Source: Erysipelotrichaceae bacterium OPF54 (GTDB lineage Bacteria > Bacillota_I > Bacilli_A > Erysipelotrichales > Erysipelotrichaceae). From it: DNA of 64,000 nucleotides. Position numbers and translations under genes: made by a program. The stretch spans positions 163,659 to 227,658 of the forward strand of contig BQKD01000001.1 in assembly GCA_022834735.1 (NCBI GenBank), given 5' to 3'. Below, piece by piece: positions 1 to 64,000 of this stretch. Each line of letters starts with the position of its first letter. Positions within the stretch are counted from its first letter, which is position 1. The notes under the pieces were generated by a model. It ran no database searches, was not told the DNA's origin, and saw nothing but the letters and a program-made list of their open reading frames with translations.

Positions 1-10
1 TCTGGAAATC

Positions 11-1555
11 ATGAACGAGCAGCTGAAAAAACAGTCCGAGCAGATCGAGAAACAATCGGAACTGATCGAAAAGCTGTACGATAAGATCGAACAGAAGGAC
101 GAGATCATCCGCAAGCTTCAGAAGATGCTTTTCGGCCGGAAGAGCGAAAAGGCAGCCGCGCTTGAGATGATGGCCAATATGGAACCTCTGTTCACTATGG
201 ATTATCCGGAACCGAAACAGGAAGAACGTACAGGGACAGTCAAGGCGCATGAGCGCCGCCGCTGTCCGAACCGTACGGACGACCTGGACTCCCTTCCGCA
301 TGAAAAAGTGGTGATCGAAGCGACCGAAGAAGAAAAGAAATGTCCATATTGCGGAGAAGAAATGATCAAGGTGGGCGAAGAGAAAGCGCACACGATCGTA
401 AAGGTCCTCCCTGCGCAGATCATCATCGAAGACATTTATACAGAAACCTACGCCTGCCCTGCCTGCATGAATGACGGGGAAGGCGTTCTTTATAAGACAG
501 ACGCGCCGGCCGCTTTGATCCCCGGTTCTTTTGCGAGCGCGCAGGCCCTGGCCTATGTGGCCAACGAACGGTTTGTCAAAGGCGTGACCTATTACCGGCA
601 GGAAAAGGAATGGAAGAGCTGGAAGCTTCCTGTGAGCCGAAGAACGATGTCCAACTGGGTGATGCTGGGATCGGAGAGTTATTTCGAACCGCTGATCGAA
701 CGGATGAAAAGTCACCTGCTGAAAGAGGAGTATATACACTGCGACGAAACGACCATCCAGGTCATGAAGGAAGAGGGGCGCAGGAATACGAACAAGTCGT
801 ATATGTGGGTGTACAGTTCGATACAGGAAAGCGAACATCCGATGCGGCTGTTCGACTATCAGCCCGGAAGAGGCGGAAAGTATGCCGCCGATTATCTGGA
901 AGGATTCGCAGGGATATTGATCACAGACGACTATGCCGGATACAATCAGGTCGATCATGACGAAAGAGCACTGTGCTGGGCTCATGCCAGAAGGTACTTT
1001 GTAGATGCTCTGGAAGGCCTGAAGGAAGCAGCAGGATCCGTGTCAGTGAAGATACTTACACAGATCATGAAGATTTTCCGTATCGAAGCGAAGCTTCAGA
1101 AACTGAAGCCAAAAGAACGAAAAGAAGAAAGGATGCTGCGCGAAGGAGGGCTCGTGGAGCAGGTTTTCGTGTGCGCAAAAACAGCCCTGGCCACAGAAGG
1201 CTGGACAACCCAAAAGGAAAAACAGGCCCTGAATTATCTGGTAGATAACGAAGAAGGACTGAAGATTTATCTAAAAGACGGCAATGTACCGATGACCAAT
1301 TCGTTATCGGAAAGAACGATCCGAAGCTTCGCGATCGGACGGCGCAACTGGCTGTTCTCGGGAAGTCCGAGAGGAGCCCGAAGCTGCGGCGTACTGTATT
1401 CGGTCGTAGAAAGTGCGAAAGCCAACGGACTGGTACCGTACAAATACATACTGTACGTGTTGGAAAAACTGAGGGGAAAGATCGGGCAGCTGAGTGACGA
1501 GATCCTTGATCAGATGATGCCGTGGAATGCAGAAGTCAAAGAACAATGCGTATAA
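11..1555 (+). CDS. tnpC: IS66-family transposase TnpC
   Basis: DDE transposase of the IS66 family, 514 aa, the usual full length. The N-terminus is a Lys/Gln/Glu-rich coiled coil (residues 1-40) followed by the LFGRKSEK motif common in this family. A zinc-binding segment has CPYC near residue 111 and CPAC near 150. The catalytic domain shows IHCDETT, ITDDYAGY and, near residue 434, NSLSERTIR with the third acidic residue, followed by GRRNWLFSGSPRGA. The first ATG in the window is at 11, but the frame is open to the window edge so the start could be further upstream. The accessory IS66 genes tnpA and tnpB would lie to the left. Confidence 0.95.
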   Translation: MNEQLKKQSEQIEKQSELIEKLYDKIEQKDEIIRKLQKMLFGRKSEKAAALEMMANMEPLFTMDYPEPKQEERTGTVKAHERRRCPNRTDDLDSLPHEKVVIEATEEEKKCPYCGEEMIKVGEEKAHTIVKVLPAQIIIEDIYTETYACPACMNDGEGVLYKTDAPAALIPGSFASAQALAYVANERFVKGVTYYRQEKEWKSWKLPVSRRTMSNWVMLGSESYFEPLIERMKSHLLKEEYIHCDETTIQVMKEEGRRNTNKSYMWVYSSIQESEHPMRLFDYQPGRGGKYAADYLEGFAGILITDDYAGYNQVDHDERALCWAHARRYFVDALEGLKEAAGSVSVKILTQIMKIFRIEAKLQKLKPKERKEERMLREGGLVEQVFVCAKTALATEGWTTQKEKQALNYLVDNEEGLKIYLKDGNVPMTNSLSERTIRSFAIGRRNWLFSGSPRGARSCGVLYSVVESAKANGLVPYKYILYVLEKLRGKIGQLSDEILDQMMPWNAEVKEQCV

Positions 1556-1569
1556 CCCGAAAGAAAAAG

Positions 1570-1607
1570 GGCCCCTATTTGCGAGAAGTATCTCACAGAC
1601 AGGGGCC
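1570..1607 (+). terminator. Hairpin after IS66 transposase
   Basis: GGCCCCT pairs with AGGGGCC, with an inner GAGA/TCTC pairing, followed by CTTT. It sits 15 bp after the transposase stop and inside the IS end. Confidence 0.6.
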
Positions 1608-1949
1608 TTTAACTATACGCGGTTCTTTTTCCCGCTTACCTTGCAACTGTCGTTACTGCTTTACCGACTACACTCGTCCATGCAGAAAGCAAGCAATACT
1701 GGACGGAAAGTGCAGAGCGTGTCGGTATCATTGAAAAAGTAATGAATGACGGTTCTATCGGTTCGACATTCAATGAGGGCTATATGAAAGTTGAGGGCGA
1801 AACTGCCGAGACTGCTGAAAAAACTAGAGTAATTTAGCACATAAGTTGAATTACTCTTTTTGTTTTGCGTAAATACAATATAAATATGTTTATATATTAT
1901 TGTATTGTTTTATGGTATAATATCTTTAACAAGGATGGTGACTTTGACT

Positions 1950-3461
1950 ATGATTTCTTCTTTCGAGCAGCCCGCTTTCAGTCCGTTTGCCGATCTTTAT
2001 GATATTCTCATTCCTCAGGACAATTTCTGGAGGAAGCTTCACGACATCGATTTTTCTTTTATCATCGATTCTCTCCAGGATCAATATACCTTGTCCTACG
2101 GACGCAAGGCCGTCGATCCGATCCGACTCTTCAAGATGATCCTTCTTAAAAATCATCACAAACTTTCGGACCGCGATCTTGTCCATAAATGCAGGGTCGA
2201 TATGGAAATGAAGTTTTTCCTTGATTATGCGCCGGAAGAAACTTCGCTTATCGACCCTTCTCTGCTTTCCAAATTCCGGACCATGCGTTTAGCGGATACC
2301 AACGTCCTTGATCTGCTCATTGCCAAAACTGTGGAGATCGCTCTGGAAAAAGGGGTCATTGCTTCAAAGAACAAGCTGATCGTCGATGCAACCCATACTG
2401 CAGCGCGTTTTCAGCCGGTAAGCATACGGGAAGAGCTTTTGAACCGATGCAGGGATCTGCGCAAAAGCGTATATGCGCATGATGAGACAATGCACGACAG
2501 GATGCCCTCGAAAAGAAAAGCGTCGAACGGGATCGTGGAAGATGTGCTGGAATACTGCCAGGAAGTCGTAGACGTGATCGAATCGGAAAAGAAATATGAT
2601 GCATTGCCGAATGTGCAGGAAAGAATGAACTACCTCAAGGAAGCGATGGAGGAAACACAGACCGAGCTGCAGTATTCGAAAGATCAGGATGCGAAGGTTG
2701 GACACAAGAGCGCGGACAGTTCTTTTTTCGGATACAAGACGCACATCGCCATGACACCGGAAAGGATTGTCACGGCCGCCAAGGTGACGAGCGGAGAGAA
2801 ACACGACGGCAAACAGCTCGACGAGCTGGTAGAAAAAAGCCGGGAAAACGGGATCGAAGTGGAAGCGGTGATCGGAGACGGTGCGTATTCGGAAAAAGAG
2901 AACCTGAAAAAAGCAGGAGAAGAAGGGTATCGGCTGGCAGCCAAACTAAGCGCAAGTGTGAGGCACGGGAACCGGAAGAATGAAGATAAATTCGAATATA
3001 ATAAAGATGCAGGGATGTATGTATGCAAAGCCGGACATATGGCAACGAGAAAAGCACGGGGCGGACAGAAGAAGGCGAAGAGCGGATCGAACACACAACA
3101 TGAAACGTATTATTTCGACGTTGAAAAATGTAAAAGATGTCCATTAAAAGAAGGATGCTACAAAGGAACAGCGACAAAGACGTATTCAGTGAAGATCAAA
3201 GATCCGATCCATACAGAACAGATGGATTTCATGGAAACAGAAGAGTATAAAGAGCTGACAAAAGAAAGGTATAAGATCGAAGCGAAAAACGCGGAACTGA
3301 AGGAACGGTACGGATACGGACGATCAAACGGAAGCGGAATAGAGAGCATGAAGATCCAGGGAGCGGCGGCAATTTTTATGAGTAATATGAAACGGATTTT
3401 AAAATTGGAAGAAGAAAAGATAGGTGGAGTGCGTCTAAAAAGTGAAAAAGAGCCCTCATAG
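1950..3461 (+). CDS. IS1182-family transposase
   Basis: DDE transposase of about 503 aa with the N-terminal DUF772-like domain (GRKAVDPIRLFKMILLKNH, then MKFFLDYAPEETSLIDPSLL) and a catalytic core with LIVDATHT, VIGDGAYSEKENL and KIEAKNAELKERYGYGR supplying the acidic residues. A short Cys cluster (CKRCPLKEGC) precedes the last motif, as is usual for IS1182. ATG 1950 is preferred because AAGGATGG lies 8-13 bp before it; in-frame ATGs at 1905 and 1935 also exist, and a TATAAT at about 1915 makes the first one unlikely. It looks intact. Confidence 0.93.
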   Translation: MISSFEQPAFSPFADLYDILIPQDNFWRKLHDIDFSFIIDSLQDQYTLSYGRKAVDPIRLFKMILLKNHHKLSDRDLVHKCRVDMEMKFFLDYAPEETSLIDPSLLSKFRTMRLADTNVLDLLIAKTVEIALEKGVIASKNKLIVDATHTAARFQPVSIREELLNRCRDLRKSVYAHDETMHDRMPSKRKASNGIVEDVLEYCQEVVDVIESEKKYDALPNVQERMNYLKEAMEETQTELQYSKDQDAKVGHKSADSSFFGYKTHIAMTPERIVTAAKVTSGEKHDGKQLDELVEKSRENGIEVEAVIGDGAYSEKENLKKAGEEGYRLAAKLSASVRHGNRKNEDKFEYNKDAGMYVCKAGHMATRKARGGQKKAKSGSNTQHETYYFDVEKCKRCPLKEGCYKGTATKTYSVKIKDPIHTEQMDFMETEEYKELTKERYKIEAKNAELKERYGYGRSNGSGIESMKIQGAAAIFMSNMKRILKLEEEKIGGVRLKSEKEPS

Positions 3462-3510
3462 ATCAGAGGATTTCTTCCTATCTTCAAAAATAAGAGAATA
3501 AAAACGAAGA

Positions 3511-3560
3511 AAAACAGGAATCATGAATTTCTAACACAGAAAATCTGACTCCTGTTTTTT
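3511..3560 (+). terminator. Terminator of IS1182 transposase
   Basis: AAAACAGGA...TCCTGTTTT stem (with TCA/TGA extending it inward), ending in a T run, 50 bp after the stop codon and inside the IS end. Confidence 0.75.
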
Positions 3561-3777
3561 AATGTTCAAATTTGATAAACCGAGCGATTCAAAATCGTGA
3601 CTTTTTCAGCAGTCTCGCTGTAAAATTCCTTGATAATCAGACAAAAGCGACGCAGGTATCGCAATATGAGCTTGTACTACATAAGGATAGCAACTGGAAG
3701 ATTATTGGATAAATAATGATAAGGTGTGTATTTTGGTACAGATTTACACGTTTTGTAGAATAGCATAATTAGAAATT

Positions 3778-3807
3778 TTACACAAAAAGTAAGAAATATG
3801 TTATAAT
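3778..3807 (+). promoter_or_regulatory. Promoter of the ICE accessory cassette
   Basis: TTACAC at 3778-3783 and TATAAT at 3802-3807 with an 18-bp spacer, 30 bp before the helix-turn-helix gene. Confidence 0.55.
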
Positions 3808-3837
3808 AAGCTGAATTTGAAATAAGGCGGTGGCTAA

Positions 3838-4062
3838 ATGGCGAAGCAAAAATATTCTTTTGATAGCAAGATACATATTTATAGAGCTACAAAGCGAATG
3901 AGCCAACAAGAACTTGCTGACCTTGTTGGAGTGTCACGACAGACCATTATTCAGCTTGAAAGAAACAGATACAATCCGTCCATGCTTTTGGCATACAGCA
4001 TTGCAAAAGTGTTTGATGTAGCAATTGAAGATTTATTTGACTTTGAGGAGGCAGAAAAATGA
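3838..4062 (+). CDS. Cro/CI-type helix-turn-helix regulator (74 aa)
   Basis: A small DNA-binding protein made almost only of an XRE/HTH_3 domain: SQQELADLVGVSRQTIIQLERNR is the helix-turn-helix and PSMLLAYSIAKVFDVAIEDLF the following helices, typical of the YgzD/Xre-like family. AAGGCGGTGG precedes the ATG. The next gene starts inside its stop codon region (4-bp ATGA overlap), so the two are translationally coupled. Such pairs of a short HTH regulator and a small membrane protein are common in accessory modules of conjugative elements (known); here the pair sits where Tn916 carries tet(M). Target genes are unknown. Confidence 0.88.
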   Translation: MAKQKYSFDSKIHIYRATKRMSQQELADLVGVSRQTIIQLERNRYNPSMLLAYSIAKVFDVAIEDLFDFEEAEK

Positions 4063-4376
4063 TTGAACTATTAAAGTCGATTCTCAGTAGTACGACAGTA
4101 TTTAAAATAGGCATGTGGTATACCTTAGTGATTACCATTGCCGTAATTATACTATTCTTTTTGAAAACATCACGAGATGAAAGAGGACGGGCAATTATTG
4201 GGAAAGCAAGTATTTTCTCTACGATAACATATATTGTTTTGATGAATGTCTATGCTAAATTATCCAAACTTCTAATCGTTGATTGGTTGACAATGGCTAA
4301 CGGTACTCAATGGATGTACAACATTGTGTTGACGGTACAGGTTGTCGCAATCCTAATCTATAAGAAAATTGAATAG
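4059..4376 (+). CDS. Small membrane protein coupled to HTH regulator
   Basis: 105 aa with three hydrophobic stretches: roughly residues 18-37, 50-66 and 83-99. It overlaps the preceding regulator by 4 bp. No named family recognised. Neighbouring regulator/membrane pairs of this type often have the membrane protein acting on the regulator or as its target gene, but that is inference. The stop is followed by TTTCATGCTTGTTAACAAAATAAGCGTGAA, a weak hairpin. Confidence 0.7.
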   Translation: MIELLKSILSSTTVFKIGMWYTLVITIAVIILFFLKTSRDERGRAIIGKASIFSTITYIVLMNVYAKLSKLLIVDWLTMANGTQWMYNIVLTVQVVAILIYKKIE

Positions 4377-4513
4377 TAAAAAGATTTCATGCTTGTTAAC
4401 AAAATAAGCGTGAATTTTTTTGTTCAAATAGTTAGAAATACTTTACATATAGACTGAAATAGATTATAATGAAGTCGGAAAAATTTCCAATAATTTTGAA
4501 AGGAGTTGCGATT

Positions 4514-4834
4514 ATGGCAGACAAACATTTAACAGATAATTTGAAAGGGAATTATTTTTCAAGTGAAAGAAAGGACATGAAGTTTTTAAAAGGTTTTACT
4601 TTGATTGCGTTACTTCCTCTTTGGGCTGGATATGCTTTTGCACTTTATAATGGGGATAATAACAATTTGTCAAACTGCTCTTTATTGATTTTGGCTTTCT
4701 CCTTGATGAATTTCAATGCTCTGTGTGGAGTAGAAAAGATTGAAAATAAAGCATTAAATTTGATTGCTAAAATGGACGGCGTTCTGTTTTTTGTTTGGGC
4801 ATTGGTAACCGTTGTTCAATTACTCATAAAATAA
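4514..4834 (+). CDS. Hypothetical membrane protein of the ICE cassette
   Basis: 106 aa. AAAGGAGTTGCGATT precedes ATG 4514, a good ribosome binding site, so the longer frame opening at 4469 is not used. Three hydrophobic segments (about residues 26-45, 52-68, 84-104) are separated by short loops. No known family recognised. It is followed 18 bp later by another small gene and is probably co-transcribed with it. Confidence 0.7.
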   Translation: MADKHLTDNLKGNYFSSERKDMKFLKGFTLIALLPLWAGYAFALYNGDNNNLSNCSLLILAFSLMNFNALCGVEKIENKALNLIAKMDGVLFFVWALVTVVQLLIK

Positions 4835-4852
4835 AAAAGAAAGGTGTTGTTT

Positions 4853-5077
4853 ATGGCTATTTTAAAAAGGCGAGATATAAAGAAAGCATTGAAAGCAGGT
4901 GCGAAAGCTGGCGGTGTATCATTGACTGATGTTCGAGCGAATATAGAAGCGACCATTGATGAAGTTATGAACAGCACCGACCCAGAAGTGCAGGCAAATT
5001 TCAAAAAGTATTTTGGAAATAAACGCCCTACACCAGAAGAATATATTTACAAGATTACAAAAAAGACAAAAGTGTAA
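4853..5077 (+). CDS. Hypothetical small basic protein (74 aa)
   Basis: Predicted largely helical, Lys-rich at both ends, with a central segment [20 protein letters not shown] and a C-terminus [26 protein letters not shown] lies about 10 bp before ATG 4853. No domain recognised; the shape is that of a small DNA-binding or accessory protein of a mobile element but nothing proves this. Confidence 0.6.
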
Positions 5078-5193
5078 TACAAAACAAGTGCTGTAAGGGG
5101 GATTGTATTATGGAACATTTTAAGCATAATTCTATACAATCATACACTACCTAAAAGCATTTTATTAAAAACTAAATATCTTATAGCTCTAAT

Positions 5194-5232
5194 AGCTCGT
5201 ATAAAACTATATGTTTTGTGCGGGCTTTTTTC
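5194..5232 (+). terminator. Terminator before Orf7-like gene
   Basis: AGCTCGTATAAAAC pairs (with G-U pairs) with GTTTTGTGCGGGCT, followed by TTTTT. It closes the accessory cassette. The rest of the gap 5078-5355 holds nothing else I can name. Confidence 0.6.
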
Positions 5233-5355
5233 ATGCCTAAAAAATTTTTTAAAATTTTTCGGTTTCAACTTAACAAATCACACCTGCCGTTCCCTATATG
5301 GTGCGGAAAGAGGGATAACTACTTTCCACGTCGTAACGGAAAGGGGGTGAGATTG

Positions 5356-5759
5356 ATGAAACCGTCTGACTTCCAGAAAACAGTTCAATGCCGTTTTGAA
5401 AGTTGTTTGAAGAAAGTTGTCCGACATGTTGTTAAGGACTATCAGAAGAAATTAAAACGACGACAAAAGGAAGAAACACTCTTTTGTGAACTTCCAGAAA
5501 TCGTTGTAGAAAATCTGGCTATCTGGGACGACTATGATACGGACTATACAATTTTCAATGTATGCGGTAATGATATTCGTGTCTATGATGATGAATTGGC
5601 AGAAGCCTTGAAACAGTTGTCCGAGCGTAACCGTGAAACTTTGCTGATGTATTATTTCTTGGAAATGAACAACGAAGAAATTGCAAAAAAGCAGAATATT
5701 TCCAAAATCGGCATAACTCATTGGCACTTATGAAAAAATTACTAAAGGAGAAACAGTAA
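5356..5759 (+). pseudogene. Orf7-like sigma factor of Tn916 family, frameshifted
   Basis: Sigma-70-like protein of conjugative transposons, known in Tn916 as Orf7 and thought to regulate the transfer genes. AAGGGGGTGA precedes ATG 5356. Region 4 is visible as ELAEALKQLSERNRETLLMY and EEIAKKQNISK, but the recognition helix is then lost: the frame runs into ITHWHL and a stop at 5733. Eight bases back a second frame reads HNSLALMKKLLKEKQ and stops at 5759, which is the expected end of the family. So a small deletion (not a multiple of three) has removed the end of region 4.2. It is probably inactive unless the sequence is in error. Confidence 0.75.
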
Positions 5760-5761
5760 AA

Positions 5762-6010
5762 ATGAAGCAAACATTTAAGAAGCCGTCCTACTACTTGCTT
5801 TCACAAGCAATGGACGGGGACGAAAAAGCGATTGAAAAGATACTGGCGTTTTATGACCCGTACATATCAAAGTACTGTCTGCGTCCACTCTATGATGAAT
5901 ACGGCAATGTCTATATTGTTGTAGATATGGAGTTAAAGGGACTTATCAGAGAAGCACTTATTAAAATGATTTTAGGGTTTGATATTGCCTTAGAAATCGA
6001 AGAAGAATAA
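5762..6010 (+). CDS. Orf8-like helix-turn-helix protein of Tn916 family
   Basis: 82 aa. Begins 2 bp after the restored end of the sigma-factor frame. The sequence MKQTFKKPSYYLLSQAMDGD followed by AIEKILAFYDPYISKYCLR is the HTH_16-type helix-turn-helix domain of conjugative transposons (known as Orf8 beside Orf7). Length matches the family. It is expected to work with the sigma factor in controlling transfer or excision genes; with Orf7 broken its role here is uncertain. Confidence 0.85.
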   Translation: MKQTFKKPSYYLLSQAMDGDEKAIEKILAFYDPYISKYCLRPLYDEYGNVYIVVDMELKGLIREALIKMILGFDIALEIEEE

Positions 6011-6118
6011 CAAGCAGTAACCGCAGAGCATGATTTGTTCAATCCCCTCTTTCCTGCTCTGCACCTGCTTTTACATGAAAGCAACACGCTTTCGCCACAG
6101 CTCTTTGACAACTGAATA

Positions 6119-6275
6119 AAGCAGACAGATACGTTTGTGAGATAGCGAGCCACGGGGACTGTACGCCACGACCTATCCTCACAGAATAATGATACGTCCG
6201 CATGGTGCGGTTCTGCCCACAAGAATGGGAATAGTTGAGATACTAACGGAGCTTTCCAAAGCCGTCTGTCTGCTT
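6119..6275 (+). ncRNA. Candidate multi-branched structured RNA in the ICE
   Basis: An exact 11-bp stem closes the region: AAGCAGACAGA at 6119-6129 and TCTGTCTGCTT at 6265-6275. Inside are TGTGAGATAG/CTATCCTCACA (6136-6145/6173-6183, one bulge), CCGCA/TGCGG (6198-6202/6206-6210), CCCA/TGGG (6216-6219/6226-6229) and ACGG-GCTTT/AAAGC-CGT (6246-6255/6258-6265). No convincing reading frame covers it. The 350-bp gap 6011-6359 also has GCAGAGCA/TGCTCTGC at 6023-6062. I cannot name an RNA class. It may be a leader of the downstream small gene and recombinase. Confidence 0.55.
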
Positions 6276-6359
6276 CTGTAACATTGTGAAAAATACGCAT
6301 ATTGGATAAGCCCATGTGCGTATGTTGAGAATAGATAGCTGACTAAGGGGGCTGATAAC

Positions 6360-6491
6360 TTGGCTAAAAAAGAACCTGCACAATATATCGTGGAACGGGA
6401 ATTTTTAGGTAAATTTTCCGTAGAGGAATTGCTTGTCCGTATCGTGAAATCTCATGTTAAAAAAGGACTATCAAGAGGGAAAAACCCTTGA
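6360..6491 (+). CDS. Small protein in the excisionase position (43 aa)
   Basis: Starts with TTG at 6360 behind AAGGGGGCTGATAAC, a strong ribosome binding site. The product begins AKKEPAQYIVEREFLGKFS and ends KKGLSRGKNP. It lies between the Orf8 region and the recombinase, where the Tn916 family carries xis or a similarly small protein. It is too short to be a normal Xis. I do not recognise a domain; a conserved short partner of the recombinase is the best guess. Confidence 0.65.
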   Translation: MAKKEPAQYIVEREFLGKFSVEELLVRIVKSHVKKGLSRGKNP

Positions 6492-6506
6492 AAACAATGG
6501 AAAGAA

Positions 6507-6543
6507 GCCGTACTTTATGGTATAATATTATAATAGGTACGGC
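6507..6543 (+). promoter_or_regulatory. Recombinase promoter between inverted repeats
   Basis: GCCGTAC at 6507-6513 and GTACGGC at 6537-6543 flank the -10 box TATAAT (6521-6526). The perfect 7-bp inverted repeat around a promoter looks like an operator for the recombinase gene 18 bp downstream. Confidence 0.55.
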
Positions 6544-6561
6544 AGTTGAATAGGTGGAAAA

Positions 6562-8190
6562 ATGATTTATCAAAAAGGTTCAAACTTATTTAACGTGGCT
6601 ATTTATATCAGATTATCACGAGAGGACGGAGATAAGGAAGAAAGCGATAGTGTAGGAAATCAGAGAAAACTTTTAACAGAATATGTGAACAAGCATGATG
6701 ACTTTATCCTATATGATGTTTATATTGATGACGGTTTTACGGGAACGAATTTTAATAGACCAGACTTTCATAGAATGATTGCTGACATTGAGGATAACAA
6801 GGTAAATTGTGTTGTTGTAAAAGACCTTTCCCGTTTCGGACGAGATTACATTGATACGGGGCGATATTTGGAAAGAATATTTCCAGAGCTTAATGTTCGT
6901 TTTATTTCTGTAACAGATAATATTGATAGTATGAAGCAGGCATACGATATGTTACTTCCTATTAAAAATATATTCAACGAACAGTATGCCAGAGATATTT
7001 CTAATAAAATTCAAGCGACTGTAAAATCAAAGCAGAAAGCAGGAGAATTTATCGGAGCTTTTACAAGTTATGGTTATAAGAAATCTCCTGCAAATAAAAA
7101 TAAACTTGTGATTGATGAATATGCGTCCGAAGTTGTAAAAAGAGTATTTACCATGTATGCACAAGGAATAGGAAAACAAAGCATTGCAAAAATACTAAAT
7201 GCAGAGGGTATCCTTTGTCCGTCGGAATATAAAAAGCTTAACGGCGAAAACTACAAAAATTGCAACCGTTTAGAGAAAACTTCTTATTGGACGTATTCCA
7301 CAATTAAAGTGATGTTGCAAAATGAGATTTATATTGGAAACATGGTACAAGGAAAGAAACATCAACGTATGCGAAGCAAACAGCGTCTAGTTGAGAAAGA
7401 AAACTGGATAAGGGTTGAAAATACACATGAACCGATTATAGACCGTCAACTGTGGGATAAGGTACAAAAATTGCTGACGAAAAAGCATAGGGATATTGAT
7501 TTAGAAACAAATAAAAATATCTTTGCAGGTTTTATCAAGTGTGGCGATTGTGGTCGGGCAATGATGAAAAATTTCTGGCGACGTGCTGACGGAAGTAAGT
7601 CCTATTCATTCTATTGTGGAACTTACAAAAGAAGTGGAAAAGATTATTGCACTCCGCACACGCTCCCGTTTCAAGTATTGAATGATATTGTGCTGGGAGA
7701 TTTAAAGAAGATTATCCGCAATGTAGAGAACTTGCAGGAACTTGTAAAATCACAATCTTTCACAGCAACAAAAATCAGAAAATCAACAGATATAGAACTG
7801 ACAAAGTTAAAAGCAGAGCTTGAAAGAGTGAAGAAGTTGAAAAAGTCAATTTATGAAGATTATAAAGACGAACTGATTTCTAAAGAAGAATTTCTTTCTT
7901 ATCGAGAGGACTATCAACAAAAAGAAACGCTTTACTCCAAACAGATTGAAACGCTGGAAGAAAAGAAAAAGGAAAGTGTAACAGAAGATGTTTTTGAAAC
8001 ACCGTGGTTAAGGCGGTTGTTGGAACTGAAAGACATTGAAGAATTAGACAGAGATATTATTGTGGAAATGATAGACCAGATAACAGTTTATGAAAACCGC
8101 AAACTTAAAATCTCATACAACTTCGGAAATGAACTGGAACATTTATTTTCAAGCGTTTACTGTGAGAACTTGGAGAAAAAGGCTATCTAA
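6562..8190 (+). CDS. Large serine recombinase (TndX/TnpX type)
   Basis: 542 aa, the usual size for transposon-encoded large serine recombinases. The resolvase domain starts AIYIRLSRE with catalytic Ser19, then VVKDLSRFGRDYIDTGRYLE. A recombinase domain follows (residues about 170-290), then a zinc ribbon (CGDCGRAMM ... YCGTYKRSGKDYC, about 330-375), and a coiled coil (about 390-470). GGTGGAAAA precedes the ATG. It would excise and integrate the element by cutting at a short dinucleotide core. It is the last gene of the element; CCCCA/TGGGG hairpin at 8208-8224 follows. Confidence 0.95.
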   Translation: MIYQKGSNLFNVAIYIRLSREDGDKEESDSVGNQRKLLTEYVNKHDDFILYDVYIDDGFTGTNFNRPDFHRMIADIEDNKVNCVVVKDLSRFGRDYIDTGRYLERIFPELNVRFISVTDNIDSMKQAYDMLLPIKNIFNEQYARDISNKIQATVKSKQKAGEFIGAFTSYGYKKSPANKNKLVIDEYASEVVKRVFTMYAQGIGKQSIAKILNAEGILCPSEYKKLNGENYKNCNRLEKTSYWTYSTIKVMLQNEIYIGNMVQGKKHQRMRSKQRLVEKENWIRVENTHEPIIDRQLWDKVQKLLTKKHRDIDLETNKNIFAGFIKCGDCGRAMMKNFWRRADGSKSYSFYCGTYKRSGKDYCTPHTLPFQVLNDIVLGDLKKIIRNVENLQELVKSQSFTATKIRKSTDIELTKLKAELERVKKLKKSIYEDYKDELISKEEFLSYREDYQQKETLYSKQIETLEEKKKESVTEDVFETPWLRRLLELKDIEELDRDIIVEMIDQITVYENRKLKISYNFGNELEHLFSSVYCENLEKKAI

Positions 8191-8259
8191 TCTCAATACA
8201 TTTCTAACTCCCCATATATACTGGGGAATACATATCAAAATTTGCGTAAACTACAATCA

Positions 8260-8841
8260 GCACATGGCGGTATGGATAGCGGGGCAATCGCGTTCAACGG
8301 GCAGTACGAGAAAGATCTGACTCTGGATTACGCGCTGCGGATCGGCGGCTATATCGAGGCGCTGGATCCGTCGATCGCCGTTGTTTATACGCGTACGGAC
8401 GATTCGGTGAACTGGGTCGACGAGGCGGCTGCGATGAATTTCGAGCTTGATGATCTCAATGGCCGCTGCGCGATGGTGAATGCGGTATGTCCGGACTATG
8501 TGCTGTGTCTTCATTTCAATTCGGCACCGGATCCGGCGGCATCCGGTTATGAGGCGTTCGTGAAAGAGGGGGACGTGGCGAGTTCCCAGGTGTACGGGCT
8601 GATGAGCGAAAAACTCGCGCAGGCCGGGTATTCTTACGATCTCGGTCTACTGAGCACGACAGAGTGTCCGCTCCAGATGGTGGATCTGGTCAACTCGTCT
8701 TCGATGCTTCTTGAGCTTGGTTTTCTGAGCAATGAGGGAGATGTGTACGCGCTCAATGACGAGGGGATGAAGGATAGCTTGTGCCGCTCGATCGCAGAAT
8801 CGTACGTGGAAACGATCCATGGGGCTTATGCCTATTATTAG
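8260..8841 (+). pseudogene. N-acetylmuramoyl-L-alanine amidase, 3' part (ICE target gene)
   Basis: Amidase_3 zinc hydrolase that cleaves peptidoglycan. The frame opens directly at the first zinc motif (HGGMDSGA, His codon at 8263) and keeps the SLHFNS-like segment CLHFNSAP and the catalytic Glu in LLELGFLSNEGD. Everything N-terminal, including the aspartate and glycine of the usual DPGHGG, is missing because the conjugative element ends here. The base composition switches to that of the host. The 5' part should lie beyond the left end of the element. A TTG at 8242 opens the frame in element DNA but would make a nonfunctional protein. Confidence 0.88.
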
Positions 8842-8869
8842 CTTTCGGAATATTCTGAAAGCTTTTTTT
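8840..8869 (+). terminator. Terminator of amidase gene
   Basis: GCTTTCGGAA/TTCTGAAAGC stem followed by seven T, right after the stop codon. Confidence 0.85.
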
Positions 8870-8957
8870 GTTGCGGTCGGCACATCGCAACCAATCGCAA
8901 GATGAAGAAGGCGGGCAGACCGTTATACTGAAAGCATGAGAGGAAAGGATGAGGACG

Positions 8958-9894
8958 ATGAGAAAAATTGTGAAGATCGAACCGTATTACGAACCGCGGA
9001 TGTGGGGCGGAGGAAGCCGCCTGAAAGAAGAGTTTCATTATGCAACGGATGTGGCGCCTCTTGGCGAAGTGTACAATGTGGTGGCTCTGCCGTTTTGTTC
9101 CGGAAATGAACTGCACGCTTTCGCAGCTTTATGGTTCGTGTCCGGAATGGTTCGAATGCGAGACGAAGGAGCTGCCGATCCGGGTGAATATCCTGGATCC
9201 GATGGCGAATCTTTCGATCCAGATCCATCCGGATGATGCATTCGCGAAACAGTATAACGGCGGGCGCGGAAAGCCGGAGGCGTGGGTGATCCTCGATGCG
9301 CCAACGGACGGGTATATCGAATTTGGCCATCATGCAAAGACGCATGAACAGTTCAAGACATGGAGCACAGAGAGAAAGTGGGACAAGCTGCTTCGCTATC
9401 TGAAGACGCCGGTCGGCGGCTTTATCGATATTCCGGCCGGAACGCTGCATGCGATTGGCAAAGGGGTGCTCACGTACAATATTTCACGCAACGCGGATTG
9501 TACGCTGCGCTTGTATGATTATGACCGGATCGATCCGGCGACGGGAGCGAAAAGGGCGATCCAGGTCGAAGAAGTGCTCGAAAATGTCAATATCCCGGAC
9601 CGGCTGATCGAATTTCAGATGTTTCCTTCGGTTTCGGAACACGGATGCCAGGTGACGCGCTACTGGAACGAGCCGGGGCTGTATACGCTGTACCGGATCG
9701 AAACGAAGGAGAAGGGGCGTTTCCTTCATGATGCGTTCGCGTTTTATACGTGTGTGCAGGGGAAAGGAACGATCAACGGGATTCCTGTCAGGCAGGGAGA
9801 GACGGTGCTTGTTCCTTGCCATAGCGGCTGGCTCGAGCTGGAAGGAGAGATGGATCTGTTTATGGCCAGCTACCGCAATGAAAGAGCGGATTGA
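8958..9894 (+). pseudogene. manA: Mannose-6-phosphate isomerase, frameshifted
   Basis: Class I phosphomannose isomerase interconverting fructose-6-P and mannose-6-P. The N-terminal part MRKIVKIEPYYEPRMWGG runs to GEVYNVVALPF; then the rest (VPEMNCTLSQLYGS, zinc site SIQIHPDD, KPEAWVIL, IPAGTLHAIGKG, C-terminal cupin) is in the next frame to the end. The switch falls at TTTT 9093-9096: removing one T gives a continuous protein of about 311 aa. This is a single-base insertion in a homopolymer, either a real mutation or a sequencing error. AGGAAAGG 10 bp upstream supports ATG 8958; the other in-frame ATG at 8949 is too close to it. Confidence 0.88.
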
Positions 9895-9913
9895 AAAAGA
9901 AGAGGATTTTTTC

Positions 9914-9942
9914 TTGACGGATCTTTGATACGGGTTTTTAAT
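9914..9942 (+). promoter_or_regulatory. Promoter of the riboswitch-exchanger transcript
   Basis: TTGACG at 9914-9919, 17-bp spacer, TTTAAT at 9937-9942. It sits just after the manA stop and just before the riboswitch. Confidence 0.7.
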
Positions 9943-9948
9943 AAAACC

Positions 9949-10065
9949 AACAAAAGGGAGTAATTGGCGCATTGTGCGTGCAAGAGATCGTCATCACGTC
10001 CGTCTGGACCGGTCATTGCTGAAATAATGAGACTTTTGCCATGAAGATGGCAGGAGTCTTTTTTT
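9949..10065 (+). promoter_or_regulatory. yybP-ykoY (Mn2+) riboswitch with terminator
   Basis: The 5' end AACAAAAGGGAGTAA and the 3' end AATGAGACTTTTGCC match the conserved ends of the yybP-ykoY family, in which they pair to form P1 (AAAAG with CTTTT); CATCACG and GGACC lie between. The 3' P1 strand is shared with a terminator stem AGACTTTTGCCAT/ATGGCAGGAGTCT (10030-10059) ending in seven T, giving the usual on/off switch. Known members sense Mn2+ and control metal exporters. It also rules out translation from an ATG at 10041, inside the terminator. Confidence 0.75.
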
Positions 10066-10091
10066 GCGGCCTGCCGGAAAGGAACATAATT

Positions 10092-11006
10092 ATGGAGATC
10101 TTAGGTTTGCTGTTAGGTTTTTTATGTCTGATCAAAGGGGCGGATTTTTTCGTGGATGGAGCAAGCTCGCTGGCAAGGCGGCTTGGCGTGCCGGCCGTGC
10201 TTGTGGGACTGACGGTCGCGGCGATCGGAACATCGCTTCCGGAAGCGAGCGTTTCGGTCATTTCGGCTCTGCATCATAGTCCGGAGATCGCGATCTCGAA
10301 TGTGCTGGGGTCAAACTTGTTCAATACCTTGATGGTCATTGGCTGCTGCGCTTTGATCTTTCCGATCCATGTCGATCGGGAGCTGAGAAACCGCGATATT
10401 CCGTTCAATGTGATCGTTTCAGCGATCCTGTTCTTTCTTGTTGTGTGTTTTCGTCAGCTTTCGCGCTGGAGCGGGATTCTTCTGCTTATCCTTCTTATTG
10501 CTTATCTTGTCTATATCTGTATGCATACTCCGATCGATAAAGAGGAGGACAAATCGAATGTGCTTTCGGTCGGAAGAATCATTGTTTATATTCTTGGAGG
10601 GATGATCGCGATCGTAGCAGGCGGACAGCTTGTCGTGAACAATGCGACCGGGATCGCGACAGCGCTTGGCTGGTCGCAGACGCTGATCGGGGTCACGATC
10701 GTGGCGGTCGGGACGTCGCTTCCGGAGCTTGTCACTTCGCTGGTGGCGTGCAGGAAAGGCGAGAGCGGTCTTGGCCTGGGCAATGCGGTTGGATCGAATA
10801 TTTTCAATATTTTGTTTATTCTTGGGGCTTCGAGCGCGATCGCGCCGTACGGGGTCAATATGGAATCGCTGATCGACTGTCTGCTGGTGCTGCTGGTGGC
10901 GCTCATCCTGTTTGGTGTTTCGAGAAATTCGGTGATTTCGAAAAAGGAAGGACTGTGTTTCGTGCTTTTGTATGTGGCGTATTCTGTGTTCGTGTTCCTG
11001 CGGTAA
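10092..11006 (+). CDS. CaCA-family cation exchanger (YrbG-like)
   Basis: 304-aa inner-membrane Na+/Ca2+ exchanger-type antiporter with ten or so transmembrane segments in two inverted halves. Each half has the alpha-repeat: VAAIGTSLPEASVSV followed by NVLGSNLFN, and VAVGTSLPELVTSL followed by NAVGSNIFNI. A short hydrophilic loop (DKEEDKSN) splits the halves. GGAACATAATT before ATG 10092 supports this start. The riboswitch in its leader suggests that it exports Mn2+, or Ca2+ under Mn2+ control; the substrate is inferred from context only. Confidence 0.9.
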   Translation: MEILGLLLGFLCLIKGADFFVDGASSLARRLGVPAVLVGLTVAAIGTSLPEASVSVISALHHSPEIAISNVLGSNLFNTLMVIGCCALIFPIHVDRELRNRDIPFNVIVSAILFFLVVCFRQLSRWSGILLLILLIAYLVYICMHTPIDKEEDKSNVLSVGRIIVYILGGMIAIVAGGQLVVNNATGIATALGWSQTLIGVTIVAVGTSLPELVTSLVACRKGESGLGLGNAVGSNIFNILFILGASSAIAPYGVNMESLIDCLLVLLVALILFGVSRNSVISKKEGLCFVLLYVAYSVFVFLR

Positions 11007-11135
11007 AATTCATTGCTGAAAAATTATAATTGTTGTAAAAACTGCTGAAAACAAGGTTACATTTTTTGTTTCATTGCTTCGGGCAGGAGAAAAGAGCCCG
11101 CTTTCGATAAAATAAAAAAAGTAAGAGGTGACAGT

Positions 11136-12836
11136 ATGCAGACACAAAAAGATCTGATCAGGATTTGTGAAAGAATACAGGGAAAAGGTTATCCGGCGTA
11201 TAAAGACTGCCGGGGAGAGTACAGATGCGACGGGTATGTGCTGTCGATCGATCATGTGCAGGGGGATCCGTTTGCGGCTCCGAGCGATGTTTCTGTTCGG
11301 GTCCCGAACTCGTTCGAGCCGGAATGCTGGCAGGAAAAGCATCGCCGGATCGCGCTCGAGGATATGCTGCTGCGGATATTTTATGAAACGCTGAAAAAAG
11401 ATCCGTATAAAGGCAAAGGGAGCGGAAAAAGCGGCGCGATCTATGTATCGCGTCCTTGCCAGGAAGTGCTTGAGCGCAGTGCCTGCCATGTCGGGCAGAA
11501 GGAAATTACGGTCCGGATGCATATCGGTTTTCCGGCGAATGGCCGAAGGGTGCTTTCGGACGAACTAGTGAAGATCCTGTTTGACTATCTGCCCGAAAAG
11601 GTCCTGAACTGCCTGGTGGCAGGCAATCTGAGCATGAAAGATCTTGCGCGGGTGCGTGATGCGATTTCGCTTGCGGATGATCAGCACTGTCTGCGCGAGG
11701 AAATGAAGGAGCTTGGCCTGGTTGCGTTTGTTGCCAACGGGTCCATCCTTCCACGTAAATCGGGTATTTCGCAGCTGCCGATGCATGATGCGATCCCGTT
11801 CATTGCGCCTGGATCGATCGAGGTGGAGCTGGCGCTTCCTCATGGACGGAGCATGAAAGGAATGGGGATCAAAAAAGGGATCACGCTCATCATTGGCGGC
11901 GGATACCATGGCAAATCGACATTGCTTGAAGGTCTGGAGCGGGGCATCTATGACCATATTGCGGGGGATGGCCGGGAATATGTGCTCTGTGACGAGTCGG
12001 CTGTGAAATCGAGGGCCGAAGATGGGCGGAGCATCGAGAAAGATAATATTGCAGCATTTATCAATCATCTGCCAAACGATAAAAGTACGGACGCGTTTTC
12101 GAGCGAGGATGCGTCGGGATCGACTTCGCAGGCAGCGGGTGTTTCGGAGGCACTGGAGGCTGGATGCCGGGTGCTGCTGTTCGACGAGGATACGAGCGCG
12201 GCCAATTTCATGGTGCGTGATCCGCTCATGCAGATGGTCGTCCATCCGGACAAAGAGCCGATCACTCCGCTTGTTTACCGGATCCGTCAGCTGTATGAGC
12301 AGAAGGGTGTGAGCACGATCCTGGTGGCAGGCAGTTCGGGTGCGTTCTTTGAACGGGCGGATCTGATCATTCAGATGGATCGCTATATTCCGATGGATGT
12401 GACGACCCGGGCGAAAGATATGGCGGTGGCGTATCCTTCGCTTTGTGTGCCGGAACGTCCTCTGGACCGCAAGCCGTTTTATACGGATCGGATCCCTTTG
12501 CCACTTCCTGCTCTGAAAGGGGATCGGGTCAAGATCAGATCGCAGGGTCTGGATGCGGTCGTGCTGGATCGGGAACCGCTGGATGTTCGTCTTGTGGAGC
12601 AGCTGATCGATCCGGAACAGCTGGCTACATTGGGGGCCATGGTGCTGTATGCGCATAAGTATGTAATCGATAGAAAGAGGACGCTGGCCGAAGTGGCGGA
12701 TGAAATTGAAAGAGCGATCGATGAAAAAGGTCTGCGGATCCTTGGAAAACGGGATCTGTGCCGTGTTAGAAAACAGGAATTCATGGCGGTCATGAACCGG
12801 TACCGTTCTCAGAAGATGATACAGAAGAAAGAGTGA
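11136..12836 (+). CDS. ABC-class P-loop ATPase (ABC_ATPase, COG3044 type)
   Basis: 566 aa, the usual length for the PF09818 family of soluble ATPases of the ABC class whose cellular role is not established. Walker A is GGGYHGKST at about residue 253 and Walker B is RVLLFDEDTSA at about 344; the signature-like region lies between, in SSEDASGSTSQAAGVSEAL. AGAGGTGACAGT precedes ATG. The stop codon TGA is formed at the border with an IS605-type element whose end begins at 12833, so the native C-terminal end is uncertain, although the sequence on the far side of the element would also give TGA. No transmembrane segment or partner permease is present. Confidence 0.88.
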   Translation: MQTQKDLIRICERIQGKGYPAYKDCRGEYRCDGYVLSIDHVQGDPFAAPSDVSVRVPNSFEPECWQEKHRRIALEDMLLRIFYETLKKDPYKGKGSGKSGAIYVSRPCQEVLERSACHVGQKEITVRMHIGFPANGRRVLSDELVKILFDYLPEKVLNCLVAGNLSMKDLARVRDAISLADDQHCLREEMKELGLVAFVANGSILPRKSGISQLPMHDAIPFIAPGSIEVELALPHGRSMKGMGIKKGITLIIGGGYHGKSTLLEGLERGIYDHIAGDGREYVLCDESAVKSRAEDGRSIEKDNIAAFINHLPNDKSTDAFSSEDASGSTSQAAGVSEALEAGCRVLLFDEDTSAANFMVRDPLMQMVVHPDKEPITPLVYRIRQLYEQKGVSTILVAGSSGAFFERADLIIQMDRYIPMDVTTRAKDMAVAYPSLCVPERPLDRKPFYTDRIPLPLPALKGDRVKIRSQGLDAVVLDREPLDVRLVEQLIDPEQLATLGAMVLYAHKYVIDRKRTLAEVADEIERAIDEKGLRILGKRDLCRVRKQEFMAVMNRYRSQKMIQKKE

Positions 12837-12975
12837 CATCCTCCCCCACCTGAAAAGGTGGGGGCTTCCTTTCGCTTAAAAAGCGAACAGTCGGTTCTCG
12901 TTCGATGACGATATCTCGTCAAGCATAAGCGAGCTATCCCCGTGTGCCCCACGGTTCTTGGTTTTTATTCTTAGG
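12833..12975 (-). ncRNA. Probable omega (guide) RNA at the TnpB element right end
   Basis: In IS605-type elements the RNA guide of TnpB is made from the 3' end of tnpB and the right end, with the guide read from flanking DNA (known). Here the 140 bp after the tnpB stop contain GTGGGGCACACGGGGAT, CTTGACGAGATATCGTCATC, a CGCTT/AAGCG hairpin and the terminal CCCCCACC/GGTGGGGG hairpin, with no reading frame. The guide would then be read from the 3' end of the neighbouring ATPase gene. Exact ends are inferred. Confidence 0.55.
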
Positions 12976-14094
12976 CTATGCGGATATGAGCCGCATACCT
13001 TCCGCTCTTATATTGATCGCGGCATTGAGATCCCGGTCGTGATGGCTTTTGCAGTTCGGACAATCCCATTCCCGCATGCCGAGATCTTTTATTTCCGGAT
13101 TCTTATATCCGCATACAGAGCAGGTCTGGCTCGAAGGAAACCATTTGTCGATACGGATCAGCTGCTTTTCCTCTTCTTCTAATTTGTACTTCAGGAAAGT
13201 AGTGAACATGCCCCATCCGTTGTCATGGACCGATTTGCCAAAATGCAGCGACCTTGCCATCACTTTCATATCCAGATCTTCTATGCATACGCAGTCATAT
13301 GCATTAACGATCTCTCTTGATCTCTTGTGCAGGAAGTCTTTTCTTTGATTGGCAACCTTTTCATACAGCCTTGCAACCTTGATCCGCTGTTTCTCCCAGT
13401 TTCTGGAGCCTTTCTGCATGTGCGACAGCTTGCACTGTTCCCGTTTCAGTTTCTTTTCCCATTTTCTGTAATACTTTGGATACTCCGCTTCGTTTCCTTC
13501 GCTGTCTTTGTACAGTCCGTTCATCGAGAAGTCGAGTCCAAGGAAAGTGTGCGGCTTTCTTTTCGGTACTTGGTTTTCGTACTCGAACAAAATGCTTGCA
13601 TGATACTTTCCGCTCGGGCTCTGGCTTACTGTCACCGACTTGAGGACATAAGAGGCAGGGATCTTTCTATGCTGCTTCACCTTGACCTGTCCGATCTTCG
13701 GCAGTTTCAAATAGCCGTCGGACAGGAGGATGTTCTGATTGACACAGACGGTCGAATAGCTGTTCTTTCTGTTTCTTTTGGATTTGAATCGTGGAAATCC
13801 TTTTTTCGGCTGATTGAAGAAGTTCTGGAATGTCTGATCCAGATGGCGGAGCGACTGCTGCAGAGAAATGCTGTCCACTTCCTTCAGGAAGGCGCACTCT
13901 TCTGTTTTCTTCAGTACGGTCAGCTCTTTGGCACAGAAAGTGTAACTCAAGGTTGTCTGATCTTCTTTGTATTGGCTGATCTTTCGATCGAGCCAATGGT
14001 TGTAGACAAGGCGGACACAGCCGAATGTCTTTGCAAGGAGGATCTTCTGTGCTGGCGTTGGATAGAGTCTGAATTTGCAGGCTTTGTTCGGCAT
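12976..14094 (-). CDS. tnpB: TnpB RNA-guided nuclease (IS605 OrfB)
   Basis: 372 aa, full length and apparently intact. N-terminal OrfB HTH (FRLYPTPAQKILLAKTFGCVR) and RuvC-like nuclease with GLDFS (Asp188), CIEDLDMKV (Glu272), a four-Cys zinc finger (Cys325, 328, 345, 348) and HDRDLNAAINI with the last acidic residue (Asp353/Asp355). TnpB proteins cut DNA matching the guide from the omega RNA next to a short motif set by the insertion target, which maintains the element. With no tnpA in the element, movement would need a TnpA in trans, for example that near 35 kb. Confidence 0.93.
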   Translation of the reverse strand: MPNKACKFRLYPTPAQKILLAKTFGCVRLVYNHWLDRKISQYKEDQTTLSYTFCAKELTVLKKTEECAFLKEVDSISLQQSLRHLDQTFQNFFNQPKKGFPRFKSKRNRKNSYSTVCVNQNILLSDGYLKLPKIGQVKVKQHRKIPASYVLKSVTVSQSPSGKYHASILFEYENQVPKRKPHTFLGLDFSMNGLYKDSEGNEAEYPKYYRKWEKKLKREQCKLSHMQKGSRNWEKQRIKVARLYEKVANQRKDFLHKRSREIVNAYDCVCIEDLDMKVMARSLHFGKSVHDNGWGMFTTFLKYKLEEEEKQLIRIDKWFPSSQTCSVCGYKNPEIKDLGMREWDCPNCKSHHDRDLNAAINIRAEGMRLISA

Positions 14095-14246
14095 ATCGTT
14101 TCCTCCTCACTTTCCCTGATTTCATTATACTGCATTTTTATATCTTTATCCATAGAAAAACTGAGCTTAGCAATTCATCTTTCACCTATAGAGGTGGGAG
14201 TCTTCTTGCCTATAGTTGATAAAAATATACCCGAAAGGGTAATCCC

Positions 14247-14283
14247 AAATGAAAAGCGTGCTTTCTGCACGCTGTTTTCATTT
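14247..14283 (-). terminator. Terminator-like hairpin of the histidine kinase
   Basis: AAATGAAAA-CA-GCGTGC pairs with GCACGCTTTTCATTT on the minus strand; it overlaps the kinase stop. The T-rich tract is part of the stem, so termination strength is uncertain. Confidence 0.45.
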
Positions 14284-16446
14284 GTTTTTTTCGTAGGCTT
14301 TATAGAGCGTGTTTTCGAGCATGTCCGGATCGATCGGCTTGCCGATATGGTAGTCGATGCCTGCCTGCATGGAATTCTGGATGTCGGATTCAAAGGAATT
14401 GGCAGAAATGGAAACGATCGGGATCGATGCGAGGCGGGGATGGCTGCGGATGGCGCGGGCCAGTTCCCAGCCGTTCATGTTGGGCATCTGGATATCGGTC
14501 AGGACGATATCATAGGCTTCGGGGGCGGTCTTGAGCATATGGATGGCTATGTTGCCGTCGACTGCTTCGCTTGTCCGGAAGCCGATGTCTTCCAGCAGTT
14601 CCATGGCGATCTCGCGGTTGAGCTCGTTGTCCTCGACAACAAGGACGTGGAGTGGTTCGGCTGGCTGTCTTTTTACGGTAGCTGTTTCTTTTGAAGCGAC
14701 GACCGGAAAGGTGAGGGTGATCGAGACGCATGTTCCTTTGCCTGGCTGGCTTTTCATATCGATCGTGCCGTTCATGAGTTCGACAAGACCGGATACGATG
14801 GTCAGACCGAGCCCGATCCCCTGAACCTTGCTTTCGGTGGTATTGCTTACGCGGTCGAACGGTTCGAAAATATGGTCGAGCTGTTCCTTGTTCATGCCGA
14901 TCCCGGTATCTTCGATCCGGAATTCATAGGTTGCCTGATCCTGGGCAAAATCTGTTTCGCGGATCGATAGGGAGACGGATCCGTTCTGCGGGGTATAGGT
15001 CAGGGCGTTCATGAGCACATATTCAAGGATGCGTGTCAGTTTTCCTGCATCAAAGCTTGCCTGGTCGTGAATGATGGCGTCCTGTGCGATGGAAAAGCAG
15101 ATCCCGGCTTCTCTGGCAATGGCCTGCATCTCAGGGACTAGTTTGTCGGTCACTTCGCAAAGCGAATGGGTTTCGCACGCCATGATCGGGGCGGATTGAA
15201 GGGCGCTTGTTTCGAGCAGCTTGTTGATCTGGGCCATGAGCTGTCGGGCCGAGCGTTCGATATCATCGTATGTATTTTGAGTGGACTGGGGGTCGGCGAG
15301 TTTGCGGCGCCCAAGCAGGATCGAGCCGAGAATGCCGTTCATCGGGGTGCGCATGTCGTGAGAGACGTTGGCCAGGAACGTGTCTTTTGCGCGGGTGGCG
15401 CGTCTTGTGGTTTCGAGCGCGTGCGCAAGTTCCTCTTTCTGCTGGTGTTCGCTTTCGATCTGCGCTTCGATCGAATGAAACCGGATAATGATCCGGTCCA
15501 GGTCCTTGTCGTCTTTGCCGGCTGGCGCGATGCGCATTTCCATATGGCGCGGCGTTTCGTTTTCGATTTCGCGATAATGGAGGATAACGGCTTGTCCTGC
15601 TTTCAGCTGGCTTCGGATCAACTGGGGTTCGGTATGGAGGCGCAAGTATGCCTGATCTTCCCTGGCAACGTATTGTTCGAGATACTTATCGAACAGGTGC
15701 CGGTAATCCAGGACACTTCCTTCCGGAACGATCCGGCTGATCGGCCCGCTGATCCGGAAACTGTAAATAAAGTGATCTTCGAGATCGGCGTACAGTACGG
15801 TATCGTCATGATCGGACAGGGACTCGATCACTTCGGTGTGCATGTTCTGGAAGCGTTTGTAGGAACGGATCTGGTTTTCAATATTCTCTACATGGAGATC
15901 GCGTTCTGTTCTTTTCTGAACACGCGACGTGATGTCTGTAATAAATACATAGAAAAACGGATCGCCGTTTTCGAGCGCGATGCGATGGCCGTGATCTTCG
16001 ACCCAGAGCCGTCTGCCATGTCTGGTTTCGATCTGGTATTCGAGCTGATCGAGGCTGTCGGGATGAATGGCGATCTGCCCGGCAATCGTCTGCATGACCA
16101 TTTCCTGCTCTTCAGGAATCATAAAGTGAAGGAAAGAGTTGTTCGTCAGCTTTTTGAGCTGTTCGAAGGTTTCGCATTCAAAAAGACGGACGAGATTCTG
16201 ATTGGCGTACAGGATCGTCTGCCTGGCATCGTCTTTGTAAAGAAGGAAACCGCCTGGCATGGAGTCCATGATTTCGGTTGCCTGAAAAGCGAGCTGAAGA
16301 AGCTCCTTCTGATCCGGGTATTCGGAAAGGAGCGCGTCAAAATGATCGGGCACCTCTTCCCAGGAAATATGATGGGATAAAAGGTGGCTGGTAAGAGTTG
16401 TCAGCGCCAGGATCAGGGTGGTGTTGATTGAATTGTGATGATGCAT
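14278..16446 (-). CDS. Hybrid sensor histidine kinase with PAS and receiver domains
   Basis: 722 aa, cytoplasmic (no clear transmembrane segment). Order: N-terminal helical part, PAS domain (about 60-180, MDSMPGGFLLYKDD ... YVFITDITSRVQ), a second sensor-like segment (180-340), HisKA with NVSHDMRTPMNG (His363), HATPase_c (NALTYTPQNG, EDTGIGM, GIGLGLTIVSG) and a C-terminal receiver domain with VVEDNELN and TDIQMPNMNG (Asp651). It would pass phosphate from His363 to Asp651; the final output is not encoded next to it. It is transcribed alone, divergent from the HD-domain gene. The signal is unknown. Confidence 0.92.
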   Translation of the reverse strand: MHHHNSINTTLILALTTLTSHLLSHHISWEEVPDHFDALLSEYPDQKELLQLAFQATEIMDSMPGGFLLYKDDARQTILYANQNLVRLFECETFEQLKKLTNNSFLHFMIPEEQEMVMQTIAGQIAIHPDSLDQLEYQIETRHGRRLWVEDHGHRIALENGDPFFYVFITDITSRVQKRTERDLHVENIENQIRSYKRFQNMHTEVIESLSDHDDTVLYADLEDHFIYSFRISGPISRIVPEGSVLDYRHLFDKYLEQYVAREDQAYLRLHTEPQLIRSQLKAGQAVILHYREIENETPRHMEMRIAPAGKDDKDLDRIIIRFHSIEAQIESEHQQKEELAHALETTRRATRAKDTFLANVSHDMRTPMNGILGSILLGRRKLADPQSTQNTYDDIERSARQLMAQINKLLETSALQSAPIMACETHSLCEVTDKLVPEMQAIAREAGICFSIAQDAIIHDQASFDAGKLTRILEYVLMNALTYTPQNGSVSLSIRETDFAQDQATYEFRIEDTGIGMNKEQLDHIFEPFDRVSNTTESKVQGIGLGLTIVSGLVELMNGTIDMKSQPGKGTCVSITLTFPVVASKETATVKRQPAEPLHVLVVEDNELNREIAMELLEDIGFRTSEAVDGNIAIHMLKTAPEAYDIVLTDIQMPNMNGWELARAIRSHPRLASIPIVSISANSFESDIQNSMQAGIDYHIGKPIDPDMLENTLYKAYEKNK

Positions 16447-16627
16447 GGGTAAAGCCTTTCTGTTTTCCGCATAAAGCTCAGTTCGGAAAACTGAGAAATG
16501 ATAGGAATTGTTCTCTTTTTTATAATACCATTTACAAAAAAAATAACAAAAGAAAGAACCAGTAAATTATTTTATAAAGTCTAAAATAATAATTGTATTA
16601 TGCGAAGTAATCGCCTATAATAGCGTC

Positions 16628-17110
16628 ATGAACAAGAAAAAAAGAGAACAATTTCGTGGAAAAATACAGGAACATGTGGCTCGCTTCGAGAAAGACGGAC
16701 AGTTTTCCCTGCAGCGCAGTTTTCCTCACCATAAAAATGTCAGTGTGCATGAGCATGTGTGCCATGTCGCGTACGTGGCGCTTAAGATCGCTCATACTTT
16801 GCGGGTAAAGGTGGATGAAGACAAGCTGGTGCGTGCAGCCCTGCTTCATGACTACTATTTATATAACTGGCATGACGACGAGGACTGGCACAAATGGCAC
16901 GGTTTCCGTCATCCGAAATTTGCGTGCGATAACGCGCATCGCGACTTTGGCCTTTGCGAACGGGAAAAGGATGCGATACTGAAGCATATGTTTCCTTTGA
17001 CCATCGTGCCGCCGAAGCACCGCGAAGGCTGGATCATCACGCTGGCTGACAAGGTGTGCGCGTTCAAGGAATGCTGGTTCAGAAACTGGAGCTACGAAAC
17101 CACGAAATGA
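16628..17110 (+). CDS. HD-domain phosphohydrolase (160 aa)
   Basis: A single HD domain: His in SVHEHVCHVAY, the HD pair in RAALLHDYYLYNW, and a final Asp in TLADKVCAF. Related small proteins are predicted metal-dependent phosphohydrolases of unknown substrate. The His/Trp-rich stretch HDDEDWHKWHGFRHP follows the HD pair and matches the subfamily found next to housekeeping genes in Firmicutes. Start chosen at the first ATG, 8 bp from the putative transcript leader; there is no strong Shine-Dalgarno. The 180-bp gap upstream is the divergent promoter region with the kinase. Confidence 0.85.
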   Translation: MNKKKREQFRGKIQEHVARFEKDGQFSLQRSFPHHKNVSVHEHVCHVAYVALKIAHTLRVKVDEDKLVRAALLHDYYLYNWHDDEDWHKWHGFRHPKFACDNAHRDFGLCEREKDAILKHMFPLTIVPPKHREGWIITLADKVCAFKECWFRNWSYETTK

Positions 17111-17114
17111 AAGA

Positions 17115-17161
17115 AAAGCTGAAACCAAACATACGCTATATGTTGGTTTCAGCTTTTTTTA
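17115..17161 (+). terminator. Terminator of HD-domain gene
   Basis: AAAGCTGAAACCAA/TTGGTTTCAGCTTT stem with a T run right after the stop; the stem can also serve the convergent PTS gene. Confidence 0.85.
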
Positions 17162-17204
17162 AATCAAACATGATCTCCGGTTTTACGAATCTTTTCGTAT
17201 GTTT

Positions 17205-17645
17205 CTAGATTCCGTCCGAGAAATCTGTGCACTCTTCTGTACTGCTCAGCACACTTTGAATATTAAATCGCGAGATCATATCTTTGCCTGTATTGATGGC
17301 CATTGTACACATGGCGCTGCTGTCATCCAGAAATGATCGGGACATCACGATTTCTGTCAGCATAGGAAGGTTGGTTCCGGCAATGATTTCTACATTATCA
17401 TAGTTTTGCGCCAGCAAAACGGCTGTTTTATAAGGCGATCCTCCTGGCAGATCCGTGAAGATGAGGATTCCCGAGCATTCTTTTAGAGAATCGAGAGCAC
17501 TTATCAAATCCTTTTCAAGCTTATCTACTTCGTGCTCAAAGTTAACTGCCACATAGTTTTTCTGCGGGCCGGCAATGAGATCGACTGCAGAAGTAATACC
17601 TTCTGCAAAGCGTCCGTGTCCGGTTACAATAATTCCTGTTGCCAT
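17205..17645 (-). CDS. agaF: PTS EIIA component, mannose/GalNAc family
   Basis: 146-aa EIIA of the mannose-fructose-sorbose PTS family. The phosphorylated His is in VTGHGRFAEGI (His10), and DLPGGSPYKTA and LPMLTEIV are family motifs. It accepts phosphate from HPr and passes it to the EIIB encoded 12 kb downstream. It follows agaS by 9 bp in one operon (minus strand), with AGGAGGAAAGT before the ATG. The gene name AgaF is inferred from the neighbourhood; EIIA of a mannose or glucosamine system would look alike. Confidence 0.85.
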   Translation of the reverse strand: MATGIIVTGHGRFAEGITSAVDLIAGPQKNYVAVNFEHEVDKLEKDLISALDSLKECSGILIFTDLPGGSPYKTAVLLAQNYDNVEIIAGTNLPMLTEIVMSRSFLDDSSAMCTMAINTGKDMISRFNIQSVLSSTEECTDFSDGI

Positions 17646-17654
17646 ACTTTCCTC

Positions 17655-18827
17655 CTACTTTCTTGAATATGGATATAAAATAACACCCTTTACGACCCGG
17701 TTTACTTCTCCGCTCGGACATGGATTGTCCGGAGTGAAGCCAAGTGCCAGGGATTTGAAAATTGCAATCGTCTGAGCGACTAGAATGTATTCCAGTCCGC
17801 AGAGGACGTTCGGAAGATCCGCTCCGTTATCAAAATGAATAAAGTAGTCGGTATATTCCCTGATACTGTCATTTTTTGAAGAGACGGCAAGAATCTTGTT
17901 TCCTTTCCGTTCGGCACTCATTTCCTTAATAAGATCATATTCATACTGACGAGTATACGGATCATCGCTCAAATAGACAACACACAATGTGTCCGGATTG
18001 ATGACTGATTTCGGGCCGTGCCGGAAACCCATTGGCGAATCGAATACCGTATCGACCGATCCTCTGGTCAGTTCGCATATTTTCAGTGCCGATTCCTGCG
18101 CAACACCTTTTAAATTGTTCGAACCTAGATATACGATACGGGAAAAGTCAAACTCATCAACAATGGATCTTGCCATCTTCCATGTGTCGTTCAGAAAATT
18201 CCGGGCCTTTCCGATAATCGTATCGATCTCTTTTTCAAATAGATCCAGCTCGTCGAGATTCAAGGCAAGCAGGGCAGCCAGGTACATGTTCGAGTACGAA
18301 GATGTCATCGCAAAGCTCTGATCATGAGTTTCCGGCGTAAGGTTGAGAGCGTAGCAATTTTCTTTTCCTTCGGTAAACCGGGATAAGGATCCATTGTGAT
18401 TGCATGTAATGAACAAATGCTCGATCTGATCGCATACTGTATTAGCAACTTCCACAGCACCGACTGATTCGGGTGAATTTCCAGAACGGCCAAAACTGAT
18501 CAGGAGAGTAGGCCTGGTTTGTGAAAGATAGCTTTCAGGATCGGCTACAATGTCTGTTGTGCCGTAGGATTTTATTTTGTAGTTATGTTTTTTCTGAAGA
18601 GATGGGAAAATCGAGTTTCCGACAAACTCGCTCGTTCCTGCTCCGGTTAAAACAATATCGTAATCCTCGTTGTTTGTTGTGCGGTCAATGAATGCCTGTA
18701 GTGCTTTCTTTTCCTCTTTGATTTGTCTTACTGTTTTTTTCCATGTTTCCGGTTGCTGGCAGATTTCCTTAGCAGTCCAGTAACCGTTTTTTTCTTTCCA
18801 GAATTCTTCTGGCTGACCAAAAAGCAT
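17655..18827 (-). CDS. agaS: AgaS-type SIS-domain deaminase/isomerase
   Basis: 390 aa with two SIS sugar-isomerase domains: TGAGTSEFVGNSIF and SFGRSGNSPESVGAVE in the first, YLGSNNLKGVAQESALK and FDSPMGFRHGPKSVI in the second. AgaS proteins convert galactosamine-6-phosphate to tagatose-6-phosphate and ammonia (known in E. coli). AGGAGG lies 11 bp before the ATG. First gene of the agaS-agaF operon, divergent from a small membrane-protein gene; TGCAAATT at 18916 in the shared promoter region also appears before the aldolase gene. Confidence 0.9.
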   Translation of the reverse strand: MLFGQPEEFWKEKNGYWTAKEICQQPETWKKTVRQIKEEKKALQAFIDRTTNNEDYDIVLTGAGTSEFVGNSIFPSLQKKHNYKIKSYGTTDIVADPESYLSQTRPTLLISFGRSGNSPESVGAVEVANTVCDQIEHLFITCNHNGSLSRFTEGKENCYALNLTPETHDQSFAMTSSYSNMYLAALLALNLDELDLFEKEIDTIIGKARNFLNDTWKMARSIVDEFDFSRIVYLGSNNLKGVAQESALKICELTRGSVDTVFDSPMGFRHGPKSVINPDTLCVVYLSDDPYTRQYEYDLIKEMSAERKGNKILAVSSKNDSIREYTDYFIHFDNGADLPNVLCGLEYILVAQTIAIFKSLALGFTPDNPCPSGEVNRVVKGVILYPYSRK

Positions 18828-18974
18828 ATAGATTTATTCCTCCTGTTTCTTTCTCGATTCATAAGCTTGATTATAATAATGAGGGTATTGTTTTCAATGA
18901 GCTTGTTAAATTGTGCAAATTGGACGCTAATAAATGTATAATGATTTGCATATAATAAAATTGAGGAAACAACT

Positions 18975-19532
18975 ATGAAAAATTTTAAAAATTCAACCAG
19001 AAATGCTCTGCTTGCCGGAAAGAACATTTTCCGCGACACACATGGAAACATTATCTATTATCACGAGAGACAGAATGTCTCTTATCGTATTCCGCCAAAC
19101 AAAGAAAATACTTTTGTGACGTTCCGTTCGCGTTATGCGCTCGACCTGATCTGTTTTACCTTTCTTTATATCCTGTTTGATCTGAATATTTATTTGTCGG
19201 TCGGAATTTGTGCAGTTACAGGAATTTTTCTTGAATACAGGTACCGGTCCTTTCTCAAAAAGCTCGTTCATTCCAATGGACTGAAACAGAGCGCGAAACT
19301 GAAATCAACCGATCAGGCAGTCGAATTGTCCAGAGGCGCTATGCTTCTGCGGATCGTTCTTTATATCGCGTTGGCTGCACTGCTTGTTATCAATACTTTT
19401 GTTTCGGTCAACGTATCGGGAAACCGTTCGCTCATAGTCTTCAGTTATATTCTGGCAGTATTTGCTGGATATATAGGAATAAAATATATGATGATGTTCG
19501 CAAGACATAAAGATTTCCAGAAAGTGCTGTGA
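18975..19532 (+). CDS. Hypothetical membrane protein (185 aa)
   Basis: Four hydrophobic segments: about residues 57-73, 76-90, 122-140 and 148-168, with a polar N-terminus of 50 residues containing YRIPPNKENTF. No family recognised. The -10-like TATAAT lies at 18952 and GAGGAAAC before the ATG. Its terminator is the insertion point of a group II intron. Confidence 0.75.
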   Translation: MKNFKNSTRNALLAGKNIFRDTHGNIIYYHERQNVSYRIPPNKENTFVTFRSRYALDLICFTFLYILFDLNIYLSVGICAVTGIFLEYRYRSFLKKLVHSNGLKQSAKLKSTDQAVELSRGAMLLRIVLYIALAALLVINTFVSVNVSGNRSLIVFSYILAVFAGYIGIKYMMMFARHKDFQKVL

Positions 19533-19548
19533 AAACAGCGCTTTTTTT
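19521..19548 (+). terminator. Terminator bordering the group II intron
   Basis: AAAGTGCTG/CAGCGCTTT stem with seven T; it overlaps the stop codon of the preceding gene. The intron begins 2 bp after the T run. Confidence 0.85.
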
Positions 19549-20103
19549 AGTGTCGGGCATGACACGCATCGAGTCGGTGAAAGTCCGGACCACGGGCCGT
19601 CTACTGCCAAGTGTAGCGAACCACAAGCCGCAGGCCGTGAGGCCGAGGGTGAAGGAAGTGCGGGAGCAAAGTTTGCGAGTCTACGAACAGAAATGTGATA
19701 TAAGGCCAAATGACAGATCAGGTTGCTACACAAACCGAAGTCGCAATAGTAGAACGTAAATGTCAAAACGGTAAATCACGAGGCTTGGAATGAAAGATGT
19801 GTGTCTTACCCCGAGAGATCTTGCGGACATCGAGTCCGAAACCTTTCAAACAGGGATCGGTAACGTAGAATATGGTCGAAAAAGGTTTACCGCAAGAAGT
19901 CAGCTGAAGCCATAGTAGCGATGAACTTTCTGTAACGGAAAGGAAGCGAAGGGCGGATTGTATGTATAGTGTTTCCCGCTGGGAATAAGCGGTGCACAGC
20001 TCGAAAGCCGGGCGATTCAAAAAAAATGCGAGTCGTAACGAGTGTTAGAAGAGCAGAGCGGGAGCGGCTGCACTGACTATGTGAAAAGAATGGAGGAACA
20101 GCC

Positions 20104-21168
20104 ATGTGCAGTAGTATTCTGGAACAGATCCTCGATGACGGGAATCTGGAAAAGGCCCTGAAAAGGGTCAAAAGAAACAAAGGCGCATCGGGTATCGACC
20201 GGATGCCGGTGGAAGAGATCGACGAGTATTTCAAGGAACATAAAGAAGAGATCAAAGCTTCGATACGCGAAATGAGATACGAGCCAAGACCGGTCAGAAG
20301 CGTATATATTCCGAAGAAGGAAGGCCGGATAAGAGGACTCGGGATACCGACTGTGGCGGACAGGGTCATCCAGCAGGCTGTCGCGCAGGTTTTCGAAACG
20401 ATCTATGACCCAGCGTTCAGCGAGCACAGCTATGGGTTCCGGCCAGACCGGAGCGCGCATGACGCGATGGAAGAAGTGCTGATGCACCTGAACGAAGGAT
20501 ATGAATGGGTGATCGACCTGGACATCGAAAAGTATTTCGATACGGTCAACCACGACAGGCTGATCTCGTGCATACGTGAGAAGGTCAATGAAAAGGAGAT
20601 CCTGCACCTGATACGCAGGTTCCTGAAGGCCGGCATCATGGAAGACGGGGTCATCCAGAAAAGCGAGGCCGGGACTCCGCAGGGAGGACCGCTGTCGCCG
20701 ATTCTTTCCAATATCTATCTGGATAAGATGGATAAAGAACTGGAAAACAGAGGACTGTGTGCCGTGCGTTATGCGGACGACTGCGATATCTTCGTGAAGA
20801 GCGAGATGGCTGCCAACCGGGTGATGAAATCGATAACGGGATGGCTGGAAATGCAAGCCAAGCCAGGAACGAAAGCAGAGCCTGTATCAAAAGATCAGGG
20901 AAGTGACACTGCGCATGAGGGCCGTATCAAGAGAAATCGGATGGACAATCACAAGGATCAATCAGATCGTAAGAGGATGGATCAACTATTTCGGGATGGG
21001 ATCGATGAGAGGATTTCTGAAAAAGTTTGGGGAATGGCTCAGGCACAAGATCAGGGTTATTTATCATTCTTGAGCAAGAAGACTCCCACCTCTATAGGTG
21101 GGGGAGGATGTCACTTCAAGCAGTGGAACGATCCTCTGGAATACTATCTATCAAAAACACAGGGTTAA
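20104..21168 (+). pseudogene. Group II intron reverse transcriptase/maturase, damaged
   Basis: RT domains 0-5 are present: GASGIDRMPVEEI, RPVRSVYIPKKEGRIRGLGI, SYGFRPDRSAHDA, WVIDLDIEKYFDTV, AGTPQGGPLSPILSNIYLD and the catalytic YADD in RYADDCDIF. After GWLE (about residue 259) the frame loses the thumb region, and the maturase X motif (GWTITRINQIVRGWINYFGMGSM) is read in another frame at about 20937-21010. A 50-bp IS-end remnant then interrupts the KIRVIY/FKQWNDP motif. So the protein is broken by a deletion or frameshift near 20860 and by the insertion. The single frame on the plus strand to 21168 is not a faithful maturase. Confidence 0.85.
21065..21114 (+). mobile_element. 50-bp minimal element: fused left and right ends of the TnpB element
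   Basis: GCAAGAAGACTCCCACCTCT matches the left end of the TnpB element at 14206-14187 (minus strand), and GGTGGGGGAGGATGTCAC matches its right end at 12850-12833. The two are joined through AGGTG with nothing between. It interrupts the maturase reading frame, and cutting out exactly 50 bp restores VIYFKQWNDP. TTTAT flanks it on the left as for the full element. No gene inside. Confidence 0.8.
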
Positions 21169-21271
21169 TCGAATACAGACAGTGCGCCGTATACGTTAAG
21201 CGTACGTGCGGTGCGACGAGAGGGGCGGAAATATTCTGTTTCTCCTCTATTCTATTGAGCGGCCGGCAAAT

Positions 21272-21303
21272 AAAAAACTGCAGAATCTTTTTTCATTCTG
21301 CAG
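21272..21303 (-). terminator. Terminator of nagA
   Basis: CTGCAGAAT/ATTCTGCAG stem with six T on the minus strand. Confidence 0.85.
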
Positions 21304-21311
21304 AAATCTGC

Positions 21312-22451
21312 TTATTTACAGGCAGCACCTCGCGCATAAGTTTGTATGACATCGTAGTTGTTGTCCAGCACCACAAGATCGGCATCATAGCCTGTGCATA
21401 TTTTTCCTTTCCGATCATCTATGCGAAGAGCTCTTGCAGGATTTAAGGTGCAGGCATTCAATGCATAGTCAAAAGGAACACCAGCCTGCTCGACCAGGAG
21501 CTGAAGCCCTTTGTTGATGCGCAACGTACTGCCCGCCAGACCTTTTGTGGAAGTCAGATGGGCGCTGCCATCAGGATAAACTTCAATCTCGTTGCCTCCA
21601 AACAGAAATTTTGAGCCGACAGGACATCCTTTTGCCATTAAGGAGTCGGAAACGAGTAGCACATGATCTCTTCCTTTTGTCATAAAGAAAGTGTTCAGAG
21701 CATTGATGTTGGAGTGATTGCCGTCGCAGATTACTTCGCCATATATATCCCGTATGCGCATCGCTGCTCCGGTCAGGCCTGGATTGCGGTGATGGAACGG
21801 AGTCATTCCGTTAAATACATGGGTCATGGACCGTGCTCCGTGAGCGACAGCCATGACAGCCTGTTCATAGGTTGCAGAAGAATGTCCCTGACTGACAAGG
21901 ATCCCATGTGAAGCGCAGTATTGTGCCAAAGCAAAGTTTTTGTCGTGTTCGCATGCCATAGTAATGACTTTGATGAGCCCGTTCGCGTCTTCTTGATACT
22001 GTTTGAATTCCTCGACATTCGGTGCGATACAGTATTGTTCAGGCTGCGCTCCTTTGTATTTCTGGTCAAGATACGGTCCTTCAAAATGAATGCCGAGAAT
22101 TTCCGCACCTTCATAACCTTCCTCCACGACGGCTGCCACGTTTTTTAAAGCGTTCGAAAGGACTTCGTGGCTTTGCGTAATCGTTGTCGGACAGATTCCT
22201 GTGACCCCTTCGTACGGAATTTCTTTCATCCAGTGACGAAGTCCGTCAGGAGTGCCGTCGTTGGTATCCCAGCGGTCGTAACCATGGGTGTGGATATCGA
22301 TAAATCCGGGAACGATACGGTTGCTGCCGTAATCTATTTGCGCCTTCTTTTCGTCATAAGGATAAATATTGGTGATTTTTCTGTTTTCAAATTCTATTTG
22401 TGCCTCGATGAATTGCCCGGCAATCCAGACACGTCTGCTTTGAATGATCAT
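21312..22451 (-). CDS. nagA: N-acetylglucosamine/galactosamine-6-phosphate deacetylase
   Basis: 379-aa amidohydrolase that removes acetate from GlcNAc-6-P or GalNAc-6-P. Motifs: VPGFIDIHTHGYD (metal/TIM barrel start), GIHFEGPYL, GHSSATYEQA, THVFNGMTPFHHRNPG, ICDGNHSN and SDSLMAKG. GGAGGGAAATAAA precedes the ATG at 22451; an in-frame ATG six codons earlier overlaps that site and is not used. Within an aga-type locus it is most likely GalNAc-6-P deacetylase (AgaA role), but the sequence alone does not separate the two substrates. Confidence 0.92.
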   Translation of the reverse strand: MIIQSRRVWIAGQFIEAQIEFENRKITNIYPYDEKKAQIDYGSNRIVPGFIDIHTHGYDRWDTNDGTPDGLRHWMKEIPYEGVTGICPTTITQSHEVLSNALKNVAAVVEEGYEGAEILGIHFEGPYLDQKYKGAQPEQYCIAPNVEEFKQYQEDANGLIKVITMACEHDKNFALAQYCASHGILVSQGHSSATYEQAVMAVAHGARSMTHVFNGMTPFHHRNPGLTGAAMRIRDIYGEVICDGNHSNINALNTFFMTKGRDHVLLVSDSLMAKGCPVGSKFLFGGNEIEVYPDGSAHLTSTKGLAGSTLRINKGLQLLVEQAGVPFDYALNACTLNPARALRIDDRKGKICTGYDADLVVLDNNYDVIQTYARGAACK

Positions 22452-22601
22452 TTTATTTCCCTCCGTCATGTCTTTATTTTAGGATGATTTGTTTGTCCGG
22501 GTCATTGCAGTTATGGGCAAGTTTTTTATACAAATTAGCATTTTTTTTCGTGTTGTTTTTGCCATTCTGTATAATAGTCAATTGAAAGAGAGACAAATAT
22601 T

Positions 22602-23237
22602 ATGACAAAAACAATTGCCGTTGCGGTTGTCGCAGCACTGATTATGTTTACGATAATCAACACTTTGAAAACAACTTTGTACAGGAAAATGGTCAGCAAC
22701 CTTGAGAACGGAGAGTACGCGGATTTTGACGAAAAAATCAATCGGAAGTGGACACAGTTCCTGTTTCCGAAAACGAGTATTCTTGATCTGAAGCTCAATG
22801 CAGCACTTGTTCAGAAAAAGAAAAAAGAGGCGATCCGGCTGCTCGATGAGCTTTGCTCGCTTCCTCTGGTCCTTTCCCAGAAAGAAAACTATTATATGAA
22901 AGCTTTTAATTTTTTTGTCGGGATCAACGATGAGAAAAACAGTGGCCGGTATTTGAAAAAAATCAACGAACTGCCGAATGACCGGATCAAATTAGAGGCT
23001 AATCGTGTTTACAACATTTTTATATTGAAAAACGATAAGGATCTTGGAGATCTTCTGCAGGAGCTTGAAGGATTTGAAGAAGACGAAAAGGGAATCAATG
23101 AATATTTGATTTCTGTGATCTACAAAAATAAAAAGGATCTTGTCAATGCAAAAAAATTTGAAGAGCTGAGCAGAAAACATTTTGCAAGTATTGATGAAAA
23201 AACAGCCCGGAAGCTGGAAAAGGAAAAATTCTCATGA
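22602..23237 (+). CDS. Membrane-anchored TPR-like protein (211 aa)
   Basis: One N-terminal transmembrane helix (about residues 4-22) followed by a charged helical domain with helix pairs reminiscent of tetratricopeptide repeats. No family name recognised. GAAAGAGAGACAAATATT precedes the ATG. It overlaps the HAD phosphatase gene by 4 bp (ATGA), so the two are coupled. Divergent from nagA across a 150-bp promoter region. Confidence 0.75.
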   Translation: MTKTIAVAVVAALIMFTIINTLKTTLYRKMVSNLENGEYADFDEKINRKWTQFLFPKTSILDLKLNAALVQKKKKEAIRLLDELCSLPLVLSQKENYYMKAFNFFVGINDEKNSGRYLKKINELPNDRIKLEANRVYNIFILKNDKDLGDLLQELEGFEEDEKGINEYLISVIYKNKKDLVNAKKFEELSRKHFASIDEKTARKLEKEKFS

Positions 23238-24001
23238 AAATTTTGGCAAGCGATTACGATGGTACGCTCAAATATAAAGAACATATAACTGCAGAAGATA
23301 TCGAAGCAATCAAAAAGTGGAAAGCGGAAGGAAATCTGTTCGTGATTGATACAGGACGTTCCATGGAATCTATTCTTGAAGAAGCCGGAAAATACAACTT
23401 GCCCGTTGATTTCTACATCACAAATAACGGCGGTATGGTTTTTGACAAGGAAGGAAACGTGCTGTTTTCATCCTGTCTGCCTGTCGATGTTTCGCATCAG
23501 ATCATGACCCTTGCCTCCCAAATGAAAGGTGTAGTATCCTATGTAGTCAACGACGGATGGTACCGTCATCGGATCGTGATCGATTCTGGCCTGAAAGAAT
23601 ACCGGTATCCCGATCTTATGCCCGATCTTGATGAAAAGCAGGTATTCGAAATGAACAAATACGCCCAGATCGTTTTGTCTTTCGATTCTGTCCGAAAAGC
23701 TTCTGAGGCTGCACAATATTTGAACGAACAGTATGGCTGTCAGATTTGTGCGTATGCGAATAAGTATGTGACCGATATCGTTCCGAAAGGCATTTCCAAA
23801 GCGCGCGGGCTTTTGTTTCTGAGCAATCTTCTGTCTGTCGAAGAAAACAATATTTATTCGATCGGAGATGGTGAAAATGATATTCCGTTGATGGAATTTG
23901 CCGGACATGGTGGCTGTATGGCAAGCGCGAAGTCACAGCTGCGTTGTCATGCGTGTTATCTTTGCGAAAGCGTATCGGACTATATCAAAAAGATTGGTTA
24001 G
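23234..24001 (+). CDS. HAD-superfamily (Cof-type) sugar phosphatase
   Basis: 255 aa, subfamily IIB. Motif I is DYDGTLKYKEH (nucleophile Asp7 in ASDYDGTL), motif II TGRS, motif III with the Lys in VPKGISKA and motif IV GDGENDIPLME. Such enzymes dephosphorylate sugar phosphates or related metabolites. The location in the amino-sugar locus suggests relief from a toxic sugar phosphate, but the substrate cannot be told. Confidence 0.9.
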   Translation: MKILASDYDGTLKYKEHITAEDIEAIKKWKAEGNLFVIDTGRSMESILEEAGKYNLPVDFYITNNGGMVFDKEGNVLFSSCLPVDVSHQIMTLASQMKGVVSYVVNDGWYRHRIVIDSGLKEYRYPDLMPDLDEKQVFEMNKYAQIVLSFDSVRKASEAAQYLNEQYGCQICAYANKYVTDIVPKGISKARGLLFLSNLLSVEENNIYSIGDGENDIPLMEFAGHGGCMASAKSQLRCHACYLCESVSDYIKKIG

Positions 24002-24168
24002 AAACAGGATGCTTGTTTTATATTCATTGATTTGACTAAAAATGCAAATTTAAATGAAATATATGGGTCGATTTTAGTGTTTTGTTTGCACTATATAACA
24101 ACATGTTACCAGTTTTTACCTTAGCGAACATATAATCGGGCGTGTGAGCTGAGGAGGTAAATAAACTC

Positions 24169-25479
24169 ATGGAAAATGCATTGAAGAAAATTGTTGCTGC
24201 GCAGAAAGCAGGAAAGGCAACAGGAATTTATTCCTGCTGCAGTGCGAATGAATACGTGATCAAAGCCGCTCTTCTGAAAGGAAGGAAAGACAATTCCTGT
24301 GTCCTGATTGAAAGTACGGCCAATCAGTGTGATCAATATGGCGGGTATACTGGAATGAAGCCGGCAGATTTCCGAATATTTGTCGAAAAGCTTGCTGATG
24401 AGATCCATTTTGATAAATCGCGTCTGTTTCTTGGCGGAGATCATCTTGGCCCGTTGACCTTTGCGTCCATGCCTGAAGAGGAGGCGATGAAAGAGGCAGA
24501 GGAGCTGATTCGTCAGTATGTGGCTGCAGGATTTACAAAAATCCATATTGATACGAGCATGAAAGTGGCTGATGATGATCGGGAAGCCCGCTTGTCGGAT
24601 TCGACAATCGCAAGACGAGGTGCTCAGCTGGCAAAAGTGGCTGAAGAGACTTTTCTAGAATTGAAAAAAAGCTGTCCGGATGCGGTCGAGCCGGTTTATA
24701 TCGTAGGAAGCGAAGTGCCAATCCCTGGCGGACAGCAGGGTGGCGCCCAGACCGATCAAGTGCAGGTTACGAGGCCCGAGGATTTCAAAGCAACTTTGCG
24801 CGCTTTCGAAGAAGCATTTAGTGCCAGAGGGCTTGATCATGCATGGAACAATGTTATTGGAATCGTCGTCCAGCCGGGTGTCGAAGAAAAGGATGCCGGA
24901 TGTACCGAGTATGATCGTTCCAAAGCGGCTACGTTATGTGAAGCGATCAGGGAATACGACAATATCGTTTTCGAAGGACATTCAACAGACTATCAGACAA
25001 AGATCAAACTTAGAGAACTTGTGGAAGACGGTGTGGCGATCCTAAAAGTTGGTCCTGGCCTTACATTTGCGATGCGGGAGGCTTTGTTTGCGCTTGCCTA
25101 TGCAGAAAAAGAATTGTTGAAAGACCGGAACAGTCATTTTATGGAAGTGCTTGACGAGGCGATGGTGGCAGATCCGCCATACTGGAAGAAGCACTATCAA
25201 GGAACAAAGGAAGAAATCGCTTTCAAACGGAAATACTCTTTTTCGGATCGCTGCCGTTACTACATGCCGGAAAAAAAGGTTGCGGATGCGCGCAATACGA
25301 TGATTGCCAATCTGAAGGATGGTGTTCCTTTGAATCTGCTGAGCCAGTTCATGCCGCGCCAGTACACCAGAGTAAGGGAAGGTCTGCTGCAAAACGATCC
25401 GGAAGCGTTGATCATTGATCATATTGGAGATACGATCGACGAGTATCTTTACGCGACACGGCAGAATGAATTGTTTTAA
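24169..25479 (+). CDS. agaZ: D-tagatose-1,6-bisphosphate aldolase subunit (GatZ/KbaZ family)
   Basis: 436 aa, full family length. Family motifs: AGKATGIYSCCSANEYVIKAA, LFLGGDHLGPLTF, KIHIDTSMKVADD, YIVGSEVPIPGG, VVQPGVEE, FEGHSTDYQT and KVGPGLTFAMREALF. These proteins are needed for full activity of the class II tagatose-bisphosphate aldolase; the catalytic partner (KbaY/GatY) is not in the window. GAGGAGGTAAATAAACTC gives a strong ribosome binding site. The 160-bp upstream gap has an AT-rich promoter region with TGCAAATT at 24041 and TATAAT at 24131. Confidence 0.92.
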   Translation: MENALKKIVAAQKAGKATGIYSCCSANEYVIKAALLKGRKDNSCVLIESTANQCDQYGGYTGMKPADFRIFVEKLADEIHFDKSRLFLGGDHLGPLTFASMPEEEAMKEAEELIRQYVAAGFTKIHIDTSMKVADDDREARLSDSTIARRGAQLAKVAEETFLELKKSCPDAVEPVYIVGSEVPIPGGQQGGAQTDQVQVTRPEDFKATLRAFEEAFSARGLDHAWNNVIGIVVQPGVEEKDAGCTEYDRSKAATLCEAIREYDNIVFEGHSTDYQTKIKLRELVEDGVAILKVGPGLTFAMREALFALAYAEKELLKDRNSHFMEVLDEAMVADPPYWKKHYQGTKEEIAFKRKYSFSDRCRYYMPEKKVADARNTMIANLKDGVPLNLLSQFMPRQYTRVREGLLQNDPEALIIDHIGDTIDEYLYATRQNELF

Positions 25480-25495
25480 TTAGAGATAATAATCT

Positions 25496-25543
25496 AGCTG
25501 TCCATACCGGATTGATGTTCGATCGGAATGGACAGCCTTTTTT
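25496..25543. terminator. Bidirectional terminator between agaZ and the AraC gene
   Basis: AGCTGTCCATACCG pairs with CGGAATGGACAGCC; T run on the plus side. Confidence 0.8.
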
Positions 25544-26402
25544 AATCGACGAATTTTGTAGCGTAATCGGTTGGGCTCATTCCAAATTTCTGCTTGAATC
25601 GGCGCGAGAAGTAGTGAATGGATGAAAAACCTAAAATATAAGCGATTTCTGAAATCGTATATTTACTTTCTTTAATCAGAACTTTGCTTTTTTCCAGCTT
25701 GAGGTTGCTGATATATTCTTTTGGTGCCGTGTACACATAGTTTCGGAAAAGAGACTGCAGAGAACTGCGGCTGATAGCAAAGCGTTCGCATAAATCTTCT
25801 ACATAAAGCGGAGAGTAAATGTTTTCGTTAATGTAGAGGATGATCTCGTTGAGCAGTTCGTCTTCGAATTTCTGCTGCATAGGGGTGTTAGCCATTTTCT
25901 GGGCTGGTTTGGTCTGCTGACTCAGCAGGTTGACTACGATCTTTTCGATCGTAAGGATCATTTTATTATATTCGATCGGGGAAATCGAATCGTCGGTGCG
26001 GATAAATGTGTCGAGCACCTGACGGGAGTCGCGATCCAGATCGAAAACCTTATTGGAAATGATCTCTTTATTTTCTTCGCCAATGTCCAGATCGACAATG
26101 ACGGTCAAATAAGAGGTGGCTTTTTCGAGAGTCTTCTGGTCATGGAACTGATTGGGCGCGTAGATCATCATCTGATTGCTGCTGATTTTATACGTTTGGT
26201 CTTCGACGGTGGATAAAAGTTCGCCGTTGTCTACAAAGGTGAATTCCCAGTTGCTGTCGGATTCGCCGGGAAAAAAGTAATGTGGGCCCCGGACATTATA
26301 GAAATAGGCGATCAATTCTTTGACACGTATGATCGGATAAATCTTTTGATGCTTATATTCTCCTTTCTTTATAAAAAAGTGAGCATATTGCTCTAGTTTC
26401 AT
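25542..26402 (-). CDS. AraC-family transcriptional regulator
   Basis: 286 aa. N-terminal cupin-like sensing half (IRVKELIAYFYN ... YAPNQFHDQKTLEKATSYLTV) and a C-terminal pair of helix-turn-helix motifs (YVEDLCERFAISRSSLQSLFRN; YTISEIAYILGFSSIHYFSRRFKQKFG). It lies between the aldolase and the EIIB/C/D genes, so it probably controls the amino-sugar locus in response to a pathway sugar. Convergent with agaZ. AAAGAAAGG-like sites before the ATG are weak. Confidence 0.9.
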   Translation of the reverse strand: MKLEQYAHFFIKKGEYKHQKIYPIIRVKELIAYFYNVRGPHYFFPGESDSNWEFTFVDNGELLSTVEDQTYKISSNQMMIYAPNQFHDQKTLEKATSYLTVIVDLDIGEENKEIISNKVFDLDRDSRQVLDTFIRTDDSISPIEYNKMILTIEKIVVNLLSQQTKPAQKMANTPMQQKFEDELLNEIILYINENIYSPLYVEDLCERFAISRSSLQSLFRNYVYTAPKEYISNLKLEKSKVLIKESKYTISEIAYILGFSSIHYFSRRFKQKFGMSPTDYATKFVD

Positions 26403-26487
26403 TGTAATTTATTTTTTGGCGGTTTCAACCGCCGTCGTTTGATTTTTTTAATAATCATATAATTTCTCTCCCTTTCTATTGGTGAGA

Positions 26488-26517
26488 CAAAAAAAGTGAT
26501 GAACAATGTCACCACTT
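26488..26517 (-). terminator. Terminator of a decayed minus-strand unit
   Basis: AAGTGGTGA/TCATCACTT stem (one G-U pair) followed by a T run on the minus strand. Confidence 0.6.
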
Positions 26518-26592
26518 CAATCTGCCTCTGAGTGTATATCTACTGGACTTACATGCTCAATTTGGGCTTTTCAAGCAATGCTAGTAAAACAC

Positions 26593-26616
26593 AAAAAAAG
26601 AGGATTTCTCCTCTTT
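26593..26616 (-). terminator. Terminator of the surface protein gene
   Basis: AAAGAGGA/TCCTCTTT stem with seven T on the minus strand, 60 bp after the stop. Confidence 0.8.
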
Positions 26617-26675
26617 CGTATACTTATTTCATGATACCATTTTAGCACGTTTCACTGTGTAATCAAAGTGCAATT

Positions 26676-27761
26676 CTATTTCGTTGCTCCACACGAACAC
26701 TTATAGCCAGCAGGTACTTGTTCATCATAAGCCGCTTGATCGACTACATATCGGGTTCCATATTCCGCTGGATGATTGACAATATTTGTACCTGTTTGGA
26801 CTTGATTCCATTGACTATGGTATCCGCCATTTTCCCCAGCTAACATATGGTTCTTTATGTGCTCGCCAATACCACCTTGACCTAGATCAGTAATATCAGC
26901 ACCACAAGCATTACAAATTTCTCTTTCGACCATTTCATAAATCGGAACACTCTCCGTCCATGCTTCTTTAATCACATATTGTTCATTATGTCCTTTTTCA
27001 GGATGATGAACAGTCGTATATTGTTGCACCCAGTTATGAGTATGACTTGGTGTACTTGGTTTTTGAGAACCTTGATTGCTGTTCCCACCTGTACTTGGTT
27101 TCGATGTGCTGCCTCCAGTGCTTGGCTTCGATCCAGTATTACTTCCTGTATTGTTTCCAGAACCGCTATTAGAACCTGTACTATTATTATTTCCAGATGC
27201 AACGCTTCCATTTCCGTTACCTGATTCAGAATCTTCACTACCAGAATTATCTGTAGTAGGTTTCTGTTCGTCATCTTTTGATTCTTCCTCTTTCTTTTCG
27301 GAATCTTCCTGTTTTTTGTCTTCTTCTACAGTCTCATTCGTAATCACATCATGTCCATCTTTTTTCAGTTCTTCGGCTCTTTCAGGAGATACAACTTCAA
27401 TTTGTACCTCCTTTTCTACAGGATCCATTTTCGAATCGACTGGCACGATTGTATAAACGATTTCATACGTTCCTTCTTTTTCATAATTGATATTGGATGT
27501 ATCTACTAAAACTTCTTTGACAACTTTCTTATCATAAGTGATTCCTTTTAGGAAGTTAGTTCCTTGTGTGTTCACTTCCACGTAAAATTTATCTTCCAAA
27601 CCTTCTACAGTTTCAAGCAAATCTACTTTTCTCGTTTCTGTTGTTTTATTTTCCTTCTTAGAACCGTTTGCCCAAATAACAGTTCCAACACTAACTCCGC
27701 CAATTAAAACCACGCCTGCGATGACTAAAGCAATCATCTTTTTCTTCTTTTTTTCTTCCAT
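26676..27761 (-). CDS. Membrane-anchored surface protein with duplicated C-terminal metal-site-like motif
   Basis: 361 aa. A Lys-rich start (EEKKKKKMIALVIAGVVLIG) leads into one transmembrane helix, then a beta-sandwich-like extracellular domain (about 50-130, TYDKKVVKEVLVDTS ... YEIVYTIVP), a Glu/Lys segment, a long Gly/Ser/Asn-rich linker with SKPSTGG repeats, and a C-terminal domain with two related halves: HNWVQQYTTVHHPEKGH ... ICNACGAD and HSQWNQVQTGTNIVNHPAEYG ... YKCSCGA. The CNACG and CSCG pairs could bind zinc. AAGGAGTG precedes ATG 27761. No sortase motif. Function unknown. Confidence 0.8.
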   Translation of the reverse strand: MEEKKKKKMIALVIAGVVLIGGVSVGTVIWANGSKKENKTTETRKVDLLETVEGLEDKFYVEVNTQGTNFLKGITYDKKVVKEVLVDTSNINYEKEGTYEIVYTIVPVDSKMDPVEKEVQIEVVSPERAEELKKDGHDVITNETVEEDKKQEDSEKKEEESKDDEQKPTTDNSGSEDSESGNGNGSVASGNNNSTGSNSGSGNNTGSNTGSKPSTGGSTSKPSTGGNSNQGSQKPSTPSHTHNWVQQYTTVHHPEKGHNEQYVIKEAWTESVPIYEMVEREICNACGADITDLGQGGIGEHIKNHMLAGENGGYHSQWNQVQTGTNIVNHPAEYGTRYVVDQAAYDEQVPAGYKCSCGATK

Positions 27762-27832
27762 AAATATACACTCCTTCATTTATCACAATATACTACATAA
27801 TCACAAGTTTTTTACACACATTTTGTGTTTTT

Positions 27833-28216
27833 TTATATTTCATACTCATCGTCAATTTCTAAACTTTCATTTTGATTGTCAATTTCTTCTCTTGGCTTTA
27901 GCACTACCAAATCCTCTTGAGCCTTTCTCATATTAGAAAGGCTGTCTTTTAAACGTGCGATTGTTTCTGCATCTTCTGCTGTCACATCCTCGATGATTCC
28001 GTCAAATTGCTTGTCCAATTCTACATATTCTTCAAAGTCAATTGTCGGATCATCCAGAATTTCAATATAATGTGTCCAGCAATCAAAATCAATCATATCT
28101 GCTTTCAATACATAGCAGGTATAAAGCTGTTCCTGATATTTTTGGATATGTGGATCGTTTTCATCCACTATATCCGCTTTGTAATAATCCATAGCATCTT
28201 TCAAAAATTTTTCCAT
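27833..28216 (-). CDS. Hypothetical acidic protein (127 aa)
   Basis: Soluble, very acidic, with no recognised domain; the C-terminal third (KPREEIDNQNESLEIDDEYE) is probably disordered. GAGAGGTTTAATGT precedes ATG. It lies between the surface protein gene and a small membrane-protein gene, all on the minus strand and all AT-rich. Confidence 0.65.
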   Translation of the reverse strand: MEKFLKDAMDYYKADIVDENDPHIQKYQEQLYTCYVLKADMIDFDCWTHYIEILDDPTIDFEEYVELDKQFDGIIEDVTAEDAETIARLKDSLSNMRKAQEDLVVLKPREEIDNQNESLEIDDEYEI

Positions 28217-28254
28217 ACATTAAACCTCTCAATCTAGCAATTCATAACCAAAAA

Positions 28255-28271
28255 AAGGAACTCAGTTCCTT
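28255..28271 (-). terminator. Perfect palindrome AAGGAACTCAGTTCCTT, copy 1
   Basis: 8-bp arms and a T run on both strands; it ends the small membrane-protein transcription unit. The same 17 bp occur again at 28574. Confidence 0.75.
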
Positions 28272-28285
28272 TTTTTTTGCTCAAT

Positions 28286-28552
28286 TCATCTTTTGAGCTT
28301 CTTATCTAATAACCCAAAAACAGCAAAAGAAAAGAAGGAAAGCAAAAGAATTATAAAATCTCTTATTGTATCCCATGTGGTGGCTATCATCCACGGAAGG
28401 CAAGCCAAGTAAATCATGCGATTGATAATCAAAGCGATTCCTATAAAGCCCATGCTTAAAAAAACATACTTGTAAAATCGAATCTTTCCCTTCTGTTTTT
28501 GATTGAATTTCGTTTTCTTCGCATCTGATTTTTGTTCTGTCATAGTTACCAT
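28286..28552 (-). CDS. Small membrane protein (88 aa)
   Basis: Two or three hydrophobic segments (YVFLSMGFIGIALIINRMIYL; FIILLLSFFSFAVFGLL) after a Lys-rich N-terminus. AAAGAGGTGAATCT before the ATG at 28552 fixes the start; the longer frame reaches into the upstream terminator palindrome. No family recognised. Confidence 0.65.
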   Translation of the reverse strand: MVTMTEQKSDAKKTKFNQKQKGKIRFYKYVFLSMGFIGIALIINRMIYLACLPWMIATTWDTIRDFIILLLSFFSFAVFGLLDKKLKR

Positions 28553-28573
28553 AGATTCACCTCTTTCTAAAAA

Positions 28574-28590
28574 AAGGAACTCAGTTCCTT
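28574..28590 (-). terminator. Perfect palindrome AAGGAACTCAGTTCCTT, copy 2
   Basis: Identical to copy 1 and again followed by T7 on the minus strand, right after the stop of the winged-helix remnant. Confidence 0.75.
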
Positions 28591-28878
28591 CATACAATAT
28601 TCTGATTGACAAAACTCTGAATTAAGTATTCTTTGCCCTTGGGAGTGATAGAATACAAAGAATCGTTTTTGCTTTCTTTTCGAATCAAATTAAGTAATTT
28701 CAGCTGTTTGAACAGTCTTTGTATTCTTGATCGGCTGTACGGCAATTTTTGACTTAATTCATCTATCGAAACCTGAACATAAAAAATGCAAGAATAAACG
28801 ATGAGAATTGTAAAACAGGCTTTTTGAATGTCAAAAATGCCAATCCGGTCTTTTTTTTCCCGATCGCTTTTAAAAAAT
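28590..28878 (-). pseudogene. Winged-helix regulator remnant without a start codon
   Basis: An open frame of about 95 codons on the minus strand reads IDELSQKLPYSRSRIQRLFK, KLLNLIRKESKNDSLYSITP and KGKEYLIQSFVNQNIV, which has the shape of a winged-helix DNA-binding domain. It contains no ATG, GTG or suitably placed TTG, and an in-frame TAA bounds it at 28879. So it is an N-terminally cut or decayed gene. Confidence 0.6.
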
Positions 28879-28879
28879 T

Positions 28880-29177
28880 ATGTAATTCTGCCTCTATAAC
28901 AAATCAAAATGGAACATGTCCGAATGGAATGGGCTTCAAATTTTTGAAATATTTACTTGTCATGGCTTTTTTTTGTCCGCAAGTATAAGGCGGCAAGACA
29001 AAAATGACAAAAAAATCGCAAGTTTCGAGCTTTTTCGAGGGAAGCTGGCTTAATTGTGATAAATCAGATAATAAAAAATGTAAAGTCAAAGAAAGGGGAA
29101 TGAATATAATTGAAAGGGAAGGAAGGCATAGGAAATTATGTTTCGATATTCCTTTAGAAAGAGAGTGATTTATATTT
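28880..29177 (+). other. AT-rich gap and leader of the PTS operon
   Basis: About 300 bp without a gene. GATAATAAAAAATG near 29069 and TTGTGATAAATCAGATAAT (29055-29073) are promoter-like before the EIIB gene; no -24/-12 (sigma-54) promoter of the GG/GC type was seen although this PTS family often has one. Confidence 0.4.
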
Positions 29178-29657
29178 ATGCCAAACATTGTTTTAACTAG
29201 AATTGACAATCGTCTGATTCATGGACAGGTCGCTACCCAGTGGTGCGGATCTGTTGGAGCTAATCTTTTGCTGGTTGCGAATGATGCCGTATCGACAGAT
29301 AAGCTGCGTCAGGGGCTGATGAACATGGCTGCTCCTGGTTATGCGCAAACTCGCTTTTTCTCGATTGACAAAACGATCAAGATCATCGGGAAGGCGAGCC
29401 CGAAACAGATGATTGCCATTATTTACGAAACACCTCAGGATGTTCTGAGACTTGTTGAAGGTGGAGTGCCGATCAAAAAAGTAAATATCGGAAATATGCA
29501 CATGTCGGAAGGAAAGCGTCAGGTTGCTACAAGTGTTGCTGTCAATGACGATGATGTGGAAACTTTCAAAAAACTTCAGGATCTCGGAGTGGAGCTTGAA
29601 ATCCGGCGGGTACCTGATCTTGCTGCCGAAGATACAAGTAAGTTGTTTAATAAATAA
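29178..29657 (+). CDS. agaV: PTS EIIB component, mannose/GalNAc family
   Basis: 159 aa. The phosphorylated His is in TRIDNRLIHGQVATQW (His15), with NDAVSTDKLRQGLMNMAAP following. It takes phosphate from the EIIA (17.2 kb) and passes it to the sugar at EIIC/EIID. First gene of the EIIB-EIIC-EIID operon. GAGAGTGATTTATATTT precedes the ATG, with a rather long spacing. Confidence 0.9.
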   Translation: MPNIVLTRIDNRLIHGQVATQWCGSVGANLLLVANDAVSTDKLRQGLMNMAAPGYAQTRFFSIDKTIKIIGKASPKQMIAIIYETPQDVLRLVEGGVPIKKVNIGNMHMSEGKRQVATSVAVNDDDVETFKKLQDLGVELEIRRVPDLAAEDTSKLFNK

Positions 29658-29692
29658 GTTTAAGTGAATTTAAGAATTGGAGAATAGTAAAT

Positions 29693-30484
29693 ATGAATAT
29701 TTTGGAGATTATCCTACTAGCGATAGTAACGTTTATTTTTGCAATCGATCAATTCTCATTAACTGAAATTGCTTACCGTCCAATTATCGCATGTCCTATC
29801 ATTGGTCTCATTCTAGGAGACATGTATACCGGACTTGTTGTGGGTGGTACATATGAGTTGATGATGATCGGAAATATGCCGGTTGGCGGAGCACAGCCTC
29901 CTAATGCAGTGCTGGGTGCAGTTGTTGCGATGATTTTTGCGGTTAAAGCGAAAATGGATATCAACGCAGCGCTTGGTGCGAGCATGATCTTCGCCACATT
30001 CGGGCAATATGTTGTTACACTGACATTTACTGTCATGTCAGGTCTGATGGCAGAAGCCGATAAAGCGGCTCACGAAGGAAATCCGGCAGGTATCACGAAA
30101 GTGAATGTAATTTCCTGCCTGATCCTCGGTTCATTATTTGCGGTTATTGCTGTGATTGCTTATGTTGGTGGTGTGGCTATGAGCCCGGCTCTTGAATTGC
30201 TGGCTGAAAAAGCTTCCTGGTTCATGGGCGGATTATCGGCTGCCGGCGGAATGATGCGGTTTGTCGGTTTTGCGATCCTGCTCAAGATCATGCTTGCCAA
30301 CGATATGTGGGGATACCTGCTGGCTGGTTTTGTATGTGCGCTTGTGATCGGTAATATCGAAGCACTTTCGCCTTCTACACTGTTGCTGGCTGCATTCATC
30401 GGTTTTGCGGTCGCATTCAACGATTTCAGACTGAATGGTTTGAAGAAGAAAGTAGAGGAAGGAGGATTCTCGGATGGAATCTAA
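29693..30484 (+). CDS. agaW: PTS EIIC component, mannose/GalNAc family
   Basis: 263-aa membrane permease subunit with about seven hydrophobic segments. Family features: PIIACPIIGLILGDMYTGL, GGTYELMMIGNMPVGGAQPPN and AVAFNDFRLNGLKKK at the end. Forms the sugar channel with EIID. The gene overlaps EIID by 11 bp. Substrate (GalNAc or GalN) is inferred from AgaS and AgaZ nearby. Confidence 0.9.
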   Translation: MNILEIILLAIVTFIFAIDQFSLTEIAYRPIIACPIIGLILGDMYTGLVVGGTYELMMIGNMPVGGAQPPNAVLGAVVAMIFAVKAKMDINAALGASMIFATFGQYVVTLTFTVMSGLMAEADKAAHEGNPAGITKVNVISCLILGSLFAVIAVIAYVGGVAMSPALELLAEKASWFMGGLSAAGGMMRFVGFAILLKIMLANDMWGYLLAGFVCALVIGNIEALSPSTLLLAAFIGFAVAFNDFRLNGLKKKVEEGGFSDGI

Positions 30485-31349
30485 TAATCAGGAATTAAGA
30501 TATATTGATACGACCCCGGCTTCACGGGTTTCCAAAAAAACTCTGACAAGGATGATCTGGCGTTCGACAATGCTTCAGGCATCTTTCAACTATGAAAGGA
30601 TGCAGTCCGGTGGATGGCTCTGGGCTATGCTTCCGGGTCTGGAAGAAGTCCATACGAATAAACAGGATCTTTCTACATCCATGATTAGTAACATGGACTT
30701 TATCAATACCCACCCGTTTGCGGTTACGTTTGTTATGGGAATCGTGCTGTCCATGGAACAGATGAAAACGGATGTACAGACAATTCGTTCCGTACGTATT
30801 TCGGTTGCCGCTCCGCTTGGCGGAATTGGTGACGCCCTGTTCTGGTATACGCTTGTGCCGATCACGGCAGGTCTGACTGCCAATATGGCAATCAACGGCT
30901 CGGTCGTTGGGCCGATCCTGTATTTTCTGATCCTATTTGCTGCTGAGATGGGACTTCGTTACGGTTTGATGTATCTTTCCTATAATCTTGGTATGAAGGC
31001 TGTAGCTATGATGACCGAATATGCGCAGGAATTTACTCATGCGGCAGCGGTGCTTGGTGTATTTGTCGTAGGAGCCCTTGTAGCTAACTATGGCGGGGGA
31101 ACCCAGTTAGGAATTACAGTGGCTAACGGAGATTCGCCAATTGTACTACAGAACTATCTTAATCAGGTCCTTCCGTGCATGATTCCGCTGCTGTTAACTC
31201 TTCTTATGTTCTATCTGATCAAAAAGAAAGGATGGACACCAGTTAAGTGTATCGGCCTGATCCTTGTGATCGGTATTGTCGGGGCTATGTTTGGTATCTG
31301 GTCAGGTGCATACACACCACTCGTTCCAGTTCCTTGGACAGTTTCCTGA
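30474..31349 (+). CDS. agaD: PTS EIID component, mannose/GalNAc family
   Basis: 291 aa. Starts with a soluble part (LTRMIWRSTMLQASFNYERMQ) and then MEQMKTDVQTIRSVRISVAAPLGGIGDALFW, the family signature, and C-terminal membrane segments. AGAGGAAGGAGG precedes the ATG inside the EIIC gene. Last gene of the operon; two terminators follow. Confidence 0.92.
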   Translation: MESNNQELRYIDTTPASRVSKKTLTRMIWRSTMLQASFNYERMQSGGWLWAMLPGLEEVHTNKQDLSTSMISNMDFINTHPFAVTFVMGIVLSMEQMKTDVQTIRSVRISVAAPLGGIGDALFWYTLVPITAGLTANMAINGSVVGPILYFLILFAAEMGLRYGLMYLSYNLGMKAVAMMTEYAQEFTHAAAVLGVFVVGALVANYGGGTQLGITVANGDSPIVLQNYLNQVLPCMIPLLLTLLMFYLIKKKGWTPVKCIGLILVIGIVGAMFGIWSGAYTPLVPVPWTVS

Positions 31350-31422
31350 TCCGGAATAGAAAGAATCAGCACTCTCTGAAAAGAAACCCATGTTCAAAAA
31401 TACGATGGCTCTCACTCTAAAG

Positions 31423-31453
31423 GCAGGATTACTCAAATGAGTACCTGCTTTTT
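31423..31453 (+). terminator. First terminator after EIID
   Basis: GCAGG...ACTC/GAGT...CCTGC stem followed by TTTTT. Confidence 0.6.
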
Positions 31454-31515
31454 GCTGCAGGAAGTCCTTGCGTGAACGAAATCGTAAAACTCGAACTATG
31501 AAATAAAGAAAAAGA

Positions 31516-31557
31516 AAAGCCGGAACAGATGCAGTGATGCTTCTGTTCCGGCTTTTT
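31516..31557. terminator. Bidirectional terminator between EIID and DUF4143 gene
   Basis: AAAGCCGGAACAGA/TCTGTTCCGGCTTT, 14-bp stem, overlapping the end of the convergent ATPase gene. Confidence 0.85.
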
Positions 31558-32830
31558 AAAAGGAGAGACAGCCGACAGGAACCACATAAACGCCGTCTTT
31601 TCTTCGGTATGCATAAGAGCCTGTTCCGGTCAGGACCATTAAAAAGGCAGGTTCGTTCATTTTTGTCGTATCGATGGTATTCGATAGTTTTTTGAGCGTT
31701 TTGGCTCCTTCTTCTATGAGGCGTTCGCCGCCAAGCTTGATTTCGATCAATCCGTAGCTCCCGTCTCTTCGGTGAAGGACGGCGTCGCATTCAAGACCGT
31801 AACTGTCCCGGTAATGATAAATTTTGCCGTTCAGCGCTGAAGCGTACACTCGCAGATCGCGTATACATAAAGTTTCGAACAGGAAACCAAAAGTTTTCGG
31901 ATCGTTGAGCAGATCGGTCGGACCGATTCCTAAACTGGCTGCTGCCAGAGAAGGATCGACAAAATAGCGGGTATCTGAGGATCGGATCGCGGCTTTGGAA
32001 CGAAGATTGGGATTCCACGATTCGACGTCTTCGATCACGAAGATCTTTTTCAGTGCATTGATATAGGAGCTGATCGTAGCACTGTCAAGCCGATCCATAT
32101 CATTATTGAGGATATCCTTACGCAGCGTTTCCAAAGGAACAGATTGTCCGCTGTGCCTCGCATAGGAGCGCATCAGTTTTTTTGTGCGTTCCTGATTTCG
32201 CTGGATCCCGTCAACTCTGGAAATATCGGAATGTATGATGGCTTCATAAATATCATATGCCTGGTCCAGAGCAATTTCGCGATCCATAAAAGTGGCTCTT
32301 GGCCATCCGCCGCGGCATACTAAAAACGCAATATCATGAATGGTTAGCGGATTTGCTGCAGCGATTTTTTCGGGCTGCTGAAACAGGGCGGTCAATGTGA
32401 TTTTTCCGTTTGATTCTCCTGATTCGAATAAGCTCATCGGATACATGGTCAGCCATGCGAACCGGCCTGTTCCGGTATGCTGAATTTTATTGCTGTCAGC
32501 AGGAACGGCTGATCCGGTTAAGATGAACTGTCCTTCCTGATTTCGGTGATCTATTTCAAATCGAATCGCATCCCATAGCTGAGGGGCGATCTGCCATTCA
32601 TCAATAAGCCGGGGCGTTGTTCCTTCTAAAAGAAGAGAAGGATCGATATCGGCAAGATTCAAGTATTCATCAAGGTGCGTCGGATTGGCCATATACAAAA
32701 TACTGTTTGCGGTTTGTTCAGCTGTTGTAGTTTTTCCACACCATTTCGGCCCCTCGATCAGTACGGCTCCCTTTCCTGATAGTTTTCTCTTGAGCAGATG
32801 ATCTAAGATTCGTGGCTTGTAAAAATCCAT
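31556..32830 (-). CDS. AAA-type ATPase with DUF4143
   Basis: 424 aa. N-terminal P-loop ATPase: VLIEGPKWCGKTTTAEQ (Walker A), RLIDEWQIAPQLWDAIRFEID (Walker B) and a FILTGSAVP sensor segment; middle winged-helix part; C-terminal DUF4143 domain with a nuclease-like DAVLHRRDGSYGLIEIKLGG. This is a common family of unclear role, often accessory. GGGAGGTGGTATCC before ATG 32830 sets the start. It is preceded by a repeat array that looks like an operator. A decayed relative lies at 46.3 kb. Confidence 0.9.
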   Translation of the reverse strand: MDFYKPRILDHLLKRKLSGKGAVLIEGPKWCGKTTTAEQTANSILYMANPTHLDEYLNLADIDPSLLLEGTTPRLIDEWQIAPQLWDAIRFEIDHRNQEGQFILTGSAVPADSNKIQHTGTGRFAWLTMYPMSLFESGESNGKITLTALFQQPEKIAAANPLTIHDIAFLVCRGGWPRATFMDREIALDQAYDIYEAIIHSDISRVDGIQRNQERTKKLMRSYARHSGQSVPLETLRKDILNNDMDRLDSATISSYINALKKIFVIEDVESWNPNLRSKAAIRSSDTRYFVDPSLAAASLGIGPTDLLNDPKTFGFLFETLCIRDLRVYASALNGKIYHYRDSYGLECDAVLHRRDGSYGLIEIKLGGERLIEEGAKTLKKLSNTIDTTKMNEPAFLMVLTGTGSYAYRRKDGVYVVPVGCLSF

Positions 32831-32870
32831 GGATACCACCTCCCACCCTCATTTTATCATTATAAAATGG

Positions 32871-32890
32871 CCGAATTCAACAGAATTCGG
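32871..32890. promoter_or_regulatory. Palindrome CCGAATTC-AACA-GAATTCGG
   Basis: Perfect 8-bp arms, 41 bp upstream of the DUF4143 start codon and merging into the first unit of the tandem array. Confidence 0.6.
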
Positions 32891-32999
32891 TCAAATGTAG
32901 GATTTTCATTCGGTCAAATGTAGGATTTTCATTCGGTCAAATGTAGGATTTTCATTCGGCCAAATGTAGGATTTTCATTTGGCCAAATGTAGGATTTCA
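32885..32999. repeat. Five tandem 23-bp repeats, operator-like
   Basis: Five consecutive copies of ATTCGGTCAAATGTAGGATTTTC (shown in two parts: ATTCGGTCAAATG, TAGGATTTTC), starting at 32885, 32908, 32931, 32954 and 32977. Copies 1-3 are identical; copy 4 has GGC, copy 5 TTTGGCC. Each junction forms CATTYGGYCAAATG; in copy 5 this is the perfect palindrome CATTTGGCCAAATG. The array lies between the divergent ATPase and Memo/AMMECR1 genes, before a TATAAT at 33029. Confidence 0.9.
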
Positions 33000-33054
33000 G
33001 ATGATGAATGCGGATGTAAGTCAGATGTTATAATGAAAAAAAGGAGGCGTTATT

Positions 33055-34446
33055 ATGAATCTGATCACAAATGCCATGATCGTGCCGCATCCGCCGATCA
33101 TCGTGCCCAATATCGGAAAGGGAGAAGAAAGGAAAATACAAAATATAACGGATGCTTATAAGGACGCCGCGAAGAGGCTGATCGATTCCCGACCGGATAC
33201 GGTCGTGATCATTTCCCCGCATGCACCCTCTTATTTTGATTACATTCAGATTTCATCCGGAAAAGAAGCGTACGGAGATCTTGGCCAGTTCCGGGATCGC
33301 GAGGATTCCTTTCATATCCGCTATGATCAGGAGCTGATCGAAAAGATCGATGCAGCATGCCAGGAACAGGGAATTCCTGCCGGCACGCTCGGAAAACAGG
33401 ACGGCCTGCTCGATCACGGCACCATGGTCCCGCTTTATTTTTTGAAAGAGCTGCCCGAACACGTGAAATTTATCCGGATCGGGATCGGCGGACCAAATGC
33501 CCGCATCCATTACGCTCTTGGGCAGATCATTGCCCGGCAGGCACGTGCGCTTGGCCGCAGGATCGCGATCGTGGGCAGCGGCGACCTGAGCCACTGCCAG
33601 AAGCCGGACAGCTCCTACGGATATAAGGAATGCGGCCCGAAGTATGATGAAAACATCATGAATATCCTCGCTGCAGGAGATTTTCTTGCCCTGATGGACA
33701 TTCCGGAACACGACAGTGAAGACGCCATGGTCTGCGGACAGAAATCGTTCTGCGTCCTGGCCGGAAGTCTCGACGGGTTGGCTGTCAAAGCGTCTGCACC
33801 CGAACATAGTGCAGCTTTCGGTGTGGGATACGGCGTCGTTTCCTATGAACCGTCAGGCCCTGACCCGGACCGTCATTTTCTGATCACGGCCAATGCGCAG
33901 GCCCTGGAAACCTATAATGAAAGGATCGCGAACGAAGATCCGTATGTTTCGCTGGCCCGGACAACGATCAGCCACTATATCAAAGGACATGAGCTTGTTC
34001 TTCCGGGTACCAGTCTGCCTGAAGAAATGCTGACTGGAAAGGCTGGCGTGTTCGTATCGATCCATGAAAACGGAAGGCTGCGCGGCTGCATCGGAACCAC
34101 CGCACCCGTACAGGAATGCATTGCCAATGAGATCATTGAAAATGCGATCTCCGCTTCAACACGCGATCCGCGCTTTCCTGCCATTCAGCCATGGGAGCTT
34201 GAAGCGCTCGAGATCCATGTCGATGTGCTGCAGCCAGCCCAGCCGATCCCGGACGAAAGCAGTCTGGACCCGAAAAAGTACGGCGTGATCGTGACCAAAG
34301 GAAACCGGTGCGGCCTGCTTCTGCCTTATCTGGAAGGTGTCGATACGATCGAAAAGCAAGTATCGATCGCCAAGGAAAAGGCAGGGCTGGCTGCTGATGA
34401 ACCGGATTGCCAGCTTGAACGGTTCGAGGTGGTGCGCCACACATGA
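33055..34446 (+). CDS. Memo-AMMECR1 fusion protein (AmmeMemoRadiSam system A+B)
   Basis: 463 aa. Residues 1-270 form a Memo/class III extradiol dioxygenase-like domain (PHPPIIVPNIG, VVIISPHAPSYFDY, LDHGTMVPLYFL, IAIVGSGDLSHC). Residues 290-460 form an AMMECR1 domain with the hallmark GRLRGCIGT, RDPRFPAIQPWELE and GVIVTKGNRCGLLLP. In many bacteria these go with a radical SAM enzyme in a conserved but uncharacterised module (known as AmmeMemoRadiSam). GGAGGCGTTATT precedes ATG. The partner gene overlaps by 4 bp but is broken. Confidence 0.9.
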   Translation: MNLITNAMIVPHPPIIVPNIGKGEERKIQNITDAYKDAAKRLIDSRPDTVVIISPHAPSYFDYIQISSGKEAYGDLGQFRDREDSFHIRYDQELIEKIDAACQEQGIPAGTLGKQDGLLDHGTMVPLYFLKELPEHVKFIRIGIGGPNARIHYALGQIIARQARALGRRIAIVGSGDLSHCQKPDSSYGYKECGPKYDENIMNILAAGDFLALMDIPEHDSEDAMVCGQKSFCVLAGSLDGLAVKASAPEHSAAFGVGYGVVSYEPSGPDPDRHFLITANAQALETYNERIANEDPYVSLARTTISHYIKGHELVLPGTSLPEEMLTGKAGVFVSIHENGRLRGCIGTTAPVQECIANEIIENAISASTRDPRFPAIQPWELEALEIHVDVLQPAQPIPDESSLDPKKYGVIVTKGNRCGLLLPYLEGVDTIEKQVSIAKEKAGLAADEPDCQLERFEVVRHT

Positions 34447-34985
34447 AATGCGAAACATGCTTCCGACAGTGCGAACTGAAAGAAGGACAGACCGGATTGT
34501 GCATGGCACGGAAAAATAGCGGGAATGTGATCATGGACCGCAATTACGGCAAGATCACTTCTGCGGCGCTGGATCCGATCGAAAAGAAGCCGCTCGCCAT
34601 GTATCATCCGGGCAGCATGATCCTTTCGGTCGGCAGCTATGGATGCAATCTGCGATGTCCGTTCTGTCAGAACCATTCGATCGCCCAGAACGATCTGGAT
34701 GATCGATGCGAAACTGTCACGCCCGCGCAGCTTGTCGAGAAAGCGCTCGCGCTCAAGCCGTATGGAAACATCGGCATTGCCTTTACAAAACCTTCTAAAG
34801 CCCACGGTTTCAACCGTGGGACGAACAAATATCAGAATATATATATTTTAACTCATTAAGAGATATGAAATCGTTGAACTAAGCTATGTATCTCTTTTTT
34901 TGTGATATTTCATATATTCTGTATATTTATTATTTTGATTTATAATAAAACTGGATATTTTGGTGATGTTGTGTATAATTAAATT

Positions 34986-35390
34986 ATGAATAAACGATAC
35001 AGACTCTCGCAAGCCGCCGTTTTCATGGTCCGCTATCATTTCGTTTTCTGTCCCCGCTACTGCAGGAAAATCTTCCTCATTCCCGGTGTCGAGGAACGTT
35101 TCAAAGAACTTGTCCGTCAGATATGCCAGGAAAAGGAACTGGATATCCTGGCTATGGAATGCGATAAAGACCATGTTCATCTTTTCGTCGAAGCGTGGCC
35201 TCAGCAGTCTATCCCTTCCATCATGAAATGGATTAAGGGGCCGACCTCGCATATCATTCGAAACGAATTCCCTCAACTTTCCCGTGTCCCGAGCTTATGG
35301 ACCAGAAGCTATTTCGTCAGCACGGCCGGCGAGGTCAGCTCGGAGACCATCCAGCGGTATGTGGAAACACAAAAAACACGGTATGAGTAA
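34986..35390 (+). CDS. tnpA: IS200/IS605 transposase TnpA (Y1 HUH)
   Basis: 134 aa. HUH motif in AMECDKDHVHLFVEAWPQ, catalytic Tyr in IQRYVETQ near the end. RYHFVFCPRYCRKIF at the start is the usual signature. Complete. It cuts and joins single-stranded ends of IS200/IS605 elements; it could also move the TnpB-only element or the 50-bp remnant if end sequences are compatible, but the hairpins differ and this is only a possibility. Confidence 0.93.
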   Translation: MNKRYRLSQAAVFMVRYHFVFCPRYCRKIFLIPGVEERFKELVRQICQEKELDILAMECDKDHVHLFVEAWPQQSIPSIMKWIKGPTSHIIRNEFPQLSRVPSLWTRSYFVSTAGEVSSETIQRYVETQKTRYE

Positions 35391-35449
35391 ATCCCGTATT
35401 ACGGGCGACTGAGATAATCTGAACCAGCGAAACAGACAGGAGGCAGACC

Positions 35450-36197
35450 ATGCATACATTGACATTGAAGCTCGAAACAAACGATGCCCAGGAACACGAA
35501 CTGGATAAACGGTTCCGTGTCATGTGCCATATCCATAATGTACTGGTCAAGCGGTCCATCAAACTGCTCGGCCGGGTGGCTCATGACACATCTTATCAAG
35601 CTCTTAAAACAAACTATCTCCATAGCGGGAAGGAAGAAAAGAAAGCACTGTCCGCTCAGATGAAATCCTTCCGGGAATCGATTGGATTGTCCGAATACGG
35701 GCTCCAGTCCTATATCAAGGTATGCGGAAGAAAATACAAAAAGCTGGTTTCTTCCAGTCAGGTACAGAAAGAAGCGACCCGTGTATGGAAGGGAGTAGAA
35801 AAGGTCCTGTTTTCCGACGGACAACATCTTCATTTCAAAAAGGAAGAGGACTTCGACTGTATCGGCGGAAAGTCGAATACGAACGGAGCCAAGTTCGACA
35901 AAGAGAGTTTGTCTGTCGTATGGAACGGGCTGTATCTTGCATGCCGGAAACCGCGCAATGAAAAAGAAGTATGGTATGTTCATGAATCGCTGAAGGACGA
36001 TATCTCCTACTGCGAGATCAAAAGGAAGATGTTCAACAATGGATGGCATTACTACGCCATCATCGTCCTCAAGGACGAAGCGCCGAAGAAGCACCGCCAG
36101 GAACAGAAAGCATGCAGTGCAGGAAGGACCGGTATCGATATCGGCGTATCGACAATCGCTGTCGTCAGCGAACAGGAAGTCGTCCTTCATTGCGCTG
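35450..36197 (+). pseudogene. tnpB: TnpB, C-terminally truncated
   Basis: About 250 residues of an IS605 OrfB: TLKLETNDAQEHELDKRF, RRKYKKL-like bridge region, and the first RuvC motif GIDIGVSTIAVV. After EVVLHC the frame passes into the flanking gene, so the Glu motif, zinc finger and last Asp motif are gone. The nuclease cannot be active. AGGAGGCAGACC precedes the ATG. Confidence 0.88.
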
Positions 36198-36450
36198 GCT
36201 GCCACGAAAGCGCATGTGGAAATCACCACACTGATCGTGCCCGGAAAAAACGATTCGGCAGAAGAGATGGATGCGCTCGCTTCGTTTTTGGCTTCCGTCT
36301 CGCCGGATATCCCGCTGCACCTGACCCGCTATTTTCCGCGCTGGCATGAAAAAACGCCAGCCACTCCGATCTAAACATTAAAAGTTCTTCAGGAAACGGC
36401 TGGTCGTCATGTAAACCATGTATTTCTTGGAAATGTATAGTTTTTGAATT

Positions 36451-37365
36451 TCATCGCTCTTTTTCTACGGCATTTTTGAACGCCTCATGGAAAAGGGCGA
36501 TCGTTTTATACCGTCTGTCTGGGTCCGGATCGACTGCCCGGCAGACGACCTTGTAGGAATGCGGGCCCAAAGACCAATTCTTTAAGGCGCAAGGAACAAA
36601 TCGGGCATTCTGGTAGCGTGCCCGGATCTGCTCCGTCGTGTACTGTCCGAAAAAATCAAAAAGCAGCGCACCCAGCGTGAATTCATTGGTCCGTTCGTCA
36701 ATGACAGCTCCTTTTTCATATTCTTCGGGCGCTTTGAGCCGCTTTGTGCCCCAGAAGTCTTTTCCGATCGTATTTATGAGCGGCTCTTTTTCAAAAAGAT
36801 CGATATCGCAGATCTTCAATGTGTCCTTTTCGAAATCGTAGATCAGACTGCCGTCATAAAAATCGACGGCCACGTAGCCCCTTTGGGCCACATGTTCCAG
36901 AAAGGAAAACAGAACTTCGGCTGCGCAGAGCTTTTTTTCAGCAGGAAGCATCCTGAACCGTTTTCGCGGATCCGGTTTTCCGTTCCTGTACTGATCGAAA
37001 TTCCAGTGTTCGAACAGGCAGCTGCCGCAAGCCCATTCAAAAACGGCCACATAGCCGTGATCGATCGAAAAGTCATCCAGCAAAGTGATCAAATGGGGAT
37101 GTTCCAGGCTCTTATACACATCGACTGCTTTTTTCAGCGTTTCTATGGAACGCTCGGGATCGATCTCGGCATGGATCGTATCGAGACCGGCCACCTTGAC
37201 AAATCGCTTTGTGATGCCGTCGTCCATGCCGAAACACACACAGCCCGAGCCCGTCTGGTCAATGATGACAAACGCTTTCCCGTATCGCTGGAGCCAGGAA
37301 AGGTCAGGATCACTGAACAGACGAAAGGAAATGCCGTCCAGAGTATGGCGCTGCGCCTGCCTCAT
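36451..37365 (-). CDS. Degenerate protein kinase-like protein
   Basis: 304 aa with a Ser/Thr kinase-like fold. KRFVKVAG looks like the beta3 Lys; YKSLEHPHLITLLDDF and VAVFEWACGSCLFEHW follow as in eukaryotic-type kinases. The catalytic loop reads VAVDFYDGSLIYD instead of HRDLKPxN and DFG is DID (KICDIDLF), so activity is doubtful or altered. The C-terminal half has WGTKRLKAPEEYEKG and FTLGALLFDFFG. No transmembrane segment. It overlaps the SGNH hydrolase stop codon by 4 bp, so the two proteins are made together. Confidence 0.75.
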   Translation of the reverse strand: MRQAQRHTLDGISFRLFSDPDLSWLQRYGKAFVIIDQTGSGCVCFGMDDGITKRFVKVAGLDTIHAEIDPERSIETLKKAVDVYKSLEHPHLITLLDDFSIDHGYVAVFEWACGSCLFEHWNFDQYRNGKPDPRKRFRMLPAEKKLCAAEVLFSFLEHVAQRGYVAVDFYDGSLIYDFEKDTLKICDIDLFEKEPLINTIGKDFWGTKRLKAPEEYEKGAVIDERTNEFTLGALLFDFFGQYTTEQIRARYQNARFVPCALKNWSLGPHSYKVVCRAVDPDPDRRYKTIALFHEAFKNAVEKER

Positions 37366-37994
37366 TTCCGCGCTCTTATTTCTTCGATCTTCGCCTGGAT
37401 GGCGCGGGCCAGCTTTTCGTGGCTATCTGCTTCCATATGCACGCCATCGATGTCGGAAGGACAGGCATGCCGGGACGCGTCCAGAAAGTAAATATCATAC
37501 GGTTCGCATACGGTCTGGATGTGGGAGGAAAGAAGACGGGACTGTTCGAGGCTGCGGCCGTTAAAATCCCCGCCCGGCCCTTCGAGCTCTTCGATCTTTT
37601 CATGCAGGAGGATTGGAGATACGATCAGGATCGAGGGCACTCCATACGTGTACAGGTTCGGGTCGCTGATCGTGCGCACAAATGAGCGGGCGCCTCGTGC
37701 GATCGCTGCCGCGTTGGCATGGAACTGAACTTTCAGATCGTTGGTGCCCAGCATCACGATGACCAGATCGATCGGATCGTGGCTCATGAGCAGGGTGGGC
37801 AGCGCAGCAAGGCCGCACCGACCGGGAGTGAAAGGATCCTCGAAGGCGAAGGTGCGCCCGTTGCATCCTTCTTCGATGATCTCATCCTCTTTCAGCCATG
37901 TTCGAAGCAGGCGCGTCCACCGCCTGTCCTGTCTTGTTCTGTCGGCAGGGTCGAAGCCCCACGTATTGCTGTCGCCGATGCATAAAATTCTCAT
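37362..37994 (-). CDS. SGNH/GDSL-type hydrolase (210 aa)
   Basis: Block I is LCIGDSNTWGFDP (catalytic Ser), block III VIVMLGTNDLK and block V SDIDGVHMEADSHEKLA (Asp-x-x-His). A lipase/esterase-type arylesterase that removes acyl groups from an unknown substrate; no signal peptide. GAAGAGGAAAACCA precedes ATG. First gene of a two-gene unit with the kinase-like protein. Confidence 0.9.
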   Translation of the reverse strand: MRILCIGDSNTWGFDPADRTRQDRRWTRLLRTWLKEDEIIEEGCNGRTFAFEDPFTPGRCGLAALPTLLMSHDPIDLVIVMLGTNDLKVQFHANAAAIARGARSFVRTISDPNLYTYGVPSILIVSPILLHEKIEELEGPGGDFNGRSLEQSRLLSSHIQTVCEPYDIYFLDASRHACPSDIDGVHMEADSHEKLARAIQAKIEEIRARK

Positions 37995-38030
37995 TGGTTT
38001 TCCTCTTCTTTCTTTTTTTTGCTGATCCTA

Positions 38031-38059
38031 TTGACAAATGCAAAAGGGACTGATACTAT
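38031..38059 (+). promoter_or_regulatory. Consensus promoter of a candidate small RNA
   Basis: TTGACA at 38031-38036, 17-bp spacer, TACTAT at 38054-38059. Confidence 0.75.
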
Positions 38060-38065
38060 TCTTTC

Positions 38066-38179
38066 ATGAGTTAGTCATATCTAACTTGAAAGAACATAAG
38101 TCCTCTTTCGTTTATTGTGTGTTCTTTCTTTACACAAAAACGCTTGTCCGCTTTCTGGCTTTGCGGGCAAGCTTTTTTT
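38066..38179 (+). ncRNA. Candidate small RNA, about 114 nt
   Basis: A near-consensus promoter 7 bp upstream and an intrinsic terminator at its end bound a short transcript with no convincing reading frame. It would fold into AGTTAG/CTAACT (38069-38086), GAAAGAACA/TGTTCTTTC (38088-38096/38120-38128) and the terminator GCTTGTCCGC/GCGGGCAAGC (38142-38172) plus seven U. It lies between two minus-strand genes and the terminator can serve the convergent hypothetical gene as well. I do not recognise an RNA family. Confidence 0.6.
38141..38179. terminator. Bidirectional terminator of the small RNA
   Basis: 10-bp stem GCTTGTCCGC/GCGGGCAAGC with T7 on the plus strand and T5 on the minus strand. Confidence 0.85.
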
Positions 38180-38184
38180 GTTGG

Positions 38185-38517
38185 CTATTCTTCGTCTTCT
38201 TCATCCAGGTCGCCGGTCATGGCTTTGAGCAGTTTCCAGTCCTTGTAGCTTGATTTTACGTATTTTTTTACTTCTTTCGCTACAGCGCTTGTCACCGCAT
38301 GGCGCTGGCGGTTGACCGAATAGTAAATGGTCAGGATCATTTCCTTGAGCTCTTCCTCGTCGAGCCAGTCCAGCTTGTCTTCCGGTGTATCGTACAGTTC
38401 GTGATAAATTTTCGCGAGGACCGCGATCCGGTTCGCCTGGGTCACATCATCCATCAGGTCATTGAACGCGTCCTGCAGTTTAGGCTGCATATAGGCAGCA
38501 ATCTGTTCATGTGTCAT
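38185..38517 (-). CDS. Hypothetical helical protein (110 aa)
   Basis: Soluble, mostly helical, acidic C-terminus (MTGDLDEEDEE). Segments DKLDWLDEEELKEMILTIYY and RHAVTSAVAKEVKKYVK. No domain recognised. AAGGAGAGACTTTGACTT precedes ATG. It stands alone between the small RNA and ilvC. Confidence 0.7.
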   Translation of the reverse strand: MTHEQIAAYMQPKLQDAFNDLMDDVTQANRIAVLAKIYHELYDTPEDKLDWLDEEELKEMILTIYYSVNRQRHAVTSAVAKEVKKYVKSSYKDWKLLKAMTGDLDEEDEE

Positions 38518-38582
38518 AAGTCAAAGTCTCTCCTTTTCTTTTATTTTACTCGCATATGAAAACGCTTACAAGATAAAATATT

Positions 38583-38607
38583 AAAAAAGCCTGCTTCCGG
38601 CAGGCTT
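38583..38607 (-). terminator. Terminator of ilvC
   Basis: AAGCCTGC/GCAGGCTT stem with T6 on the minus strand. Confidence 0.85.
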
Positions 38608-38616
38608 GGCATGCGA

Positions 38617-39669
<1,053 letters not shown>

Positions 39670-39798
39670 TTATAAAATAATTTGAAAAATTGTTCAATGA
39701 ATTATTGAAAAATTTACATGGCACCCTGAAAATGGTTTACAGGATGTATCGGTGCTTGTCTCATGGCGTATAATAGAGAAAACGAAAGAAGGAAATGT

Positions 39799-40407
39799 AT
39801 GAACTGGAACGATATTGATTTTTCAGCCATTCAGAATATGGTGAATTCGCTCTCCGATGAGCAGAAGGAAAATATCCGCACCATGGCGCAGGATATGATG
39901 AAAGGGCACGACACGCCTGCACAGGAAGAAGAGGAAGCGCCGGTATTCGATCAGCTCGGGATCGAAGAAGAGCAGTTTACGGCGCTGCCCGGAAAGATGC
40001 AGGATGATCTGGAGGCGGCGCTCGATGCCGAACAGTACTATGAAGACGATCCGGATGCCGACTTTTCGGCGGCGGCTCTTTTTTACAGCAAAGCGCTGCT
40101 CGAAGCGTGCCGTCAGCGTCTGTTTCCGGTATTTAAGAACGTGCTGGATGCAAAGGATCTTGCTGCGCCTGGCTATACGACTCTTTCGCAGTATCTGCTG
40201 GCGCTTGACGATGATCATATCCGCAAGCTGGCGGATGAAGGGTTCGCCGATACGTCGTACTGGGTCTCGGTCCGGGATCTGCTGCGTTTTGCCATGCTGT
40301 TTTTGCAGCGGGCCGAATACGATACGATCTCATACAGCGATCTGCTGGCCATCAAGAGCCGGCTCATCGAAGAAAAAGAGATTTTTCTTTTATTTGAGGC
40401 CATTTGA
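39799..40407 (+). CDS. Hypothetical protein (202 aa)
   Basis: Starts MNWNDIDFSAIQNMVNSLSD behind AAGAAGGAAATGT; the in-frame codons upstream from 39763 belong to the promoter (TATAAT at 39767). Acidic linker (EEEEAPVFDQLGIEEE) then a helical domain with YSKALLEACRQRLFPVFKNV and YWVSVRDLLRFAMLFLQRAE. No family recognised. Upstream of nanE by 55 bp. Confidence 0.75.
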   Translation: MNWNDIDFSAIQNMVNSLSDEQKENIRTMAQDMMKGHDTPAQEEEEAPVFDQLGIEEEQFTALPGKMQDDLEAALDAEQYYEDDPDADFSAAALFYSKALLEACRQRLFPVFKNVLDAKDLAAPGYTTLSQYLLALDDDHIRKLADEGFADTSYWVSVRDLLRFAMLFLQRAEYDTISYSDLLAIKSRLIEEKEIFLLFEAI

Positions 40408-40462
40408 AATAGTGATTGTGTTAAGATATGGTTAGATATGATATAACAAAGGAGTTCTAATT

Positions 40463-41158
40463 ATGAGCAAAAGTATTGAACACGCAAAAGGAAAGCTGAT
40501 CGTTTCCTGCCAGGCCCTTCCGGACGAGCCGCTGCACTCTTCCTTTATTATGGGACGTATGGCCCGGGCAGCCAAAGAAGGGGGCGCCAGCGGGATCCGC
40601 GCCAACACGGTGGCGGATATCGAAGAGATCCAGAAAGAGGTGGATCTGCCGGTGATCGGGATCATCAAACGGCAGTATGGCGACAATCATGTGTATATTA
40701 CCCCGACCATGACCGAAGTCGACGAGCTGATGGCTATGAAAAATCCGCCGGAAGTGATCGCGGTGGACGCGACGTGCAGAGAGCGTCCGGATCACAAGAC
40801 GCTTGACGAACTGTTTGGCGAAATGAAGAAGAAGTATCCGGATCAGCTCTGGATGGCTGACTGCTCGACGGTGGAGGAAATGAAGCATGCCGACGAGCTC
40901 GGATTTGATTTTATCGGAACGACTCTGGTCGGCTATACGCCGGAAAGCGAAGGCGACAAGATCGAAACGAACGATTTCGAGATCATCCGCGAGTTTTTGA
41001 AAACCGCCAAGCATCCGCTGATCGGCGAAGGAAATATCGATACGCCTGAAAAAGTGAAGCGTGTCCTTGAGCTTGGCGCGTACAGCGTGGTTGTGGGCTC
41101 GATCATTACGCGGCCGCAGGTCATCACGAAACGTTTCGTGGATGCGATCGAAAACTAA
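40463..41158 (+). CDS. nanE: N-acetylmannosamine-6-phosphate 2-epimerase
   Basis: 231-aa TIM barrel that turns ManNAc-6-P into GlcNAc-6-P in sialic acid or ManNAc breakdown. Motifs: [79 protein letters not shown] (shown in part) and the phosphate site [15 protein letters not shown] and [24 protein letters not shown] precedes the ATG. No other sialic acid genes are nearby, so it may salvage cell-wall amino sugars or join the nagA route. Confidence 0.94.
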
Positions 41159-41162
41159 ATGC

Positions 41163-41190
41163 GAAAATTGCGCCGAAAGGCGCTTTTCAT
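41163..41190 (+). terminator. Terminator of nanE
   Basis: GCGCC-GAAA-GGCGC stem with flanking AAAATT/TTTTC pairs, a few bases after the stop. Confidence 0.75.
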
Positions 41191-41244
41191 TTGCGAAATG
41201 ATATATAATACATAATATAATTTAAGTGGATAAGGAGTGTGCCG

Positions 41245-41484
41245 ATGAATCTGGATGCCAACGCAGTATATGAAAAGAGCTTTACAGTAGGTCATGAAGG
41301 GTATGGATGCAGGGAGGTCGATCTGTTTCTGGATGCTGTGATCGAGGATTATGAAACGTATGATGAAAATATCGACCGTCTCGAAGCGGCTCTGCAGCGT
41401 TTTAAACGAAAAGCGGTGGAGCTTGAGGAACAGATCAACAATCTGAGCGATATCAATGAGGAGATCAAAAGGAGCATGCTATGA
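41245..41484 (+). CDS. DivIVA/GpsB-like cell division protein
   Basis: 79 aa. DivIVA-type membrane-curvature head (NANAV-like start, YEKSFTVGHEGYGCREVDLFLDAVIEDYE) followed by a short coiled coil (ENIDRLEAALQRFKRKAVELEEQ, shown to position 70). GGAG seven bases before ATG 41245 fixes the start. GpsB-like proteins coordinate septal cell-wall synthesis. It overlaps a 28-residue membrane protein gene by 4 bp, which is an unusual arrangement. Confidence 0.85.
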   Translation: MNLDANAVYEKSFTVGHEGYGCREVDLFLDAVIEDYETYDENIDRLEAALQRFKRKAVELEEQINNLSDINEEIKRSML

Positions 41485-41567
41485 AAAACTGGCAGAAATA
41501 TGTTTTGTGGATCGCGATCGGGATCATAGCTTTGCTGCTGATCGTATTCCTTGGACAAAACGGCTAG
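41481..41567 (+). CDS. 28-residue single-pass membrane protein
   Basis: ATG overlaps the stop of the GpsB-like gene (ATGA) and AAAGGAGC lies 5 bp before it. The product starts MKNWQKYVLWIAIGII and ends FLGQNG: four charged or aromatic residues, then one transmembrane helix. A terminator follows directly. It is too small to be a random overlap given ribosome site, coupling and terminator. Confidence 0.75.
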   Translation: MKNWQKYVLWIAIGIIALLLIVFLGQNG

Positions 41568-41588
41568 AGCAGGGATTTCCTGCTTTTT
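41568..41588 (+). terminator. Terminator of the GpsB-like unit
   Basis: AGCAGG/CCTGCT stem and TTTTT. Confidence 0.75.
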
Positions 41589-41698
41589 ATTTTGCCGTTT
41601 TCATTTGTTTCATTATTTTCATCACAAATTGTTCCCAAAATTATTGACATTTGTTCTAATATTATTATGATTTTTATGAAAGACGAGAGGGAATATGA

Positions 41699-42184
41699 AT
41701 GAAAAGCGAAAGAATGATACGGCAGCTCTGCAATGAATATGACGAGTGCAGCGCATTGAATTCGCTTCGGGGGTGGAAGCGGCTCATCCATGAGCTCGAC
41801 CTGTTTGACAAGGACTGCCGGAAATACCGGAGAGAGGAAACCGGTCTGTACGAGGCTTCGGCTTTTCAATACAAGTTTGTGATCGCTCCGGAAGCGGTCA
41901 TCTATTTTGAATGTCCGGATGAAGACCATACGCTTGGACAGCGTATCGAGGAGGCGGAAAAGCGGTTCGTGCTCGGCACCGATCAAAAAGCGATGGACCG
42001 GGAATCGCAGCAGATCTGGCATGATCTGCGCTGCCGGCTGATGCGGACCGTGCGCCATTATGACCGGTGCCAAAAGCGAAGCGTGAAAAGCCTGCTGGGG
42101 CATTATGAAAAGATCCACGATCTGAAAGAAGCGGAAATCCAGGAAATGTTGAAGAAAAATCAAAGGGAAAGGTATCATATATGA
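41699..42184 (+). CDS. Hypothetical protein (161 aa)
   Basis: Soluble, charged and helical, with segments ALNSLRGWKRLIHELDLFDK and LGHYEKIHDLKEAEIQEMLK; the pattern recalls the YlbF/YmcA helical-bundle family but I cannot assign it. AGAGGGAATATGA precedes the ATG. Overlaps the next gene by 4 bp. Confidence 0.7.
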   Translation: MKSERMIRQLCNEYDECSALNSLRGWKRLIHELDLFDKDCRKYRREETGLYEASAFQYKFVIAPEAVIYFECPDEDHTLGQRIEEAEKRFVLGTDQKAMDRESQQIWHDLRCRLMRTVRHYDRCQKRSVKSLLGHYEKIHDLKEAEIQEMLKKNQRERYHI

Positions 42185-42681
42185 TCGAACAAAAAGGATA
42201 TATGGATCCGGAAAATAAATGGGAATATCATTTCGAGATCCTGAAGCATCAGTATGGGGAAAAGGCGAATGAGGTCGCTATGGCGCAATGGAGCGAGCTG
42301 ATCGAAGAGATCCGCATGTTCATGGATGATCAGCAGCCGGATGTGCTGTACTCTTTTTCTTCATGCGACGGCATCATTGCCGGAAAAGGAAAACACAGTT
42401 TTACGATCGATTTTTATCCGCCTGCGTCCACGTTCAGCGCGCGGATCCTGCGGCTGAGAAACCAGATCGTGCTGGCGATGTCGACGACCGAATGCGGAAC
42501 GAATTTGTACAATCTGCTGGATTCGCTTTATATTATAGTGCTGTATGCCTTATATGACGATGAGAGCGGCCCGAAGCTGATGGCATGGCAGAGCGAATAC
42601 GAGCAGATCATGACGTCGAGGCTGGGCAATCAGGAAGCGGACGATATGAAGCGCAAAGTGCTAGAGGAGATCCTCATTTAA
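42181..42681 (+). CDS. Hypothetical protein (166 aa)
   Basis: Soluble mixed alpha/beta protein with CDGIIAGKGKHSFTIDFYP in the middle and a helical C-terminus (WQSEYEQIMTSRLGNQEADD). No family recognised. Translationally coupled to the preceding gene and closed by a terminator, so the two form a unit. Confidence 0.7.
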   Translation: MIEQKGYMDPENKWEYHFEILKHQYGEKANEVAMAQWSELIEEIRMFMDDQQPDVLYSFSSCDGIIAGKGKHSFTIDFYPPASTFSARILRLRNQIVLAMSTTECGTNLYNLLDSLYIIVLYALYDDESGPKLMAWQSEYEQIMTSRLGNQEADDMKRKVLEEILI

Positions 42682-42705
42682 GAGATGCGGGAAGCATCTC
42701 TTTTT
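42681..42705 (+). terminator. Terminator of the two-gene hypothetical unit
   Basis: AGAGATGC/GCATCTCT stem and TTTTT. Confidence 0.85.
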
Positions 42706-42751
42706 GTGTTATAATTAATTTTAACAATCAGGAATAGGAAGAAGGAATAGT

Positions 42752-44140
42752 ATGCTGTCAAAACAACATCTTGAGGCGCTGCTGACCCGATGCATGCGCT
42801 CCAATGCCGACTTTGCCGAGATCTTCGAAGAGGAAGGTTCGAGCGAAGCCATTACGATGCTCAACAATAAAGTGGAAGATGTCAGCCGGGCCCTTCGGGG
42901 CGGGATCGGGATCCGGCTGTATGAAGGAACACGGTCCGTATACGGGTATTCGAACGAAACCGATGACATTTCGCTGGAAAAAATGATCGATGATCTGCGC
43001 GCCTCCTTAGGAAAGAAGGAGGAAGGAAAACAGGTTGTCCTGCGCGAGGAATCCTATGAGAATATCAATCCGGTCCGTATCGATCCGATCGAAGCGCCGC
43101 TGAAGGACAAGGTGGATCTTCTGCTTCGTGCCGGCACGGCGGCTTTTGAAGAAAGCGCGCAGGTCGAAAAGGTGTCGGCTGCGCTCAGTTCCGTAAAACA
43201 GAAGGTGCAGATTTCCAATTCGAACGGGAAGCTGGTGCAGGATGTGCGTGTGCGTACGCGCATGTCGTGCTCTGCCTATGCTTCGGACGGTCAGGATCTG
43301 CAGACAGGAACGGCTTCTCCTGGAGCGAGCATGGGACTTGAATTTTATGAAACGACGACGCCGGAGCAGATCGGCCGGGAAGCGGTTCGTGTGGCGCTCG
43401 TGCTGACACAGGCAAAACCGTGTCCTTCCGGACGCATGCCGGTCATTATCGACAATGGATTTGGCGGTGTCATTTTCCATGAAGCGTGCGGACATTCCCT
43501 GGAGGCGACGGCGGTGGCCAAAAACCAGTCTGTATTTGCGGGCAAGCTTGGCGAGCAGATCGCTTCGTCCAAGGTGACGGCTGTGGATGACGGCACGATC
43601 CCGAACGCATGGGGATCGCAGACCGTGGATGATGAAGGAAACCTGCAGCAGCGTCGTGTGCTGATCAGGGACGGCGTGCTGCAGATGTATATGGTCGATA
43701 CGCTGAACGGACGTCGTATGAATACGGCTTCGACCGGATCGGGACGCCGGCAGTCGTACAAATTCGAGCCGACCTCGCGGATGAGCAATACGTTCATCGA
43801 AGCGGGAACGGATACGTTCGAGGATATGCTTGCGGGGATCGAAAAAGGACTGTACGCTAAAAAGATGGGTGGCGGCAGTGTCAATCCGCAGACGGGCGAG
43901 TTCAATTTTGCGGTCCAGGAAGGCTATCTGATCGAAAACGGAAAGATCACCGATCCGGTCAAGGGAGCTTCTTTGATCGGTACCGGACAGGAGATCCTGA
44001 TGAATATCGATATGGTGGGCGACAATCTTGATCGTGCCCAGGGAATGTGCGGTTCGGTCAGCGGTTCGATCCCTACGGATGTGGGGCAGCCGCGCCTGCG
44101 CGTATCAAGCATTACAGTAGGAGGTACGGCAAATGAATAA
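42752..44140 (+). CDS. tldD: Metalloprotease TldD
   Basis: 462 aa, catalytic subunit of the TldD/TldE (PmbA) protease that matures peptides such as microcin B17 and degrades unfolded peptides. Zinc motif HEACGH in GGVIFHEACGHSLEATAVAK, the third ligand near GSVNPQTGEFNFAVQEGYLI. AGGAAGAAGGAATAGT precedes the ATG. tldE follows with an 8-bp overlap. No modified-peptide precursor gene was recognised nearby. Confidence 0.95.
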   Translation: MLSKQHLEALLTRCMRSNADFAEIFEEEGSSEAITMLNNKVEDVSRALRGGIGIRLYEGTRSVYGYSNETDDISLEKMIDDLRASLGKKEEGKQVVLREESYENINPVRIDPIEAPLKDKVDLLLRAGTAAFEESAQVEKVSAALSSVKQKVQISNSNGKLVQDVRVRTRMSCSAYASDGQDLQTGTASPGASMGLEFYETTTPEQIGREAVRVALVLTQAKPCPSGRMPVIIDNGFGGVIFHEACGHSLEATAVAKNQSVFAGKLGEQIASSKVTAVDDGTIPNAWGSQTVDDEGNLQQRRVLIRDGVLQMYMVDTLNGRRMNTASTGSGRRQSYKFEPTSRMSNTFIEAGTDTFEDMLAGIEKGLYAKKMGGGSVNPQTGEFNFAVQEGYLIENGKITDPVKGASLIGTGQEILMNIDMVGDNLDRAQGMCGSVSGSIPTDVGQPRLRVSSITVGGTANE

Positions 44141-45440
44141 GCAGAAATGGATCGATCGCGCGCTGCAGCTTGGTCTTGATGAGCTGGAAATTTACCAGAC
44201 GCTCAGTACCGAAAAAGAATTTACATGGTTTGAAAAGACGATGGACACGTTTGTGACGAGCAAGGTGCTCAGCACGAATATCCGGGCCATCAAGGATGGG
44301 AACATCGCGTCGATCGCGATCGAAAACGTGGATGATGAAAAAATGGACGAGGTGCTCAAAGCTTTGCTGGAGCAGACAGAAATCGTGCAGAGCGAGGAAA
44401 ATACGCGGCTGACCGAAAAACACGAGATCGTTCCGGTCGAAAAGACCCATCATTTTGATTTTCTGAGCGTGGAAGAGGTGGAAGAGCTTCTTGGCCTGAT
44501 CGAGCAGAAGGCGCTTGCCTATGACGAGCGGATCGCGCAGGTTGCCTATCTGGGCTTCGAACAGGGGGAAGGCTCGCGCCAGATCACGAATTCGCTCGGG
44601 GTCGACCTGAAGGACGAGGACGCGGTTCAGTACGTGGCCTGCTCGGTCGCGGCGATGCAGGATGGCGAATTTAAAGATGCGACCAAGATCAAAGTGGTGT
44701 TCGATAAGGATGGCTTTGATGCGGATGAGTTCGTGAAGGAAGTGTGCGACGAGGCATTGTTCAAGCTTGGCGCGCGCTCGATCCCGTCGCGCACATGTCC
44801 GGTCATTTTCGAAAAGGATGCGATGACTTCGCTGTTCGCCGCTTTTGCGGGCATGTTCTCGGGAGAGTCGATTGCAAGAGGCATTTCGCCTTTGACAAAA
44901 GAAATAGGGAAAAAGGTTTTCTCCGGGCAGATCACGGTCGTGGATGATCCGCGCAGTGTCGAGGCGCTTTCGAATGCGGCGTTTGATGACGAGGGCTTCC
45001 CGACAAGCCGGAAAGTGATCGTGGATCACGGGGTGTTCGAACAGCCGCTGCATTCGGCCAAATCGGCTGCGAAGATGAATACGGTCAGCACAGGAAACGG
45101 TTTTGGCTCGGGAGTCAGCCCGATGAATATGTGGATCGTTCCGGGAGAGCGATCGCTGGAACAGATGATGGCGGATATGAAGGATGGGCTGGTCATTACG
45201 GATGTGACCGGGCTTCATGCCGGACTGCGGTTTACTTCGACGCAGTTTTCGCTGCAGGCGGGCGGATACTGGGTCAGGGATGGCAAAAAGAGCGAGCCGG
45301 TCACTTTGATTACGGTTGCCGGACGTTTTCTTGATCTGATGAATGATGTGCAGGAGATCGGCAACGATCTGGACTGGAGCTACAAGCAGATCGTGTGCCC
45401 GAGCATCTGGTTCAGGCAGTGTGCGGTGAGTGGAGAATAA
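44133..45440 (+). CDS. tldE: TldE/PmbA metalloprotease subunit
   Basis: 435 aa. Same fold as TldD but without the HExxxH site, as expected for the non-catalytic partner. Motifs: STEKEFTWFEKTMDTFVTSK, DPRSVEALSNAAFDDEGFPT (shown in part), STGNGFGSGVSPMNMWIVPG and LTRRLG-like end DLDWSYKQIVCPSIWF. AGGAGGTACGGCAA precedes the ATG. Confidence 0.94.
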   Translation: MNKQKWIDRALQLGLDELEIYQTLSTEKEFTWFEKTMDTFVTSKVLSTNIRAIKDGNIASIAIENVDDEKMDEVLKALLEQTEIVQSEENTRLTEKHEIVPVEKTHHFDFLSVEEVEELLGLIEQKALAYDERIAQVAYLGFEQGEGSRQITNSLGVDLKDEDAVQYVACSVAAMQDGEFKDATKIKVVFDKDGFDADEFVKEVCDEALFKLGARSIPSRTCPVIFEKDAMTSLFAAFAGMFSGESIARGISPLTKEIGKKVFSGQITVVDDPRSVEALSNAAFDDEGFPTSRKVIVDHGVFEQPLHSAKSAAKMNTVSTGNGFGSGVSPMNMWIVPGERSLEQMMADMKDGLVITDVTGLHAGLRFTSTQFSLQAGGYWVRDGKKSEPVTLITVAGRFLDLMNDVQEIGNDLDWSYKQIVCPSIWFRQCAVSGE

Positions 45441-45443
45441 AAT

Positions 45444-46205
45444 ATGGCAGCTTATGTGAATAAACCTTTAAAAAATGCGCTGATTGCTCTGAGAAAAGAG
45501 GAAAATCAGCAGACGATCAACGAGATGGCCCGGCTGCTTCGGGATACGAGCGTGCTGGCGCCGGCAGTCTGGGACAAAGAGCCCGAAAAAGACGAGAATG
45601 GACAGCTTGTGTTCGAGCCGAACACGCAGATCCAGCTCATGATCATCCAGGACGCGAACGGGAAATATTTCTTTCCGATGTTCACGAGCTATGACGAGCT
45701 GCGCAAGACGCAGCAGGACAATGTCCACGGGCTTGTGCTCAGCTTCGATCAGTTCATGTCGTTCGTGGAAATGGCGAAGGATCAGATCGAAGGGATCGTT
45801 CTGGATCCGTTTTCCGAAAATGTGCCGATCGATGTGGAATTTCTGGAAGGTGTGGCCAGAACGAAGAAGTCGGTCATCAAGGCGACCAAGCTCAAAAAGG
45901 GCGATAAGATCAATGTGCGGGAGCCGGTGAAAAAGGTCGAGGCGCTGATTGGTGCGCTCAATTCGGCGGCAAAGGAAATTCCGTCCATCCAGGCGCTGTA
46001 TTTGAAGGAGCGTCTGGAAGGAGACGATGTGCACTGGCTTGTGATCGTGGATATGAATCCGCAGGATCCAAAGCTCTTCCAGCGTCTTGGCGAAGCGTGC
46101 CGGGGCAAGACAGACAATAAGGATATCGAGTTTATTTTCTCGTCGATGCAGGTTGCCCAGCAGATCATGGCTGATTCGATGCCGATCTACACCAAAGGCA
46201 TTTAG
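45444..46205 (+). CDS. SseB-family protein (253 aa)
   Basis: N-terminal SseB domain (NKPLKNALIALRKEENQQ ... FFPMFTSYDELRKTQQ) and a C-terminal SseB_C-type domain with ALYLKERLEGDDVHWLVIVD. In enteric bacteria SseB enhances serine sensitivity or acts as a chaperone-like factor; in Firmicutes its role is not known. Begins 3 bp after tldE and is likely in the same operon. Confidence 0.85.
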   Translation: MAAYVNKPLKNALIALRKEENQQTINEMARLLRDTSVLAPAVWDKEPEKDENGQLVFEPNTQIQLMIIQDANGKYFFPMFTSYDELRKTQQDNVHGLVLSFDQFMSFVEMAKDQIEGIVLDPFSENVPIDVEFLEGVARTKKSVIKATKLKKGDKINVREPVKKVEALIGALNSAAKEIPSIQALYLKERLEGDDVHWLVIVDMNPQDPKLFQRLGEACRGKTDNKDIEFIFSSMQVAQQIMADSMPIYTKGI

Positions 46206-46212
46206 TATTAAT

Positions 46213-46246
46213 AAAAGCGATCTTTGAGAAGAAGGTCGTTTTTTTC
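46213..46246 (+). terminator. Terminator of the tldD-tldE-sseB operon
   Basis: AAGCGATCTT/AAGGTCGTT stem with T7. Confidence 0.75.
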
Positions 46247-46311
46247 TGGTATCACATTTCAGGCATTTTATATTCCGGATTTCTCTGTCGAAAACACGAT
46301 CTGAAGATCTC

Positions 46312-46605
46312 ATGCTTGAGGATGTCACCTGCACAAAAGGATCGATTAAATACTACATTCAATCTGCATATATTCTTGAAACCAAAGAGAAGATTGCACA
46401 GGAAATCAGGCCGTTCATAAAAATAAAGGATTCGTTCAAAAAGATCATCATCACCTCCAATACGCCAAAACCGTTTTACAACGAAGACGGGATTCTGATC
46501 ATGAGCGTATATGATTTTCTTCTGAACCCTGACCAAAAAGATATTTTCGGTATCGTACCGGGAATATCTTTTTTACTGCTTTACGCATCCTGGAAGAAAT
46601 TTTAG
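46312..46605 (+). pseudogene. C-terminal remnant of a DUF4143-type ATPase
   Basis: The segment KGSIKYYIQSAYILETKEKI and KKIIITSNTPKPFYNEDGIL then IMSVYDFLLNPD is the C-terminal end of an AAA/DUF4143 ATPase. The P-loop part and a proper start are absent. The last 28 residues after LLNPD look like out-of-family readthrough. It sits between a terminator and the feo operator and is a gene fossil. Confidence 0.7.
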
Positions 46606-46675
46606 ACGAAATATCCCGAAATTTCTTCCAGATCCGGTGATTCATAAAGGAAAAATAAGATGAAACGGTTTTTAA

Positions 46676-46730
46676 TTAGTTGACACTAACCAGATATTAG
46701 AATAAACTAATAACTGTTAGAAATAACTAA
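46676..46730 (+). promoter_or_regulatory. Three TTAG-N6-CTAA palindromes before feo
   Basis: TTAG-TTGACA-CTAA (46676-46689), TTAG-AATAAA-CTAA (46697-46710), TTAG-AAATAA-CTAA (46717-46730). Start-to-start distances are 21 and 20 bp, about two helical turns. They end 25 bp before the first feoA. The TTAGNNNNNNCTAA core resembles DtxR/IdeR/MntR-type boxes (known), so iron-dependent repression of feo is likely. Confidence 0.75.
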
Positions 46731-46754
46731 TTAAAAAAATCACAAGGAGGAATC

Positions 46755-46967
46755 ATGATGCCACTTACATTAGCGGACGTAGGAAAAGCGTATACGATCG
46801 TGCGGATCACGGGCAAGGATGAAGTTCGTACGCATTTAAGAAATCTTGGATTTGTCGAAAACGGTATTGTCAGTATCGTATCGAGCATAAACGGCAATCT
46901 GATCGTGGAAGTGAAAGACTGCCGGATGGCAATGAACGAGTCGCTGGCAAGAAGGATCATGGTCTAA
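46755..46967 (+). CDS. feoA: FeoA-like SH3 protein 1
   Basis: 70-aa small SH3-like protein, one of two in tandem. PLTLADVGKAYTIVRITG opens the fold and SRVNILVEVKD-like end reads NGNLIVEVKDCRMAMNESLA. It modulates the GTPase/transport activity of FeoB. AAGGAGGAATC precedes ATG. Duplicated FeoA proteins in front of FeoB are common in Firmicutes (known). Confidence 0.92.
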   Translation: MMPLTLADVGKAYTIVRITGKDEVRTHLRNLGFVENGIVSIVSSINGNLIVEVKDCRMAMNESLARRIMV

Positions 46968-46980
46968 GGAAGGAGAACTT

Positions 46981-47202
46981 ATGAAAACGTTGAATTTGTG
47001 TGTACCGAAAGATACGGTGACCGTTACGAAACTGACAGGAAACGGTGCCGTGAAAAGAAGGATCATGGACATGGGGATCACGAAAGGTGTAGAGATCTAC
47101 GTTAGAAAAGTGGCTCCGTTAGGCGATCCGATGGAACTGACTGTGCGGGGCTATGAACTGAGCATCCGCAAGGCCGATGCGTCGATGATCGAAGTGGCAT
47201 AG
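46981..47202 (+). CDS. feoA: FeoA-like SH3 protein 2
   Basis: 73-aa second FeoA with VTVTKLTGNGAVKRRIMDMG and PLGDPMELTVRGYELSIRKA, the canonical end of FeoA. AAGGAGAACTT precedes ATG, 13 bp after the first feoA. Confidence 0.95.
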   Translation: MKTLNLCVPKDTVTVTKLTGNGAVKRRIMDMGITKGVEIYVRKVAPLGDPMELTVRGYELSIRKADASMIEVA

Positions 47203-47216
47203 AAAGGGGAAGGATC

Positions 47217-49403
47217 ATGAGTATAAATATTGCGCTGGCAGGAAATCCGAACTGCGGCAAAACGACATTGTTCAATGCTCTTACTGGCTCAAGACAGCGG
47301 GTAGGCAACTGGCCGGGCGTGACGGTCGAGAAAAAGGAAGGGGTCCTGAAAGGGCAGGCGGATGTCCTGATCCGGGATCTTCCGGGAATCTATTCCCTTT
47401 CTCCGTATTCTCTTGAGGAAGTGGTTTCGAGAAACTATCTGGTCAACGAACATCCGGAAGCGATCCTGAATATCGTTGACGGCACGAACATCGAGCGCAA
47501 CCTCTATCTGACGACCCAGCTTCTCGAGCTTGGTATCCCGGTCGTGGCAGCTATCAACATGATGGATCTTGTCAAAGCTAATGGCGATGTGATCGATTGT
47601 AAAAAGCTGTCAAAAGAGCTTGGCTGCCCGGTCACAGAAATTTCGGCCCTGAAAAAGGACGGGATCGACGAGGCAATCAAGCTCGCTATTCAGGCTGCTG
47701 GCGGAAAAGAGCAGCAGAAGGTGTTCGATTCGTATTCGAAATATGTTCGTGATGCGCTTTCTGAAATCGAGCGGATCATAAAAGGGAAAGTGGATGACAG
47801 AGAAATCCTGTGGTATGCGGTGAAGCTTTTCGAACGCGATCTGCGGATCAGGGAAATGGTCGATCTGAGCGAAAAAGATAAGAAAAAAATAGAAGAATCG
47901 ATCGAACGGGTCGAAAAGGAGCTGGATGATGATTCGGAATCGATCATTACTTCCCAGCGGTATGAGGCGATCGGAAAGATCGTGGCAGACTGTGTAAAAA
48001 AGAAGCCGGTGAAGGAAAAGCTGACCGTTTCCGATAAGATCGACAAGATCGTGACGAACCGGGTGCTGGCTCTGCCCATCTTCATTGTCATCATGTTTGG
48101 TGTGTATTCGATCGCGATGGGCAGCTGGCCGTTCTCGATCGGTACGATGGGAACCGACTGGGCCAATGATGTGCTGTTTGGCGAATGGGTGCCGAACGGG
48201 GTCGACGCGTTCCTGACCTCGCTGCATGTCGATCCGGTGCTTGGCAGCCTGATCCAGGACGGGATCGTGGCAGGTGTCGGGGCGACGCTTGGCTTCGTTC
48301 CGCAGATGCTTGTGCTCTTTTTCCTGCTCGCTCTGCTGGAGGACTGCGGATATATGGCGCGGGTCGCGTTCATCATGGACCGCATTTTCCGCCGGTTCGG
48401 TTTATCGGGAAAGAGCTTTATCCCGCTGCTTGTGGCGACAGGCTGCGGCGTGCCCGGGATCATGTCGAGCCGGACGATCGAACAGGACCGCGACCGGAAG
48501 ATGACGATCATGACGACCGGCTTTATTCCGTGCGGGGCGAAGATGCCGATCATCGCGCTGTTTGCGGGCGCTGTGTTCGGAGGCGGTTCCCTGGTAGCGA
48601 CCAGCGCTTTCATGATCGGGATCGCTGCTGTTATCATCACCGGTATCATCCTGAAAAAGTTCAAGGCGTTCGCGGGCGAACCGGCGCCGTTCGTGATCGA
48701 GCTGCCGCCTTATCATGTGCCTGGCCTTGGTAATGTGCTGCGCACGACATGGGAGCGGGGCTGGTCGTTCATCAAGCGTGCCGGCACGCTCATCCTTGCG
48801 TCTTCGATCGTTTTGTGGTTCCTGCAGAGTTTCGGTTTCGTGAATGGCGGTTTCGGCATGGTCGACGACAACAATTACTCGCTGCTTGCCGATCTGGGCC
48901 GCGCTCTGGCATGGATCTTCTATCCGCTTGGCTGGGTAGGCGATATGGCATGGAAAGCGACGGTTGCCACATTTACCGGACTGATTGCCAAAGAGGAAGT
49001 GGTCAATACGTTCGGGATCTTGTACAATGCGGGCGAAGTGGCGGAGGATGGCATGGAGATCTGGGGCCTTGTGGCTGCCGATTTCTCGGTCGTGGCGGCG
49101 TATTCGTTCATGATCTTCCAGCTGCTGTGCGCGCCTTGTTTTGCGGCAATGGGCGCGATCAAGCGGGAAATGAACAATACGAAATGGACGCTGTTCGCGA
49201 TCGGCTATATGACTGCCTTTGCGTATGTGATCGCGCTGATCGTCTATCAGCTTGGGGGACTGCTGCTCGGGATCGTTCATTTCAATGTGTTCACGATCGT
49301 GGCGCTCGTGTTGCTTGGTGCTTTGATCTATCTGCTTTGCCGCAAAGGATATGAGCCGGATCGCGAGGCGATCATTGGTGTTGAATTAAACGGCGCAAAA
49401 TAG
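47217..49403 (+). CDS. feoB: Ferrous iron transporter FeoB
   Basis: 728 aa. N-terminal G domain: GNPNCGKTTLFNALTG (G1), GVTVEKKEG (G2), DLPGIYSL (G3), NMMD (G4). A helical region (about 170-260) follows, then membrane gate domains with LEDCGYMARVAFIMDRI, GCGVPGIMSSRTIE and FIPCGAKMPIIALF; ends with several transmembrane segments. Imports Fe2+ across the cytoplasmic membrane in a GTP-dependent way. 15 bp after the second feoA. Confidence 0.97.
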   Translation: MSINIALAGNPNCGKTTLFNALTGSRQRVGNWPGVTVEKKEGVLKGQADVLIRDLPGIYSLSPYSLEEVVSRNYLVNEHPEAILNIVDGTNIERNLYLTTQLLELGIPVVAAINMMDLVKANGDVIDCKKLSKELGCPVTEISALKKDGIDEAIKLAIQAAGGKEQQKVFDSYSKYVRDALSEIERIIKGKVDDREILWYAVKLFERDLRIREMVDLSEKDKKKIEESIERVEKELDDDSESIITSQRYEAIGKIVADCVKKKPVKEKLTVSDKIDKIVTNRVLALPIFIVIMFGVYSIAMGSWPFSIGTMGTDWANDVLFGEWVPNGVDAFLTSLHVDPVLGSLIQDGIVAGVGATLGFVPQMLVLFFLLALLEDCGYMARVAFIMDRIFRRFGLSGKSFIPLLVATGCGVPGIMSSRTIEQDRDRKMTIMTTGFIPCGAKMPIIALFAGAVFGGGSLVATSAFMIGIAAVIITGIILKKFKAFAGEPAPFVIELPPYHVPGLGNVLRTTWERGWSFIKRAGTLILASSIVLWFLQSFGFVNGGFGMVDDNNYSLLADLGRALAWIFYPLGWVGDMAWKATVATFTGLIAKEEVVNTFGILYNAGEVAEDGMEIWGLVAADFSVVAAYSFMIFQLLCAPCFAAMGAIKREMNNTKWTLFAIGYMTAFAYVIALIVYQLGGLLLGIVHFNVFTIVALVLLGALIYLLCRKGYEPDREAIIGVELNGAK

Positions 49404-49433
49404 GAAGATAGATGCAGAAAGGCGGTGGTTTTT

Positions 49434-49625
49434 ATGAATCTGCCGACAATTGTGATCGGACTGATCATTCTGATCCTGTTTATATGGGCGGCCAGAAAGT
49501 CCTTCCGGTCGCGCTGTTCGGGAGACTGCTCGCATTGCGGCACTTCGTGCCATTCGGCAAAAAAGGGCGAAACGCCTCAATGGGTCGAACAATACAGAAA
49601 GGATCATCCGAAAAACAAGGAATAG
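49434..49625 (+). CDS. FeoB-associated Cys-rich membrane protein
   Basis: 63 aa. One N-terminal transmembrane helix (PTIVIGLIILILFIWAARKS) then CSGDCSHCGTSCH, a Cys/His cluster that could bind iron. This is the small protein (FeoC-position) that follows feoB in many Firmicutes. GAAAGGCGGTGG precedes the ATG at 49434. Confidence 0.9.
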   Translation: MNLPTIVIGLIILILFIWAARKSFRSRCSGDCSHCGTSCHSAKKGETPQWVEQYRKDHPKNKE

Positions 49626-49634
49626 GAATCGTTA

Positions 49635-49669
49635 AGAGATCGTGGTTTCACGGTCTCTCTTTTTTTTTT
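49635..49669 (+). terminator. Terminator of the feo operon
   Basis: AGAGATCGTG/CACGGTCTCT stem with T10. Confidence 0.9.
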
Positions 49670-49827
49670 GTAAAAACAGAATCATATAACTGATTATTAT
49701 AAAAACGATGTGAAATAAACAAATTTTAAGAAAAAAGTCCACTCTCCTCTTCCATTTACGTATATAAGAATGAGGGGTCTTAAGATCTCTCTGGAAAGAG
49801 GGACCTGTTGAAACACACTCATGTACG

Positions 49828-50212
49828 GAGATATACGAGAAATACGATCCGATGATCAAACAGCAGCTTTTTCATGTGCGAGGTTTTCCAGAAGAAAAAC
49901 AACTGCAGGCAAAGTATGGAATCAATACAGGAAAAAAACAGAAAGAGGTGGAAAACGATGTGCAATTTAAGCGAAGGAATCTATGAACATGGATATCATG
50001 ACGGATATAAAGAAGGATATAGAGAAGGATATGAAGAAGGATATAGAGAAGGACGCCAGGAAGTAATGATCGAGCAGGTCATATTTGTGATAGCTGCAGC
50101 AATGAAAAAGTTCAATATTACTATGGAAGATGCGTTCAAGATCTTTACTGAAAATCTTACACCTTCCGAAAAAGAAGAAGCTGCAAAACAAATGAAGCGC
50201 AAGCTCAATTAG
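49828..50212 (+). pseudogene. Rpn-like protein, copy 1, decayed C-terminal piece
   Basis: A frame reads EIYEKYDPMIKQQLFHV and then FPEEKQLQAKYGINTGKK, which matches the corresponding part of copy 2 (KYGINTRED). One extra base near the run of seven A at 49931 shifts the frame, and the next part, RKRWKTMCNLSEGIYEHG, is in the other frame through to the conserved end SEKEEAAKQMKRKLN. Between them lies a GYKEGYREGYEEGYREG repeat (12-bp units 50003-50050). The catalytic N-terminal part is absent. A restart at ATG 49958 would give 84 aa. Confidence 0.7.
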
Positions 50213-50411
50213 AAACAACCCAGCAGACCGTTTCCAATATCTTTTCCGCACACAGGAATTTCGATCTGCCTGTCGCTAAATTATTTTTGAACGATGCAGA
50301 GAAAGAGGTTGCCAGAAAACTGATATCCTTTGTTCAAAAATACTTTTCAAATTTTATTTTCCAAAAAGCCCTCTTTCCTTTCAAACAAGAATCAAGAAAG
50401 GAGCGGATCAA

Positions 50412-50447
50412 ATGATGATTTTGAACCCATACCGCAATGACAAGTAG
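50412..50447 (+). CDS. 11-codon leader peptide before Rpn-like copy 2
   Basis: ATG-ATG-ATT... encodes MMILNPYRNDK and its TAG overlaps the ATG of the main gene. AAAGGAGCGGATCAA precedes it, whereas the main gene has no ribosome site of its own. It either couples translation or is the true N-terminus set out of frame. Confidence 0.5.
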   Translation: MMILNPYRNDK

Positions 50448-51363
50448 AGAAATACAGACCCGCAATGCCTATGACACGCTTGCCAAAGAATTCATTCGCG
50501 ACACGCGCGTCCTTGCCTATATGTTCAAGGACTGCGTGCCTGCCTTTTCCTCTTCTTCGATCGAACAGATCAAAAGCGAAATCGATGCCTGTCACGGCAT
50601 GATCGACCATGCAGGAGGCGAGATCCCTCTGGCATCCGGAGCCAGGATCATTCCCGATCTTCTGTTTGCCGCAAAGCAGCTGAAAGGCAACGTGGACTTT
50701 CAGAAAGACAAGCCGTCCTATAAGCTGGAAGCACGTATTGCTGCCTATGCGTCGGCGCTCCTCTGCCACCAGATCGATCCGCCGATCGATTACGACAGGA
50801 TCCTTCCTGTCCTTTCGATCTGGATCACCAATTACTATGAACTGGAAGAGAGCTGCTTGCGGGCAAGCACGAACTATGAAACAATAAAAAAAAGAAACTG
50901 CACCAGAACAGAAAGATCGAACAATGACTTCATCAACTGGTGTCTGTTCGAGATCGGGAACAGGATCTATGAGGATGACCTGGATTCGGCACGCATCCTG
51001 CATTATCAGTTCAAATGCAGGGACGAAAAGGAAGCGGCGAAACAGCTGGCAAAGTACGGGATCAATACGAGAGAAGACAGAAAGAGGTGGAAAACGATGT
51101 GCAATCTAAGCGAAGGGATCTACGAACACGGACATCATGACGGAAAGATTGAAGGTAAGATCGAAGGTAAGATCGAAGGTAAGATCGAAGGCAAGATCGA
51201 AGGTAAGATCGAAGGCAAGATCGAACAGGCTATATCCACAATATTTGCCGCAATGAAAAAGCTCAATATATCTATGGATGATGCATTCGAGATCTTTACC
51301 GAAAATCTTGCACCTTCCGAAAAAGAAGAAGTCGCCAAGGAAATGAAGCGCAAGCTCAATTAG
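50437..51363 (+). CDS. Rpn-like PD-(D/E)XK family protein with GKIE repeat tail, copy 2
   Basis: 308 aa. An N-terminal domain (TLAKEFIRDTRVLAYMFKDC; GARIIPDLLFAAKQLKGN; KLEARIAAYASALLCHQ) resembles the nuclease core of Rpn/transposase-like PD-(D/E)XK proteins, with D in PDLLF and E in LEARI as candidate catalytic residues. The tail has CNLSEGIYEHG, then seven 12-bp units coding GKIE (51142-51225), then the helical end shared with copies 1 and 3. Rpn proteins promote recombination in E. coli (known). Assignment rests on the tail and the core pattern and is moderate. Confidence 0.7.
   Translation: MTSREIQTRNAYDTLAKEFIRDTRVLAYMFKDCVPAFSSSSIEQIKSEIDACHGMIDHAGGEIPLASGARIIPDLLFAAKQLKGNVDFQKDKPSYKLEARIAAYASALLCHQIDPPIDYDRILPVLSIWITNYYELEESCLRASTNYETIKKRNCTRTERSNNDFINWCLFEIGNRIYEDDLDSARILHYQFKCRDEKEAAKQLAKYGINTREDRKRWKTMCNLSEGIYEHGHHDGKIEGKIEGKIEGKIEGKIEGKIEGKIEQAISTIFAAMKKLNISMDDAFEIFTENLAPSEKEEVAKEMKRKLN
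51142..51225 (+). repeat. Seven in-frame 12-bp repeats coding GKIE
   Basis: Units of GGWAAGATYGAA in direct tandem. Copies 1 and 3 of the gene family have four or five and three units respectively. A multiple of three, so unit changes alter length without shifting the frame. Confidence 0.9.
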
Positions 51364-51378
51364 AAGCGAGGACGAAAC

Positions 51379-51603
51379 GTGTGCAATCTAAGCGAAGGAA
51401 TCTACGAACACGGACATCATGACGGAAAGATCGAAGGTAAGATCGAAGGCAAGACCGAACAGGCTGTATCCACAATATTTGCAGCAATGAAAAAGTTCAA
51501 TATATCTATGGATGATGCATTCGAGATCTTTACCGAAAACCTTGCACCTTCCGAAAAAGAAGAAGTTGCCAAACAAATGAAACGCAAGCTTGATCTACAT
51601 TAA
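51379..51603 (+). pseudogene. Rpn-like protein, copy 3, C-terminal piece
   Basis: Begins with GTG-TGC-AAT (CNLSEGIYEHGHHDGKIEGK), the exact tail start of copies 1 and 2, after a 15-bp gap from copy 2. It has three repeat units and the conserved end, finishing RKLDLH. No N-terminal domain. Nearly identical to the tail of copy 2, so it is a recent partial duplication. Confidence 0.7.
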
Positions 51604-51613
51604 GAGGATTCCC

Positions 51614-51640
51614 GGGACGAAACTTGGTTTTCGTCCTTTT
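51614..51640 (+). terminator. Terminator of the Rpn-like cluster
   Basis: GGACGAAA/TTTCGTCC stem with TTTT. Confidence 0.75.
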
Positions 51641-51706
51641 ATGTGCCCGGATCGCAAGGATGCAGATTTCGCTTATCCTGTTATGCTCTTCCAGGCAGAT
51701 CGGATA

Positions 51707-51735
51707 ATTAAAAGAAGATGCTTGCGGCATCTTCC
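51707..51735 (-). terminator. Terminator of ilvD
   Basis: GAAGATGC/GCATCTTC stem followed by TTTTAATT on the minus strand, overlapping the ilvD stop. Confidence 0.75.
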
Positions 51736-53498
51736 TAGTCTTTTTGATCGAGATCGATGTAGGCGCCTTTCATAGGCGAAGCGGCAAACCGGCAGAACAG
51801 GCCCAGCACCCCGCTTTTGTATTTCAAAGGTTTTGGCTTCCAGAGCGTTCGGCGCTGCGCCAGGATCGCATCGATTTCTTCGGACGTCCTGCGGATCCCT
51901 TTTGTCCCGACGATCGCAAGGATGCGCCGGTCGATATCGAGCTCGATCAGATCGTCTTCTTCCACGAGCGCGATCGGTCCGCCAGCCTGCGCTTCCGGCG
52001 ATACATGGCCGATGACCGGCCCGGTCGAGGCGCCGGAGAAACGGCCGTCCGTAATGAGGGCAATCGTTTTTCCCAGCTCCTGATCGGACGAGATGGCCTC
52101 GGACGTGTAGAACATTTCAGGCATCCCGCTGCCTTTTGGTCCTTCATAGCGGATGAATACCGCATCGCCTGGCTGCACTTTATGATGGAGGATCGCGTCG
52201 ATACATTCTTCCTCGCTGTCAAACGGACGAGCGCGCAGCGTAGCCGAAAACATTTCTTTCGGACAGGCGGTGTGCTTGATGACGGCCCCTTCGGGTGCCA
52301 GATTGCCTTTGAGCACAGCAATCGACCCGTTCGTGCCGATGGCCTTTTCATAAGGCCGGATGATGTCTTCCGCCTTCAGGGACAGACTGTATTTTTTATT
52401 CGCTTCCTGCAGCCGGGCCTGGCAGCGCTGGTAGTAGCCGTCCTTTCGCAGCTGTTCGAGGTTTTCCTTCCATGTCTTTCCGGTCACGGTCATGCAGTCC
52501 AGGTGGAGCTGGTCTTTGATCTGTTCCATGACGGCAGGCACGCCGCCCGCGTAGCAGAAAAATTCGGCAGGCCATTTTCCTGCAGGCCGGATATCGAGCA
52601 GATAACGGGCGCTGCGGTGCAGACGGTCGAATGTGTCCTGGTCGATCTCGATCCCGAATTCATGGGCGATAGCGGACAGATGGAGCAGGGAGTTGGTGCT
52701 TCCGGAAATGGCCGCATGAACGAGGATGGCGTTCTCGAACGATTCGATCGTGATGATATCGGACGGACGCAGCTTTTCTCTGGCCAGTTCGACAGCACGC
52801 TGACCGGCCTGCGTGGCGTAATCGATCAGATCCGGACTGTCGGCCGGGAGCAGGGCGCTGCCTGGCAGGGCAAGGCCGAGCGCTTCGGCCATGATCTGCA
52901 TCGTGGAGGCCGTGCCGATAAACGAACACGCGCCGCAGCCCGGGCAGGCATTGTGCTTGGCCCATTCGAACGTTTCTTTCGGGATCTCGCCCCGTTCGTA
53001 CCGGGCCGAATACATGCCAAGCTGTTCGAGGGTGAGCAGGTCGGGTCCTGCGGCCATGACGCCGCCAGGAACGGCAAGTCCGGGAATGTTGACGCGGGCC
53101 ATACCGATCAGGATGGCGGGCATGCCTTTGTCGCAGCTGGAAATGTAGACGCCGCCGTCAAACGGGGTGGCGCTGGCCTGGATCTCGATCAGATTGGCGA
53201 TCATTTCGCGCGATGCCAGCGAGTAGTTGATGCCGTCGGTGCCCTGGCTTTCGCCATCGCACATATCGGTGGCAAAATAGCGGGCGCCTTTGCCGCCGGC
53301 CCTGGCGCATCCGAGCGCCGCTGCCTTTACGAGCTTGTCGAGGTGGACGCTTCCGGGATGCGAATCGCCAAATGTGCTTTGAATGTAGATCTGGGGCTTT
53401 TCGAGATCTTCGATGGTCCAGCCCGTCCCGATCCGGAGCGGGTCGAGCTCTGGCGCGATCTGACGCATCTGCTGCGAGATGAGGGAATTGTCTTTCAT
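51735..53498 (-). CDS. ilvD: Dihydroxy-acid dehydratase family protein
   Basis: 587 aa, IlvD/Edd family. Dehydrates dihydroxy acids (third step of branched amino acid synthesis) with a Fe-S cluster. Cluster Cys in SSCDKGMPAILIG and NACPGCGACSFIGT; SGSTNSLLHL and TDGRFSGAST are family motifs. Paired in function with ilvC at 39 kb. The gene ends 20 bp after the upstream gene, on the same strand, so it could be read through from the PadR unit. A sugar-acid dehydratase is the alternative. Confidence 0.85.
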   Translation of the reverse strand: MKDNSLISQQMRQIAPELDPLRIGTGWTIEDLEKPQIYIQSTFGDSHPGSVHLDKLVKAAALGCARAGGKGARYFATDMCDGESQGTDGINYSLASREMIANLIEIQASATPFDGGVYISSCDKGMPAILIGMARVNIPGLAVPGGVMAAGPDLLTLEQLGMYSARYERGEIPKETFEWAKHNACPGCGACSFIGTASTMQIMAEALGLALPGSALLPADSPDLIDYATQAGQRAVELAREKLRPSDIITIESFENAILVHAAISGSTNSLLHLSAIAHEFGIEIDQDTFDRLHRSARYLLDIRPAGKWPAEFFCYAGGVPAVMEQIKDQLHLDCMTVTGKTWKENLEQLRKDGYYQRCQARLQEANKKYSLSLKAEDIIRPYEKAIGTNGSIAVLKGNLAPEGAVIKHTACPKEMFSATLRARPFDSEEECIDAILHHKVQPGDAVFIRYEGPKGSGMPEMFYTSEAISSDQELGKTIALITDGRFSGASTGPVIGHVSPEAQAGGPIALVEEDDLIELDIDRRILAIVGTKGIRRTSEEIDAILAQRRTLWKPKPLKYKSGVLGLFCRFAASPMKGAYIDLDQKD

Positions 53499-53517
53499 AT
53501 CTTTTTCCTTTCTTCGA

Positions 53518-55119
53518 TCAATGTCCTTTGGCGACCTTGGCCGGATACCATTTCTGGAACCAGGCCGTAAAGAGGCCCAGGAAGGCGGGCAGGATGGAGT
53601 TGATCAGTCCGGTATAGCTTCCTGCTTTTGTCTGCATCATAAAATATGTCCAGATGGGTGTCAATACATACAGGATGCCCCAGGCCAGGCTCAGGATCCG
53701 GTTCGTTTTCAGAAAGATGGGGTTGTCAAAGGCAGCCTCGCCCCCATAGTCGTTCATGGAATACCAGGCGCTCAGAGGGATCTTCAGAAGGGCCGATACG
53801 CTCCACATCGCACCGAAGGCGAAATAGGAGAGCGGGATGACGCAAAGGGGCGCGACCCCCGCAGCCATCGCAATACAGAGCAGGCTGACCACGCTGGCCG
53901 AAACGATGTCATAGATCGTTTTTCGTGTTCGGTAAAATACGAGCGGGAGCAGGCTGGTCGTTGCCAAGGTGAGCAGGCTGGCCGGAACAGGGGCCATGCC
54001 CGACGTGATCCAGAGGACGATCCATGGCGCGAGCATGACGATCATGTTCGTTTTCTTCTGGCCTGGGTCCGGGATTGTTTCCTGATCGCGGGTCCCGAAA
54101 TAATGGTCCCAGTTCAGCAGGAGGTCGAAATCGCCTTCGACCGAATACCTGTGTTCCATGAGGGCCTGGGATCCTTCGATTTCGCCTGCCGCGATCGACT
54201 GCCAAACATCGTACGGAGTATGGATGATGGTCTGCGGTGTGCGGGCGCCTTGCTGGCTGACCTCGCTTCCTTTTTCGCCCAGGATGATCTGGTAGCGTTT
54301 GTTCAGATCGGTGTAGTGCATGTCCAATACGATATCGTGTCCTGGATAGGAGGACGGATCATAAAGGGCGGCCATCTGTTTCGTGAAGACCAGAGAGCTG
54401 TCTTCTTTTTGTCCGGTTTCGGACACGCCCCAGCTGGCGTCGGCCATCTGCTCGTACACGGCTCTTGGAAACAGGAGTTCCTCAAGCTTTTGTCTCGTAG
54501 CGTCCGATATTCCTTTCCGGATGTATTCCTGTCCTGCCTGCTGCACGGAATAAAGATACTGGCTGGTGCGTTTTGATAATTCGGGAATGCTGAACAGCTC
54601 TCCCTGGCCGCAGAACAGGGTGGTGTAGTTTCCTTTGCCGCAGATTCTGTCGAACTGGGCGAGGATGCTGTCGTAATTGGATTGGGCCGTATAAAAGCCG
54701 CATGTCGAGATCAGTACGGTTTTTTTATGGCTCATGTCGTAGCGCGAGGGGTGACTGCCTCCTTTTGCTCCTTTTGTCATGAAGGGCAGGTTGAGCGGAA
54801 GCTGACGGTCGATGAGGGTCTTGAGAGGGCCGGGCAGGCCGAAATAATACAGGGGGAAGGCCCAGATGGTCAGATCGGCCCGCAAAATCCTGTCGAGGAT
54901 CTCGCTCATGTCGTCGGCAATGACGCATTTTCCGGGTGTCGTTTTCCAGCAGGAAAAGCATCCTTTGCATGGCTGGATGTTTTTCTGGCTCACATGGATG
55001 GTTTCGATGGCGGGCGGTGTGGCCGAGGCGGCCTGTATTCCTTCTGCAAAGGCGTTGGCGAGCTGGAGAGAATTGCTTCGTGTCCCTTTCGGACTGCCGT
55101 TGATGATGAGTATGTTCAC
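53518..55119 (-). CDS. Flavodoxin-fold NADPH oxidoreductase fused to SCP2-like and membrane parts
   Basis: 533 aa. Residues 1-190 are a NADPH-dependent FMN reductase/flavodoxin fold (ILIINGSPKGTRSNS; PCKGCFSCWKTTPGKCVIADDM, shown in part; WAFPLYYFGLPGPLKTLIDR). Residues 250-370 resemble a SCP2 sterol-binding domain (DMHYTDLNKRYQIILGEKG; VWQSIAAGEIEGSQALMEHR). The C-terminal third has about five transmembrane helices. The start is GTG 55119: AAGGAGGAAAACCA is directly before it and it overlaps the padR stop (GTGA). An unusual fusion. Confidence 0.8.
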   Translation of the reverse strand: MNILIINGSPKGTRSNSLQLANAFAEGIQAASATPPAIETIHVSQKNIQPCKGCFSCWKTTPGKCVIADDMSEILDRILRADLTIWAFPLYYFGLPGPLKTLIDRQLPLNLPFMTKGAKGGSHPSRYDMSHKKTVLISTCGFYTAQSNYDSILAQFDRICGKGNYTTLFCGQGELFSIPELSKRTSQYLYSVQQAGQEYIRKGISDATRQKLEELLFPRAVYEQMADASWGVSETGQKEDSSLVFTKQMAALYDPSSYPGHDIVLDMHYTDLNKRYQIILGEKGSEVSQQGARTPQTIIHTPYDVWQSIAAGEIEGSQALMEHRYSVEGDFDLLLNWDHYFGTRDQETIPDPGQKKTNMIVMLAPWIVLWITSGMAPVPASLLTLATTSLLPLVFYRTRKTIYDIVSASVVSLLCIAMAAGVAPLCVIPLSYFAFGAMWSVSALLKIPLSAWYSMNDYGGEAAFDNPIFLKTNRILSLAWGILYVLTPIWTYFMMQTKAGSYTGLINSILPAFLGLFTAWFQKWYPAKVAKGH

Positions 55120-55658
55120 TGGTTTTCCTCCTTCTGGATCTGTTCGATGCATTGCTGGCTCCAGCGGATATACAGCTGCATGTACTGTCTGCCGAAATCG
55201 AGGGTCATCTGCCAGCAGCGGGCTTCCTGTTCATTGCCGTCTGTATGGCGCAGGATGGACTGGCTGGCGTGCTCAAGGTTTTCGAGGGCGTGGCGATACT
55301 GGTCCTGGAGCGTTTTGAAGTAGGCTGTTTTCTGCTCATTGGACTGCTGGCCCATGAAGAACACTTTCATGAGGGTGGCGGAGCGTACGCTCATGTCAAT
55401 GGCTGGAGACTGGAGCCATTGTTCGAGCTGCGCTTTTCCTTCTTTGGTGATGGTGCAGATGTTTTTGTCGGGCCTGCCGTTTTGTTCGATCGTCTGCCGC
55501 CGGATCCATCCGTTCTTTTCGAGCGTGCTGAGTTCGCGGTAGATCTGGCTGGTCTGGGCGTTCCAGAAATAATTGAGCGACTGTTTGAAAATATGATCGA
55601 TTTCATAGCCGCTCATGCTGCCGTAGCGGAGCAGTCCGAGAATTCCGTATTTGAGCAT
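55116..55658 (-). CDS. PadR-family transcriptional regulator
   Basis: 180 aa. N-terminal winged helix (GILGLLRYGSMSGYEIDHIF; IYRELSTLEKNGWIRRQTIE) and C-terminal helical dimer domain (HASQSILRHTDGNE ...). PadR proteins repress genes for phenolic acid or multidrug responses. It lies in front of the flavodoxin fusion with a GTGA overlap and most likely controls that operon. GGAGGAAATCCCC precedes the ATG. Confidence 0.92.
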   Translation of the reverse strand: MLKYGILGLLRYGSMSGYEIDHIFKQSLNYFWNAQTSQIYRELSTLEKNGWIRRQTIEQNGRPDKNICTITKEGKAQLEQWLQSPAIDMSVRSATLMKVFFMGQQSNEQKTAYFKTLQDQYRHALENLEHASQSILRHTDGNEQEARCWQMTLDFGRQYMQLYIRWSQQCIEQIQKEENQ

Positions 55659-55870
55659 GGGGATTTCCTCCTTGGATTTTCTATATTCTACAAGTGGAAT
55701 ATACTGCTTTGGCTGCGTTTTAGCAACGAAAAGGACAAAAATGCCAGATCACGGAACAAAAATGGTCCAAATGAAGGAAAAATTTTCGTCCAAATGAAGG
55801 AAAAATGTTGAGGTTCTTTTAATATTCCTTTAAATAAAGGAAAAACAGAGATCGAAAGGCAGATCGGAAA

Positions 55871-55926
55871 CTTGTTGAATTATCAACAAGTCAGTGCTAT
55901 ACTTTCGACATGTTGAGTTATCAACA
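55871..55926 (+). promoter_or_regulatory. Promoter between twin palindromic operators
   Basis: CTTGTTGA-ATTA-TCAACAAG (55871-55890, perfect) contains the -35 box TTGAAT (55875-55880); the -10 box TATACT is at 55898-55903 (spacer 17). A second copy TGTTGA-GTTA-TCAACA (55911-55926) covers the start of transcription. Centres are 38 bp apart. This is a MarR/TetR-type operator pattern; the regulator is not adjacent. Confidence 0.8.
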
Positions 55927-55960
55927 AATGAACGAGATAATGAAGGAAGAGGTGGCTTCT

Positions 55961-57175
55961 ATGAGGTTCTTTCGCTGGATGTACTGCCGGACATTTCAGA
56001 TCGTGCTGCGGATCGCTTTGCCGTTTCTGCCGTATCGTGTGCCTCGGATCGTGGATTCGTGTCAGGATCTGGATAATGTCCTTTTGTCGGAAAAGATCGG
56101 GTCGGTCCTGATCGTGACAGATGAGGGGGTGCGCAGGAACGGTCTGACCTGGCCTGTGGAAATGGTGCTTCGAAAATGCCATATTGCCTACGGGGTGTAT
56201 GACAGGACCCGGCCGAATCCGACAGTGGACAATGTGGAAGAGGCGCTGGCGATGTATAAAAAGCTTGGCTGCGAAGGGATCATTGCGGTTGGCGGCGGTT
56301 CGTCTATGGATTGTGCCAAGGTGCTGGGAGCGCGGGTGGCGTATCCGAATAAAACGATTGGCCAGATGAAGGGGATTTTAAGAGTGCTTCGCCGCCTTCC
56401 TGTCCTGGTCGCGGTGCCGACGACGGCGGGGACGGGGAGCGAGGTGACGCTGGCTGCGGTGATCACGGAGCCGGAAAAGTGTCATAAATATGCGCTGATG
56501 AGCTTTCCTCTGATCCCGAAATATGCTGTACTGGATCCGGCGCTGACATATTCTTTGCCTCCTCATTTGACGGCGACGACAGGGATGGATGCGCTGACAC
56601 ATGCGGTGGAGGCGTATATTGGCCGTTCGACGACTCGGGAGACGAGGCGTCTTGCGCTCGATGCGGTAAGGCTGATCTTCGCGAATATCGAAACGGCCTA
56701 TGCGGATGGAAGAAACGAGCGTGCGCGAAAAAATATGCTGCAGGCAGCTTATATGGCGGGCATCGCGTTTTCCAAGTCTTATGTGGGCTATATCCATGCG
56801 ATCGCTCATTCGCTTGGGGGACAGTACGGGGTGCCGCATGGGCTGGCCAATGCGGTGACGATGCCTTATGTTCTGGAAGCGTACGGGGATTGTACGGATA
56901 AGAAGCTGTACCGGCTTGGTGTGGCGGCTGGCGTGTGTTCGGAAAGCGATGGATATGAAGCAGGGGCGAAAAAGTTCATTGCGGCTATCCGCGAACTGAA
57001 CAGGAAGATGAATATTCCGGAACATATCGAAGAAATAAGGAGGGAGGATGTTCCGGTCATGGCTTTGCATGCTCAAAAGGAGGCCAATCCCCTTTATCCG
57101 GTCCCAAGGATCATGTGCCGAAAAGAGCTGGCTGGATTGTATTACGAGATCGCGGGAGGATACGATGAAGGATGA
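55961..57175 (+). CDS. Iron-containing (type III) alcohol dehydrogenase
   Basis: 404 aa from ATG 55961, which follows GGAAGAGGTGG; the frame is open from 55910 but those codons overlap the operator. NAD-binding: GGGSSMDCAKVLG and PTTAGTGSEVT. Iron ligands: TGMDALTHAVEAYIG, HAIAHSLGGQYGVPHGLANAV (shown in part). Fe-ADH family members reduce aldehydes or oxidise alcohols. It overlaps the aldehyde dehydrogenase gene by 11 bp, so the pair would process an alcohol to an acid, or detoxify aldehydes. Confidence 0.92.
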   Translation: MRFFRWMYCRTFQIVLRIALPFLPYRVPRIVDSCQDLDNVLLSEKIGSVLIVTDEGVRRNGLTWPVEMVLRKCHIAYGVYDRTRPNPTVDNVEEALAMYKKLGCEGIIAVGGGSSMDCAKVLGARVAYPNKTIGQMKGILRVLRRLPVLVAVPTTAGTGSEVTLAAVITEPEKCHKYALMSFPLIPKYAVLDPALTYSLPPHLTATTGMDALTHAVEAYIGRSTTRETRRLALDAVRLIFANIETAYADGRNERARKNMLQAAYMAGIAFSKSYVGYIHAIAHSLGGQYGVPHGLANAVTMPYVLEAYGDCTDKKLYRLGVAAGVCSESDGYEAGAKKFIAAIRELNRKMNIPEHIEEIRREDVPVMALHAQKEANPLYPVPRIMCRKELAGLYYEIAGGYDEG

Positions 57176-58547
57176 AAGGATGAGGGCGCTCCTTAAAGAA
57201 CAGAGGGATCTTTTTAGGAGCGGGGCGACGTTGCCGGTTTCTTTTCGGATCCAGCAGCTGAAAAGGCTGTACGGGGCGATCAAGCGGCATGAGGAGGATA
57301 TTCATGCGGCTTTGCGCGAAGATCTTGGAAAAGGAGCCTATGAAGGATTTATGTGCGAAACGGGCCTCGTTCTTTCGGAACTTTCCTATATGCTTCGACA
57401 CATAAGAAAGTTTGCTGGGCAAAAAACGGTGCATACGCCGCTGGCGCAGTTTGCTTCGCATAGTTTTAAACTGCCGGTTCCTTATGGAAATGTGCTGATC
57501 ATGAGTCCGTGGAACTACCCGTTTCTTTTGACGATGGATCCGCTGATCGATGCGCTGGCTGCAGGAAATACGGCGATCCTTAAGCCGAGCGCTTATTCTT
57601 TGGCGACGAGCAAAGTGATCGAAGAGATGATTGCGGAGTGTTTTCCTGCCGAATACGTGGCGGTGGTGACGGGCAGACGAAAAGAAAACGCGGCCTTGCT
57701 GTCGCAGGATTTTGATTTCATATTTTTTACGGGAAGCCAGATGGTTGGTAAAGAGGTGCTTCGTCATGCGGCTGAGCGTCTGATTCCGGTTGTTCTGGAA
57801 CTGGGCGGAAAGAGTCCGTGTATCGTGGAGGCGGGGGCTGACCTGAAGCTGGCGGCGCGGCGCATTGTTTTCGGAAAGTTTTTGAACTGCGGGCAGACGT
57901 GTGTGGCGCCAGATCATATTTTGTGCGAAATGTCGATCAAGGATGATCTGATCAAAGAGATCGTAGCTCAGATCGAAAAACAATTTGGACATTCTCCTTT
58001 GGATCATGCGGATTACGGGAAGATCATAAACAAAAAGCATTTTGATCGGCTTTGCGGGCTGCTGGATCGAAGGAAGGTTGTTTATGGGGGCCAGACGAAT
58101 GAAGTGTCGTGCCAGATCGGCCCGACCGTAATGGATGGTGTGACGTATGAAGATAAGGTCATGAAGGAGGAAATTTTCGGCCCGATCCTGCCTGTCCTGA
58201 CTTTTGAACGGTTTGATGATCTGGTCGATGATCTGAAAGAAAAGGATGAGCCGCTTGCGCTGTATATTTTTTCGAGCAATAAGGAACATATTGCTCGGGT
58301 GAATAAAGAGCTGCGTTATGGTGGCGGCTGCATCAATGATGTGGTGATCCATCTGGCTTCGAGTGGTAGGGGTTTTGGTGGTGTTGGTGCGAGTGGTATG
58401 GGCGCGTATCATGGCCGGGCTGGTTTTGATGCCTTTTCGCACTATAAGTCGATCGTGGATAAAAAAACATGGATCGATCTGCCGATGAGATATCGCCCAT
58501 ACAGTAATATATTATATGAAAAGCTTCTGCATGTTTTTTTGAGATGA
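57165..58547 (+). CDS. Aldehyde dehydrogenase
   Basis: 460 aa, class 3/YwdH-type. Motifs: MSPWNYPFLLTMDPLIDALA, FFTGSQMVGKEV (NAD site), ELGGKSPCIVEAG (catalytic Glu), LNCGQTCVAPD (catalytic Cys) and EEIFGPILPVLTF. ATG 57165 lies within the end of the alcohol dehydrogenase gene, preceded by GGGAGGATAC. The C-terminal tail YRPYSNILYEKLLHVFL suggests membrane association, as in YwdH relatives. Confidence 0.94.
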   Translation: MKDERMRALLKEQRDLFRSGATLPVSFRIQQLKRLYGAIKRHEEDIHAALREDLGKGAYEGFMCETGLVLSELSYMLRHIRKFAGQKTVHTPLAQFASHSFKLPVPYGNVLIMSPWNYPFLLTMDPLIDALAAGNTAILKPSAYSLATSKVIEEMIAECFPAEYVAVVTGRRKENAALLSQDFDFIFFTGSQMVGKEVLRHAAERLIPVVLELGGKSPCIVEAGADLKLAARRIVFGKFLNCGQTCVAPDHILCEMSIKDDLIKEIVAQIEKQFGHSPLDHADYGKIINKKHFDRLCGLLDRRKVVYGGQTNEVSCQIGPTVMDGVTYEDKVMKEEIFGPILPVLTFERFDDLVDDLKEKDEPLALYIFSSNKEHIARVNKELRYGGGCINDVVIHLASSGRGFGGVGASGMGAYHGRAGFDAFSHYKSIVDKKTWIDLPMRYRPYSNILYEKLLHVFLR

Positions 58548-58554
58548 AGAAATG

Positions 58555-58579
58555 ACCGATCTGTACTGGATCGGTTTTT
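58555..58579 (+). terminator. Terminator of the dehydrogenase pair
   Basis: ACCGATC/GATCGGT stem and TTTTT. Closely resembles the terminator at 61820. Confidence 0.8.
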
Positions 58580-58761
58580 GGCGTGATCAGGAAAGGGAGG
58601 AAAAGTCAGAAATTTGATGGACACGGAATGTTAACCTTGAATTACGGTTCTCGGTTGCGTGTATATCTGACCATGTAAATAGATGTCAATGTTAGTGCTG
58701 CGGTAATGCGCTATATTTAAGGAGTTAAAGAAGTAATCTAACTGCTTTTTGGTGATGGTAC
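58580..58761. other. Decayed sequence before the HipA-like gene
   Basis: No intact gene. On the minus strand 58631-58822 stays open and contains ITKKQLDYFFNSLNIAHYRS, an ordinary-looking protein segment of no known family; it is likely a coding remnant. Confidence 0.35.
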
Positions 58762-58791
58762 AAAAAAGAGGAGCTGGCAGCTCCTCTTTTC
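58762..58791. terminator. Bidirectional terminator
   Basis: AAAAGAGGAGCT/AGCTCCTCTTTT, a perfect 12-bp stem with a 3-nt loop; it ends the HipA-like operon. Confidence 0.9.
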
Positions 58792-58855
58792 TTGTGGTTT
58801 TCGCACTATTGCTTTTTGACACTGATATTATAGCACGCTCTATTGGATAAGAGTG

Positions 58856-59821
58856 TTAACGATTTTGTCCTTCATTTTTCGAAAATGTTTTCTGATGTCT
58901 AAGCGCTCGTTCTGCTTTTCGGATTTGTGTTTTGCTGCGCGTATCTTTTCCCAAAGATTTATCTATTTCTTTTTTTAGATATGTATTATAGCGTATTTCA
59001 AGGGATTTATAGTACAGATCTTTCAGTTCTTGGGCCAGGTATGGTGTATCGTAAATGATATTTTTAATTTTCTCTAAATCTATCCTTGGTCCAACTCTTT
59101 TTAAAGCTTGTTTCAGTTCAGGAATATCTAATTCTCCAATTTTACTGTATTGAATTTTTTGTCCGTTGAATGAATATACAGAGTGAATATTAATAGCGCA
59201 TCCCTTTAAAAGAGAAGGATCGCTGAGATAATCTCTTGCTCCTTCTATGCTTACAAGAGGGTAAAATGATGATCCGCAACCATAAATTGGTGCAAAGCTG
59301 AAATCTGATGAAACTCCCCAGTTGTCAAGGTGCCTGTCATTATTCCCGATTAAACAATCGACTACAAACATATCCCAAAATCCGCGAATAACTTCGTTTT
59401 GTTTGTTCTCAGGAATGGCTTCTTGAATGATGGCATAGATATTTTTTAAATCGGTATTCACTTTATTATGAGAAATAGATGAAGTTATTGATGTGATAGA
59501 ATTAGGCAGCTTGGAAAATTCAGACAGTTCGATTTCATCATTTTTAAAATCACGACATGCTACACAAATTTTTTGATTCTTGTCTTTATCTTTAAAAATT
59601 CCTAACAATGTTTTTTGGACAGGGATGCCGACACTTTCAAAGATGTGGCATCCAATGTACTCTGAGAACTGATTGTTTATATAAGATTGTTGAATTTTTT
59701 TTGCGCGAGACGGATCCGGAAATTTCAGCATATACAATTCATTTTTATACTTTATTCTTTTTTTCAATTCGGATCCGCCGTATGTTGAGGCCAATTGCTG
59801 GCAGTTTGAAAAGTCAATCAT
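58856..59821 (-). CDS. HipA/CtkA-like protein kinase
   Basis: 321 aa. Kinase of the HipA superfamily: ELYMLKFPDP (Lys), SEYIGCHIFESVGIPVQKTL (shown in part), the catalytic WDMFVVDCLIGNNDRHLDNW (NDRH, Asp/Asn) and FAPIYGCGSSFYP where the metal-binding DxG is replaced by GCGSS. HipA toxins are Ser kinases that hit glutamyl-tRNA synthetase (known); CtkA-like proteins lack the N-terminal antitoxin-contact part, as here. The start at 59821 overlaps the stop of the small upstream gene by 8 bp. AT-rich, unlike flanking host genes. Confidence 0.85.
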   Translation of the reverse strand: MIDFSNCQQLASTYGGSELKKRIKYKNELYMLKFPDPSRAKKIQQSYINNQFSEYIGCHIFESVGIPVQKTLLGIFKDKDKNQKICVACRDFKNDEIELSEFSKLPNSITSITSSISHNKVNTDLKNIYAIIQEAIPENKQNEVIRGFWDMFVVDCLIGNNDRHLDNWGVSSDFSFAPIYGCGSSFYPLVSIEGARDYLSDPSLLKGCAINIHSVYSFNGQKIQYSKIGELDIPELKQALKRVGPRIDLEKIKNIIYDTPYLAQELKDLYYKSLEIRYNTYLKKEIDKSLGKDTRSKTQIRKAERALRHQKTFSKNEGQNR

Positions 59822-60056
59822 GCATATACTTCTCCCAATAATGATCATAAATTTCATACATTTCAGATTCGCTAATTTTTCTTTCTGCTTTTCTGGCTTT
59901 AAGGTCACAAAATAAGCAGAACAGTTTATCATTTAGAATGTACTGAAAAGCAGGTTCATGATTTCTTTCATATTCTTTTTTTGCTTCTTCAATCCAGTTC
60001 AAGGATTCCTGGATTCCCAGAGCATCGATCATCTTTTGATCATAAGATAATACCAT
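59814..60056 (-). CDS. Small partner of the HipA-like kinase (80 aa)
   Basis: Helical and charged: SYDQKMIDALGIQESLNWIE, DLKARKAERKISESEMYEI and HYWEKYMHD. No helix-turn-helix recognised, so it is not a classic HipB. AAAGGATGGTATTCAT precedes ATG 60056. The overlap with the kinase gene points to a joint function, possibly as antitoxin or cofactor; this is inference. Confidence 0.75.
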   Translation of the reverse strand: MVLSYDQKMIDALGIQESLNWIEEAKKEYERNHEPAFQYILNDKLFCLFCDLKARKAERKISESEMYEIYDHYWEKYMHD

Positions 60057-60104
60057 ATGAATACCATCCTTTCTGTTATTACGAGTATATTTTATCATTA
60101 TATG

Positions 60105-60219
60105 ATGCGATTTTCCGGAATATAAGGAATGTTGACATCCGAACAGTGGCTAAAAGATTTCGTGAGGTACCAATGCTGATCGGAGTCGAAACAGAAGAGA
60201 TAAAGGGATTAATTGTATC
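60105..60219 (+). other. Coding remnant upstream of abiE
   Basis: The frame DIRTVAKRFREVPMLIGVET ending EEIKGLIVS and a stop at 60223 looks like the end of a gene with no beginning. Family unknown. Confidence 0.3.
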
Positions 60220-60296
60220 TTGAAAAGTTCCTGTGAGAACGGGTATAATTTAAATGAATTTCGGTATATAGATTTATTTACCGAAATTCATTTAAA
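60220..60296 (+). promoter_or_regulatory. abiE promoter with an 18-bp inverted repeat operator
   Basis: TTGAAA at 60220-60225, TATAAT at 60244-60249 (18-bp spacer). Starting on the -10 box is the perfect inverted repeat TTTAAATGAATTTCGGTA (60249-60266) and its complement (60279-60296), loop 12 bp. AbiEi antitoxins repress their own operon by binding inverted repeats (known), so this is the expected operator. Confidence 0.85.
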
Positions 60297-60319
60297 CAAA
60301 AAAGAAAGAGGATGATTGT

Positions 60320-60901
60320 TTGTTAACAAATCTTAATAATGAGAAAATGATTTATTCGATAAATGAGCTAAAAAAAATGAATTTTACCAATTATAAAATT
60401 AATAAAATGGTTGATCAGGGTTCGTTGAAAAAATTAAATAGATCCTATTATGAAAATGCGAATTATACGGGAGATTTCAACGATTTTGTTTTCGTGAGTG
60501 CGTATATCCCGAAAGGAGTGATCTGTCTGATGAGTGCTGCGTCCTATTATGGGCTCACGACAGTTCGTCCGATCGTGGTTGATATGGCGATTCCTAATAA
60601 AGGAAAGGTAAGCACGTTGCCGGAGTGGCCGGTAATTAATTTGTATTATTTTGGCGAAGTTCGTTACTCTGAGGGTATTGTGAAAAAAAAACATAGCAAT
60701 GATCAATTTATGATCTACGAGATCGAAAAAACGGTGGTGGATATTATTTGTTTTCGCGAAAAGATTGGTATTGAGGAAACAAAAGAAATCCTGAAAAACT
60801 ATCTGGATAAAAAAGAACGAAATATTAATCTTCTGCTTCGTTATGCGAAAGTATTAAAATGCGAGTCTGTCTTACGGAAATATCTGGAGGTTCTTTTATG
60901 A
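60320..60901 (+). CDS. abiEi: AbiEi-type antitoxin (type IV toxin-antitoxin)
   Basis: 193 aa. N-terminal winged helix (SINELKKMNFTNYKINKMVD; GSLKKLNRSYY) and the AbiEi core (ICLMSAASYYGLTTVRP; YEIEKTVVDIICFREKIG). It opposes the AbiEii nucleotidyltransferase and represses the operon. GAAAGAGGATGATTG precedes the TTG start at 60320. Overlaps the toxin gene by 4 bp. Part of the AT-rich island. Confidence 0.9.
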   Translation: MLTNLNNEKMIYSINELKKMNFTNYKINKMVDQGSLKKLNRSYYENANYTGDFNDFVFVSAYIPKGVICLMSAASYYGLTTVRPIVVDMAIPNKGKVSTLPEWPVINLYYFGEVRYSEGIVKKKHSNDQFMIYEIEKTVVDIICFREKIGIEETKEILKNYLDKKERNINLLLRYAKVLKCESVLRKYLEVLL

Positions 60902-61665
60902 GCTCGGCAACCTCTATTAAAGAAAAATTAAAAAACAACGCAAAAAAAGAGCATTCATCCGTGCAAAATGAATTTATTCTTTATGGTCTCGAAAGAACGA
61001 TTTATCGGATTTCTATTTCCCGATATGCTGATCGATTTATCCTTAAAGGAGGAATATTTCTTTATGCTGTTTTTGAACGTGACTTTGCTAGAGCAACTCA
61101 GGATATAGATATTCTGGCCTGGAGAATCAATAATGAAGCGGATAATATCGAAAGGATATTTAAAGAGATCTTTTCGATAGAATGTGATGATGCATTATGT
61201 TTTGATCTTTCTTCGATCAAGGTAAAAAATATAACCGAATTCAAGGAATATCATGGAGTAAATATATCAGTTACAGCGACTCTAGATAAAACGAGAATTC
61301 CTGTATCAATTGATATTGGTTTTGGCGATGTAATTTATCCTGAACGTGTAAAAATGGATTTTCCAACAATATTAGATATGGAAGTGCCTGTGGTCTATGC
61401 CTATTCAATATATTCGGTGATTTCTGAAAAGTTTGAAGCCATTGTTTCTTTGGGATTGGTAAATAGCAGGCTTAAAGATTTTTATGATATTTATTTCATA
61501 GGCAAATCGAAATGCTTTTGTGGAAGAAAGCTCCAAAACGCTATTATCGAGACATTTAATCATCGCAATACTGGATTTGATGATATTGTGGCTTTTACAG
61601 ATGAATATATAAATGATAAAAATAATCAATCGAGATGGAATCATTTTGTCAATAAAAGAATGTAA
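60898..61665 (+). CDS. abiEii: AbiEii-type nucleotidyltransferase toxin, with an internal stop
   Basis: 255 aa. Nucleotidyltransferase motif RFILKGGIFLYAVFERDFAR followed by ATQDIDILA (the G-G ... D-x-D site), and SIDIGFGDVIYPER and ISEKFEAIVSLG further on. CTGGAGGTTCTTTT precedes ATG 60898. The frame stops at TAA 61663-61665, yet the same frame stays open beyond it for 42 codons (HKVDFPEAIEFCKAFLLPVV ... WDPVLERWM, to 61794) and matches the C-terminal end expected for AbiEii. So the toxin is shortened by a nonsense codon and may be weak or dead. Confidence 0.85.
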   Translation: MSSATSIKEKLKNNAKKEHSSVQNEFILYGLERTIYRISISRYADRFILKGGIFLYAVFERDFARATQDIDILAWRINNEADNIERIFKEIFSIECDDALCFDLSSIKVKNITEFKEYHGVNISVTATLDKTRIPVSIDIGFGDVIYPERVKMDFPTILDMEVPVVYAYSIYSVISEKFEAIVSLGLVNSRLKDFYDIYFIGKSKCFCGRKLQNAIIETFNHRNTGFDDIVAFTDEYINDKNNQSRWNHFVNKRM

Positions 61666-61819
61666 ACCCATAAAGTAGATTTTCCGGAAGCGATAGAGTT
61701 CTGCAAAGCGTTTTTGCTACCGGTTGTCGAATCGATTGTTCATCGTTCTTCCTTTGAAAAGAACTGGGATCCGGTTCTAGAAAGGTGGATGTAAAATGGT
61801 AAATCTCTTATGGGAATGA

Positions 61820-61847
61820 ACTGATCTGTGCTGGATCGGTTTTTTTA
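61820..61847 (+). terminator. Terminator of the abiE operon
   Basis: CTGATC-TGTGCT-GGATCGGT followed by T7; nearly the same sequence as the terminator at 58555. Confidence 0.75.
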
Positions 61848-61854
61848 TGCCAAA

Positions 61855-61880
61855 AAGAAAACGGAAGGTTTCCCTTCCGA
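61855..61880 (-). terminator. Terminator of the XRE gene
   Basis: CGGAAGG/CCTTCCG stem followed by TTTTC and TTTTT on the minus strand. Confidence 0.8.
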
Positions 61881-61887
61881 AATTCGA

Positions 61888-62229
61888 TTATTCTTTGTCT
61901 TCTGTGTAATAAAAGTCATCGATGATGTCCATGATGCGGTATACGCATTCGATCTGCCGGGGCGTATATTCTTTCAGCTTTCCGGACACGTCGTACATGG
62001 TGTTCGGATCTTTTCCGAACAGGATGTAGTCGGCGCTGACTTCCAGGAACTGGCAGATGCCCATAAGTGTGGGAGTTCTAGTTCCTACCAGGCCGCGTTC
62101 CAGATCGGAGATGTACTGGATCGATACATCGATCTCTTCGGCCAGCCGTTCCTGCGTGATCCCGCGGGCTTCTCTTGACTTCTTGATCCGCCGTCCGATC
62201 TCGACATTTAATTTTTTCTTTTGTTTCAT
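61888..62229 (-). CDS. XRE-family transcriptional regulator (113 aa)
   Basis: HTH_3 domain: IGRRIKKSREARGITQERLA and VSIQYISDLERGLVGTRTPT then LMGICQFLEVSADYIL. The C-terminal extension (YTPRQIECVYRIMDIIDDFY) is helical. Autonomous regulator, divergent from the AP2 gene and perhaps controlling it. The 330-bp gap between them carries the promoter of the AP2 gene. Confidence 0.9.
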   Translation of the reverse strand: MKQKKKLNVEIGRRIKKSREARGITQERLAEEIDVSIQYISDLERGLVGTRTPTLMGICQFLEVSADYILFGKDPNTMYDVSGKLKEYTPRQIECVYRIMDIIDDFYYTEDKE

Positions 62230-62427
62230 AACTCGATTTTATTTACTCATTCCTCCTGGCATAATCAACTCTCAGTTCTACTTGTAATGTTATAAATGTG
62301 AATTATGAATTGATAACAAATGCGCAAATTAGTAAATTTGTAACTGGTTTTCATAAAAAATGAAACAAATGATGTTAAAAAACGGCTAAGATTGTGAATT
62401 TCACTGCGAAAAGTGGGAATTGAGCGG

Positions 62428-62456
62428 TTGACACCCTAAAGAAATAGTAATAGTAT
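62428..62456 (+). promoter_or_regulatory. Promoter of the AP2-domain gene
   Basis: TTGACA at 62428-62433, 17-bp spacer, TAGTAT at 62451-62456, overlapped by the palindrome AGTAATAGTATTACT. Confidence 0.65.
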
Positions 62457-62564
62457 TACTTTATAAAAGTAGAACTATTAGTAGTAGAAGTGTAAATATT
62501 AGTAAGGTCGTGTGAAAAGACGCTTCCGGATTCGAGGGAGTTCTTGCAGAAAGGAAAGACGAAC

Positions 62565-63551
62565 ATGGGTGCGGAAGATTTGTGCGGAAAACGGTTTGGC
62601 AAACTGACAGTTTTACGAAAAACGGAACAGAAAAGGAAAGGAAGTTTCCTGTGGCTTTGCGAATGCGAGTGCGGCAATACGATCCTGCTCGAACGCTACA
62701 AGATCGAGAGGGGGCTTGTGCAAAGCTGCGGCTGTGCCAGAAAAGGGAAAAACACGAAAGATCTGAAAGGAATGCGGATCGGTCATCTGCAGGTTGTCAG
62801 GCGCCTGGACGAAAAGAAAGGGTCCTGCTACTTGTGGGAGTGTGTGTGCGACTGTGGCAGCACGATCAAGGTGGCGACCAACGATCTGACGAAAAAAAAT
62901 CCGGTGCAGAGCTGCGGCTGTGTGCGTCAGGGAAAAGATATCGAAGGACAGAGGTTCGGAAGGCTGACCGCCTTATATCCGACGGCGAAACGTCTGGGCG
63001 GAAGTATCGTGTGGATGTGCCGGTGCGACTGCGGCAATGTAACCGAAGTTTCGTATAACGATCTGAGGTCGGGCAATACGAAGAGCTGCGGGTGCATGGT
63101 GCATGAAAAGGGTGGCTTGCCACTTGCCTATGTGGACGATACGTGTGTGGAGTCTCTCAAAAGCAAGACGTTATACAAAAACAACACGTCAGGTTGTACG
63201 GGTGTTCTGTGGCAGAAGGGACGCTGGGTGGCCCAGATCTCTTTCAGAAAGTGCCGGTATTATCTTGGTTCCTACGAAAGGCTGGAGGATGCAGTGTTCG
63301 TGAGAAAGAAGGCCGAACATCTTCTGCACGATTGTTTCGTGGAACAGTACGAGCGCTGGGAACAAAAGGATGAGGGATGGAAAAGAGAACATCCTCTCAA
63401 AATTGTTGTGAAAGGAACGAATATCGACGATTTCGAGCTCGAGGTCGTAGAACAATACAGGGGAAATGATGAAGAAAAGGGAAAAGGTAAATCTGGCCGA
63501 TATGCCGTCTTTGGAACTGCTGGAGAAAGAAAGAGACCGGGTCAGACATAA
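62565..63551 (+). CDS. AP2-domain protein with three Cys-rich repeats
   Basis: 328 aa. Three tandem units of about 55 residues, each LxGxRxGxLxxL ... W-x-C-x-C-x-CG ... SCGC: WLCECECGN/SCGCA, WECVCDCGS/SCGCV, WMCRCDCGN/SCGCM. These are zinc-ribbon-like units seen singly in phage HNH/AP2 proteins (known). Then an AP2-type DNA-binding domain: NNTSGCTGVLWQKGRWVAQI and YYLGSYERLEDAVFVRKKAE. The last 80 residues are charged. AAAGGAAAGACGAAC precedes ATG 62565. It overlaps the signal peptidase gene. Confidence 0.85.
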   Translation: MGAEDLCGKRFGKLTVLRKTEQKRKGSFLWLCECECGNTILLERYKIERGLVQSCGCARKGKNTKDLKGMRIGHLQVVRRLDEKKGSCYLWECVCDCGSTIKVATNDLTKKNPVQSCGCVRQGKDIEGQRFGRLTALYPTAKRLGGSIVWMCRCDCGNVTEVSYNDLRSGNTKSCGCMVHEKGGLPLAYVDDTCVESLKSKTLYKNNTSGCTGVLWQKGRWVAQISFRKCRYYLGSYERLEDAVFVRKKAEHLLHDCFVEQYERWEQKDEGWKREHPLKIVVKGTNIDDFELEVVEQYRGNDEEKGKGKSGRYAVFGTAGERKRPGQT

Positions 63552-64000
63552 TTCGAGATATAGAAAGACGCTGCGCAGCACGGTCAATGTCCTGATCGTG
63601 GTGGCGGCGGTGGCGATCCTGGCTGCGACATTGTGGCTGCCGGTGCTTCGTATTTACGGAACGAGCATGACGCCTAACCTGGAAGCAGGAGACATCGTTC
63701 TTTCAATGAAAGGGAGCGACTTCAAGACAGGCGATGTGGTGGCGTTCTATTACAACAACAAGATCCTGGTCAAGCGTGTCATTGCCGGTCCTGGCGACTG
63801 GGTGTATATCGATGACGACGGCAACGTGTTTGTCAATGGTCAGGAGCTGGACGAGCCGTATGTGCAGGAGAAAGCTTTAGGAGAAACGGATATCGAGTAT
63901 CCGTACCAGGTTCCTGAAAAGAGATGGTTCGTGATGGGAGATCACCGGAGCGTATCTCTGGATTCGAGGACTCGGGCGATCGGATGTATCGCCGAAGAGA
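63466..64000 (+). CDS. lepB: Signal peptidase I, 3' end outside the window
   Basis: The frame ATG-ATG-AAG from 63466 (or 63469) gives KKREKVNLADMPSLELLEKE, one transmembrane helix (VNVLIVVAAVAILAATLWLP), the catalytic Ser in YGTSMTPNLEAGD, the Lys in VKRVIAGPGDWV and the box E motif GDHRSVSLDSRT. It removes signal peptides from exported proteins. It starts inside the AP2 gene (86 bp overlap, different frame), so the two are translationally linked. The frame is still open at the window edge. Confidence 0.93.
   Translation, partial: MMKKREKVNLADMPSLELLEKERDRVRHNSRYRKTLRSTVNVLIVVAAVAILAATLWLPVLRIYGTSMTPNLEAGDIVLSMKGSDFKTGDVVAFYYNNKILVKRVIAGPGDWVYIDDDGNVFVNGQELDEPYVQEKALGETDIEYPYQVPEKRWFVMGDHRSVSLDSRTRAIGCIAEE

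Follow-up and report, generated by a model that had tools for sequence, protein, structure and literature searches.

Iron-sparing small RNAs (sRNAs), a class that includes RyhB, PrrF, FsrA, IsrR and MrsI, are known in few lineages, and they are hard to find because their sequences are not carried over between genera. IsrR of Staphylococcus is a Fur-controlled RNA of 174 nt, which has three C-rich regions and is conserved throughout the genus (PMC9410917). In the passages that PMC9410917 devotes to two further members, FsrA of Bacillus subtilis is described as controlled by Fur, as needing the FbpABC chaperones and as acting with a C-rich motif on Shine-Dalgarno (SD) sequences, and MrsI of Mycobacterium tuberculosis as an iron sRNA with predicted control by the DtxR-family regulator IdeR. 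For Erysipelotrichaceae, our search of the open-access literature found neither a described regulatory sRNA nor a DtxR regulon of such a kind.

In this study, we analyzed a stretch of 64,000 nt from Erysipelotrichaceae bacterium OPF54 (the window), in which positions 38031-38179 had been proposed, from the letters of the DNA, to be a small RNA gene. We consider it probable that this locus is the gene of a trans-acting sRNA of about 114 nt, which would be repressed by a DtxR/MntR-type metalloregulator, would block ribosome sites under metal shortage and would in this way be iron-sparing. Such an RNA probably works like the members of the class named above.

Structure of the candidate sRNA locus

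The original prediction described a TTGACA-17 bp-TACTAT promoter followed by about 114 nt that are closed by an intrinsic terminator, all in a gap between two minus-strand genes. Each of these elements was recovered in our analysis, and the features of the locus are as follows.

38031-38059, plus strand: sigma-70-type promoter, TTGACA, 17 bp, TG-A-TACTAT (10 of 12 consensus matches)
38066-38179, plus strand: predicted small RNA, length about 114 nt, its ends deduced from where the promoter and the terminator lie (z of the fold -6.1; no Rfam family)
38069-38086, no strand assigned: operator AGTTAGTCATATCTAACT with the core TTAG-N6-CTAA; placed over the start site, it also forms RNA hairpin 1 (one of 8 strict genome sites; spacing from the -10 as in other regulon promoters)
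38100-38109, plus strand: GTCCTCTTTC, anti-SD stretch, predicted mostly unpaired and likely the pairing seed (unpaired probability about 0.75-0.81; used by the best predicted duplexes)
38142-38179, plus strand: intrinsic terminator with a 10-bp stem, an 11-nt loop and T7 (stem and T-run read from the sequence)

The -35 (38031-38036) and -10 (38054-38059) elements, with an extended TG in front of the latter, formed the top promoter-like site within 2 kb (4 hits in the scan vs 1.7 expected). The arms of the terminator stem, GCTTGTCCGC and GCGGGCAAGC, occupy 38142-38151 and 38163-38172, and T7 runs from 38173 to 38179; our terminator scanner allowed loops of up to 8 nt, so that this terminator with its 11-nt loop was not listed by it. 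The flanking genes lie at 37362-37994, which encodes a GDSL/SGNH hydrolase according to the Pfam search, and at 38185-38517, whose 110-aa product matched no Pfam family above the cut-off. The locus had also been said to contain no convincing reading frame, and indeed none of its plus-strand frames had a convincing ribosome site. The sole sizeable one, a 71-aa ORF (38038-38253), was rejected: it starts inside the promoter, runs through the terminator and has no ribosome site.

Folding of the predicted transcript was strong, with -37.1 kcal/mol vs -18.0 ± 3.1 kcal/mol in shuffles (z -6.1; range of z -6.1 to -6.7). Without the terminator, z was -3.4, and the inner region of the RNA still folded better than shuffles (z -2.8). 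The minus strand of the locus also folds (z -4.8); one G-U wobble was read in each of the H1, H2 and terminator stems, where the opposite strand would have an A-C mismatch, and these wobbles favor transcription of the plus strand. The middle region can pair in two alternative ways of nearly equal energy, so that the three hairpins of the original prediction are only approximate and the fold is less fixed than they imply.

Elsewhere in the window, two Rfam matches mark group II intron domains at 19631-19954, and an IS200/IS605-like TnpA/TnpB pair (34986-35390 and 35450-36349) appears to split a radical SAM gene with its start at 34443. The remainder of the interrupted protein seems to resume near 36200-36374, which gives 34443-36374 for the whole.

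A probable metal-regulon operator at the predicted transcription start

Hairpin 1 of the sRNA is at the same time a DNA operator that overlaps the predicted transcription start, which the first reading of the sequence had missed. It lies just downstream of the -10 element, a position that matches other promoters of the regulon. Of the four copies of the core TTAG-N6-CTAA in the window, one belongs to the sRNA and the other three to the promoter of a feoA-feoA-feoB operon (feoAAB) that lies 8.6 kb from the sRNA and has the operator in common with it.

46676-46730, no strand assigned: feo promoter with three operator cores, at 46676, 46697 and 46717 (motif search)
46755-49403, plus strand: feoA-feoA-feoB ferrous iron uptake operon, presumably co-regulated with the sRNA (PF04023 twice, PF02421, PF07664)
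49425-49625, plus strand: FeoB-associated Cys-rich membrane protein (PF12669, 6e-08)

In the whole genome (3.2 Mb), the strict form RTTAG-N6-CTAAY has only 8 sites, namely the sRNA (1), feo (3), a gene for a 34-aa peptide (1) and one repeat (3 copies). When the sRNA element was searched against its own genome, a second copy of hairpin 1 appeared at C1:3075886, after a TTGACA-17-TAAATT promoter and before the gene for the 34-aa peptide, which contains Cys. Looser copies of the operator precede genes for a ZIP transporter, an ABC exporter and a pyruvate formate-lyase-like protein as well as a second feoAB, and the first three of these sites recur at the same genes in a genome of the same genus (G001). 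At the pyruvate formate-lyase-like gene, the operator is directly upstream of the -35 element (G000:C1:669688, L123; G001 C7/C8, L218), an arrangement more in keeping with activation than with repression.

Several other sites were recorded. Tiny genes of 34, 29 and about 23 aa, which encode mostly hydrophobic peptides, stand right behind the metal operator in several genomes (L127:7928-8032; L369, L371, L373; L216), and the 34-aa peptide of the present genome gave a weak, sub-threshold match to Hok/Gef. Three identical ATTAGGCAGCTCTAAT sites were found at G000:C1:2303748, 2374754 and 2445760, with a spacing of exactly 71,006 bp in both intervals. This looks like a stretch of about 71 kb in three tandem copies, which may be genuinely amplified or may have been produced by the assembly (9% contamination is flagged for this genome).

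In the present genome and 29 relatives, the core was present at 29 of 30 feoB loci, mostly about 500 bp upstream of feoB and ahead of feoA-feoA. The full promoter-operator pattern TTGAC-N16-20-TANNNT-N2-12-GTTAG-N6-CTAAC was found in 93 of 146 family genomes, vs about 2 hits for the reversed pattern. Genes behind it in relatives included feoA, NrdI, ZIP, FecCD-like and substrate-binding transport genes, ABC exporters and FeoB-associated peptides. Judged by these sites, the operator serves as a metal-regulon element in this order, and by sequence it is common to the sRNA promoter and metal-uptake genes. In relatives it was also seen ahead of a phosphoglycerate-mutase-type histidine phosphatase (L305, L340) and of NrdI (L222, L239, L275 and others); these targets suggest metal-sparing swaps at the level of transcription, with a possible manganese signal.

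Candidate repressor

A single protein with Fe_dep_repr_C, of 125 aa, was found in the genome. It matches both Fe_dep_repress Pfam models, and its nearest solved structure is MntR (7e-17), followed by other MntR and IdeR structures. Upstream of its gene we found TTGACA and GTTAGTCTTTACTAAA, so that this DtxR/MntR-type gene bears the motif itself; in one relative (G006), feo and a DtxR-like frame are arranged divergently. The 125-aa DtxR-like protein is likely the repressor acting on the operator, although we infer this pairing of protein and site. At the aligned positions that we take to be metal-site residues, the protein combines an Asp, as MntR has it, with the Cys-x-x-Glu-His of IdeR. This mixture, together with the NrdI and phosphoglycerate-mutase-like targets in relatives, means that Mn stays possible beside Fe; the most constant target of the operator is feo. 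Since the operator is shared with feo, is found at nearly all of the feoB loci examined and stands at the gene of the likely repressor, the sRNA is most likely induced by metal starvation (Fe, possibly Mn), and the possession of the feoAAB operator as its hairpin 1 points to its likely signal and role.

Similar RNAs in related genomes

We read 119 distinct promoter-operator sites and sorted them by a mechanical rule (an ORF of at least 45 aa starting within 130 nt). Such an ORF was present at 91 sites, some of them spurious cases, the present sRNA locus among them, and absent from 28. For the non-coding set, small-peptide and mis-called genes were removed and three sites with a spurious-looking ORF were added, so the set was partly picked by eye. 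Twenty-one transcripts in relatives, like the present sRNA, are predicted to be non-coding and terminator-ended, and extend 84-246 nt beyond the operator (94 nt in the present sRNA). No overall sequence is shared between genera, whereas cores are kept within genera (G132/G152; G101/G033; G120/G142). The occurrence of the same promoter and operator layout ahead of these other transcripts supported the proposal that a stand-alone small RNA gene is the best reading of the locus.

Anti-SD 5-mers were strongly enriched in this class (80 vs 28 ± 6.4 in dinucleotide shuffles; 0/300), and many of them are predicted to be unpaired. The counts were 64 vs 22 when the present RNA was left out along with the three sites chosen by eye, and 31 vs 11.5 ± 4.2 with one member per group. 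SD 4-mers in the same sense were depleted (11 vs 25), partly because of how the non-coding sites were chosen; for the anti-SD excess we see no comparable selection bias, though the set is partly eye-picked. The enrichment suggests that the RNAs of this class may be FsrA/IsrR-like translation blockers. We would tentatively go further and propose that Erysipelotrichaceae have a family-wide set of metal-repressed RNAs, which have in common only a DtxR-type promoter-operator (hairpin 1) and anti-SD loops and which may have originated repeatedly, with unrelated sequences and at different loci, in a convergent birth of metal-sparing sRNAs on one shared operator module. In genus g32 (L314, L316, L317), a TPP riboswitch directly follows the candidate sRNA genes, so that transcripts reading through under metal control might there extend into a thiamine-related gene.

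Proposed mechanism and predicted targets

The promoter, the operator, the terminator, the lack of an ORF, the common regulon and the class in relatives are present in the sequences themselves. Our inference, which takes in transcription, binding by the repressor, the metal, the pairing and the targets, is as follows. When metal is plentiful (most likely Fe2+; Mn2+ possible), the metal-loaded repressor would occupy AGTTAGTCATATCTAACT at the start and block transcription. When metal is short, the sRNA would be made along with feoAAB, and its accessible UCCUC(UUUC) could pair with ribosome-binding sites. Dispensable proteins, probably ones that use metal, would then be translated less, which would spare iron in the manner of FsrA and IsrR.

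Pairing is the weakest step, because there is one anti-SD stretch, no homologue to compare and no confident target. The stretch (UCCUC) is unexceptional alone and is partly paired in one of the near-equal folds. A target search of the own genome with a wobble seed returned the complement of the sRNA itself, repeats, and matches that lacked a convincing start region. Duplex ranking, which covered the window only, placed an Fe-alcohol dehydrogenase first; it was set aside after falling outside the first 15 once accessibility was counted. Neither search gave a convincing target. It is unlikely, in our view, that the sRNA is real and metal-repressed and yet serves as an RNA sponge, a protein binder or the regulator of a single neighbour instead of blocking ribosome sites: a lone short anti-SD stretch would fit such a role, as would the absence of iron enzymes among the targets predicted in the window when accessibility is taken into account, whereas the RNAs of the class in relatives show a strong enrichment of unpaired anti-SD motifs.

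Conservation and gene order

No homologue of the present sRNA was found among 273 family genomes, and the RNA is found in its own genome only. Conservation across relatives and an Rfam search had been suggested as checks of the original prediction. On the former, the architecture recurs and the sequence does not; on the latter, no sRNA family scored above the gathering threshold in the window, in the element itself or at 18 loci from relatives, and the best sub-threshold matches were to unrelated families. DNA similarity searches returned nothing relevant from plasmids and phages, and from relatives only short matches, most of them unrelated on reading. The support for an sRNA gene is in the operator and the architecture, not in conservation of its own sequence.

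In G001, the one readable genome of the same genus, neither the sRNA nor the SGNH gene is present, and Rrf2 and cysK genes occupy the site. The gene order in common with this genome ends exactly at the sRNA locus, which, like the restriction of the RNA to one genome, is what a functionless remnant would show, that is, the terminator-ended promoter-operator of a lost metal-regulated gene at a rearrangement point. We regard this as very unlikely: promoter, operator and terminator are all intact, the inner region folds better than shuffles, and several other lineages have the same promoter-operator-short RNA-terminator layout. Equally slim is the chance that the palindrome serves the minus-strand SGNH gene, and that the plus-strand signals are incidental or just a bidirectional terminator of the 110-aa gene. 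In its favor, the operator lies 75 bp upstream of the SGNH gene and the hairpin at 38142-38172 could also terminate minus-strand transcription. Against it, the scan of the gap gave no promoter on the minus strand, while that on the plus strand is near consensus and shares its spacing to the operator with other promoters of the regulon; moreover, the stem is followed by T7 on the plus strand, and the G-U pairs favor that strand.

Comparison with known systems

In one family, a screen for the operator pattern TTGAC..TAnnnT..GTTAG-N6-CTAAC brought out a metal regulon together with about 20 sRNA candidates. If our reading of the metal-repressed sRNA is true, the origin of new regulatory RNAs and the messages silenced under metal limitation could be tested across related genomes.

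Compared with IsrR, the present sRNA has a DtxR-type operator, one UCCUC stretch and no detected sequence relation; the two are alike in metal-repressor boxes at the promoter, an intrinsic terminator and several stem-loops, and a counterpart of the single-stranded C-rich regions with which IsrR pairs with SD sequences is predicted here. FsrA, as PMC9410917 presents it, depends on Fur and FbpABC, and the present sRNA has no Rfam match to any family; it is predicted to resemble FsrA as a metal-repressed Firmicute sRNA with a C-rich, SD-binding motif. Homology to FsrA or IsrR finds no evidence in our data, given the lack of an Rfam match and the different regulator class. With regard to the DtxR, IdeR and MntR regulons, the present regulator differs in mixing an MntR-like Asp with an IdeR-like Cys-x-x-Glu-His, whereas the palindromic operator common to feo and other metal-uptake genes, and the match of the regulator to the family models, agree with them. 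Finally, MrsI belongs to another phylum and has no detected relation to the present sRNA, whose operator has the layout TTAG-N6-CTAA; within what PMC9410917 reports of it, however, MrsI offers a precedent for the control of an iron sRNA by a DtxR-family regulator.
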